Assembly: GCA_024762655.1 (NCBI GenBank)
Contig: JANTHB010000029.1
Span: forward strand, 1-38,608
Reading direction: 5' to 3'
DNA: 38,608 nucleotides
DNA from: Bacteroidales bacterium
GTDB lineage: Bacteria; Bacteroidota; Bacteroidia; Bacteroidales; VadinHA17
Below the pieces are notes generated by a model, which was given only the letters and a program-made list of their open reading frames with translations, ran no database searches and was not told the DNA's origin. Of this stretch, positions 1 to 38,608 are shown one piece after another. The position numbers and the translations under genes are program-made. The first letter of the stretch is position 1, and each line of letters starts with the position of its first letter.

Positions 1-99
1 GGGATGGGGCAGTTTGATGCCGATAAGGAGCCCCAGTGTCAGTACCAGTGAAAGAAGAATGGGTAAGTATAGGTTTTGTTTTTTGTTTCCTTTGTCCAT
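1..99 (-). CDS. S41-family (C-terminal processing) peptidase, N-terminus only
   Basis: Only the first 33 codons lie in the window; the gene runs off the left edge. The ATG is at 97-99 and the peptide begins MDKGNKKQNLYLPILLSLVL, a short basic stretch followed by one hydrophobic segment, as in a membrane-anchored or exported protein. In Bacteroidota a carboxy-terminal processing protease of family S41 with this kind of start commonly follows the dCMP deaminase gene (recalled, not searched). Here the start is only 3 bases after the deaminase stop, so the two are almost certainly co-transcribed. No catalytic residues are visible, so the family call rests on gene order and the style of the N-terminus. 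Confidence 0.55.
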   Translation of the reverse strand, partial: MDKGNKKQNLYLPILLSLVLTLGLLIGIKLPHP

Positions 100-102
100 A
101 GG

Positions 103-552
103 TCAGTTTGTTTGTAAATGTACCACTTCAATGCCTGCTTTGCGTAACAGCCTTAGTCCGGAATCGTCATGATAAAGTTCTGAAAAAACCACCCGGCGAA
201 TACCCGATTGAATGATTAGTTTGGAGCACTCCATGCAGGGAGAGGTGGTAACATAAAGGGTGGCATTTTCACTGCTGTTGCCTGATTTTGCTACTTTGGT
301 GATGGCGTTGGCTTCGGCATGTAAAACATAGGGTTTTGTCTTTCCGTTTTCATCTTCACATACATTCTCAAAGCCGGCCGGGGTCCCGTTAAAACCATCC
401 GAAATGATCATACGGCCTTTTACGATCAGAGCCCCTACCTGTTTGCGTTTGCAATAAGAATTTTTTGCCCAGATATGAGCCATCTCCAGATAACGTTTGT
501 CAAACTGTAGTTGACGGGCTCCGTAGGGTTTTGTTAATTCGTCTTCCTTCAT
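103..552 (-). CDS. Deoxycytidylate (dCMP) deaminase family protein
   Basis: A 149-residue cytosolic zinc deaminase, probably converting dCMP to dUMP for dTTP synthesis. The zinc site is visible: HAEANAI with His78 and the proton-shuttling Glu80, then PCMEC with Cys106 and Cys109. The length fits the ComEB/dCMP deaminase family. The reading frame stays open upstream to 816, but that extension translates the terminator and tRNA-Leu, so I place the start at the ATG at 550-552 (MKEDELTKPY). It is followed after 3 bases by the S41-type peptidase, suggesting one operon. The tRNA terminator at 567-592 lies just upstream, leaving little room for a separate promoter. A related nucleotide deaminase is the main alternative. 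Confidence 0.9.
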   Translation of the reverse strand: MKEDELTKPYGARQLQFDKRYLEMAHIWAKNSYCKRKQVGALIVKGRMIISDGFNGTPAGFENVCEDENGKTKPYVLHAEANAITKVAKSGNSSENATLYVTTSPCMECSKLIIQSGIRRVVFSELYHDDSGLRLLRKAGIEVVHLQTN

Positions 553-565
553 AACAAAAAAATGT

Positions 566-592
566 AAAAAAACCCTCTTTTGAGGGTTTTTT
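566..592 (-). terminator. Intrinsic terminator after tRNA-Leu
   Basis: On the minus strand an 11-bp stem (582-592 pairing with 567-577) encloses a 4-base loop. The GC core is CCCTC/GAGGG and a run of T follows. It starts 6 bases past the tRNA 3' end and ends 13 bases before the deaminase start. The flanking A/T runs make it look bidirectional, but no plus-strand gene uses it. Confidence 0.8.
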
Positions 593-597
593 AAGAA

Positions 598-684
598 TGG
601 TACCCAGGGCCGGAATCGAACCGGCACGGTATTACTACCACTGGTTTTTGAGACCAGCGCGTCTACCAATTCCGCCACCTGGGC
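598..684 (-). tRNA. tRNA-Leu (anticodon CAA)
   Basis: The minus strand folds as an 87-nt type II tRNA. The acceptor stem is GCCCAGG/CCTGGGT, followed by discriminator A and an encoded CCA (598-600). The D-arm is GGCGGAATTGGTAGACGC. The anticodon stem CTGGT/ACCAG encloses loop CTCAAAA, giving anticodon CAA. A long variable arm and the T-arm GGTTCGATTCC are present. The long variable arm and anticodon both indicate leucine (UUG codons). Confidence 0.95.
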
Positions 685-698
685 ATGTAGTAAATTTG

Positions 699-729
699 CA
701 ATTATATCAAAGATCCAAAACTTTTCAAA
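699..729 (-). promoter_or_regulatory. Candidate promoter of tRNA-Leu
   Basis: On the minus strand TTTG (726-729) is followed after 19 bases by TATAATTG (699-706), one mismatch from the Bacteroidota -7 element TAnnTTTG and at the usual spacing from a -33 TTTG. It lies 14 bases upstream of the tRNA 5' end. It is found by pattern only. Confidence 0.5.
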
Positions 730-755
730 CACGAGACAACATCCACTTAATTTCC

Positions 756-768
756 GGTGGCGGAATTG
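756..768 (+). repeat. Inverted 13-bp copy of the tRNA-Leu D-arm region
   Basis: GGTGGCGGAATTG here reads on the plus strand, while the identical sequence is part of tRNA-Leu on the minus strand (667-679). The two copies form a perfect 13-bp inverted repeat separated by 76 bases. The match covers the acceptor end and D-stem of the tRNA only, so this is a fragment and not a second tRNA. Confidence 0.8.
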
Positions 769-796
769 TCCGGCCCTGCAACCGGGCCCCTCCCTG

Positions 797-820
797 AAAA
801 TGATCCACCGGATCATTTTT
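797..820. repeat. Perfect 10-bp hairpin, terminator-like
   Basis: AAAATGATCC (797-806) and GGATCATTTT (810-819) are exact reverse complements around a 3-base loop, with one more T at 820. It resembles a weak intrinsic terminator on either strand. No gene reads into it from the left, and it stands immediately before the tandem repeats. Confidence 0.5.
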
Positions 821-1207
821 TAACCGGTCGGTCCTGCCACCTGGGCGTAAAGAAGTTCGAATGTCGAATGTCGAATGTCGAACGATTCAAACCTCAAGTT
901 TCATATATGTCAAACAACGTTTGATGTTTATCCATTCCCTTTTACCGGTTTATTAACCGGTTGATCCTGCCACCTGGGCGTAAAGAAGTTCGAATGTCGA
1001 ATGTCGAACAGTTCAAACCTCAAGCTTTTATATGTCAATCAACGTTCAATGTTCATCAATTCCCTTTTACCGGTTTATTAACCGGTTGATCCTGCCACCT
1101 GGGCGTAAAGAAGTTCGAATGTCGAATGTCGAATGTCGAACGGTTCGAACCTCAAGCTTCATATATGTCAATCAACGTTCAATGTTCATCAACTCCCTTT
1201 TACCGAT
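821..1207. repeat. Three tandem ~125-133 bp repeats with inner 7-bp repeats
   Basis: Units begin with TAACCGG at 821, 954 and 1079; the first two are 133 and 125 bp, and the third fades near 1207. Each carries the 11-mer GCCACCTGGGC (836, 969, 1094), which is identical to the first 11 bases of tRNA-Leu read on the minus strand (674-684). Each then has two or three copies of a 7-bp GAATGTC repeat, and ends in a segment like CAACGTTCAATGTTCATC and CCCTTTTACCGG. The copy number of the 7-mer (3, 2, 3) explains most of the length difference. No gene lies between 685 and 1291. The remainder (1208-1291) is AT-rich, with no structure I can support. Confidence 0.85.
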
Positions 1208-1291
1208 TGTGGTTGCCGATCATCCTTCTAAACAGGTGTGCGAAGATAAAAATTTGTTTTGAAACCATCAAGCCCCTTTTTCCGGTAAAAA

Positions 1292-3229
1292 TTAAAGATG
1301 TTTTTTCCCGGTCAGTCGGACCACATGTTCCTGCAGAATCTTTTTTACAGTCTTATAAATACCTTCCGCATCAAAGCCGCATTCCCTGTAAAGTTCTTCT
1401 TGTTTTCCATGACTTACGAAGTAATCCGGAACACCCAGGCGGGTAACATGTACGGGGTAGCGATGATTATTGAAGAACTCTATCACGGCACTGCCGAAGC
1501 CTCCCGTAATGACTCCGTCTTCCACCGTGATCACTTCGTCAAAACGATTGGCGACCGTATGCAACACTTCTTCATCCAGGGGTTTAACAAACCGCATGTC
1601 GTAATGTTCAACCTCTATTTTTTCTTTGGCAAGTTGTCTGGAAGCTTCTGCTGCAAAGTTTCCTGGGTGACCCACGGACAAAATAGCGATATCCTGGCCG
1701 GAACGAATTTTTCTTGCTTTTCCTACCGGGATTTTTTCAAAAGGTCTTCTGTATTCCTTCAATACGCCTGTTCCCCGTGGATAGCGTATGGAGAAAGGAC
1801 CGAACTCTTCTGTCTGGGCAGTGTACAAAAGATTTCTCAGTTCTCCCTCATCCATGGGAGCTGAAATAATAATGTTGGGGATGACTCGCAGATAAGCCAG
1901 GTCAAAAATCCCGTGATGGGTGGCCCCGTCGCCTGCCACCAGTCCTCCCCGGTCAATGCAAAAAACCACATTCAGTTTTTGCAGGGCCACATCATGGATC
2001 ACCTGGTCGTACGCGCGCTGGAGGAAAGTAGAATAGATACTGCAATAAGGGCGCATACGTTGTGTGGCCAAACCGGCAGCAAAGGTGACGGCATGTTGTT
2101 CGGCGATTCCCACATCAAAGACGCGTTGCGGCATCTCTTTGATCATTCCGGTGAGCTTAGAGCCCGTAGGCATAGCAGGTGTGATTGCTACAATCCGGGG
2201 ATTTTTCTTTGCCAGCTCGACGATGGTTTCCCCGAAAACTTCCTGGTATTTGGCAGGTTTCTTATCCGTAGAAGGGATCGTGAAAATTTTTCCGGAAACT
2301 TTATCAAACTTACCCGGAGGAGCGTGAAACAAAGTGGCATCCATTTCCGCACGCGGAAAACCCTTGCCTTTTTTTGTGACGATATGCAACAGCTTGGGGC
2401 CCGGGATTTTCTGCAAATCTTTGAATAAGTGGGAGAGGTAAATAACGTCGTGACCGTCTACCGGGCCGAAATACCTGAAATTCAATGATTCAAAGAGATT
2501 GCTGTGGTGTAGCAGCGAAGTTTTTAAAGCATGTTCGATTTGTTGAGCGAGCGTACGGCTTTTGGGAGCAACTTTGCTCATCTTGCCCAGCAAATTCCAG
2601 ACTTCGTCTTTGAATTTATTATAGGTGGGGGAAGTGGTGATGTCCAGCAAATACTCTTTCAGCGCACCTACATTGGGGTCTATAGACATACGGTTATCAT
2701 TCAGTACTACCAGAATATCCGCATTCTGAGCTCCCGCATTATTCAATCCTTCAAAAGCCAAACCGGCTGACAGGGCTCCGTCACCAATAACGGCTACCAC
2801 CTTTCTGTTTTCTTTGTTTTGTTTGGCAGCCACGGCCATGCCCAGCGCTGCCGAGATAGAAGTGGAAGAATGACCTACACCGAAAGTGTCATAAATACTC
2901 TCTTCCCGCATGGGGAACCCGCTGATCCCTCCGTATTGTCTGTTGGTGTGGAATACATCCCTTCTCCCCGTCAGGATCTTATGGCCGTATGCCTGATGGC
3001 CTACATCCCAGACAAGTTGATCGTAGGGCGTATTGTATGCATAATGCAAAGCTACCGTCAGCTCGACAACTCCAAGACTGGAAGCAAAGTGACCCGGGTT
3101 GGAGGAGATCACATCAATGATAAACTGCCTCAGTTCTTTACTTACCTTCGGAAGATCTTCAGTGGAAAGCTTACGCAAATCTTCCGGACTTTCAATCGTA
3201 TGCAACAGATTTTTGTGTTTTGCCGACAT
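1292..3229 (-). CDS. dxs: 1-deoxy-D-xylulose-5-phosphate synthase
   Basis: A 645-residue thiamine-diphosphate enzyme joining pyruvate and glyceraldehyde 3-phosphate to DXP, the first step of the MEP isoprenoid pathway; DXP is also a thiamine and pyridoxal precursor in many bacteria. The length is slightly above the usual ~620-640. Visible landmarks are DVGHQAYGHKILTGR (75-89), the ThDP/Mg motif starting GDG at 149 and ending LNDN near 179, the DGHD motif of the pyrimidine domain region, GIAEQHA with the catalytic glutamate, and RYPRG near the C-terminal domain. The ATG at 3227-3229 is preceded on the minus strand by TACTTTTG (3253-3260), fitting a promoter. It stands alone, divergent from the OmpA-like gene. 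Confidence 0.96.
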   Translation of the reverse strand: MSAKHKNLLHTIESPEDLRKLSTEDLPKVSKELRQFIIDVISSNPGHFASSLGVVELTVALHYAYNTPYDQLVWDVGHQAYGHKILTGRRDVFHTNRQYGGISGFPMREESIYDTFGVGHSSTSISAALGMAVAAKQNKENRKVVAVIGDGALSAGLAFEGLNNAGAQNADILVVLNDNRMSIDPNVGALKEYLLDITTSPTYNKFKDEVWNLLGKMSKVAPKSRTLAQQIEHALKTSLLHHSNLFESLNFRYFGPVDGHDVIYLSHLFKDLQKIPGPKLLHIVTKKGKGFPRAEMDATLFHAPPGKFDKVSGKIFTIPSTDKKPAKYQEVFGETIVELAKKNPRIVAITPAMPTGSKLTGMIKEMPQRVFDVGIAEQHAVTFAAGLATQRMRPYCSIYSTFLQRAYDQVIHDVALQKLNVVFCIDRGGLVAGDGATHHGIFDLAYLRVIPNIIISAPMDEGELRNLLYTAQTEEFGPFSIRYPRGTGVLKEYRRPFEKIPVGKARKIRSGQDIAILSVGHPGNFAAEASRQLAKEKIEVEHYDMRFVKPLDEEVLHTVANRFDEVITVEDGVITGGFGSAVIEFFNNHRYPVHVTRLGVPDYFVSHGKQEELYRECGFDAEGIYKTVKKILQEHVVRLTGKKHL

Positions 3230-3252
3230 AAGCCTGAAAACAAATTTGTTTA

Positions 3253-3260
3253 CAAAAGTA
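3253..3260 (-). promoter_or_regulatory. Candidate -7 element for dxs
   Basis: TACTTTTG on the minus strand matches the Bacteroidota -7 pattern TAnnTTTG exactly, 23 bases before the dxs start codon. I see no clear -33 TTTG at the usual distance. Confidence 0.45.
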
Positions 3261-3297
3261 ATAATAATCTCCGGTTTTCTATTCAGATTCTATTTTC

Positions 3298-3305
3298 TAT
3301 CTTTG
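3298..3305 (+). promoter_or_regulatory. Candidate -7 element for the OmpA-like gene
   Basis: TATCTTTG matches TAnnTTTG exactly and ends 25 bases before the ATG at 3331. The -33 region is only T-rich. With 3253-3260 on the other strand it would make this 101-bp gap a divergent promoter pair. Confidence 0.5.
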
Positions 3306-3330
3306 TTTTCATCATAAAAAACAGATATTT

Positions 3331-4353
3331 ATGCGTTTTATTATTAAGAATATCCTTTTAATGAGTGTTCTAACGGGAAGTCTTCTGTTTATTGATTCCT
3401 GTGTTTCCACAAAACAGTACAATGATCTGAAATCCACGCAGCAGAAATTAATGGAAGAGAGGGATTTGCTGAAAGGGGATAATGAACGGCTGACGGTCAA
3501 AAACAATGAGCTTTCCTTTCGGATAGAGTCTCTGAAGAAAGAACTGGAAGCTCTGCGGAGAGATAGTCTTGCCAGAGTGGGGGAATTACAGGATCTGCAG
3601 TATAAATACACGCAATTAAACAAGGATTATCAGACCCTGAAAATGGCACAGGATGAGCTGGTAAGAGGAAATGTGAAGGAAACCCGCAGATTATTGCAGG
3701 AGTTGCAGCGCACGCAGGAGGAGCTTCAGAAAAAGCAGGATGATCTGCGCAAATTTGAAAAATCTCTTACAGCCCAGCAGGCACAACTGGAACAATTGAG
3801 ATATCAGATGGATGAACGTAATCGTCGCTTGCAGGAAATGGAACAGATTGTTCAGGCAAAAGACTCGGTATTAACGGCCTTGAAATCCAAAGTGTCTGAT
3901 GCTTTGCTGGGTTTTAAGGATGAAGGACTGACCGTGTCCCGGCGCAATGGGAAAATATATGTTTCCATGGAGGAAAAATTATTGTTTAAAACCGGAAGTT
4001 ATAAGGTGGATCCACGCGGGCAGGAAGCCCTTAAAAAACTGGCAAGGGTGTTGGAGAAAAATCCCGATATTAATATTATGATTGAAGGACATACGGACAA
4101 TGTCCCTTATATTAACCATGGAGGGCAGATACAGGACAACTGGGACCTGAGTGTGAAGCGGGCCACCAGCGTGGTAAGGATTCTGTTGCAGAATTCCACC
4201 ATCGACCCCAAGAGGCTGACAGCTGCCGGAAGAGGAGAATATTTGCCGGTAGATCCCCGGAATACGCCGGAAGCCCGTAGAAAAAACAGACGCACGGAAA
4301 TTATCCTTACCCCCAACCTTGACGAATTGTTCGATATCATTGATAATAATTAA
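3331..4353 (+). CDS. OmpA-family lipoprotein with long coiled coil
   Basis: A 340-residue outer-membrane-associated protein that probably tethers the membrane to peptidoglycan. The N-terminus is a lipoprotein signal ending at Cys24 (FIDSC). Residues ~30-190 are rich in Gln, Glu, Leu and Lys with heptad spacing, a long coiled coil. Residues ~215-335 are an OmpA C-terminal domain, including IMIEGHTDN, the LSVKRATSV helix and the AGRGEYLPVDP region with a final NRRTEI. The next gene starts 5 bases after the stop, so this probably heads an operon with the radical SAM gene. The architecture matches OmpA/YiaD-like proteins widespread in Bacteroidota; the exact ligand is inferred from the family. 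Confidence 0.9.
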   Translation: MRFIIKNILLMSVLTGSLLFIDSCVSTKQYNDLKSTQQKLMEERDLLKGDNERLTVKNNELSFRIESLKKELEALRRDSLARVGELQDLQYKYTQLNKDYQTLKMAQDELVRGNVKETRRLLQELQRTQEELQKKQDDLRKFEKSLTAQQAQLEQLRYQMDERNRRLQEMEQIVQAKDSVLTALKSKVSDALLGFKDEGLTVSRRNGKIYVSMEEKLLFKTGSYKVDPRGQEALKKLARVLEKNPDINIMIEGHTDNVPYINHGGQIQDNWDLSVKRATSVVRILLQNSTIDPKRLTAAGRGEYLPVDPRNTPEARRKNRRTEIILTPNLDELFDIIDNN

Positions 4354-4358
4354 TTCTT

Positions 4359-5408
4359 ATGTGCCATTCGGTCCGGATGCTGTCTGATACGTTGCATTTT
4401 TTCCGGACGCTTACCCTGAAAAGATTATTTAATCTGATAATCATCCGTACAGGTTTATTTTTGTCCGGCGTGTTGCGTAAACCTTTGGTGTGGGGGAAGC
4501 CCCATACATTATCTGTGGAACCGGGAACGATCTGTAACCTCAGCTGTCCCGAATGCCCTGTGGGCAACGGCACGTTGAACAGGGAAAGCGGAACGATGGA
4601 TTTATCCCTTTTCCGGCAAGTGATAGATCAGACTTCATATCATCTTAATCACCTCATCCTTTATTTTCAGGGAGAGCCTTTCCTGGTACCTGGAATTTTT
4701 AATATGATCCGGTATGCGAAAAGAGAAAATATTTATGTTTCTACTTCGACCAACGGACATTTTCTTAGCCCGGAAACCATACGGGAGATATTGGACTCGG
4801 GCCTGGACCGGCTGATCATTTCGCTGGATGGAGCAACGGCTGAAACTTACAGACAATATAGAAGAGGAGGGGATTTTGGAAAGGTGACAGACGGGATAAA
4901 GGCTCTGGTGAAGGAGAGAAATGCCGGAGGTTTTTCCCGCCCCTACATCATGGTACAGTTTATCTATTTCAGTCATAACCTTCATGAAAAAGAAGAGATC
5001 AGGAGATTGGTGAAAGAATTGGGGGCTGATAAACTGGTATATAAAACAGCCCAGTTTTATGATTTGGACAAATCAAATCAAATGATTCCCGGGAATCCCC
5101 GTTTTGCCCGGTATGTGCTAAAAGGTTCGCGGTATGAATTAAAATATAAACTCAGAAACCGGTGTCCCCGGCTATGGAATACCGGGGTGGTCACCTGGGA
5201 CGGGAAAGTGGTGCCTTGTTGTTTTGACAAAGATGCGGATTATGTAATGGGAAATGTCCGGGAAACATCTTTTAAGATGATATGGCACTCGCAGAAATTC
5301 AAGGAGTTCAGACAACAGATCCTGGTCCGGCGTAAAGAAATTGAAATGTGCCGGAATTGCACGGAAGGGCTGGGGCAAAAGATCGCCGACGGGAATACGA
5401 TGATTTAA
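4359..5408 (+). CDS. Radical SAM protein with SPASM domain
   Basis: A 349-residue iron-sulfur enzyme of unknown substrate. The radical SAM cluster motif is CNLSCPEC with Cys59, Cys63 and Cys66. Next come the GEP motif (FQGEPFL), the STNG strand and SLDGA, all typical of the SAM barrel. The C-terminal SPASM part has Cys269, the pair Cys287-Cys288 and Cys331/Cys334, enough to hold one or two auxiliary clusters. SPASM proteins usually modify peptides or act as sugar or aminoglycoside-type dehydrogenases, but no precursor peptide gene is visible nearby. A hydrophobic segment (about 24-38) precedes the barrel. The ATG at 4359 is 5 bases after the OmpA-like stop; ATG 4377 is an alternative start. 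Confidence 0.88.
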   Translation: MCHSVRMLSDTLHFFRTLTLKRLFNLIIIRTGLFLSGVLRKPLVWGKPHTLSVEPGTICNLSCPECPVGNGTLNRESGTMDLSLFRQVIDQTSYHLNHLILYFQGEPFLVPGIFNMIRYAKRENIYVSTSTNGHFLSPETIREILDSGLDRLIISLDGATAETYRQYRRGGDFGKVTDGIKALVKERNAGGFSRPYIMVQFIYFSHNLHEKEEIRRLVKELGADKLVYKTAQFYDLDKSNQMIPGNPRFARYVLKGSRYELKYKLRNRCPRLWNTGVVTWDGKVVPCCFDKDADYVMGNVRETSFKMIWHSQKFKEFRQQILVRRKEIEMCRNCTEGLGQKIADGNTMI

Positions 5409-5481
5409 GTTGTTCGACGAGTAGTGTTTATCGGCTATTATATCAAATGTTTTTGTACTTTCGGAGCAGAAAAGTATCTCT

Positions 5482-6597
5482 ATGAAATATCCGCTTCATC
5501 CCTTCTGGCAGACGCTTCTCTTGCCTTTTTCTTTGCTGTACGGATTGGTCGCGGGCCTGAGAAACCTGCTGTACGATCTGGATATTCTGAAAGGGCATGA
5601 GTTTGATATTCCCGTGATCTCTGTCGGAAATATTACGGTGGGTGGCACGGGAAAAACACCGCATGTGGAATATCTGATTCGTTTGCTCAGCCCGCATTAC
5701 CGGGTAGCTGTTTTAAGCCGGGGTTATAAACGGAAAACCAGAGGTTTCCTGATAGCCGGAACGGAAAGTACAGTGGACGATCTGGGTGATGAACCTTACC
5801 AGATGCATAGGAAATTTCCGGAAGTGAAGATTATCGTGGATGAAAAAAGAGTCAGGGCCCTGAAGAAGATCGAAAATGAAATGGAAGAAATCGAAGTGGT
5901 TATCATGGATGATGCCTTTCAGCACCGCTCGGTCAAGCCGGGACTCACAATCTTGCTGATAGATTATAATTTCCCATTGTCCAAAGAGTTGTATCTGCCT
6001 GCCGGAAGAATGCGGGAGAGCCGGCACGAGAAAAAAAGAGCCGACCTGGTAGTATTTACAAAATGTCCGGAAACCCTGAAGCCTATAGAGGAAAGAATAA
6101 GGGTAAAACATTTCAGTCCTTTTCCCTATCAAAGGGTGTATTTTACAAAGATTGTGTATGGAGATCTTTTGCCGGTTTTTTCCGGGAAGAGAGACGAAGG
6201 CCAAAAGATCGACACACAGACGGCGATATTGGCTGTTACCGGCATTGCCAACCCGGAGCCTCTTGTGCGGTATTTGAGAAGTATAACGGATCATGTGGTA
6301 TTGTTGTCTTATCCCGATCATTACCGGTTTGGAAAAAAAGACCTGGAAAAGATCGGCCGGAGGTATGAAGAAATAAAGGCAGAAAAAAAGATGATCCTTA
6401 CTACTGAAAAAGATGCAATGAGGTTAGAAGCTTTTTGTACCTTTGACCCGCCTTTTCAGGAGATGTGGTTCTATTTACCTATTGAAGTTGCTGTGCTGCA
6501 GTCTTCTGAGAAGCAGGATTTTGAGAATCAAATATTGAAATATGCTGGAAGTCATAAAAGAAACCACGGAATTCATAAAAAACAAGTTGCCCGGTGA
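5482..6597 (+). CDS. lpxK: Tetraacyldisaccharide 4'-kinase
   Basis: A 371-residue membrane-associated kinase that phosphorylates the 4' position of the lipid A disaccharide, the sixth step of lipid A synthesis. The N-terminal amphipathic/hydrophobic stretch (about 9-30) is typical. The Walker A motif is GGTGKTP (54-60), preceded by ISVGNITV, and DDAFQHR follows near residue 140, as in LpxK. The length is normal for Bacteroidota. The last 56 bases overlap the start of the nucleoside phosphorylase in another frame, so the two are translated from one mRNA. The 73-bp gap after the radical SAM gene holds TACTTTCG (5456-5463), one mismatch from a -7 element, so a separate start of transcription is possible. 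Confidence 0.94.
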   Translation: MKYPLHPFWQTLLLPFSLLYGLVAGLRNLLYDLDILKGHEFDIPVISVGNITVGGTGKTPHVEYLIRLLSPHYRVAVLSRGYKRKTRGFLIAGTESTVDDLGDEPYQMHRKFPEVKIIVDEKRVRALKKIENEMEEIEVVIMDDAFQHRSVKPGLTILLIDYNFPLSKELYLPAGRMRESRHEKKRADLVVFTKCPETLKPIEERIRVKHFSPFPYQRVYFTKIVYGDLLPVFSGKRDEGQKIDTQTAILAVTGIANPEPLVRYLRSITDHVVLLSYPDHYRFGKKDLEKIGRRYEEIKAEKKMILTTEKDAMRLEAFCTFDPPFQEMWFYLPIEVAVLQSSEKQDFENQILKYAGSHKRNHGIHKKQVAR

Positions 6598-7351
6598 GCC
6601 TGAAACAGGGATCATTCTGGGAACCGGCCTGGGCGGACTTGCTGAAGAAATCAGGGTAGAACAGGAACTCCCTTACAAGGATATTCCCAATTTCCCGGTC
6701 TCTACGGTGGAGGGACACGATGGCAAACTGATTTACGGAACCCTGGGTGGAAAGCAGGTTATAGCGATGAAAGGTCGTTTCCATTATTATGAAGGATATT
6801 CGATGCAGCAGATCATCTTCCCGGTGCGGGTTTTGAAATTTCTGGGTATCCGGTATCTTTTTCTTTCCAACGCCAGCGGGGGGGTTAACCCGGATTTTGA
6901 AGTAGGTGACTTAATGATCATCACCGACCACATCAACCTTCTTCCCAATCCGTTGATCGGAGAGCATGTTCCGGAATTCGGCCCCCGGTTTCCGGACATG
7001 GGAAAGACTTATTCCGATCAGCTTATTCATATGGCTGAGGCAATAGCCGGAGAAAATCGTTTTATAGTGAAAAAGGGAGTTTATACTGCTACTACCGGGC
7101 CCACGTATGAAACGCCTGCCGAGTACAACTATTTCCGGACGATCGGTTCGGATGCCGTAGGGATGTCCACCGTGCCCGAGACCATCGCTGCACATCAGAT
7201 GGGGATCCCCTGTTTTGCCATTTCCATTATTACCGATCTGGGTGTTCCCGGCAGGATCGAGAAAATCACGCACGAGTCGGTGCAGGAGGTAGCGGGACAG
7301 GCAGAAAAGAAAATGACCCTGATCATGAAAACCATGATTGAAAGGTTGTGA
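6542..7351 (+). CDS. punA: Purine nucleoside phosphorylase (trimeric, PNP-I type)
   Basis: A 269-residue cytosolic enzyme that splits purine nucleosides with phosphate for base salvage. Motifs include GTGLGG (27-32, phosphate binding), EGHDG (His59), GRFHYYEG (78-85), NASGG (110-114), TYE with Glu190 for the purine, and GMSTVPE around Met208. At the position of human Asn243 it carries Asp232 (IITDLG), which may widen base use (see findings). The ATG at 6542 lies inside the end of lpxK. I keep it because MLEVIKETTEFIK is the normal family start and the phosphate loop follows 27 residues later. The MFS gene begins 15 bases downstream. Confidence 0.93.
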   Translation: MLEVIKETTEFIKNKLPGEPETGIILGTGLGGLAEEIRVEQELPYKDIPNFPVSTVEGHDGKLIYGTLGGKQVIAMKGRFHYYEGYSMQQIIFPVRVLKFLGIRYLFLSNASGGVNPDFEVGDLMIITDHINLLPNPLIGEHVPEFGPRFPDMGKTYSDQLIHMAEAIAGENRFIVKKGVYTATTGPTYETPAEYNYFRTIGSDAVGMSTVPETIAAHQMGIPCFAISIITDLGVPGRIEKITHESVQEVAGQAEKKMTLIMKTMIERL

Positions 7352-7366
7352 TAAAGAGAGCAATGC

Positions 7367-8518
7367 ATGGCTGACAAGGATTTCCGAAGAGGACAGATCA
7401 TTTCCATTTCTTTTGCACACCTGCTCCACGATATCTACTCCTCTTTTTTGGCTCCGGTCCTTCCATTGCTTATAGATAAGCTTTCTCTTTCCTATTCTCT
7501 GGCCGGTTCCCTGTCGATCTTTCAGCGTCTTCCTGCGCTTTTCAATCCCCTTGTCGGGATTCTTGCAGAAAAGGTTAAAAGCCATTATTTTGTGATCATT
7601 GCCCCGGCGGTGACCACGGTTGCCATGAGTCTGCTGGGAATCGCCCCGGGGTATATCTTTGTGGCTGTGTTGTTGTTGGTAGCTGGCACCAGCTCTACCT
7701 TTTTTCATGTGCCGGCACCGGTGATGATCCGTGGATTTTCAGGGAACCGTGTTGGGAAAGGGATGAGTTGGTTTATGTTGGGAGGCGAACTGGCCCGCAC
7801 AGTAGGTCCACTGGTCATTGTCGGAGCGGTGAACCTCCTGGGTCTGAACGGGACCTATAAACTTATTCCTTTCGGATTGCTGGCCTCGCTGGTGTTGTAC
7901 CTGAAACTCCGGGATATTCCGGTAGAAAAGAGATATGAAGGGAAAAAAGGCCAGGCTTCCTATGGGAAAATATTAAAAAAACATGCGGGGATATTTGGCA
8001 ACCTGGCAGGGATCGCATTTTTCCGGGGAGCTATGAAAGCATCCCTGACCCTCTATCTTCCGGTTTATCTTACCCGGCATGGAGAAACCCTTTGGATGGC
8101 TGGCATATCCCTTTCTGTGTTACAGTTGTCAGGAGCTCTGGGAACGTATTACTCAGGCACGATTTCCGACAAAATTGGTCGCAGAAAAACATTACTGATC
8201 ATAACCGTTATGGCTCCCATGCTGATGCTGGTCTTTTTACAGACTTCCGGGATACTGGCTCTGGTTATGCTCGGTCTGATAGGATTTTTCCTGATTTCTT
8301 CCACTTCGGTAATGCTGGCTGTCGTGCAGGAACTGGACTCAGAGAACTTGCTTTTCCTGAACAGTATTTACATGACCATATCTTTTGTGGTGGGCTCACT
8401 GATGTTATTGGTGGTAGGGTTTATGGCTGATAAGACCGGGTTGGACCCCACCTATGTTTTTTCTGCTGTTTTTGCCTTGCCTGCCATCTGGTTTGCCTGG
8501 CGTATTCCCGGAAAGTAA
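7367..8518 (+). CDS. MFS transporter, fosmidomycin-resistance (Fsr) like
   Basis: A 383-residue inner-membrane permease with about 12 hydrophobic segments split by a basic central loop (about 180-205, RDIPVEKRYEGKKG). The opening HLLHDIYSSFLAPVLPLL and the segment TFFHVPAPVMIRGFSG resemble the HxxxDxxxxFLPPLLP and GxFHP regions of the Fsr group, and a cytoplasmic GTISDKIGRRK loop is typical of MFS carriers. The substrate cannot be read from sequence. It starts 15 bases after the phosphorylase and probably shares its mRNA; a nucleoside or base substrate is possible from context, but the family resemblance points rather to drug-type efflux. Confidence 0.82.
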   Translation: MADKDFRRGQIISISFAHLLHDIYSSFLAPVLPLLIDKLSLSYSLAGSLSIFQRLPALFNPLVGILAEKVKSHYFVIIAPAVTTVAMSLLGIAPGYIFVAVLLLVAGTSSTFFHVPAPVMIRGFSGNRVGKGMSWFMLGGELARTVGPLVIVGAVNLLGLNGTYKLIPFGLLASLVLYLKLRDIPVEKRYEGKKGQASYGKILKKHAGIFGNLAGIAFFRGAMKASLTLYLPVYLTRHGETLWMAGISLSVLQLSGALGTYYSGTISDKIGRRKTLLIITVMAPMLMLVFLQTSGILALVMLGLIGFFLISSTSVMLAVVQELDSENLLFLNSIYMTISFVVGSLMLLVVGFMADKTGLDPTYVFSAVFALPAIWFAWRIPGK

Positions 8519-8526
8519 AGGTTGTA

Positions 8527-11160
8527 TTATTCCTTTTGTCCTGCCAGCACGCAGGTTCGCTTGTACCCGTGCACTTCCCCTTTAAGATTGAATATTTTCA
8601 TATAAATGAGATATATCCCTTTGAGAGGCACTTTCTTTTCATTATTCAACCCGTCCCAGGTAATTTCCCCCTCTTTTCCCAGCAGAAGGTTATTGGCCAG
8701 GGTACGCACCACCCTTCCGTTGGCATCGTAAATAGTTACCGTTGCCACATGCCCGGGTTGGTCAAAATGATAATGTATGTGCAGGACATCATGATACCCG
8801 TCGTTATCAGGAGAGATAATATCCGGTTCTGTGGTGATAAGGTTCTTTCCGGGAGATTCGTCACTGTACTGTGAGTTTTGTAGGCCTGGGGTGGCATATC
8901 CTGCATCCGACGAAGCAGAATGCCAATTTAGCGGATCCTGCGTGGGACTGCTGAAATGGATCCTTTCCAGTGATACCCCTTCGGTGGTTTGCAACAGGGC
9001 AAATTGCATGTCATCATCGTAATGAAACTCGTCCAGGACATGCAGGCTGGTATCCAGTAATACGATGTTTCCCCGGTCATCCGGGAGGGAAGGCATCCTT
9101 TTCAGACCCATAAAGCTGGCCGGATCGGAAGTGAAGTACTGGTTTTGAACCGCTTCGGGGGAGCGCGTGAATACCCGGTATTGTTTTGGGAAACACAGCA
9201 CGGGTTCCTCCCCGACAGGACAAATGTTCATGAGCGTAAAACCAGAATCATTACGTTGTGCCAACAAAACACGATGAAGGTCAATTACTTTATCCGACCG
9301 GTTGTAGATCTCGACAAAGTCCGCTCCTCCGGGGGAAGGATTATACAAAATTTCATTGATAATCAGATCCAGGCTGTCCGGATGGACTGTTCTCGCAAAC
9401 CGAAAACAATGGCTTGCGTTTACCGGATACCCTGAGCAGTCGGTCAGGTAATCAGCAAGGGAAAGTTCATAGATGATTCCGGGGTTAAAAGGTTTCTTGA
9501 AAATCATTGTGACGGTTAGATAATCCGGAGAGTGGATCATCACCGTAGCTGGATGTCCTGCTTCATGGCTGACCTCATAAAAAGATGTTTTTGCAGCAGT
9601 AGCCGGGTCGTATGCTTCCGAAAAACGGACAAACAAAGTGGTGTCATTGACCAGAAAAAGATTGGTTATTTCCGCCGGCGTTTCATCGGGATTGTCTGCC
9701 AGCACCGAATTGCTTGTCCCGGGGGTGCCTCCGGGGTAATTGCCGGCTGCTTTCCAGTTTTCAGAACGGGGGCAGGGATGGATGGGGTCTATCTGTTCCA
9801 GCGACCATCCGCCCTCAGCTTTATAGGGATCACGATACCATTCCCGGGTATAGGTAATGTGAGATAGCAGGTGATGGTGTGCATCCAGAAGTGTCAGCGA
9901 CATACCACTGTTGGTCAGGGGTGGCATGGATGGAACGGATACAACTGGCCCGTAAGCTGATAATAAAGAAGCATTGGGGGAGGAACACAAAATCCGGTAC
10001 GTATGGGGAGGCATATCGAACAGGGGCAGGCCCTTTTCTTTTTCTCCGAAGATAAAATAGCACTGATCCAGCCAGATCCTGTGGCTCGTTGCATTGTACA
10101 ATTCGATATATTCGGCTTCCGGCAGGCCCAGAGGCGGAGACGGGTCTGCCATAATCTCATTGATTTGAATTTCCTGATACCGGGGTAGATGGAAACTTAC
10201 ATTATGAATGGAGTCCGTCAGCAAATTTCCCTGGATATCCACCACATGGCGAAGGGTTAATTGATAAATAGTGTCTTCTAAAAATGATTTTGAAAAATGG
10301 AGAATTACCGAGCCGGGGGCCGGTTGCATGAAAGAGATCTCTGTGCCGATCGTGTGATCTACGATAAATACGGCATGGGTCAGATCGACCGGTTCGGAAA
10401 AAGACAGGGACAGCGAAACGGAATCCGTAAAACGGTAATCGGAGAAAACGGGGGGAAGCGTATCCCTGATAAAAATACCGTCAATGGAAATATCATCCAA
10501 CCAGAGTTTCCGGTCCTGGGAGGAAGAGTATTCGTAGGAGATGCCGAAGTAACTGGCAGGGAGGGTATCCGGGGAGAAACCGGACCCTACAGAGACAAGT
10601 GACAGGGCGGAGCAGGAAGTGTCAATGGCAGCAGACCAGTGCCCGGAAGCATCTCTCCGGATTTCGATCATAGCGGCATCCAGACCGACACGGGTTTGCC
10701 AGTTGAAGGAAGAAGAAATCACGGTTTCGATATTCCCATGGTGGAGATACCAAAGTTTGAAAAGATCATCCGAACCCATAAAATTTACGCCGGCGATAAA
10801 AGCTTCGATATCCGCACCGGGTTGCATATCATGAGCGTCTTTATCGGCAGCCAGAAAAACGGCCCAGTTGTTGGCGGAGGAGGGTAAATAAGCATGCCTG
10901 ACGCAAAAACGCCAAATGGTGATCCCGGAAGACAGGGAGAGTCCGCGTAAGGGGAAAGAAATCTGGTCTCTGCCGGATACAGGGCGGTCAAAATCCTGTT
11001 TCAGGGAGTAGTTTCCGTGGATAGGGTTTTCGGAAGAGACCTTCCAATGTCCCGCCTCACTTTCCGTCCACCCGGAAAACTGACCGTCTTCAAAATCAAT
11101 CCTGATTTGGGAGAAAGATAAAAACGGAATAAAAATCAGTAATGACAGAGCTGTTTTCAT
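8527..11160 (-). CDS. Secreted lamin-tail-domain protein with FlgD/gliding-type C-terminus
   Basis: An 877-residue exported protein. The signal peptide MKTALSLLIFIPFLSFSQ begins at the ATG at 11158-11160, which I prefer to the longer frame to 11238 because no signal precedes it there. After a concanavalin-like front (FEDGQFSGW onwards) come Ig-like segments, a lamin-tail domain near 330-440 (IQINEIMADPSPPLGL, EYIELYN), a second Ig-like part and a second lamin-tail domain near 600 (LIINEILYNPSPGGADFVEI). The last ~100 residues (ISPDNDGYHDVL, VTIYDANGRVVRTL, GIYLIYMKI) form an FlgD-like or gliding-type fold, often linked with T9SS export. A surface scaffold or adhesin role is inferred. It ends 9 bases from the MFS stop, tail to tail. 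Confidence 0.85.
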   Translation of the reverse strand: MKTALSLLIFIPFLSFSQIRIDFEDGQFSGWTESEAGHWKVSSENPIHGNYSLKQDFDRPVSGRDQISFPLRGLSLSSGITIWRFCVRHAYLPSSANNWAVFLAADKDAHDMQPGADIEAFIAGVNFMGSDDLFKLWYLHHGNIETVISSSFNWQTRVGLDAAMIEIRRDASGHWSAAIDTSCSALSLVSVGSGFSPDTLPASYFGISYEYSSSQDRKLWLDDISIDGIFIRDTLPPVFSDYRFTDSVSLSLSFSEPVDLTHAVFIVDHTIGTEISFMQPAPGSVILHFSKSFLEDTIYQLTLRHVVDIQGNLLTDSIHNVSFHLPRYQEIQINEIMADPSPPLGLPEAEYIELYNATSHRIWLDQCYFIFGEKEKGLPLFDMPPHTYRILCSSPNASLLSAYGPVVSVPSMPPLTNSGMSLTLLDAHHHLLSHITYTREWYRDPYKAEGGWSLEQIDPIHPCPRSENWKAAGNYPGGTPGTSNSVLADNPDETPAEITNLFLVNDTTLFVRFSEAYDPATAAKTSFYEVSHEAGHPATVMIHSPDYLTVTMIFKKPFNPGIIYELSLADYLTDCSGYPVNASHCFRFARTVHPDSLDLIINEILYNPSPGGADFVEIYNRSDKVIDLHRVLLAQRNDSGFTLMNICPVGEEPVLCFPKQYRVFTRSPEAVQNQYFTSDPASFMGLKRMPSLPDDRGNIVLLDTSLHVLDEFHYDDDMQFALLQTTEGVSLERIHFSSPTQDPLNWHSASSDAGYATPGLQNSQYSDESPGKNLITTEPDIISPDNDGYHDVLHIHYHFDQPGHVATVTIYDANGRVVRTLANNLLLGKEGEITWDGLNNEKKVPLKGIYLIYMKIFNLKGEVHGYKRTCVLAGQKE

Positions 11161-11342
11161 CCGCGGATAAAGAAAAAGAGTTATTTTTATGCCGGTAAAA
11201 TAAACCTTGAATGATACAGGTACCGTTCTCTTCTGCAAGGTAAAAATTTTCTGCGGAAAAGAAAAACCCGGATCAAAAGAAAAATGGAGGAGTACGGAAA
11301 GAACAGGGAGGGATACTCCTTTTTTTATGTGGAGAAAGGGTT

Positions 11343-11350
11343 TACTTTTG
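11343..11350 (+). promoter_or_regulatory. Candidate -7 element for asd
   Basis: TACTTTTG matches TAnnTTTG exactly, 57 bases before the asd ATG. The expected -33 position is T-rich without a clean TTTG. The rest of the gap 11161-11407 shows no gene. Confidence 0.45.
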
Positions 11351-11407
11351 TATTGCTTGATTAGGGCGAATTACAGTGTAAGAAGAGTGCATTAAAAAAG
11401 ACAAAAT

Positions 11408-12397
11408 ATGAAAGTTGCAGTAGTTGGTGCTACCGGACTGGTGGGGAGATCCATGCTGAGAGTGCTCGAAGAAAGGAGTTTTCCGGTTGATGAGCTGATC
11501 CCGGTAGCTTCGGAGCGTTCGGTTGGGAATAAGGTGGTTTTCAAAAACAGGAAAGTGCCTGTCGTTTCCCTGCGTGACGGGTTGGCCATGAAACCCAACA
11601 TAGCGCTCTTTTCTGCCGGAGGTTCTGTTTCCAAAGAGAAAGCTCCTCTTTTTGCCGCACAGGGGACTGTTGTTATCGATAATTCTTCTGCCTGGAGGAT
11701 GGATCCGGATATTCCATTGGTGGTGCCTGAAATCAACGGGAAGGTTCTTACCCGCGAAGATAAGATCATAGCCAATCCGAACTGTTCAACCATCCAGATG
11801 GTGATGGTACTGGCTCCTCTGCACCAGGCCTACCGGATCAAAAGGATTATCGTCTCTACGTACCAGTCGATAACGGGGACGGGAAAAGCAGCAGTCGACC
11901 AGCTTGAAAATGAGCGCAGAGGCGTAGAGGGACCGAAGGCCTATCCACATCCGATAGACATGAATTGTATTCCCCATTGTGATGTATTCCTGGAGAATGG
12001 ATATACCAAAGAAGAGATGAAACTGGTAAACGAAACGCGAAAGATTTTGGGAGATAACAAGCTGAAAATATCTGCCACGGCAGTCCGTGTGCCTGTGGTC
12101 GGAGGACATTCGGAATCTGTGAATATTGAGTTTAAGAACAGTTTTGAGATGGATGATGTGTATCGTTATCTCCGGAAATTCCCTGGGATTATTGTGCTGG
12201 ATGATCCTTCAAAGAACGAATATCCTATGCCGGTGCTGGCCAAGGGGAAAGATGATGTGTTTGTGGGAAGGATACGTAAAGATATCTCAAAAAAGGAAAC
12301 TTTGAATGTCTGGATTGTGGCAGACAACCTTCGCAAAGGAGCTGCTACCAATGCTGTGCAGATTGCTGAATATTTGATTATCCATGATTTAATATAG
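11408..12397 (+). CDS. asd: Aspartate-semialdehyde dehydrogenase
   Basis: A 329-residue cytosolic enzyme reducing aspartyl phosphate to aspartate semialdehyde with NADPH, the branch point to lysine/diaminopimelate, threonine and methionine. The NADP loop GATGLVG (7-13) opens the protein. The catalytic cysteine is Cys126 in NPNCSTIQ, the active-site histidine is His234 in GGHSES, and the substrate region STYQSITGTGKAA lies between them. The length is typical of bacterial Asd. The gene ends inside the last 9 bases of hflX on the other strand, a tail-to-tail overlap. Confidence 0.96.
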   Translation: MKVAVVGATGLVGRSMLRVLEERSFPVDELIPVASERSVGNKVVFKNRKVPVVSLRDGLAMKPNIALFSAGGSVSKEKAPLFAAQGTVVIDNSSAWRMDPDIPLVVPEINGKVLTREDKIIANPNCSTIQMVMVLAPLHQAYRIKRIIVSTYQSITGTGKAAVDQLENERRGVEGPKAYPHPIDMNCIPHCDVFLENGYTKEEMKLVNETRKILGDNKLKISATAVRVPVVGGHSESVNIEFKNSFEMDDVYRYLRKFPGIIVLDDPSKNEYPMPVLAKGKDDVFVGRIRKDISKKETLNVWIVADNLRKGAATNAVQIAEYLIIHDLI

Positions 12398-13585
12398 GAA
12401 ATCGTCATAGGGATAGCGTTGCCTGTGTATCTTTACCGCTTCCCGGTAGATCAGGTCCCTGAGTTTTTCCAGGTTCCATTTTTCTGTAGCTGAGATAAAC
12501 ACAACAGGAACATCTGTCTGTGCCATCCAGGTAGTTTCCAGATCCCGGAGGGTCAGGTTTTCTTTGACAGGGGGGGTAAGGTCATCTGCTTCCCTGGGAA
12601 CATGCCGGTAAAGGTCTGTTTTGTTAAAAACCAAAATCTGGGGTTTATGGGTTGCACCCAGTTCGTCGAGGGTCTGGTTTACCACACTGATCTGATCTTC
12701 AAATGCGGGATGGGAAATATCCACAACATGCAACAGCAGGTCTGACTCGCGTACTTCGTCGAGCGTAGATTTGAAAGATTCTACCAGATGATGAGGTAAT
12801 TTCCTGATAAACCCAACCGTGTCGGAGAGCAGAAATTTCAGGTTGTGAATGACCACCTGTCTTACGGTCGTGTCCAGGGTGGCAAATAGTTTATTTTCTT
12901 CTTTAACATGCGATTTACTCAGTACGTTCATCAGGGTTGATTTCCCCACATTGGTATATCCGATCAGGGCCACCCTGACCAGTTTCACGCGGTTTTTGCG
13001 TTGGATGATCATACGCTGATTGATACGGGTGAGTTCTTTTTTCAGGCGGGTAATACGTTCGCGAACAATGCGCCGGTCGGTTTCAATCTCGCGTTCTCCC
13101 GGACCCCGAAGACCAATCCCTCCCCGTTGTCGTTCCAGGTGTGTCCACATTCCTGTCAGGCGGGGCAGGAGATGCTGATATTGTGCCAGTTCCACCTGAG
13201 TACGCGATTGGGCAGTCCTGGCACGTCGTGCAAAAATATCCAGAATCAGATCGGTACGATCCAGGATACGGCACCCCAGAAAATTATCAAGATTACGTAT
13301 TTGTGCCGGACCAAGTTCTTCGTCGAAAATGACAAGATCTACATCTTCCTGTCTAATGTAAGCTTTGATTTCTTCCAGTTTCCCCTTTCCGATAAAAGTA
13401 CGCGGATTAATTTTTTCAACCTTCTGAATGTACCTCTTAACGGGAACGCATCCGGCTGTTTCGGCCAGGAAAGCCAACTCATCCAAATAATCTTCTACCT
13501 CCCGTAGAAGTTGTCCGGGAAAGTGTACGGCGATAAGAACAGCTTTCTCAGGTATTTCTGCTACCGGTTTTTCCCCCATCAACAA
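12389..13585 (-). CDS. hflX: Ribosome-associated GTPase HflX
   Basis: A 398-residue GTPase; family members bind the large ribosomal subunit and split stalled or hibernating ribosomes. The N-terminal HflX domain ends with RGGIGLRGPGE (154-164). The G domain has GYTNVGKS (209-216), DTVGF (255-259) and NKTD (321-324), with ISATEKW as the G5 element. All GTPase motifs are intact. ATG at 13583-13585; an ATG two codons on (MGEKP) is equally possible. It follows the lipoprotein gene by 14 bases and is probably in its operon. The 3' end overlaps asd by 9 bases. Confidence 0.94.
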   Translation of the reverse strand: MLMGEKPVAEIPEKAVLIAVHFPGQLLREVEDYLDELAFLAETAGCVPVKRYIQKVEKINPRTFIGKGKLEEIKAYIRQEDVDLVIFDEELGPAQIRNLDNFLGCRILDRTDLILDIFARRARTAQSRTQVELAQYQHLLPRLTGMWTHLERQRGGIGLRGPGEREIETDRRIVRERITRLKKELTRINQRMIIQRKNRVKLVRVALIGYTNVGKSTLMNVLSKSHVKEENKLFATLDTTVRQVVIHNLKFLLSDTVGFIRKLPHHLVESFKSTLDEVRESDLLLHVVDISHPAFEDQISVVNQTLDELGATHKPQILVFNKTDLYRHVPREADDLTPPVKENLTLRDLETTWMAQTDVPVVFISATEKWNLEKLRDLIYREAVKIHRQRYPYDDFLY

Positions 13586-13599
13586 TCCTGCATTTTCCG

Positions 13600-14769
13600 T
13601 TAATATATATAGCGTCTGTCGCGAAGCAGGATTTGCCGGATAGCCTCTTTAAGTGATTGGGTACATCGCAAGATCATTTCCCCGTCAGTAGGGAAAGGTG
13701 CTTTTTTCTGCGACAGGAGGGCTTTGTCTTCGGGCGAAAGCGCTTCAATATCCCCTACGGCTCGTGCAGAAAAATATTCAAAATGACTATTGGCACCAAT
13801 GGGGTCTTTCTTTAACAGTTTCAAAGGCTGCAGGGAATAGATCTCTACATTCCCGTCTATCTGTACATCTTTTTGCTGAATCGTTTTGATGAGGGTACAG
13901 GTTAAGGTTTTGTATTTTTTCATTTTAATGTCATTTCCCAAAGAGTCTTTCATGACATTTCCGTTTTGGTCCAGCACATATTGCCATCCGTTTTCAACTT
14001 TTTTTCTGATCATGGTGTCTTTTTCTCTTTGCAGGTCCGGAGATACCATGATATGATTGAGATTTACAGCGATCTGATAATCATATTCGACGCTATCATC
14101 CAGATTCCGGGTGTAATATTCAACCCAGTCGGTGTTAAGTTTGGTAGGATCAATGGCCAGCAAGTCATTGGTAAACTCCGGAGAGAGTTTCAACTGAGTA
14201 TTATTCTGAACAACGATGAGCGCCCGGCTCATTCCGTAATAACGGGAAAGGGAAATAAGCTGATCGATGTTTTCAAAATCCCCCCAATATCTTTTTACCT
14301 TGAGAAATTCCTCATAGGCTTTGCGATAAGAATTTTTATCGCCGTTTTTCATTAATTTTTGAGCATGTGCGAAAAAATATTCGGCAGCCTTTTGCTTGGC
14401 TTCGATAATTTGGGCATCATAGTCAACATAGTCAAAATTTATGGTACGATTGTCCACTTTCAGGGGCAGAACAGGACGCACCTTTGCCTGACGGTTTTTC
14501 AAAGCCAGGTAATGACCCAGAATAAGATCCCAGTTTTCGGGTTTACTTTCCATGCGCAGAAATTTAATCTGTTCGAGGTCTTGTTCATTGGCCAGATTGT
14601 AAGACTTTTCCAAAATCAGGATTTCATCTTTGTTTTGAGGATTTTTTTTCAGGCTTTTTACCGCTTTTTCAATAGCGACGTCATAATTCCCTTTCTGAAA
14701 TTGTTTTTTGGATGTACTGCAGGAGGAAAGGATGAGAAAGACGGATAAAATGAAACCAATGTATCTCAT
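13600..14769 (-). CDS. Lipoprotein with TPR-like helical region, unknown function
   Basis: A 389-residue protein with a clear lipoprotein signal, MRYIGFILSVFLILSSC, giving lipidated Cys17. Residues ~25-75 (GNYDVAIEKAVKSLKKNP, then ILEKSYNLA) look like TPR helices, and a second helical stretch covers ~125-175. The rest, with several YDYQIAVNL/TCTLIKTIQ strands, is probably beta-rich. I recall similar uncharacterised proteins in Bacteroidota but cannot name a family. It lies directly upstream of hflX (14 bases), so the two are likely co-transcribed, although a functional link to a ribosome rescue factor is not obvious. Confidence 0.8.
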   Translation of the reverse strand: MRYIGFILSVFLILSSCSTSKKQFQKGNYDVAIEKAVKSLKKNPQNKDEILILEKSYNLANEQDLEQIKFLRMESKPENWDLILGHYLALKNRQAKVRPVLPLKVDNRTINFDYVDYDAQIIEAKQKAAEYFFAHAQKLMKNGDKNSYRKAYEEFLKVKRYWGDFENIDQLISLSRYYGMSRALIVVQNNTQLKLSPEFTNDLLAIDPTKLNTDWVEYYTRNLDDSVEYDYQIAVNLNHIMVSPDLQREKDTMIRKKVENGWQYVLDQNGNVMKDSLGNDIKMKKYKTLTCTLIKTIQQKDVQIDGNVEIYSLQPLKLLKKDPIGANSHFEYFSARAVGDIEALSPEDKALLSQKKAPFPTDGEMILRCTQSLKEAIRQILLRDRRYIY

Positions 14770-14841
14770 GGTAAAACGGTTTATGAAACAAGAAAGTGGT
14801 TAAATAATTTTTTGAAATTAGGAAAAAAAACAGAAATCAAC

Positions 14842-14863
14842 AAAAAACCCCGGAACACCGGGG
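14842..14863 (-). terminator. Intrinsic terminator after the tonB pair
   Basis: On the minus strand CCCCGG (14858-14863) pairs with CCGGGG (14848-14853) around a 4-base loop, followed by six T. It begins 7 bases past the stop of the downstream TonB gene, the right place to end its transcript before the lipoprotein gene. Confidence 0.85.
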
Positions 14864-14870
14864 CTTGAAA

Positions 14871-15557
14871 TTATTGAAGCACAAAAACGATTGGAATGGT
14901 GTAAGCCACCCGGACAGCTTTTCCACGTTGTTTTCCGGGCTTCCACTTCGGAGAAGATTTTACCACCCGTATAGCTTCAGCATCCAGTGCGGGGTCAACA
15001 CCACGGACAACCTTGACATTGTCAACCACCCCATTGGGTTCCACTACAAACTGTACGTAAACGCGTCCGCTGATTCCGTTTTCGGCGGCGATTTCCGGAT
15101 ATTTTAGTCTTTTGGCTACCCAGGTACGGAAAGCATCCACTCCTTTTCCCTGAAAACTGGGCATGTCTTCAACAATAAAGAATATTTCTGAGCCGGCATC
15201 GTCCGATTCATCAGCCACTTCATAGTCGATCTCTTTGACTTCCGTATTAATATCTGCTTCCAGGTCATTCAACTGTAGCTCATCCTGCAGATTTACATCA
15301 TTTTTTACGATTTGCAGGATCTCTGTTACCTTTGGAGGTTCCGGAGGTTTGGGTTTGGGCTTTTCCTGACGGGTGATAGGTATAATTTCCTGTTCAGCCT
15401 GTTCAGCCTGATTGGTGTCATATTCATTTTCCTTAAAACCCGAACTGGTCCATTCGAAGGCTATGAGAATTAATGAAATGGCAACTACCAAACCAATTTC
15501 AAAAAAAATACTGCTTCTCTTTTCGAGATTTACCTTGTCTGCTTTTTTAAGTTCCAT
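14871..15557 (-). CDS. Energy transducer TonB (copy 1)
   Basis: A 228-residue periplasm-spanning protein that passes proton-motive energy from an ExbBD-type complex to TonB-dependent outer-membrane receptors. A single membrane anchor lies at about 19-37, a proline linker (KPKPKPPEPP, about 65-76) follows, and the C-terminal TonB domain (about 130-228) contains FRTWVAKRLKYPEIAAENG and GRVYVQFVVEPNG. The frame is open to 15614, but I choose the ATG at 15555-15557 (MELKKADKVN) because it aligns end to end with the neighbouring paralogue. The two proteins are about 82% identical over 228 residues by hand count. A terminator follows. Confidence 0.92.
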   Translation of the reverse strand: MELKKADKVNLEKRSSIFFEIGLVVAISLILIAFEWTSSGFKENEYDTNQAEQAEQEIIPITRQEKPKPKPPEPPKVTEILQIVKNDVNLQDELQLNDLEADINTEVKEIDYEVADESDDAGSEIFFIVEDMPSFQGKGVDAFRTWVAKRLKYPEIAAENGISGRVYVQFVVEPNGVVDNVKVVRGVDPALDAEAIRVVKSSPKWKPGKQRGKAVRVAYTIPIVFVLQ

Positions 15558-15729
15558 GCGTGATAAAATTTGGGGGATAAAAGTAATGAAATAAAAATAT
15601 AATATCAAACTCACATAATTTTTTTATATAGTGGCCAGAAAAAAATCATCCAGAGGTTTTTATAAAGTAAATCCAACCTGATTTCTGGAGATAATCCTGC
15701 TTACCGGCCAGCCGTCTTTGACACTTTTA

Positions 15730-16416
15730 TTACTGCAGTACGAAAACGATCGGGATGGTGTATGCTACACGTACCGGTTTACCACGTTGTTTTCCGGGGG
15801 TCCATCGCGGAGACGACTTGACTACACGCACAGCCTCGGCATCTAGTGACGGATCAACACCACGTATCACTTTAACGTTGTCTACATGTCCATCCGGTTC
15901 AACGACAAATTGTACGTATACACGACCCTGGATGCCGTTTTCGGCGGCGATTTCCGGATATTTTAATCTTTTGGCTACCCAATCCCGAAAGGCATTGACA
16001 TCTTTTCCCTGAAAAGTTGGCATGTCTTCGACAATAAAGAATATTTCACCGTCACCCTGATCTTCTTCTTCCTGAACGTCATAATTGATCGGTTTGACTT
16101 CGGTGTTGATATCAGCCTCCAGATCCTGTAATTGTAATTCGTCATCTAATTTTACATTGTTATTTACAATCTGCAGAATTTCTGTCACTTTGGGAGGTTC
16201 CGGCGGTTTGGGTTTGGGTTTTTCCTGCCGGGTGATGGGAATAATCTCTTGTTCAGCCTGCTCTGCCTGGTTGACTTCGAATTCGTTGGTCTTGAATCCG
16301 GTACTTGTCCATTCGAATGCGATTAGCACCAATGAAATCGAAACGATAAGACCAATTTCAAAGAAAATGGACGACCGTTTTTCAAGATCCGCTCTGTCTG
16401 TTTTTTTCTTTTCCAT
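15730..16416 (-). CDS. Energy transducer TonB (copy 2)
   Basis: A 228-residue TonB-family protein of the same length and layout as the gene 172 bp downstream: anchor ~19-37, linker KPKPKPPEPP, and a C-terminal domain with FRDWVAKRLKYPEIAAENG. Differences cluster in the first ten residues and in the acidic stretch around 107-124 (INYDVQEEEDQGDGE against IDYEVADESDDAGSE), while the linker and the C-terminal 80 residues are nearly the same. This is a recent tandem duplication. No clear terminator separates the copies, so a joint transcript is possible. No exbB, exbD or receptor gene is in the window. Confidence 0.92.
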   Translation of the reverse strand: MEKKKTDRADLEKRSSIFFEIGLIVSISLVLIAFEWTSTGFKTNEFEVNQAEQAEQEIIPITRQEKPKPKPPEPPKVTEILQIVNNNVKLDDELQLQDLEADINTEVKPINYDVQEEEDQGDGEIFFIVEDMPTFQGKDVNAFRDWVAKRLKYPEIAAENGIQGRVYVQFVVEPDGHVDNVKVIRGVDPSLDAEAVRVVKSSPRWTPGKQRGKPVRVAYTIPIVFVLQ

Positions 16417-16559
16417 GGCGTAATATTTTTAGTTAATACCTTAAAATTACTATCTTATTGATCAATAGAATAATAACAAAAAATGAACCAAACCGTACCG
16501 TAACAGAAGAAAAATTTAAAAATAGCCGTAAATTAAAATGCCGGGAAAAAGATTTTCAT

Positions 16560-16567
16560 TATTTTTG
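16560..16567 (+). promoter_or_regulatory. Candidate -7 element for tRNA-Ala
   Basis: TATTTTTG fits TAnnTTTG and lies 79 bases before tRNA-Ala(GGC), with nothing else between. The distance is a little long for a tRNA leader, so this is tentative. Confidence 0.35.
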
Positions 16568-16646
16568 CAACCTGAAATTAATTATGACAGGAGAGATTGG
16601 ATGGATCGTCAGGTAGTTGATAACATTAGGTTCTTTTTATAAATAT

Positions 16647-16720
16647 GGGGGCTTAGCTCAGTTGGCTAGAGCGTCTGGCTGGCAGCCAGAAGGTCAGGGG
16701 TTCGACTCCCCTAGTCTCCA
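16647..16720 (+). tRNA. tRNA-Ala (anticodon GGC)
   Basis: A 74-nt cloverleaf. The acceptor GGGGGCT pairs with AGTCTCC and includes the G3:U70 wobble that marks alanine tRNAs. The D-arm is AGCTCAGTTGGCTAGAGC. The anticodon stem TCTGG/CCAGA encloses CTGGCAG, giving anticodon GGC, and the T-arm is CAGGGGTTCGACTCCCCT. The 3' CCA is not encoded. Confidence 0.96.
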
Positions 16721-16726
16721 CAATCA

Positions 16727-16759
16727 CCCTCCGGAGCGCTGGCGAAGGAGGGTTTTTTT
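16727..16759 (+). terminator. Intrinsic terminator after tRNA-Ala
   Basis: CCCTCC (16727-16732) pairs with GGAGGG (16747-16752) and seven T follow. It lies 6 bases past the tRNA and 14 bases before the GIY-YIG start. Confidence 0.85.
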
Positions 16760-16772
16760 ATTGCGTACCCGG

Positions 16773-17006
16773 ATGTTTTATGTATATGTCATAGAGTCAG
16801 ACAAAGATGGCCGGAGATATAAGGGTCAGACGAAAGATCTAATCAGACGGCTTGAAGAACATAACCGGGGGTATTCTACCTATACCAGGAAGTTTGTTTC
16901 ATGGCATTCGACTTCCCTAGTATCCCCCAACCGGTTGAGAAGGCGGGCTTTATTATTTAATATTGTTGAAACAACTAAAAATCCGGTACGTATAAAACTT
17001 TATTAG
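16773..17006 (+). pseudogene. GIY-YIG nuclease-like gene, probably decayed
   Basis: A 77-residue frame. The first half (MFYVYVIESDKDGRRYKGQT, then DLIRRLEEHNRG and KFVSWH) is a clear GIY-YIG domain start: YVY and YKG stand for the two halves of the signature, and the catalytic-type Arg and the Tyr-rich turn are present. After KFVSWH the usual LVYYExF...EA..RE segment with the metal-binding Glu is missing, and the tail is unrelated (SPNRLRRRALLF). Pieces like FPS and VEKA appear in the +1 frame at about 16910-16950, which suggests frameshift decay. The frame is open upstream through the tRNA, but those residues are tRNA translation; the ATG at 16773 is the family start. Confidence 0.65.
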
Positions 17007-17021
17007 CGATATAAAAACGAG

Positions 17022-17765
17022 ATGTTTTTTCCAAAATCTTTATCACCCGTATTGCGGATGGCTTTTATGGGTGTTTTTATGTACTCAACTGCAGATGCAC
17101 AGCCTTCTCAGCCCAATACGGGATGGTGTACACAACCGTCCCTCTTTTATGCTTATGAAGCAGGTGTTTCCAACCGGATATCATTGCAGGATGTTACCGC
17201 TTATAATTTTCACAACCGGTTGATGCTGGCTGCCGCTTTTCGCATTAACATGAATGAACAAAGGGGGTTGGGTTTGTTTTCTCTTTCTGCACAAAGAATC
17301 CCAGGGCCCATTCCCTGGATGAAATTTCATATTGAAGTGGCGCACTTGGAATTTCCGGATTATTGTATAGGAGAGAATCAGTTGGCTACTTTGGTGCATT
17401 TTCTGCCTGTTAAACAGCTTGTCCTTGGTGTCGGCATGGGATACCGTTCTCCGGAACTGTCAGGACGGAAAGTGCATTCGTACTTCGACTGGAACCATGA
17501 GATGAATGAGTTTTATCCGCTTTTTAATTTGTCATGGCATTGCCTGACGATAAACAAATTCGGTGCAACCTTATTTGCCGGAAATTATTACTATTTGAAT
17601 TTTAGAACACTTGATCATCTGCTTTTCGGGGTGGATACCGCTTATGAAATAAACGGCCAAATACAGTTTGACCTGCGGGTACTGACTGCCGTAAAAGGTG
17701 TTTCCGGTTTTGTGTTCAATGTGAATGAATTACAGATAAACGGAGGAGTTAAAATATGTTTTTAG
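17022..17765 (+). CDS. Exported protein of unknown function, possibly an outer-membrane barrel
   Basis: A 247-residue protein with a plausible signal peptide (MFFPKSLSPVLRMAFMGVFM, cleavage near ADAQ). The mature part alternates polar and aromatic residues in short strands (LMLAAAFRIN, LVLGVGMGYR, GATLFAGNYYYLNF, IQFDLRVLTAV) and ends in Phe, as small outer-membrane beta-barrels do. I do not recognise a family. The next gene, a lipoprotein phosphoesterase, starts 1 base after the stop, so they are translationally close and likely function together at the envelope. Confidence 0.75.
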   Translation: MFFPKSLSPVLRMAFMGVFMYSTADAQPSQPNTGWCTQPSLFYAYEAGVSNRISLQDVTAYNFHNRLMLAAAFRINMNEQRGLGLFSLSAQRIPGPIPWMKFHIEVAHLEFPDYCIGENQLATLVHFLPVKQLVLGVGMGYRSPELSGRKVHSYFDWNHEMNEFYPLFNLSWHCLTINKFGATLFAGNYYYLNFRTLDHLLFGVDTAYEINGQIQFDLRVLTAVKGVSGFVFNVNELQINGGVKICF

Positions 17766-17766
17766 C

Positions 17767-18609
17767 ATGATAAGAAAGTACGGATCTGTCGTTTTGGTTT
17801 TCATTCTTACCGGTTTGATGTCATGTCAGGATGATATCAGTGCTTTTTTTGTGCATGAAAGCGTTAATACCCGGGTGCGTGAAAGTTTTCAATTATTGCC
17901 TGACCATGACAATTACTTCGCTGACAGCCTGCCTTTGAAATTTGCCGTTTTCAGCGATATTCATATTACCCGTGATAACGAGAATCTTTTTGATAGACTG
18001 ACAACGGATATCGGAAGCCGGAAAATAAACTTTTTTATTGTAGCCGGCGACCTGACTGACCACGGGCTGCAGGAGGAGTATCAAATCTGCCTGCAGGATT
18101 TTGCGGATATGGGTATTCCCTGGTATGTTACGATCGGCAACCACGATATGTACCAGAGAAACGGATGGGAAAACTGGAAAAATTCTTTTGGTCCTTCCTG
18201 TTATGATTTGACGATGTCGGATGCATTGCGGCTGATCTTTCTGGACACATCTACCGGTACTGTCGGCGGTGAACAATTTCATTGGCTGGAAAAAGTACTC
18301 GGGAACGCCCGTGAAAAATATAAAATCATCGTTACACACTATCCCCTGTATGATGATGTGTTCCCTTCCATATATCGTCTGCCGGGGGCGGAGGAAAGGT
18401 ATAAACTGTTGGGCTTGATGAAAAAATATCACGTCTATGCTTATGTGTCAGGACATTTGCACACTTTCCAACATAAGGACATCAATGGCATACAGCATTT
18501 TATTGTAGGGTCAATGAACCCCCACCAACTGGATAAAGGTCCGCATGGCTACCTTCTTTTTACTCTCGAAAACGAAGAACTTACCTGGGAGCAGATCGTT
18601 TTTCCATAA
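17767..18609 (+). CDS. Lipoprotein metallophosphoesterase
   Basis: A 280-residue calcineurin-like phosphoesterase anchored by a lipid at Cys20 (LTGLMSC). The two-metal site is complete: Asp64 and His66 (SDIH), Asp95 (GDLTD), Asn125/His126 (GNHD), His191 (THYP) and His230/His232 (GHLH). Family members cleave phosphomonoesters or diesters, and the lipid anchor places this one outside the cytoplasm, so a periplasmic or surface substrate such as a nucleotide or phospholipid headgroup is likely but unproven. It follows the barrel-like protein by 1 base. Confidence 0.9.
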   Translation: MIRKYGSVVLVFILTGLMSCQDDISAFFVHESVNTRVRESFQLLPDHDNYFADSLPLKFAVFSDIHITRDNENLFDRLTTDIGSRKINFFIVAGDLTDHGLQEEYQICLQDFADMGIPWYVTIGNHDMYQRNGWENWKNSFGPSCYDLTMSDALRLIFLDTSTGTVGGEQFHWLEKVLGNAREKYKIIVTHYPLYDDVFPSIYRLPGAEERYKLLGLMKKYHVYAYVSGHLHTFQHKDINGIQHFIVGSMNPHQLDKGPHGYLLFTLENEELTWEQIVFP

Positions 18610-18672
18610 TCTCTGGCTTGTTTTTTGTAACTTTATTTGAGCTGTTTTTATTTTTTAAAAAAAAGTACAATC

Positions 18673-20259
18673 ATGAAAACAAAAATTCAATATGTATTTA
18701 TGGCGGCTCTGCTGCTTTTATGGACAAATATTGTCTCTGGGAAAGAGACCACTGTTCCCTCAAAGATAAAACACATAACCGTTTTCCTGAAAGGTGCCCA
18801 GATCACCCGGGAAGGAACGGTTGCCCTGACAGGAGGTACACAGACACTGGTTTTTCATTCTCTCTCTTCGGACATCCGACCTGGCAGTATTCAGGTGGAA
18901 GGCAGAGGAAACTTTACCATTATGTCCGTGAAACACCGGACCAATTATTTGGATAAAAATGAAGAAAGTCCTGAGCTGCAGGGATTACGAAAAAAACTGG
19001 ATGCCCTGAATCACAGCAGGAATTTGCTCTCCATACAAATGGAGGTACTGAAAGGCCAGGAGAGCATGTTACAAAAAAATCAGACGGTCAGTGGACAGAA
19101 TGGATTGAATATTACAACACTTACGAATGCAATGAGTTTTTATGAAAAAAAGATGAAGGACCTGAAAACCCGGCAAATGGAAGTGGACCGCAAAATCAAA
19201 GACCTGGCAAAAAAGATCAAACAGGTAACCCTTCAAATTGACGAGCTGACTCGCAGGGAAAAGATGTCTACGGGCGAAGTGGCGGTAACCGTCAGGGTTG
19301 TTAAACCCGGTACGGCTTCTTTTATGTTGAGCTATTATACCCCGCAGGCTGGCTGGCATCCCGAATATGACGTTCGTGTGGAGGATGTCACCAAAGATGT
19401 GAAAATTAATTATAAGGCTTTTATCAAGCAGACTACCGGTGAGACCTGGGATAAAATACCGGTGACCCTTTCGACCGGCAATCCGGCCATCGGAGGGAAT
19501 AAACCCGAGCTCCAGCCCTGGTATCTTGATTTTCGGCCTGCGACGGTATACAGATACGGAAATATGAGAAAAGGGATGCAGGTAAAGGCCGAAATGGCTG
19601 CCCCTCCAACAACAAGGCAGGCAGCTGCCTATACCTCGGTTACGCAAAAACAGACCACTACCGAGTTTAAGATCATGTTGCCTTATGTGATCCCTTCGGA
19701 AAACAGAGAGCAGGCTGTGACGATCAAAGAAATTACCCTGCCGGCGGTGTATGCTTATTATGTGGTTCCGAAGCTGGACCGGGATGCTTTCCTTATGGCT
19801 TCGGTAACAGGGTGGAAAGAACAGGATTTTCTGTCCGGAAAAATAAATCTTTTTCTGGAGGGGCGTTTTACCGGTACTTCCTGGCTGGATATGTCTGCGG
19901 CCAATGATACGCTTCAACTGACTTTGGGCAGGGACAAAAGAATCAAAGTAGAACGCAAAAAAATCCAGGACTTTACCCAAAAACAGGTGCTGGGCAATAA
20001 TGTTAAAGAAATTCACGGATGGAAGATTACCGTAATGAATACCAAAAAAGTTCCGGTTCATCTGATTGTTGAAGAACAGATCCCCATTAGTAAAAGGAAG
20101 GAAATTGTCGTTGACCCGCTGGAACTGTCAGGAGCCCGGCTTGATCATCTTACGGGAAAATGCGTGTGGGATGTTCATTTGCAGCCGGAGGAACAGAAAT
20201 CGTTTATGCTGAGGTTTTCGGTAAAATATCCCAAAGGGAAAACCGTATATGTTGATTGA
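18673..20259 (+). CDS. Mucoidy inhibitor MuiA-like protein (DUF4139)
   Basis: A 528-residue exported protein. The ATG at 18673 gives a signal peptide (MKTKIQYVFMAALLLLWTNI, cleavage near VSG); the frame opens upstream at 18637 but adds only a non-signal peptide. Residues ~27-115 resemble DUF4140 (HITVFLKGAQITREG), ~95-205 are a coiled coil (LQGLRKKLDALNHSRNLL, MKDLKTRQMEVDRKIKDL), and ~215-528 match DUF4139 (LSYYTPQAGWHPEYDVRV, TTGETWDKIPVTLSTGNP, YYVVPKLDRDAFL). The function is unclear; the name comes from an effect on colony mucoidy in another bacterium, and the domain occurs widely in Bacteroidota. It starts 63 bases after the phosphoesterase. Confidence 0.85.
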   Translation: MKTKIQYVFMAALLLLWTNIVSGKETTVPSKIKHITVFLKGAQITREGTVALTGGTQTLVFHSLSSDIRPGSIQVEGRGNFTIMSVKHRTNYLDKNEESPELQGLRKKLDALNHSRNLLSIQMEVLKGQESMLQKNQTVSGQNGLNITTLTNAMSFYEKKMKDLKTRQMEVDRKIKDLAKKIKQVTLQIDELTRREKMSTGEVAVTVRVVKPGTASFMLSYYTPQAGWHPEYDVRVEDVTKDVKINYKAFIKQTTGETWDKIPVTLSTGNPAIGGNKPELQPWYLDFRPATVYRYGNMRKGMQVKAEMAAPPTTRQAAAYTSVTQKQTTTEFKIMLPYVIPSENREQAVTIKEITLPAVYAYYVVPKLDRDAFLMASVTGWKEQDFLSGKINLFLEGRFTGTSWLDMSAANDTLQLTLGRDKRIKVERKKIQDFTQKQVLGNNVKEIHGWKITVMNTKKVPVHLIVEEQIPISKRKEIVVDPLELSGARLDHLTGKCVWDVHLQPEEQKSFMLRFSVKYPKGKTVYVD

Positions 20260-20267
20260 AAATAATA

Positions 20268-22376
20268 TTAATTCTTTACGCCCAGGCAATAATCCCCTTT
20301 TTTTATAAAGGGGGTTATTATATGGCCCGAGATACGATCTCCTGTTTGTGAACATGGAATCTCTTTCCATGAATTCCGAACAGAAGGACGGTAAAGCAGA
20401 ATTATTTTTTCTCTGGAAGGGGGAGGGGGAAGGGTGTCGAGGTAGCCGTTCCTCATAGAGCGGGAAAAATTATAATAAAACGATCCTTGCCAGCCGGCCG
20501 GGTCGGGCACAACCCCTTCCAGACTCCAGTAGCGGTTTTTTGTTACAATCAGTCCGTCCGGATGAGCGGAGGGTTCCGGTCCTATCCAGTGATGGACCAC
20601 ACGGAAAAAAGCAGAGTCGCTGACCGTTCCGGCCTCTAGCTTAAAAAAACAATTCTCAAAAGTATATGAACCTGCATGTTTGATCACTTTGTAATCCGAA
20701 GTGGTAGCGTCGGAAACGGATTGGTCCAGGTTGATCATGATGGCTACCGGCCTGAAGGAAGAAATCAGCGTCTTCTTTTGTAGTGGGCCGGAGATATTCA
20801 CTTTTTCATTATGTGTTTTCCATGCACTGTCCAGCAGGGTGACAGTAACCGGCGTGTTGTAACTATAGTCTTTTCTGCCTTTGAGCCTCTGTTTCATGAA
20901 TAACCCTGTAACATAGTCATCGCGGTCGCGAATGATCAGAAAACTGTCCAGACTGAAATGGGGGAATCCCGGGGCATAGATCCAGGTGTTGAAAAAATCC
21001 TCTAGGTTGACGTGTGTGGTTTTTGTCAGAAAAGACTCAAACTCCCCGGTAGAAATATTCTGAAAAGCATACTGGCGAAAGTATTTTTTCAAAGCGCTGA
21101 AAAAAACCTTATCCCCCAGAAAATGTCGAAGGGTATGGATGACGTCGGCCCCTTTGTTGTAAACGGTACTTCCATAGGTGATATTTTCGGGAATGCCATA
21201 CACAGGATAATACCCTCCGTCAACAATGTGGGTATATTGCAGGACCCTCCGGTGGTTGTTTTGTATAAAACGGTCATAATCTGCGCGGCCTTTACTGAAT
21301 TCGCGGTAGAGAGCTTCGCAATAATCAGCCCAGCCTTCATTGAGCCACATATCCTGTGCAGTTTTACAGGTAACCAGGTTCCCGAACCAGCTGTGGGAGA
21401 ATTCATGGGATAGCAAATCGTCGAAATCATGCATATTACTTAGCACGTACTCGGGTACAGAAATACAGGTAGCATGTTCCATCGCTCCTTTCTGAAAGGG
21501 AACGGTAGCATATCCTATTTTTTCCCAGCGATAGGGACCAAACAGGGATTCGAAAATGCGAAGGTAGTCCGGGACATGGGCAAAAGTGGACTTCGCTTCG
21601 GAGCGTTTTCCTTGCGGGACAAAATAATTGACAGGGATAAGTCCGCTTATGCTCTGCAGGCTGTCTTTCAGCAGGGTGTATTTTGAGACAGCCACCGAGG
21701 AAAGGTAGGTGGGGATGGGATCAGAAAGACTCCAGTGCCAGGTATTCGTTCCGTCATGGTTGTGGAAAATATCCTCCAGCGTGCCGGGGCAGGCGGCTGA
21801 CAGGGTGTCGGGTATGGTAATGAAATAATCATAGGAGGCCTTGTCCGTGAAGTTATCCACGCAGGGATACCAGGTGCGGCCATAAGGGTGGGGGATGACC
21901 GTCATGCCAACCCCCATGTTCCAGGCAGCATGCGGGGTGAAATAAAAACCTCCCCAATGCGGATCATGAACAGGTATGCCATGGTAAAAAACCGTTACCA
22001 GGATCGTAGTCCCTTTGTCCTGCGGCTCCTCTAACCGGATGTTCAGGAGGTTCCCGGTTCGTAAGATGTTTTTGTTCCTTTCTTCGTTAATCCAGACGGA
22101 ATCGACAACAAGATGTTCAAGCATCAGTTGTATGTTCAGGGTCGAATCCTGCAAGGTATATACCTGAATGTCCGTAATGCCGGTAATGGAACGTTTGGCC
22201 AGATCGGGGAGAATAAGATTGATGTTGTAGTGAAGAATATCAATAGGGTCGGCAGGATTTCCGGCGGCAGGCTCCGGCTGCCCCCGGAAAGATTGCAGAG
22301 GACAGACAACCAACACAGCGAAAATCAGAAACGACCGTCCTGAAAAGAACCCCTTCCTACGTCTCTTGGTAAGCAT
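20268..22376 (-). CDS. M1-family aminopeptidase, exported
   Basis: A 702-residue zinc metallopeptidase. The active site is HEFSHSWFGNLVTC...NEGWADY: zinc ligands His324, His328 and Glu347, catalytic Glu325. The exopeptidase loop reads GAMEH (297-301) in place of the family GxMEN. The signal peptide (KRRRKGFFSGRSFLIFAVLV, cleavage near RGQ) supports the ATG at 22374-22376; the frame continues to a TTG at 22415 but gains nothing. The N-terminal beta domain and the C-terminal ~150 residues without zinc motifs fit the family. It follows purQ after 35 bases on the same strand. A periplasmic peptide-digesting role is inferred from the signal and fold. Confidence 0.9.
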   Translation of the reverse strand: MLTKRRRKGFFSGRSFLIFAVLVVCPLQSFRGQPEPAAGNPADPIDILHYNINLILPDLAKRSITGITDIQVYTLQDSTLNIQLMLEHLVVDSVWINEERNKNILRTGNLLNIRLEEPQDKGTTILVTVFYHGIPVHDPHWGGFYFTPHAAWNMGVGMTVIPHPYGRTWYPCVDNFTDKASYDYFITIPDTLSAACPGTLEDIFHNHDGTNTWHWSLSDPIPTYLSSVAVSKYTLLKDSLQSISGLIPVNYFVPQGKRSEAKSTFAHVPDYLRIFESLFGPYRWEKIGYATVPFQKGAMEHATCISVPEYVLSNMHDFDDLLSHEFSHSWFGNLVTCKTAQDMWLNEGWADYCEALYREFSKGRADYDRFIQNNHRRVLQYTHIVDGGYYPVYGIPENITYGSTVYNKGADVIHTLRHFLGDKVFFSALKKYFRQYAFQNISTGEFESFLTKTTHVNLEDFFNTWIYAPGFPHFSLDSFLIIRDRDDYVTGLFMKQRLKGRKDYSYNTPVTVTLLDSAWKTHNEKVNISGPLQKKTLISSFRPVAIMINLDQSVSDATTSDYKVIKHAGSYTFENCFFKLEAGTVSDSAFFRVVHHWIGPEPSAHPDGLIVTKNRYWSLEGVVPDPAGWQGSFYYNFSRSMRNGYLDTLPPPPSREKIILLYRPSVRNSWKEIPCSQTGDRISGHIITPFIKKGDYCLGVKN
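20288..20319. terminator. Possible bidirectional terminator hairpin between convergent genes
   Basis: A 13-bp stem with one G:T pair (20288-20300 with 20307-20319) and a 6-base loop lies 28 bases past the MuiA-like stop. It falls inside the last codons of the aminopeptidase. No strong T-run follows on either strand, so termination is uncertain. Confidence 0.4.
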
Positions 22377-22411
22377 TTTTTCTCGTGACGTCCACACGCA
22401 TTGGTGCAGGA

Positions 22412-23125
22412 TCAATTATATATACTAAACTTTTTTTCCTCCAGCGTTTTAATAAGGGATTCAAATATAAGCCGGCCGTCGGTATTTCCAAGCAGGTCAT
22501 CTGCGGCACGCTCCGGGTGAGGCATCATTCCGAAGACATTTTTCGTTTCGTTGCAGACGCCGGCGATATTATCCATGGAACCGTTGGGATTGAATTCTTC
22601 GGAAATAACCCCATCCTTTCCACAATAGCGGAAAAGGATCTGATGGTTCTGACGTATTCTGGCAATTTCTTCTTCAGGAGCATAGTACCTGCCTTCTCCG
22701 TGAGCAATGGGGATTCTCAGGGGATGTGTTTTGTCCAGTTTGGCTGTAAGAGGAGTTTTGTTGTTGTCAGGGAGGATAAATACGTTTTTGCAGATGAATT
22801 TCTGGGTGGTGTTGGGTAGAAGAGTTCCCGGCAAGAGACCTGCCTCGCATAAAATCTGAAAACCGTTACAAATGCCCAACACATAACCTCCTCTTTTTGC
22901 AAAACGAATCACTTCATGCATGATGGGCGAGTAACGGGCGATAGAGCCAGATCGAAGATAGTCTCCGTAAGAGAATCCGCCCGGCAATACAACAACATCC
23001 ACATCCTGAAGATCCGTGTCTTTATGCCACAGCTCGATAACATCCTGATCCATGATATCCCTGATCGCATATACCGTATCCTGGTCACAGTTGGAACCCG
23101 GAAAAATTACCACACCGAATTTCAT
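22412..23125 (-). CDS. purQ: Phosphoribosylformylglycinamidine synthase subunit PurQ
   Basis: A 237-residue glutamine amidotransferase subunit supplying ammonia for the fourth step of purine synthesis. The class I triad is visible: Cys86 in GICNGFQ, and the His/Glu pair in MMPHPERA near residue 200. FPGSNCDQD (8-16), LPGGFSYGD (47-55) and IAHGEGRY are PurQ hallmarks. It is a stand-alone subunit, so a small PurL and PurS should exist elsewhere in the genome; none is in the window. The ATG is 32 bases after a promoter-like TAACTTTG. The aminopeptidase follows 35 bases downstream. Confidence 0.95.
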   Translation of the reverse strand: MKFGVVIFPGSNCDQDTVYAIRDIMDQDVIELWHKDTDLQDVDVVVLPGGFSYGDYLRSGSIARYSPIMHEVIRFAKRGGYVLGICNGFQILCEAGLLPGTLLPNTTQKFICKNVFILPDNNKTPLTAKLDKTHPLRIPIAHGEGRYYAPEEEIARIRQNHQILFRYCGKDGVISEEFNPNGSMDNIAGVCNETKNVFGMMPHPERAADDLLGNTDGRLIFESLIKTLEEKKFSIYN

Positions 23126-23157
23126 GTTATCATGTTTTATATCAAAAATAAACTACC

Positions 23158-23190
23158 CAAAGTTATTTATTTTTATCCGGTGGATCAAAA
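23158..23190 (-). promoter_or_regulatory. Candidate purQ promoter
   Basis: TTTTG (23186-23190) is followed, on the minus strand, after 20 bases by TAACTTTG (23158-23165), an exact TAnnTTTG. Both elements and their spacing fit the Bacteroidota pattern, making this the best promoter candidate in the window. It ends 32 bases before the purQ ATG. Confidence 0.65.
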
Positions 23191-23280
23191 CAATTTTTCA
23201 TTTAACGGGGAAAATACATAAATTTCGTAAATTTATTCAAAGCGGACCCATTCATATTGCATATCAAAAAACGAATAACC

Positions 23281-24351
23281 ATGAAGAAAATCATCAGAGG
23301 TATCGCATGGATCTTTGGAATTCTGATCCTTTTGTTTGTTTTATTTCTCGTTGTTGCAACATTAACCGATTATAAACCCCCTGCGAAGATCGAACTGTAT
23401 GTTTCCGATCATCCTGACACCTTGGATGTGGATGACTCTCTTAATCTCATGACCTGGAATATAGGTTACTGCGGGTTGGGGAAGGATATGGATTTTTTTT
23501 ACGACGGGGGCAAGCAGGTGCGTACCAGCAAAAAACATACGATAGATAATCTGAAAGCGATTCGTAATTTTCTGACCCGTAACGATACCATGGATGCTAT
23601 TTTCCTGCAGGAGGTGGACGTTTCCTCCAAAAGGACCTATCACATTCATGAAGTGGATACACTGAGAAAATACCTTCCTCAGTACAAGGTGTTTTTAGCA
23701 CTGAACTACAAGGTTTTTTATGTGCCGGTACCGGTGACCCACCCGATGGGCAGCGTGAAATCCGGAGTTGTCCTGATTTCCAGATACGAGCCTCTAAGGG
23801 TTGACCGCATGGACTATCCCGGCCAATACAGCTGGCCTACCCGTTTGTTTATGTTGGATCGTTGTTTCCTGGTGGCCCGGTATCCGCTAAAAGACGGAAC
23901 CCGGTTGTTGCTCATAGATACTCATAATTCCGCTTTTGATAACGGAGAACTGAAAAAGGAAGAGATGGTTTTCTTAAAGGATTTTATTCTGAAGGAACAG
24001 CAGAAAGGAAATAAGGTGGTCGTTGGAGGGGATTGGAACCAGAACCCTCCGGGGTTTCAGGACAAGGCTTTTAATAATAAGTCAGGATATAAAAGGTTTG
24101 TGCTGAATCAGATCCCGGAAAATTATCTGCCTGCCGGATGGACCTGGGCTTATGACAGAAACCATATGACCAACCGGTCAAACCTGGCCCCTTTTGATCC
24201 GGAGAAGACACCAACTACCCTGATTGATTTTTTCCTGCTCTCTCCCGATGTGAAGTGCCTCTCCACACAAGGGATAGACCTTGGGTTTGAACATAGCGAT
24301 CATAACCCTGTCAGGATTCGCCTATGTTTTGAACCCACAACAAGTCCATGA
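23281..24351 (+). CDS. Membrane-anchored endonuclease/exonuclease/phosphatase-family protein
   Basis: A 356-residue protein with one N-terminal membrane helix (about 7-29) and an EEP phosphohydrolase domain, probably outside the cytoplasm. Active-site marks: Asn60 (MTWNIGY), Glu111 (LQEVD), Asp251 and Asn253 (GGDWNQN), and SDH with Asp340/His341 (EHSDHNPVRIRL). EEP proteins cut nucleic acids, sphingomyelin or inositol phosphates, so the substrate is open. The ATG at 23281 is preferred to a TTG at 23257. It stands alone after a divergent purQ, with 172 bp to the next gene. Confidence 0.88.
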   Translation: MKKIIRGIAWIFGILILLFVLFLVVATLTDYKPPAKIELYVSDHPDTLDVDDSLNLMTWNIGYCGLGKDMDFFYDGGKQVRTSKKHTIDNLKAIRNFLTRNDTMDAIFLQEVDVSSKRTYHIHEVDTLRKYLPQYKVFLALNYKVFYVPVPVTHPMGSVKSGVVLISRYEPLRVDRMDYPGQYSWPTRLFMLDRCFLVARYPLKDGTRLLLIDTHNSAFDNGELKKEEMVFLKDFILKEQQKGNKVVVGGDWNQNPPGFQDKAFNNKSGYKRFVLNQIPENYLPAGWTWAYDRNHMTNRSNLAPFDPEKTPTTLIDFFLLSPDVKCLSTQGIDLGFEHSDHNPVRIRLCFEPTTSP

Positions 24352-24509
24352 AATCTTTTGAATTTTTTCCGATGAAGCTTTGCGCTGTTTGTGATGCATC
24401 GTTATTCTTAAGATATCTTTTTGTCTGGTAAACGATTTATTTATTTTATCTATAATAAAACCGGGTACACCCATTTATTTTGTGTTCTATTCATTATCTT
24501 AGAGCGGTT

Positions 24510-24522
24510 AAACCTTCGGTTT
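24510..24522 (+). other. Short hairpin just before an ATG
   Basis: AAACC/GGTTT with a 3-base loop ends 1 base before the ABC transporter start codon. It could affect ribosome access. It is short enough to arise by chance. Confidence 0.25.
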
Positions 24523-24523
24523 C

Positions 24524-27500
24524 ATGAGTGAGGAGATTCTAAGAGCCCTGATGCAGTTATTTGCCCTTGTTGTCAAGCAGGATGAGGGGGTGCAGGATAA
24601 AGAATACCTGTTTGTCCGGGATTTTCTCATACAGCAGTTGGGAGAAGATTCGGCCCGGGAATACATTAAGTTGTTCGAAGAGTTTGCGGAGATTGACCAT
24701 GTCAACAAACGCAATACCACCGTGCGTAAACCGTCGGTAAAGGATTCGGTCCGGATTTTCAGCATCTGTAAAAAAATCAACAGAACCCTGAACCGTGAGC
24801 AGAAAGTTGTAGTGCTGATGCGTTTGTTTGAGTTATTAAACAGCGCAGGAGGTTTTTCTCCCCAACGCATGAATATCGTCAACACGGTAGCAGAGGTGTT
24901 TAAAATTTCTCAGGAAGTTTATGAGGATATTGAACAGTTTGTCCGGCAAAAGAATCCCGACCGGCTTGATATTGAGAAGGTTTTTATTATCGGAGGGGTT
25001 AAAAAAGCTTTTCTGAATGCCCGGTATCTTTATGTGAAAGACCTGAAAGGTTTTCTTTTCTTTCTGTATGTCCAGGATGTAGAACTCTATTTTCTAAAGC
25101 ATACTTGTAACGAGGATGTTTTCCTGAACGGTTTGTTGGTCAAACCGGGCCAGGCTTTTCTTTTTGCGCCGGGGAGTAGCCTGCATCTACCCCATGGCAA
25201 ACCGGTATATTATAGCGATGTGGTTTCCCGTTTCAAATATGACCGTACCATTATCCCCATATCTTTTGAGGCCAGACGTGTATCCCAGCGTTTTCCAAAC
25301 GGGAACTACGGGATACGGGATATTTCTTTTTCAGAAACCCATGGCAAACTGGTGGGGATTATGGGAGCCAGCGGCTCCGGTAAGACAACCCTGATGAATG
25401 TGTTAAGCGGTACGGAAAAACCGACAGAAGGGGAAGTGATCATAAACGGGTATAACCTTTTTGAAAACAGGAGTCAACTGGAAGGGGTGATTGGGTATGT
25501 CCCCCAGGATGATGTATTGATCGAAGAACTTACGGTTTATCAGAACTTATATTACAATGCCCTTCTCTGTTTCAGGGAGCTCTCCAACAAAGAAGTCGCC
25601 GGAATGGTGGATAAAATGCTGAAAGATTTGGATCTCTTTTCTATTCGGGATCTAAAGGTCGGATCTCCCAAGAAAAGCATTATCAGTGGAGGACAGCGGA
25701 AACGCCTGAATATTGCCCTCGAAATGATCAGACAGCCCTCTATCCTTTGTCTGGACGAACCTACTTCCGGCCTTTCTTCAAGAGACTCGGAGAATGTTAT
25801 GGACCTGCTCAAAGGGTTGGCACTAAAGGGTAAGCTGATTTTTGTGGTGATTCATCAACCTTCTTCAGATATTTATAAAATGTTTGATAACGTCCTGGTA
25901 CTGGATGTAGGAGGGTATCTCGTGTATTATGGTAATCCGGTTGAGGCGATTACCTATTTTAAGAAGTTGGATGCCCAGATCAACAGTGATGTCGGCGAAT
26001 GTCCCGTATGTGGAAATGTCAACCCGGAAACAATATTTAACATCCTGGATGCCAGGGTGGTGGATGAGTATGGAAGATACACGGGAAAAAGAAGGGTGAA
26101 ACCTCAGAAATGGGCTCAGTTTTTCAGAGAACGGATTGGCTTCCCGGAGATAAAAAAAACGCACGACCCCCCTTCTTCCTCCCTGGATCAGCCCAATAAG
26201 TTCGGGCAATTTATTATCTTCCTGAAGCGGAACGTGTTGAGCAAGGTCGCCAACGGACAGTATGTCGCCCTCAACCTGCTGGTGTCTCCTTTACTGGCTT
26301 TTGTTCTGGCATATCTTATTAAATACATAGCAGATCCGCAGTCGGATGTATATATCTACAGAGAGAATGAAAATATTCCCGTATATATTTTTATGTCACT
26401 CATCGTCTCGCTTTTTCTCGGTCTGATCATCAGCGCCGAGGAAATATATAAAGATCGTAAGATATTGAAAAGAGAACGGTTTCTGCATCTCGGGAAAGGG
26501 AGTTATCTGTTGTCAAAGATAGCCGTCTTGTTTTTAATCTCTGCCGTCCAGTCGGCTATGTTTGTAGCTATTGGAAATACGATCCTGGAGATAAGGGGCA
26601 TGTTTTTTCCCTACTGGCTGGCTATGTTTACCACCGCTGCCTGTGCCAACCTTTTGGGTCTGATCATTTCCGCTTCTTTTAATTCGGCCATCACGATTTA
26701 TATTGTGGTACCCATCCTGATCATCCCGATGATGGTGCTCAGCGGGGCTATGTTTAGCTTCGATAAACTCAACCGCAAAATCAGTAGTATTGATAAGGTT
26801 CCTGTGGTGGCAGATCTGATGCCGACAAAATGGACCTATGAAGCACTTATGGTTCATCAGTTTAAGAACAACAAATACGAAAAATACTTTTATCCGTATG
26901 AAAAAACGGAGAGTGAGGCTGATTTCCAGGAGGTATATCGTATTCCCAAACTCAAGGATGCCCTGAATGCCACAGTGACTTTACTTAATGAGGGGACGCT
27001 ATACCCGGCTGTTCCCGGGAAACTCCCCTTGTTGAAAAATGAAATTGAAAAGGAGAACAGTGTTAACCCGCAGGTCCATTTTGACAAAGTGGATGAACTG
27101 GCCCCCGGGAAGTTTACTGCCAATACCGTGTTTGAGCTGAAAAATTATTTTGACCGGCTCGAAAAATATTATAACGGGAAAATGTTGGCAGCTAACGGGA
27201 AAAGACAAAAAATTATAGAGTACATGCTGGAAACCAACCCTGATCTTTATAAGAAGCTTAAAGATGATTATTACAACGAGAACCTGGCGGATATTGTGCA
27301 GAAAGTGTATGAGAGAAACCGTATCCTGGAATATAAAAACCATCTGATTCAGAAATATAATCCGATTTATAAGGATCCGGATACAAGCCATTGGCTGGGA
27401 ATTCGTTCGCATTTCTTTGCCCCAGAAAAATATTTCGCCGGACGTTTTTATGAAACATTTTGGTTTAATATCCTGGTTGTCTGGGTTATGATACTTTTGC

Positions 27501-27598
27501 TCTACCTGATTTTGTACCTTGATCTTCTGAAGATTGCCATTGAGTTCTTTGGAGAGATTCCACATGTCCCTAAGAAAAGGGGAACGCTAACCCGGTAA
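24524..27598 (+). CDS. ABC transporter, ABCG-like half with TerB-like N-terminal region
   Basis: A 1024-residue inner-membrane protein fusing ATPase and permease in ABCG order. Residues ~1-140 are helical and look TerB-like (MSEEILRALMQLFALVV). Residues ~150-255 form a small beta-rich segment that may be FHA-like (NGLLVKPGQAFLFAPG). The ATPase has GASGSGKTT (281-289), the Q-loop YVPQDD, signature SGGQR (388-392), ILCLDEPTSGLS with Asp411/Glu412, and VIHQPSSD. A linker with CPVCG follows. Membrane helices cover about 562-745, then a ~230-residue loop (about 745-978) and a last helix near 980-1005. Substrate unknown. It is a single-gene unit. Confidence 0.88.
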   Translation: MSEEILRALMQLFALVVKQDEGVQDKEYLFVRDFLIQQLGEDSAREYIKLFEEFAEIDHVNKRNTTVRKPSVKDSVRIFSICKKINRTLNREQKVVVLMRLFELLNSAGGFSPQRMNIVNTVAEVFKISQEVYEDIEQFVRQKNPDRLDIEKVFIIGGVKKAFLNARYLYVKDLKGFLFFLYVQDVELYFLKHTCNEDVFLNGLLVKPGQAFLFAPGSSLHLPHGKPVYYSDVVSRFKYDRTIIPISFEARRVSQRFPNGNYGIRDISFSETHGKLVGIMGASGSGKTTLMNVLSGTEKPTEGEVIINGYNLFENRSQLEGVIGYVPQDDVLIEELTVYQNLYYNALLCFRELSNKEVAGMVDKMLKDLDLFSIRDLKVGSPKKSIISGGQRKRLNIALEMIRQPSILCLDEPTSGLSSRDSENVMDLLKGLALKGKLIFVVIHQPSSDIYKMFDNVLVLDVGGYLVYYGNPVEAITYFKKLDAQINSDVGECPVCGNVNPETIFNILDARVVDEYGRYTGKRRVKPQKWAQFFRERIGFPEIKKTHDPPSSSLDQPNKFGQFIIFLKRNVLSKVANGQYVALNLLVSPLLAFVLAYLIKYIADPQSDVYIYRENENIPVYIFMSLIVSLFLGLIISAEEIYKDRKILKRERFLHLGKGSYLLSKIAVLFLISAVQSAMFVAIGNTILEIRGMFFPYWLAMFTTAACANLLGLIISASFNSAITIYIVVPILIIPMMVLSGAMFSFDKLNRKISSIDKVPVVADLMPTKWTYEALMVHQFKNNKYEKYFYPYEKTESEADFQEVYRIPKLKDALNATVTLLNEGTLYPAVPGKLPLLKNEIEKENSVNPQVHFDKVDELAPGKFTANTVFELKNYFDRLEKYYNGKMLAANGKRQKIIEYMLETNPDLYKKLKDDYYNENLADIVQKVYERNRILEYKNHLIQKYNPIYKDPDTSHWLGIRSHFFAPEKYFAGRFYETFWFNILVVWVMILLLYLILYLDLLKIAIEFFGEIPHVPKKRGTLTR

Positions 27599-27770
27599 AA
27601 AAACTGCCTCTGTCTCGTGCCTTTTTATCCTTTCAGACCGGGAGCCTTCGGACGGGAAAAATGTTCAGGTTCTGCTTCCAGGTGTTATTTCCTGCTGAAA
27701 TAATTTGTTTTATTAATTTTTATAACTACATTTATTTGCTCAAATCCCAATAAACTAAACAATCAGGAAA

Positions 27771-28682
27771 ATGAGGTCTCTATTAAGCGTTTTGGTCAGC
27801 GTCTTGATCGTGATGACAGCCTGCCACAGCAGTGGTTCGGGGAATAAAAAAAAGGAGAGTTTTGATATACCCGACTCTGTACTGAATGAAGAGAAACCGG
27901 CAATGCTGGAAGAGGAAGTCACTGCGGATATTATTGATAACCTGGCTTCGCCGGTCGAAATTGCCGGTTTGCTCAATAAACTGAATGTTCCGTATTCCAA
28001 CCAGTATCTTTACCCTGCAGGGAATCTGTCCGGTTTTAATACGGATATTCAGAAAGCATTTGCATTGGGGGTTTACGGAGCTGATCTGGGGTACCAGGCT
28101 ATGTATGGCCAGAATACATCTATTCTGGATTATATTTCCAATATCAAAAAGCTTTCGGAGGATTTGAAGATCGGACAATTTTTTGATTTCAACACGTTGA
28201 AAAGACTTTCTTCCAATAAAAATAATCTCGACTCCCTGATGTTTCTTGCTGTACGGAGTTTTAACGATATCGACAAATATCTCCGGGGTAAACAACGGGG
28301 AGAGGTCAGTGCCATAATCATCTCGGGACTGTGGCTGGAAGGGATGTATCTCGCCACCCAGGTGCAAAAAGACTATCCGCACCCTGAGCTCAAAGAGCGT
28401 ATCGGTGAACAGAAAATCATTATGGAAGACCTGTTTACCCTTCTGGGACATTATAAGAATAACACAGAAGTTAAAAAGCTGATTTCCCAACTGATCCCTT
28501 TGCAGGATCTGTTTCAGCAGGTCTCTATAACCGTCATTCCCGGAGAGCCAGAGACGGTTGAAAAGGACGGAAGACTGATGGTCATACAACACGAAGAGAG
28601 TAAGATTGAATATCCGGAAAAATTGTTGCAGAAAATCATACTCAAAACAAAGGATCTGAGAAACGGGATCGTTAATAAATGA
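27771..28682 (+). CDS. Lipoprotein of unknown function
   Basis: A 303-residue protein with lipoprotein signal MRSLLSVLVSVLIVMTAC (lipidated Cys18), a polar linker (SSGSGNKKK), then a mostly helical body (ADIIDNLASPVEIAGLLNKL, DLKIGQFFDFNTLKRLSSNK, IGEQKIIMEDLFTLLGHYKN). I recognise no enzyme motif. A large antisense frame (27783-28700) is its shadow. The gap of 172 bp after the ABC transporter contains no clear promoter or terminator. Confidence 0.8.
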   Translation: MRSLLSVLVSVLIVMTACHSSGSGNKKKESFDIPDSVLNEEKPAMLEEEVTADIIDNLASPVEIAGLLNKLNVPYSNQYLYPAGNLSGFNTDIQKAFALGVYGADLGYQAMYGQNTSILDYISNIKKLSEDLKIGQFFDFNTLKRLSSNKNNLDSLMFLAVRSFNDIDKYLRGKQRGEVSAIIISGLWLEGMYLATQVQKDYPHPELKERIGEQKIIMEDLFTLLGHYKNNTEVKKLISQLIPLQDLFQQVSITVIPGEPETVEKDGRLMVIQHEESKIEYPEKLLQKIILKTKDLRNGIVNK

Positions 28683-28740
28683 AATGTCGGTATTTATCAA
28701 AATTATTTGATTGAAAATGAGTTAAAATGAATGTTTTTTT

Positions 28741-28748
28741 TATTTTTG
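28741..28748 (+). promoter_or_regulatory. Candidate -7 element for the 28778 gene
   Basis: TATTTTTG matches TAnnTTTG and ends 29 bases before the ATG at 28778. It lies downstream of the alternative start at 28727, which argues against that longer frame. Confidence 0.5.
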
Positions 28749-28777
28749 CCTTGCTAAATGCTTCAAAATACAAAGCG

Positions 28778-29227
28778 ATGAAATTTGGCGTATTGCTTTT
28801 TTCGATTGTTTTAATCTCTTTTTCGACAGGGGAAAAAACATTTGGACAATCCTCCCCGGATAAATTGGTGGACCTATGTGTACAGGAGAGTGGGAGTGAT
28901 GCTACTTATTTGAAGGATTATGTGGTAAAGCTGCCCAAAGCGAGCAGCCCGGATAATCCTCCGGTGGCACGACACACACTGGCCTTGCACAAAAATATCC
29001 ATTACCGGTTTACCATATGTAACTCGGAAAAATATCCGGGAAAAGGAATTATCCGCATCTATGACACCAAGGGCATGATCGCTACCAACTTTAGTAAAAA
29101 AAGTGGGAAAATTTATAATTCCGTAGATTTCTTTTGTAAGAAATCAGGACCTTACACCGTATATATCTCTTTCAAGGACGGAAAACCCGGTATGGCGGTG
29201 AGTATTCTTTCCTATGTGAAAAAATAA
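28778..29227 (+). CDS. Small secreted protein of unknown function
   Basis: A 149-residue protein whose signal peptide is MKFGVLLFSIVLISFSTGEKTFGQ, with cleavage near FGQ|SS. The mature 125 residues are beta-rich (YRFTICNSEKYPGKGIIRIY, GPYTVYISFKDG) and resemble a small C2- or jelly-roll-like domain, but I cannot assign a family. The frame is open back to 28727. I choose 28778 because the signal peptide starts there and a -7 element sits at 28741-28748. An AT-rich hairpin and a weak terminator follow. Confidence 0.75.
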   Translation: MKFGVLLFSIVLISFSTGEKTFGQSSPDKLVDLCVQESGSDATYLKDYVVKLPKASSPDNPPVARHTLALHKNIHYRFTICNSEKYPGKGIIRIYDTKGMIATNFSKKSGKIYNSVDFFCKKSGPYTVYISFKDGKPGMAVSILSYVKK

Positions 29228-29278
29228 GAATTCTCTAATTCTTATGATAATAAAATCCGGACCAACCGGACTGTTTTT
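29226..29278 (+). terminator. Weak terminator region after the 28778 gene
   Basis: Two hairpins lie here: AAGAATT/AATTCTT (29226-29243) and TCCGG/CCGGA with a 5-base loop (29256-29270) followed by CTGTTTTT. The second is the likelier terminator, before the convergent DUF6427 gene. Confidence 0.45.
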
Positions 29279-29288
29279 GGGATTTAAG

Positions 29289-30278
29289 TCAAAAAACCCT
29301 CACCATTAAAATAATAAGAATACCTGCTAAATACAGGTCAAACAGCATCCGTTTCATTAGAGAGACTTTATCCGTCAGGAAATAGAAAGATACGATTACG
29401 GAGAAAAACAAGGAAAAGAGCGGAATGAAAGACAACCACATGGAAGAAAAGAGGATAACGGTGCCAACTGAAACAATAATAATCCAGAAAAGGACGCCGT
29501 AAAACTTACGGGTCTTGATCTTTAAGCCTGGGATCGTAAACAAGAGTTGAACCGAACTGATAAGAAGCAAAACCCCCATAAAAGAAAGAAAAACCCACTG
29601 GATAGTATCCAGGCTGGCAGTATTAAAAACATTCATGAAATCATTAACGATACTTGTTCCCAGTGAAGCGATCTCATCGGATCGGAGAAAATGAATCCCA
29701 AACAAAAAGAACCAGGGAGTGAAAAAGCCGATAAGTGAAGCAAACCATTCGCGGAAATAAAAAGGACGTATCGTAAATAAAGCAATCCAGAGAATAATGA
29801 GGAACGCTGAAGTCTTGACGCAGACCAGCGAGGCCAGCCCTACCCACAAAGCTGCTGAAAAGTATGAAAAATCCACTTTGTTATTCCGGTATGTTCCGAA
29901 TACCTGATGCAGGGCGATCAATAAAAAGGGGAAGGTCAGGTTCAGGTTGTTGAGTTCAAAAAAACCCAGCACCGGCGTGGAGAGGGTCAGGATGAAAAAA
30001 AGAGGCAATAACGTTCTGGATTTCAGATAGAAATGTCTTGTGTTCATGAATACCTGCAGGTAACCCGTAAGTAACCAGAAAAGAAACGACACCACCGCGG
30101 CTGTGAAACCCGACAGCCGGGCTATTGGCTCCATAACTGGCAAAGCAGGAGAGGGGTACAGGTGAATGGGCGAAGGGAATTTTAACGGGAAAAGAAAAGC
30201 GGGAAGCCAGAACAAGATGCCCAGCAGTGTTATATTAATGATCTGTTTGGGTTGGAAACCCTGAAATGATTTTAACAT
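29289..30278 (-). CDS. DUF6427-type multispan membrane protein
   Basis: A 329-residue inner-membrane protein with about eight to nine hydrophobic segments, many Phe and Leu, and short loops (for example TGYLQVFMNTRHFYLKSRTL). It resembles the DUF6427 family, known mainly from Bacteroidota and without a proven function. It starts 4 bases after the purD stop and is surely co-transcribed with it. I see no link between purine synthesis and this protein beyond the shared mRNA. Confidence 0.75.
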   Translation of the reverse strand: MLKSFQGFQPKQIINITLLGILFWLPAFLFPLKFPSPIHLYPSPALPVMEPIARLSGFTAAVVSFLFWLLTGYLQVFMNTRHFYLKSRTLLPLFFILTLSTPVLGFFELNNLNLTFPFLLIALHQVFGTYRNNKVDFSYFSAALWVGLASLVCVKTSAFLIILWIALFTIRPFYFREWFASLIGFFTPWFFLFGIHFLRSDEIASLGTSIVNDFMNVFNTASLDTIQWVFLSFMGVLLLISSVQLLFTIPGLKIKTRKFYGVLFWIIIVSVGTVILFSSMWLSFIPLFSLFFSVIVSFYFLTDKVSLMKRMLFDLYLAGILIILMVRVF

Positions 30279-30282
30279 GAGC

Positions 30283-31557
30283 TCAGGTTAAATCAAAACC
30301 AATATCTTTTCTGTAATATTTTTTTTCAAAGTTTATTTTCTCGGCTAATTCGTATGAGCGGCGCAAGGCTTCCCCAGGATCTTTTCCCACCGAACTGATC
30401 GCCAGGACTCGTCCGCCGTTGGTGACAACATCTCCGTTCCTTTCTTTGGTGCCGGCATGAAAAATCACGGAAGTCTCGGGTATTTTGTCCGGGAAAGTGA
30501 TCTTTTTCCCTTTTTTATACGCTTCCGGATAGCCTCCGGATACCAACATAACCGTTGCGACCGTGTCAGGGATGATTTGCATGTCTTGTTGAGAGAGGTT
30601 CCTGGTGGCAACTGCCTGGAAAAGGGGAACAATATCGGAATGGAGCCTGGGGATTACCACCTCTGCCTCCGGATCTCCCATACGTACATTGTATTCCACA
30701 ACATAAGGGTCTCCTTTGACATTCATCAGGCCAAAATAAATAAAACCCCTGTAGATGATGTTGCGCTCCTGCAACCCGCTGATGGTGGGCTCGATAATTC
30801 TTTCTTCCACTTTTTCCATAAAGGCACTGTCGGCAAAGGGTACGGGTGAAACAGCGCCCATACCACCGGTGTTCAGTCCGGTGTCTCCCTCGCCGATACG
30901 TTTGTAGTCTTTGGCTTCGGGCAGCAGCATATAGGATTCTCCGTCAGTAAGAACGAAAACGGAGCATTCAATGCCGCTTAAAAATTCTTCTATGACCACG
31001 GTCTTCCCGGCCTCTCCGAATTTCCCGTGAAACATCTCTTTCAGCCTTTTTACGGCTTCTTCGTAATCATCCAGGATCAGGACCCCTTTTCCTGCAGCCA
31101 GGCCGTCAGCTTTCAGAACATAAGGAGGTTTCAGCTCATGAAGAAATTCTTTGGCTTTGTTAAGCTCTTTAGCGGTGAAACTCTGATAACGGGCGGTAGG
31201 GATATCATTCTCCTGCATGAAATCCTTGGCAAAAGCTTTGCTTCCCTCCAGCAGAGCTCCCTCTCGCGAAGGTCCGATGATAAAAAGATTGGAAAACCGG
31301 TACTGACTTCTGAAATAATCATAAATACCTTTGACCAAAGGACCTTCGGGGCCTATTACCAGCATCTGGATATCATGGGAAAGGATAAATGATTCAACGG
31401 CCGGAAAATCTTCCGGCTTAAGGGGGATATTCTCTCCCAGTTGTGCGGTCCCTGCATTTCCAGGGGCTATATACAGATTGTCAGTAAGTGGACTCTGAGC
31501 TATTTTCCATGCCAGGGTATGCTCCCGGCCTCCTGATCCTAATACAAGAATATTCAT
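30283..31557 (-). CDS. purD: Phosphoribosylamine-glycine ligase
   Basis: A 424-residue ATP-grasp enzyme making GAR from phosphoribosylamine, glycine and ATP, step two of purine synthesis. The N-domain starts MNILVLGSGGREHTLAW, GPEGPLVKGI follows, and the ATP-grasp part contains PPYVLKADGLAAGKGV, TGGMGAVSP and the metal-binding RMGDPEAEV. Length and motifs are standard. No promoter matching the consensus is obvious upstream. The DUF6427 gene follows 4 bases later. purQ is 7 kb away on the same strand, so the two purine genes are not one operon. Confidence 0.96.
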   Translation of the reverse strand: MNILVLGSGGREHTLAWKIAQSPLTDNLYIAPGNAGTAQLGENIPLKPEDFPAVESFILSHDIQMLVIGPEGPLVKGIYDYFRSQYRFSNLFIIGPSREGALLEGSKAFAKDFMQENDIPTARYQSFTAKELNKAKEFLHELKPPYVLKADGLAAGKGVLILDDYEEAVKRLKEMFHGKFGEAGKTVVIEEFLSGIECSVFVLTDGESYMLLPEAKDYKRIGEGDTGLNTGGMGAVSPVPFADSAFMEKVEERIIEPTISGLQERNIIYRGFIYFGLMNVKGDPYVVEYNVRMGDPEAEVVIPRLHSDIVPLFQAVATRNLSQQDMQIIPDTVATVMLVSGGYPEAYKKGKKITFPDKIPETSVIFHAGTKERNGDVVTNGGRVLAISSVGKDPGEALRRSYELAEKINFEKKYYRKDIGFDLT

Positions 31558-31637
31558 GTTTTAACCCTTTTGATTCTACCGGGATAAACTTAATGAATAT
31601 TACGCAAATGTCCATCCTGTGGTACGGAAAAATACCT

Positions 31638-31667
31638 ATTCGTGCCCATTCGTGTCATATGTGGCCC
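31638..31667. repeat. Three 10-bp ATTCGTG-type tandem copies
   Basis: ATTCGTGCCC, ATTCGTGTCA and TATGTGGCCC stand in phase in the 163-bp gap between purD and the PorP gene. I recall similar ATTCGTG strings in many Bacteroidota intergenic regions (memory, not searched). The rest of this gap shows no gene. Confidence 0.5.
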
Positions 31668-31720
31668 CTGCCAAAAAGGCCAAAAAACAGATATGCTCTG
31701 GCCGGGCGTATCCGGGTTTA

Positions 31721-32614
31721 TTATTTCATAATAAAATTAGGCAACTTATAAATGAAGATGATCTCATGCGATCCGCTGGTCTGAGTCCGCAAATCAGACA
31801 TGGCAATGTCGTAAGCATAACCGAAGAGTATACTCTTGTTCTGATACCCCACCTGGATGCTGAGAGCATCCTGTGTCCGGTAGGAGAGTCCGAAATTGAC
31901 GGTTTTAAAGAGCACGGAATGCAGATTGATATCCGCCTGAAAAACCCCCGCTTCCAGAAATTTCAACAATACGGATGGTTGCAGCAGGACATTGTCACTG
32001 ATCTCAAAATTGTATCCGCCGTTAAAGTAATAATGTCTGACATTCTTTTGCTGTTCGGTGATCCCTTCGGTCCCCAGGTTGATTTTTCCCTGGAAGAGCT
32101 GGAAGACACTTATCCCCAGAAAATATTTGTTATCATACAACAAAACCCCGAAATTGGCATCCGGAACAATTTTTTTATTCCCTCCGAGCAGCACGGCGTC
32201 ATTGGGGTCTTCCATGTTAAGGGAAGACTTATCCAGATAATACTGGTAAAATGTCGGTGATAGTCCCAATGAGAGCTTCGGTCCTTCTTCGCTTAAAGGG
32301 ATATGATAAGCGTATGTGGCTTCCATACCGGTCTGACGCAGAGGTCCCTGCATATAATTAAATATCCTTACCCCGACGCCCATCCGGTCGGCAACGGTGA
32401 CATGCCCGCTCAGGGCCTGCACGGAAGGGGTGCCATTGATGCCTACCCAGAATTTACGGAAACTCAAAGAAACAGGCATATAGTCCTGACTGCCTGCTGC
32501 CGCCGGGTTGATCTGGTACAGATCAAAATGGTACTGGGCATTCAGAGGTATCTGTTGCGTAAAAGCCGTGGTTGAAAAAACCGTAAGGATGAGGAGGATA
32601 AATATCTTTTTCAT
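31721..32614 (-). CDS. PorP/SprF-family outer-membrane protein
   Basis: A 297-residue beta-barrel of the T9SS-linked PorP/SprF family. The signal peptide is MKKIFILLILTVFSTTAFTQ, and the family opening YHFDLYQINPAAAGSQDY is clear, followed by barrel strands (VSLSFRKFWVGING, FNYMQGPLRQTGMEATYAYH, GVLLYDNKYFLGISVFQLF). The ATG at 32612-32614 is chosen because it begins the signal; the frame reaches 32641. It lies 30 bases downstream of the SprB-repeat adhesin, the same order as sprB-sprF in gliding flavobacteria, where SprF is needed to bring SprB to the surface. A partner role for the neighbouring adhesin is therefore likely. Confidence 0.92.
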   Translation of the reverse strand: MKKIFILLILTVFSTTAFTQQIPLNAQYHFDLYQINPAAAGSQDYMPVSLSFRKFWVGINGTPSVQALSGHVTVADRMGVGVRIFNYMQGPLRQTGMEATYAYHIPLSEEGPKLSLGLSPTFYQYYLDKSSLNMEDPNDAVLLGGNKKIVPDANFGVLLYDNKYFLGISVFQLFQGKINLGTEGITEQQKNVRHYYFNGGYNFEISDNVLLQPSVLLKFLEAGVFQADINLHSVLFKTVNFGLSYRTQDALSIQVGYQNKSILFGYAYDIAMSDLRTQTSGSHEIIFIYKLPNFIMK

Positions 32615-32644
32615 GGGAATGGAGTTTATATGCATGACCATAAA

Positions 32645-35600
32645 TTATTTGATAATATTCACGGTTCCGGAATATTTCTTTTCGCCGGGGCCGAGGTCTA
32701 TAATATAATAATAGGTACCGGCAGGCAGCGATTTCCCGTCAAGCGTACCGTCCCAGGGCTGGGTGTATCCTTTCGAAGAGAATACCTGCGTCCCCCATGA
32801 GTTAAAGACTTTCACCACACAGTTGGGGTAAGACTGGATGCCCCGGATGTTCCAGACTTCGTTGGTGCCGTCACCGTTGGGGCTGAAAGCATCATAGATG
32901 ACCAGCCCGCAATTATCCGCCTCGGTGACTTCGGCATCTTTCGAGACGGGGCCGCAATGGTTTTGGTCATCTACCGTGATGGTGTATGTTCCAACATCCA
33001 GGGATGTGAAGTTTCCGGCATTTGTACTGCTGTCGATAAGGGCCCCCTGATCATTTAATAATTGGAACGTAAGTACTCCGGTACCGCCGGTAGCCGTTAC
33101 CATAATCGACCCCTGGCTCTCACCCGGACAGGTAGGATCTATGGCAGGATCACCGAGGGTAATGGGATCGGGTTCGGATAGGAGTTCGGTGCTGCCAAAG
33201 GTAACACAACCGTTGGGGTCCCGGACGGCAATGTCATAATTACCTCCTCCCAGGTTGCTGAACAGGCTGTCTGCCTGGTAAGTGGTGCCTCCGTCAATAG
33301 AATAGGAGTAAGGTTCTATCCCTCCTGAAGCAAGGATAACAATGGCTCCGTCTGCTTCACCATGACAGGAAACAGGGGTGATATTTACATTATCAATTAC
33401 CACACCCGGAGGATCATTGAGTGTGACAGTGTTCCCGGCAATACTACAACCGCCGGCATCCAGGACAGCAATATCATAATCGCCGGCACCCAGAGCAGTA
33501 AAAGTACTGTCACTCTGATACGTGGTTCCTCCGTCTGTGGAATAGGCATAAGGCTTGGTGCCTCCCGAAGCATGGATAACGAGGGCTCCGTTTGTACTGC
33601 CCGGACATCCGCTGATTTCCGTTACGGAGACCGAATCAATCAGTAATGCTTCCGGCTCTGTAACGGTAAAGGTTGAATCCCAGGTACAGTTATGGCTGTC
33701 AGTAACATTTATCGTGTAATCCCCGCCGGAAATACCCGTAATGTCTTTCGTTGTGATATTTCCGGGTGTCCACAGGTAGGTGTAAGGGACGGTACCCCCG
33801 GTAACAGTAAGAATGATCGAACCATCCTGTTGTCCCGGACAACTAACATCCTGGACCACAGCCGTAACAACCAGTGGGTCGGGTTGAGACAGGCTCTCTG
33901 TGGCCTCGGCGGTACATCCGTTATCATCGGTAACGGTAACAGTATAGGTGCCGGCTTCCAGGAAAGAAGCCTTTTTAGTGGTTTGGTGGCCGGGGTCATC
34001 CCATAGATAATGATAGGTGTCTGTGCCTCCTGTGGGCATGGCCTCCAGCTCCCCGGTGAGTTCCCCGTTACAAAGAATCGTGTTATTGGTCTGAATTGTA
34101 ACGGTAAGGGCCTCCGGCTCAGTAATTTGTATGTTCAATTGTTGTTCCACGCAACCTCCGTTGTCGGAAATGGTAACATTGTAGTAACCCGGTGGCAGGT
34201 CTGCAATATCTTCCGTATTCGCTGTGAAGCCTCCTGAACCGGTCCAGGAGAAAGTGTAAGGCAACCATCCTCCAGAGACGGTGATATCTATTTTCCCGTC
34301 ATTCATTCCTTTGCAGGTGATGTTTTCCACATTGGTCAGGGCGATAGTAAGCGCCTGAGCCGGTTGGGATATTGTAGCGGAAGTGGAAGTGCTTCTGGAG
34401 TCAAGGTTGTCTGTCACATTAACATAGTAGGTTCCGGCGGGAACATCCCGGAGAGACGGGGAATTTAATCCGATAGGAGTTCCGATGGAATTGGTCCATT
34501 GATAAGTATAAGAGCCCGAGCCGCCGGTGACAGCCACATGGGCATAACCGTCGCTGTTCCCGTAACAGGTAATATTTTTTATAGAATCAATCGTAGCAAC
34601 CAAGGCAGTCTTATCTTCTACAACAAACTGTGTGTCTGCCGTACAACTGTTATGGTCGGTAACCGTCACAGTGTAAGTTCCTCCATTGTCCAGGTTGGAG
34701 AGGTCCTGACTGGTTGAACTGAAACCGGAAGGTCCTTCCCAGTAGTAGGTGAAATCAGGAGTGCCTCCTGAGACAACCAGATCAATGGCCCCGTTTGCTC
34801 CGGGGGGCCGAATGATGTCCGTAACAACAGATCCTCCAAAAGTGATGGGATCGGGTTCCGGAACATTGATGGTGGTGTCTTTGATACAGCCGTGATCATC
34901 GGTGACACGCAGCGTGTAGTCTCCGGCGGTAAGGCCGGTCTGGTCTTCCTGGGTCTGTGCTAATCCGGAGCCGTTGGAGGTGCTCCATAAATAGGTATAA
35001 GGGGGGGTCCCTCCTGCGACGGAAATGTCTATAGCCCCGTTGCTTCCGTTTGCACACGACACATCTGTCACGACAGCATTAACGTAGATGGGGTCGGGCT
35101 GGGTGATGGTGAAATAAACAGAATCGGTTTTATTGAAAGCATCGGTCACCTTAACGCCGTAATCCCCTGCCGGCACATTGGTCAGGGTCGAATCCGCCGA
35201 GCCGTCATCATAACTCCATTCGTAGGTGTAAGGATAAGTGCCGAAATAGGGGGTCACCGTGGCAGAACCGTCAGAACCTCCGTTACAGGAGACGTCCTGT
35301 TGGTCGGTGATGGCGATTTTGAAGGGGATGGAGTATTTGGCGACGAAGCCGTCTCTTCCCCCGGCATTTGAATATGTATCATTGCCGATATTCAAACTTG
35401 TAGATTCAAAGTATCCGCCAATAACTCCGTTTCCCTTTCCATCAATAGCAATACCTTGCCCTCTATCGTGCGCATCCCCTTGAGCTGATAACGCACTAAC
35501 TATTTCCCCTTGCGTAGTAAGGGTTCCTATTAAAATATCATTGTTGGAAGTTGAGTTTGTTGTAATGGTATCATTGTTAAAAATCAATGTTCCGGAAAAG

Positions 35601-36727
35601 TATCCGGTGAATGCCAGTACATTTTGGTTAATGCTGACTTCGTACCCGATATCATTACCAATATCCCCTATAGTGGTTTTGTTTAATAATCTACCGTCTT
35701 TATTGTACTTAACAACAAGAATATCATATCCCCCATGAGAAATAACAGGAGTTCCGTCAAAAAGGGCTGCACCGGTACTATCAACGTATGCTGTGCCGCT
35801 AAAATAACCGATAAGATAGTAATTACTAAAAGGATCCGTTACTGCATTATATCCTCTGTCAAAACCTGTACCACCAATGGTACGGACCCAGATATCAGAG
35901 AATGTGTTCTGATCGATGTTGACAAATGCTATATCATCTTTCCCCTGACTAACCAAAGTATCCGTCGAAAGAAACATAGAGTCTCTATAAAAACCGGACA
36001 ACATTACTGTTCCGTCATTGGCAATTGCGATACTATTAAATTTTGTTTTATCACTGGATGTAACCAGATGTCCTGAAGAAATGTAATCAGCAGTTTCATT
36101 GAATTTTGCAATAAAAGGATTAGCTGTAGCTTTTTGAACCACAAGGGTGTCTGAAGCAAACATTAATGAGTCCTCAAAAAAGCCAACAATATAGATTGTG
36201 CCATCAATTGAGGAGGTAATGCTATTAGCTCTGTCTAAACCATTGCCCTCAGCAACATTCTTGGCCCATAAAACATTTCCGTTTTGATCAACTTTTGCAA
36301 TAAAAACATCTTCGCTGTTGTTATATGAATGCAATGTATAAGAATCAAAAACGGCTCCTTCAGTGATAGACCCCGTTAGGAGTATATCCCCATTATTATT
36401 CAAAAATATATCCTTTGGTACATCACTTCCGGGGCCACCAAATTGCTTATTCCAGATTATTGTACCGTCTGAGGAAAACTTTGTTAATAATATATCAGAA
36501 CTACCCATAGAAGTAAAAGTTTCACTTCCTATGGTTACGGTTCCCTCGAAATAGGTATACGAAATAAAAGCATCGTCCGGAGGGTAATACTTTATTTTAT
36601 TGACTTTAACATCAAGGCTACTTGAATAGTTATATGACCAAGACCATTCTTGAGCAAAAGTGGGGGATATCGCAAAAATGAAAAATATGAGCCCTCCAAA
36701 AGCAGAAAGGTTTATAACTTTTTTCAT
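32645..36727 (-). CDS. Giant adhesin with SprB repeats and T9SS type B C-terminus
   Basis: A 1360-residue surface protein. The signal peptide ends near residue 25 (SPTFA|QE). Residues ~30-465 are repeated beta-propeller-like blades (SSDILLTKFSSDGTIIWNKQ, EDVFIAKVDQNGNVLWAKN). About ten SprB-type repeats of ~80 residues cover ~470-1270, each with a core such as DVSC..G.DG.I...V.GGT.PY.Y.W. The last ~87 residues (FSPNGDGTNEVWNI, VKVFNSWGTQVFSS, GTYYYIIDLG) are the gliding-associated C-terminal domain, a type B T9SS sorting signal. Repeat 3 lacks the usual Cys, and repeats 8-9 use STDGGTTYQ/SIDGGTTYQ. Surface adhesion is likely; gliding itself is not shown. The PorP/SprF gene follows. Confidence 0.94.
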   Translation of the reverse strand: MKKVINLSAFGGLIFFIFAISPTFAQEWSWSYNYSSSLDVKVNKIKYYPPDDAFISYTYFEGTVTIGSETFTSMGSSDILLTKFSSDGTIIWNKQFGGPGSDVPKDIFLNNNGDILLTGSITEGAVFDSYTLHSYNNSEDVFIAKVDQNGNVLWAKNVAEGNGLDRANSITSSIDGTIYIVGFFEDSLMFASDTLVVQKATANPFIAKFNETADYISSGHLVTSSDKTKFNSIAIANDGTVMLSGFYRDSMFLSTDTLVSQGKDDIAFVNIDQNTFSDIWVRTIGGTGFDRGYNAVTDPFSNYYLIGYFSGTAYVDSTGAALFDGTPVISHGGYDILVVKYNKDGRLLNKTTIGDIGNDIGYEVSINQNVLAFTGYFSGTLIFNNDTITTNSTSNNDILIGTLTTQGEIVSALSAQGDAHDRGQGIAIDGKGNGVIGGYFESTSLNIGNDTYSNAGGRDGFVAKYSIPFKIAITDQQDVSCNGGSDGSATVTPYFGTYPYTYEWSYDDGSADSTLTNVPAGDYGVKVTDAFNKTDSVYFTITQPDPIYVNAVVTDVSCANGSNGAIDISVAGGTPPYTYLWSTSNGSGLAQTQEDQTGLTAGDYTLRVTDDHGCIKDTTINVPEPDPITFGGSVVTDIIRPPGANGAIDLVVSGGTPDFTYYWEGPSGFSSTSQDLSNLDNGGTYTVTVTDHNSCTADTQFVVEDKTALVATIDSIKNITCYGNSDGYAHVAVTGGSGSYTYQWTNSIGTPIGLNSPSLRDVPAGTYYVNVTDNLDSRSTSTSATISQPAQALTIALTNVENITCKGMNDGKIDITVSGGWLPYTFSWTGSGGFTANTEDIADLPPGYYNVTISDNGGCVEQQLNIQITEPEALTVTIQTNNTILCNGELTGELEAMPTGGTDTYHYLWDDPGHQTTKKASFLEAGTYTVTVTDDNGCTAEATESLSQPDPLVVTAVVQDVSCPGQQDGSIILTVTGGTVPYTYLWTPGNITTKDITGISGGDYTINVTDSHNCTWDSTFTVTEPEALLIDSVSVTEISGCPGSTNGALVIHASGGTKPYAYSTDGGTTYQSDSTFTALGAGDYDIAVLDAGGCSIAGNTVTLNDPPGVVIDNVNITPVSCHGEADGAIVILASGGIEPYSYSIDGGTTYQADSLFSNLGGGNYDIAVRDPNGCVTFGSTELLSEPDPITLGDPAIDPTCPGESQGSIMVTATGGTGVLTFQLLNDQGALIDSSTNAGNFTSLDVGTYTITVDDQNHCGPVSKDAEVTEADNCGLVIYDAFSPNGDGTNEVWNIRGIQSYPNCVVKVFNSWGTQVFSSKGYTQPWDGTLDGKSLPAGTYYYIIDLGPGEKKYSGTVNIIK

Positions 36728-36795
36728 TATTTAATTTTTTTTGTAAATCAATTACTAATTTACCGAAAGTTAAAAAATTTTTTTTACTTAGGGTA

Positions 36796-36803
36796 TATTT
36801 TTG
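36796..36803 (+). promoter_or_regulatory. Candidate -7 element for the sulfotransferase pair
   Basis: TATTTTTG matches TAnnTTTG and lies 65 bases before the GTG start at 36869. The 141-bp gap is so AT-rich that chance matches are likely. Confidence 0.35.
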
Positions 36804-36868
36804 CATGTTTTAGAAAAAAGGTTTGTATTTATAGGGGGAAAAACAGATTTTGACATTCTAATTATTAA

Positions 36869-37771
36869 GTGTTACAAAACATTATACATATCGGATACCC
36901 AAAAACAGGGACCACCTGGTTTCAAAATGAATTATTCCCTTATGTGAAAAACCGGTACTTCGTTTCTCGTACGTCAATTAAAGAATTAGTATATAGCAAA
37001 AATATTTTTAACTATAATAAAGACAAGGTCCTTTCTGAAATAAAATCACCCTTTATAATGAGTTTTGAAGGGTTTAGTGGAAATGTTCATAATTATGGGC
37101 TGAATGGTTATATGATTAAAGAGTTTGCAAACAGGTTATATGAACTTTCTCCAAATGCTATGGTTGTTTTATTTATTCGCAATCAATATGACATTATTGT
37201 TTCTTCATATTTACAGTATGTGAAAAATGGAGGAACGTATGGTATAAAAAATTACTTATATCACCCGGGTTTTGATGATCCGAGGGATTCTTTTCTTTTT
37301 TCATTTGATTTTTTTAAGTATGATAATATAATCAAATTATATTTGGACCTATTTGGAAAATCCAATGTGAAAGTATACCTGTATGAAGATTTTAATGCTT
37401 TGGGCAAAGTGTTTGTTAAAAAATTTATCGAAGACCTGGGGTTAGATTTAGATATAGAGAAGATTAATATGGATTGGGTAAATAATGCTTATAGAAACCG
37501 TACAAGAAAAATAGCCCGGATATTTAATTTATTCAGTAATGAGGGAATGGTTTTCAAATATTATTTGATGCATATTCCGGGGTGGTATGTTTTATCAAAA
37601 AAACTGCTTTTCAGGTTCAATCAAAAAATGGGTGGAAAGATCATTTCTTCAAATATGCTTTTGAACGATAAGGATCGTATATTCATTCACAACTATTTTT
37701 CTCAATCAAATAGGCTATTGATAGAAAAATACAACATTACTGCAATTAAAAAATATAACTATCCCTTATAA
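36869..37771 (+). CDS. Sulfotransferase-like protein (copy 1)
   Basis: A 300-residue PAPS-dependent sulfotransferase-like protein. The 5'-phosphosulfate loop GYPKTGTTW (9-17) sits at the very N-terminus, and the 3'-phosphate motif FIRNQYDIIVSSYLQYVKNG supplies Arg104 and Ser112/113. YLYEDF (near 172) is another family strand. The start is GTG at 36869; the first in-frame ATG is residue 64 and would lose the P-loop, so GTG is needed. Base composition is near 30% GC in sampled lines against about 40-55% upstream, and the next gene is a paralogue 15 bases on. A surface glycan or lipid acceptor is likely but not shown. Confidence 0.85.
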   Translation: MLQNIIHIGYPKTGTTWFQNELFPYVKNRYFVSRTSIKELVYSKNIFNYNKDKVLSEIKSPFIMSFEGFSGNVHNYGLNGYMIKEFANRLYELSPNAMVVLFIRNQYDIIVSSYLQYVKNGGTYGIKNYLYHPGFDDPRDSFLFSFDFFKYDNIIKLYLDLFGKSNVKVYLYEDFNALGKVFVKKFIEDLGLDLDIEKINMDWVNNAYRNRTRKIARIFNLFSNEGMVFKYYLMHIPGWYVLSKKLLFRFNQKMGGKIISSNMLLNDKDRIFIHNYFSQSNRLLIEKYNITAIKKYNYPL

Positions 37772-37786
37772 TTAGAAGCGTAAAAA

Positions 37787-38608
37787 ATGAAAGAAAATAC
37801 GAAGTGCTTTCCAATAATTCATGTTGGTTATCCGAAAACAGCAACAACTTGGTTTAGGGAAAAGTTTTACCCCAATATTAGAAATTATTATTATGTTTCA
37901 CGGAACGACGTGGCAGAAAAAATTTTGGACATAAATGTTTTCAATTTTGAACCATTAAAAACCAGATTATTTTTTCTTCAAAAATATGGTGAAAGAATTG
38001 TTATCTGCGAAGAAAGAATATTGGTAGACCTACAAAAAAAGGGCTTCCTGATAAAAGAAAATGCAAATCGATTAAAATCAGTTTTTCCTGAAGCAAAAGT
38101 TGTGATTTTAATTCGAAACCAATTAGAACTATTTGCATCAAAATATTCTCAATATATTAAGGCTGGTGGGAATTACGGTATTCGAAGATATTTATTTCGT
38201 GAGAAAAAAGATACTTATAGAATGGAAGAATTCTTTTCTAATTATTCCTATGATAAAATAATTGATTATTATTTCTATCTTTTCGGAGAAAACAATGTCT
38301 TTGTATACTTGTACGAGGATTTTGCCGGTAATCCGCATAAAATTATTAACTCGATCGTTAGTGAGTTTGAGTTTGATGTTGATTCAAATCTTGAAACTAA
38401 GTCTGTAAATACGAGGTTAAGATGGTCCCTATTATATCTTTTACGTTTCATCAATTGTTTTACCAGGAAAAGAAGGATAAATAAGTACTATTTAATTCAT
38501 ATTCCTTATTTATTTGAGGTTTCACGGGTAGCATTTCTATACCTAAATAAGTTTAGGATATTCGGGAAGCCCATAAGCACAAAAAAATTATTGGGGAAAA
38601 AGAATTCT
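37787..38608 (+). CDS. Sulfotransferase-like protein (copy 2), cut by window end
   Basis: An open frame of 274 codons from ATG 37787 to the window end with no stop. It begins MKENTKCFPIIHVGYPKTAT and is a paralogue of the gene before it: P-loop GYPKTATTW (14-22, with Ala in place of the usual Gly), then LIRNQLELFASKYSQYIKAGG with Arg110 and Ser118, YLYEDF, and the IHIPYLFEVSR stretch matching MHIPGWYVLSK of copy 1. The AT-rich composition is shared. The gene probably ends shortly beyond the window, as copy 1 has 300 residues. Confidence 0.85.
   Translation, partial: MKENTKCFPIIHVGYPKTATTWFREKFYPNIRNYYYVSRNDVAEKILDINVFNFEPLKTRLFFLQKYGERIVICEERILVDLQKKGFLIKENANRLKSVFPEAKVVILIRNQLELFASKYSQYIKAGGNYGIRRYLFREKKDTYRMEEFFSNYSYDKIIDYYFYLFGENNVFVYLYEDFAGNPHKIINSIVSEFEFDVDSNLETKSVNTRLRWSLLYLLRFINCFTRKRRINKYYLIHIPYLFEVSRVAFLYLNKFRIFGKPISTKKLLGKKNS

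Follow-up and report, generated by a model that had tools for sequence, protein, structure and literature searches.

SprB-like adhesins, the type B cargo of the type IX secretion system (T9SS), resemble the adhesin described here in that they carry a CHU_C signal and SprB repeats and have PorP encoded directly downstream, but the passages on type B cargo in the review PMC10202324 mention neither a sulfotransferase cassette nor an exchangeable propeller head. The streptococcal serine-rich repeat protein islands (PMC7661464) likewise encode a stalked adhesin together with its own variable modification enzymes; there, however, the enzymes are GtfA/GtfB and anchoring is by sortase, whereas our locus has sulfotransferases and the T9SS. 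None of the SecA2/SecY2/Asp accessory export genes occurs among the window ORFs, and the adhesin carries a T9SS signal. The sulfated N-glycan pathway of Halobacterium salinarum (PMC11980604) also places two dedicated sulfotransferases in a protein glycosylation cluster, although the N-glycan is archaeal and the enzymes are annotated as alkaline-phosphatase-domain proteins rather than SULT-like. The general O-glycosylation locus lfg of Bacteroidota (PMC8698959) serves surface protein glycans in the same phylum, but begins with metG instead of purD/PorP/adhesin, and the string 'sulf' is absent from that paper. Finally, the synechan-type clusters encode sulfotransferases with polysaccharide genes, but are cyanobacterial and, in the abstract of PMC8205485, have no tie to a T9SS adhesin. 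In the open-access literature, we found no paper joining the type IX secretion system and sulfotransferases, and no sulfated glycoprotein of Bacteroidota.

The window (38,608 bp) is the complete contig G000:C29 of a fragmented, 99% complete Bacteroidales genome of 3.44 Mb (G000), and its genes, a T9SS adhesin and PorP/SprF among them, are of the Bacteroidota kind. The original prediction took its right end for the edge of an acquired surface-glycan or sulfation region. On our best reading the observation behind it is real but mis-framed: a variable sulfotransferase cassette would begin at the right end, within a conserved purD - PorP - T9SS adhesin locus where exchange reaches into the adhesin gene itself (Table 1).

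Table 1. Features at the right end of the window.
Feature	Position	Strand	Remarks
purD, anchor gene of the locus	30283..31557	-	ORF reading; synteny
PorP/SprF, type B T9SS cargo partner	31721..32641	-	PF11751, 225 bits
Predicted T9SS adhesin, 1360 aa	32645..36727	-	N-terminal head of SBBP-like repeats, stalk of SprB repeats, C-terminal signal of type B (CHU_C)
Conserved stalk and secretion signal	32645..35365	-	GC3 ~54%, ~75% identical to G007
Variable AT-rich adhesin head, residues 1 to ~454	35366..36727	-	GC3 ~31%, ~30% identical to G007
Intergenic region between the divergent adhesin and sulfotransferase genes	36728..36868	.	ORF positions
Predicted sulfotransferase P0001	36869..37771	+	300 aa, GTG start, P-loop GYPKTGTTW
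Predicted sulfotransferase P0002	37787..38608	+	274 aa read, ATG start, 3' end cut by contig end

The two genes beyond the adhesin had been called sulfotransferase-like paralogues, and both proteins match Pfam Sulfotransfer_1 (PF00685) above the cut-off of 22 (29.7 and 25.1 bits) and are 36-38% identical to each other. The GTG start that had been proposed for one of them, P0001, is plausible because an in-frame TAA lies immediately 5' and the P-loop follows a few codons in. The Ala noted in the P-loop of P0002 (GYPKTATTW) is present, but there is nothing unusual about it, as it is the consensus residue in the alignment of the sulfotransferase family. Across 26 homologues, K12/T13 of the 5'-phosphosulfate P-loop are nearly invariant and R104/S112, at the 3'-phosphate site, are invariant. 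PDB matches by sequence were 3rnl and SULTs, and a predicted model of modest quality (pLDDT 61) retrieved 3rnl best in Foldseek (E 5.7e-7), followed by SULTs and heparan 3-O-sulfotransferase. PAPS-dependent sulfotransferase activity is predicted for both proteins. In both enzymes the P-loop starts at about residue 9-14 and an export signal is not apparent; they should therefore act in the cytoplasm, since there is no room for such a signal ahead of the P-loop. The PAPS synthesis genes, for which the original prediction had proposed a search, are present in G000: CysC, CysN and CysD are encoded on other contigs, not adjoining the pair. G000 also encodes a third sulfotransferase (Sulfotransfer_3, 115 bits, C18:45735-46463, L048), which the search with P0001 missed.

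The pair stands out by composition, with a GC content of 29.3/29.7% for P0001/P0002, as had been estimated from sampled lines, and a GC3 of 30/27% against 40-56% in the other scored window genes; taken as a cassette, the two genes have a GC3 20 points below that of purD (29 vs 49). Low GC in many core genes had been named as grounds for dropping the idea, but G000 stretches elsewhere are at 43-50% and low GC is not genome-wide, although there is a second low-GC patch (29-37%) on contig C22 (L049:4948-10115). The drop does not, however, follow the adhesin start where it had been placed: a change-point scan puts the break inside the adhesin ORF at residue 454 (~window 35365), with a GC3 of 0.31 before and 0.54 after (2lnL gain 66, where 200 codon shuffles never gave more than 13), and adhesin codons 1 to ~450 therefore belong to the anomalous stretch too.

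This position also separates two parts of the adhesin that differ in conservation. Between the window and the congener G007, adhesin identity jumps from ~30% to ~75% at residue 450, which coincides with the GC3 change points; in G007 itself GC3 breaks at residue 481 (0.18 to 0.65), and in G361, from another family, at residue 394. A chimeric assembly at the break is unlikely, given that a single intact ORF spans it and that G007 breaks at the same place. The head, named for SBBP beta-propeller repeats after its homologues, is not AT-rich by nature, because the same scan detected no such break in the adhesins of G003:C4, G158 and G301. The foreign composition is not general, since the cassettes of most relatives are ordinary in this respect. 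At the other end of the protein, the CHU_C signal (PF13585, 88 bits), together with the adjoining PorP/SprF, places the adhesin among the predicted type B T9SS cargo. The O-glycosylation motif D(S/T)(A/I/L/V/M/T) occurs 14 times in the adhesin vs 9.3 expected, which is not significant (p 0.08), and a single-sequence model of the head (pLDDT 44) was too poor for use.

The order of genes is shared well beyond this genome. The purD gene is syntenic in G003, G004, G006, G007 and G008, and also in other families; the genus contigs of G003, G004, G006 and G008 stop within or before the adhesin, and that of G007 stops 205 bp upstream of it. A propeller-adhesin divergent from tandem sulfotransferases was found in G181, G438, G299, G301, G198, G425, G140 and G348, and loci with tandem sulfotransferases beside a propeller-adhesin fall into five families besides the window's own (f66, f54, f81, f83 and f25). 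In G301 and G198, purD, PorP, adhesin and sulfotransferases stand in the same order as in the window. G389 has one fused sulfotransferase divergent from its propeller adhesin; the fusion (L164:8074-9840) is 588 aa long and contains two sulfotransferase stretches.

So that the count would not be circular, the head profile was the sole basis for choosing adhesin loci, which were taken in two batches and scanned with four sulfotransferase profiles; an initial order-wide ranking by head was biased, its alignment being mostly of sulfotransferase-linked loci, and the later batches were used instead. A sulfotransferase lies 5' of the adhesin in 9/9 purD-linked loci (those with an assembled 5' flank) vs 7/24 unlinked loci (Fisher 3e-4), a test that is indicative rather than exact, as about five families supply all nine loci, which limits their independence; a Fisher value collapsed by family was built on rough counts and is given no weight. 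G389 was left out of this count because its sulfotransferase had been seen beforehand, and G003:C4, which came from a head search in the genus, was included. It was the first batch that gave rise to the purD rule; in the second batch alone, which was fetched after the idea had formed, sulfotransferases were present at 4/4 purD-linked vs 5/14 unlinked loci. Background stretches totalling 126 kb contained no sulfotransferase match. Across the families of the order, purD-linked T9SS adhesins recurrently have a sulfotransferase cassette on their 5' side.

What fills the position varies, and three cassette types were found at adhesin loci. The first consists of tandem sulfotransferases, as in the window; the second of DUF6625 genes with other sulfotransferases, to which G003:C4 adds GT4 glycosyltransferases; and the third of Sulfotransfer_1 alongside genes of the PqqD, transglutaminase-like, asparagine-synthase, HprK-like and nucleotidyltransferase kinds, which together we take to resemble a lasso-peptide cluster. 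Such lasso-peptide-like genes, in varying combinations of PqqD, Transglut_core3, Asn_synthase, HprK-like and NTP_transf_5, accompany Sulfotransfer_1 5' of a T9SS propeller adhesin in G361, G397, G459, G375, G123 and G213 (L151, L160, L172, L173, L175, L181). TMEM260-like O-mannosyltransferases and polysaccharide deacetylases adjoin the cassettes in G003:C4, G299 and G301, the deacetylase of G299 being assigned by sequence reading only. More generally, relatives have a flippase, glycosyltransferases, TMEM260-like O-mannosyltransferases and additional sulfotransferases as neighbours, and the nearest relatives of P0001 adjoin a flippase and glycosyltransferases at loci that have no adhesin. In the window, two cassette genes are visible and no glycosyltransferase precedes the contig end. 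Other members of the P0001 family adjoin proteins that look radical-SAM-like by eye, at loci that have no propeller adhesin (L102, L103, L106, L107, L108).

P0001-like proteins are rare close to home and scattered farther away: among 117 genomes of the family they were found only in G000 itself and as one weak distant match, and in the order in 45/393 genomes, often as tandem pairs or triplets. In the tree, P0001 falls into a group with two Flavobacteriales sequences of marine origin (support 99/94), and its nearest named relative is from Flavobacteriales; the phylogeny that had been proposed as a check supports an outside origin to this extent, but an AU test does not reject vertical descent of P0001 in the order (p 0.158) and the Flavobacteriales grouping is not significant. 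Recent tandem or local duplication of P0001/P0002 is disfavoured (AU p 0.024 against the window pair as sisters), and a search for viral relatives returned a single weak match. An acquired island would be expected to combine atypical composition with a patchy distribution, and both are found here. With their atypical GC3, their near absence from the family and the closeness of P0001 to Flavobacteriales, both genes look imported. Mobility genes, which the original prediction had proposed to look for, did not turn up among the window ORFs; the contig stops at the right side of the pair, and its final 26 bases have no other copy anywhere in the G000 assembly.

Import as such fits these data, but the arbitrary island edge of the original prediction does not sit well with a recurrent locus and a break inside the adhesin. 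We consider it improbable that AT-rich sulfotransferase DNA landed here by chance, beside a head that merely evolves fast under a codon bias of its own: low GC with atypical GC3, near absence in the family and a window that has no visible glycosyltransferase are what such a landing would leave, but the synteny recurs in other families and the heads of G003:C4, G158 and G301 show no GC3 break. A stronger competitor, though still rather unlikely, is a cassette for a general surface polysaccharide, be it a capsule, an exopolysaccharide or an O-antigen, with the adhesin as a mere neighbour or as an unmodified binder. The nearest relatives of P0001, in their flippase and glycosyltransferase clusters devoid of adhesin, speak for it, as do the sulfated bacterial exopolysaccharides with cluster-encoded sulfotransferases exemplified by synechan (PMC8205485). 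Yet the cassette is tied to the adhesin by its place beside one adhesin type across families and by the compositional break common to both.

Because lasso-peptide-like genes occupy this position in some families, the sulfated target may also be other than a glycan, namely a peptide or small molecule (e.g. a RiPP) displayed with the adhesin or exported near it. PqqD, Transglut_core3, Asn_synthase, HprK-like or NTP_transf_5 near Sulfotransfer_1 by Pfam in G361, G459 and G123, and look-alike genes read from the sequences of G397 and G213, point that way; the window enzymes, however, belong to a different sulfotransferase subfamily, one found with glycosyltransferases, and the window has no such genes, which makes a peptide or small-molecule target a long shot here. 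We give about even chances to a joint reading in which a conserved adhesin locus has received an imported head and a sulfotransferase cassette that serves surface-glycan sulfation.

According to this joint reading, the N-terminal head of the adhesin and the adjoining sulfotransferases would be AT-rich DNA from another lineage, probably transferred together. The simplest route would be recombination inside the gene, where head and stalk of the adhesin meet, by which the native stalk and secretion signal would be kept. CysD/CysN and CysC would make PAPS from sulfate and feed the two cytoplasmic sulfotransferases, for which a lipid-linked glycan would be the natural cytoplasmic substrate; sulfate would most likely be put on its sugars before export. 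After flipping, the glycan would end up on the cell surface, where the adjoining adhesin could well be its carrier, a link to the protein that we infer from the arrangement of the genes. The bacterium may in this way change the binding head of its adhesin and the chemistry of its sulfated coating at one chromosomal spot. More tentatively, and with the odds somewhat against it, the order may hold a single slot at which the ligand-binding head of a T9SS adhesin and a cognate cassette for sulfation or other tailoring are exchanged together, yielding a modular, rapidly switchable, sulfate-decorated adhesin.

The conserved T9SS adhesin-sulfotransferase locus provides defined gene pairs for asking if sulfated surface glycoproteins are made by these bacteria. 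Exchange within the gene, at the border of head and stalk, would be a concrete model for adhesin diversification. Elsewhere in the window, two neighbouring TonB-like paralogues were read from the ORFs at 14871-16416 (- strand), and tRNA genes for Leu (caa) and Ala (ggc) lie at 598-684 (- strand) and 16647-16721 (+ strand), respectively.
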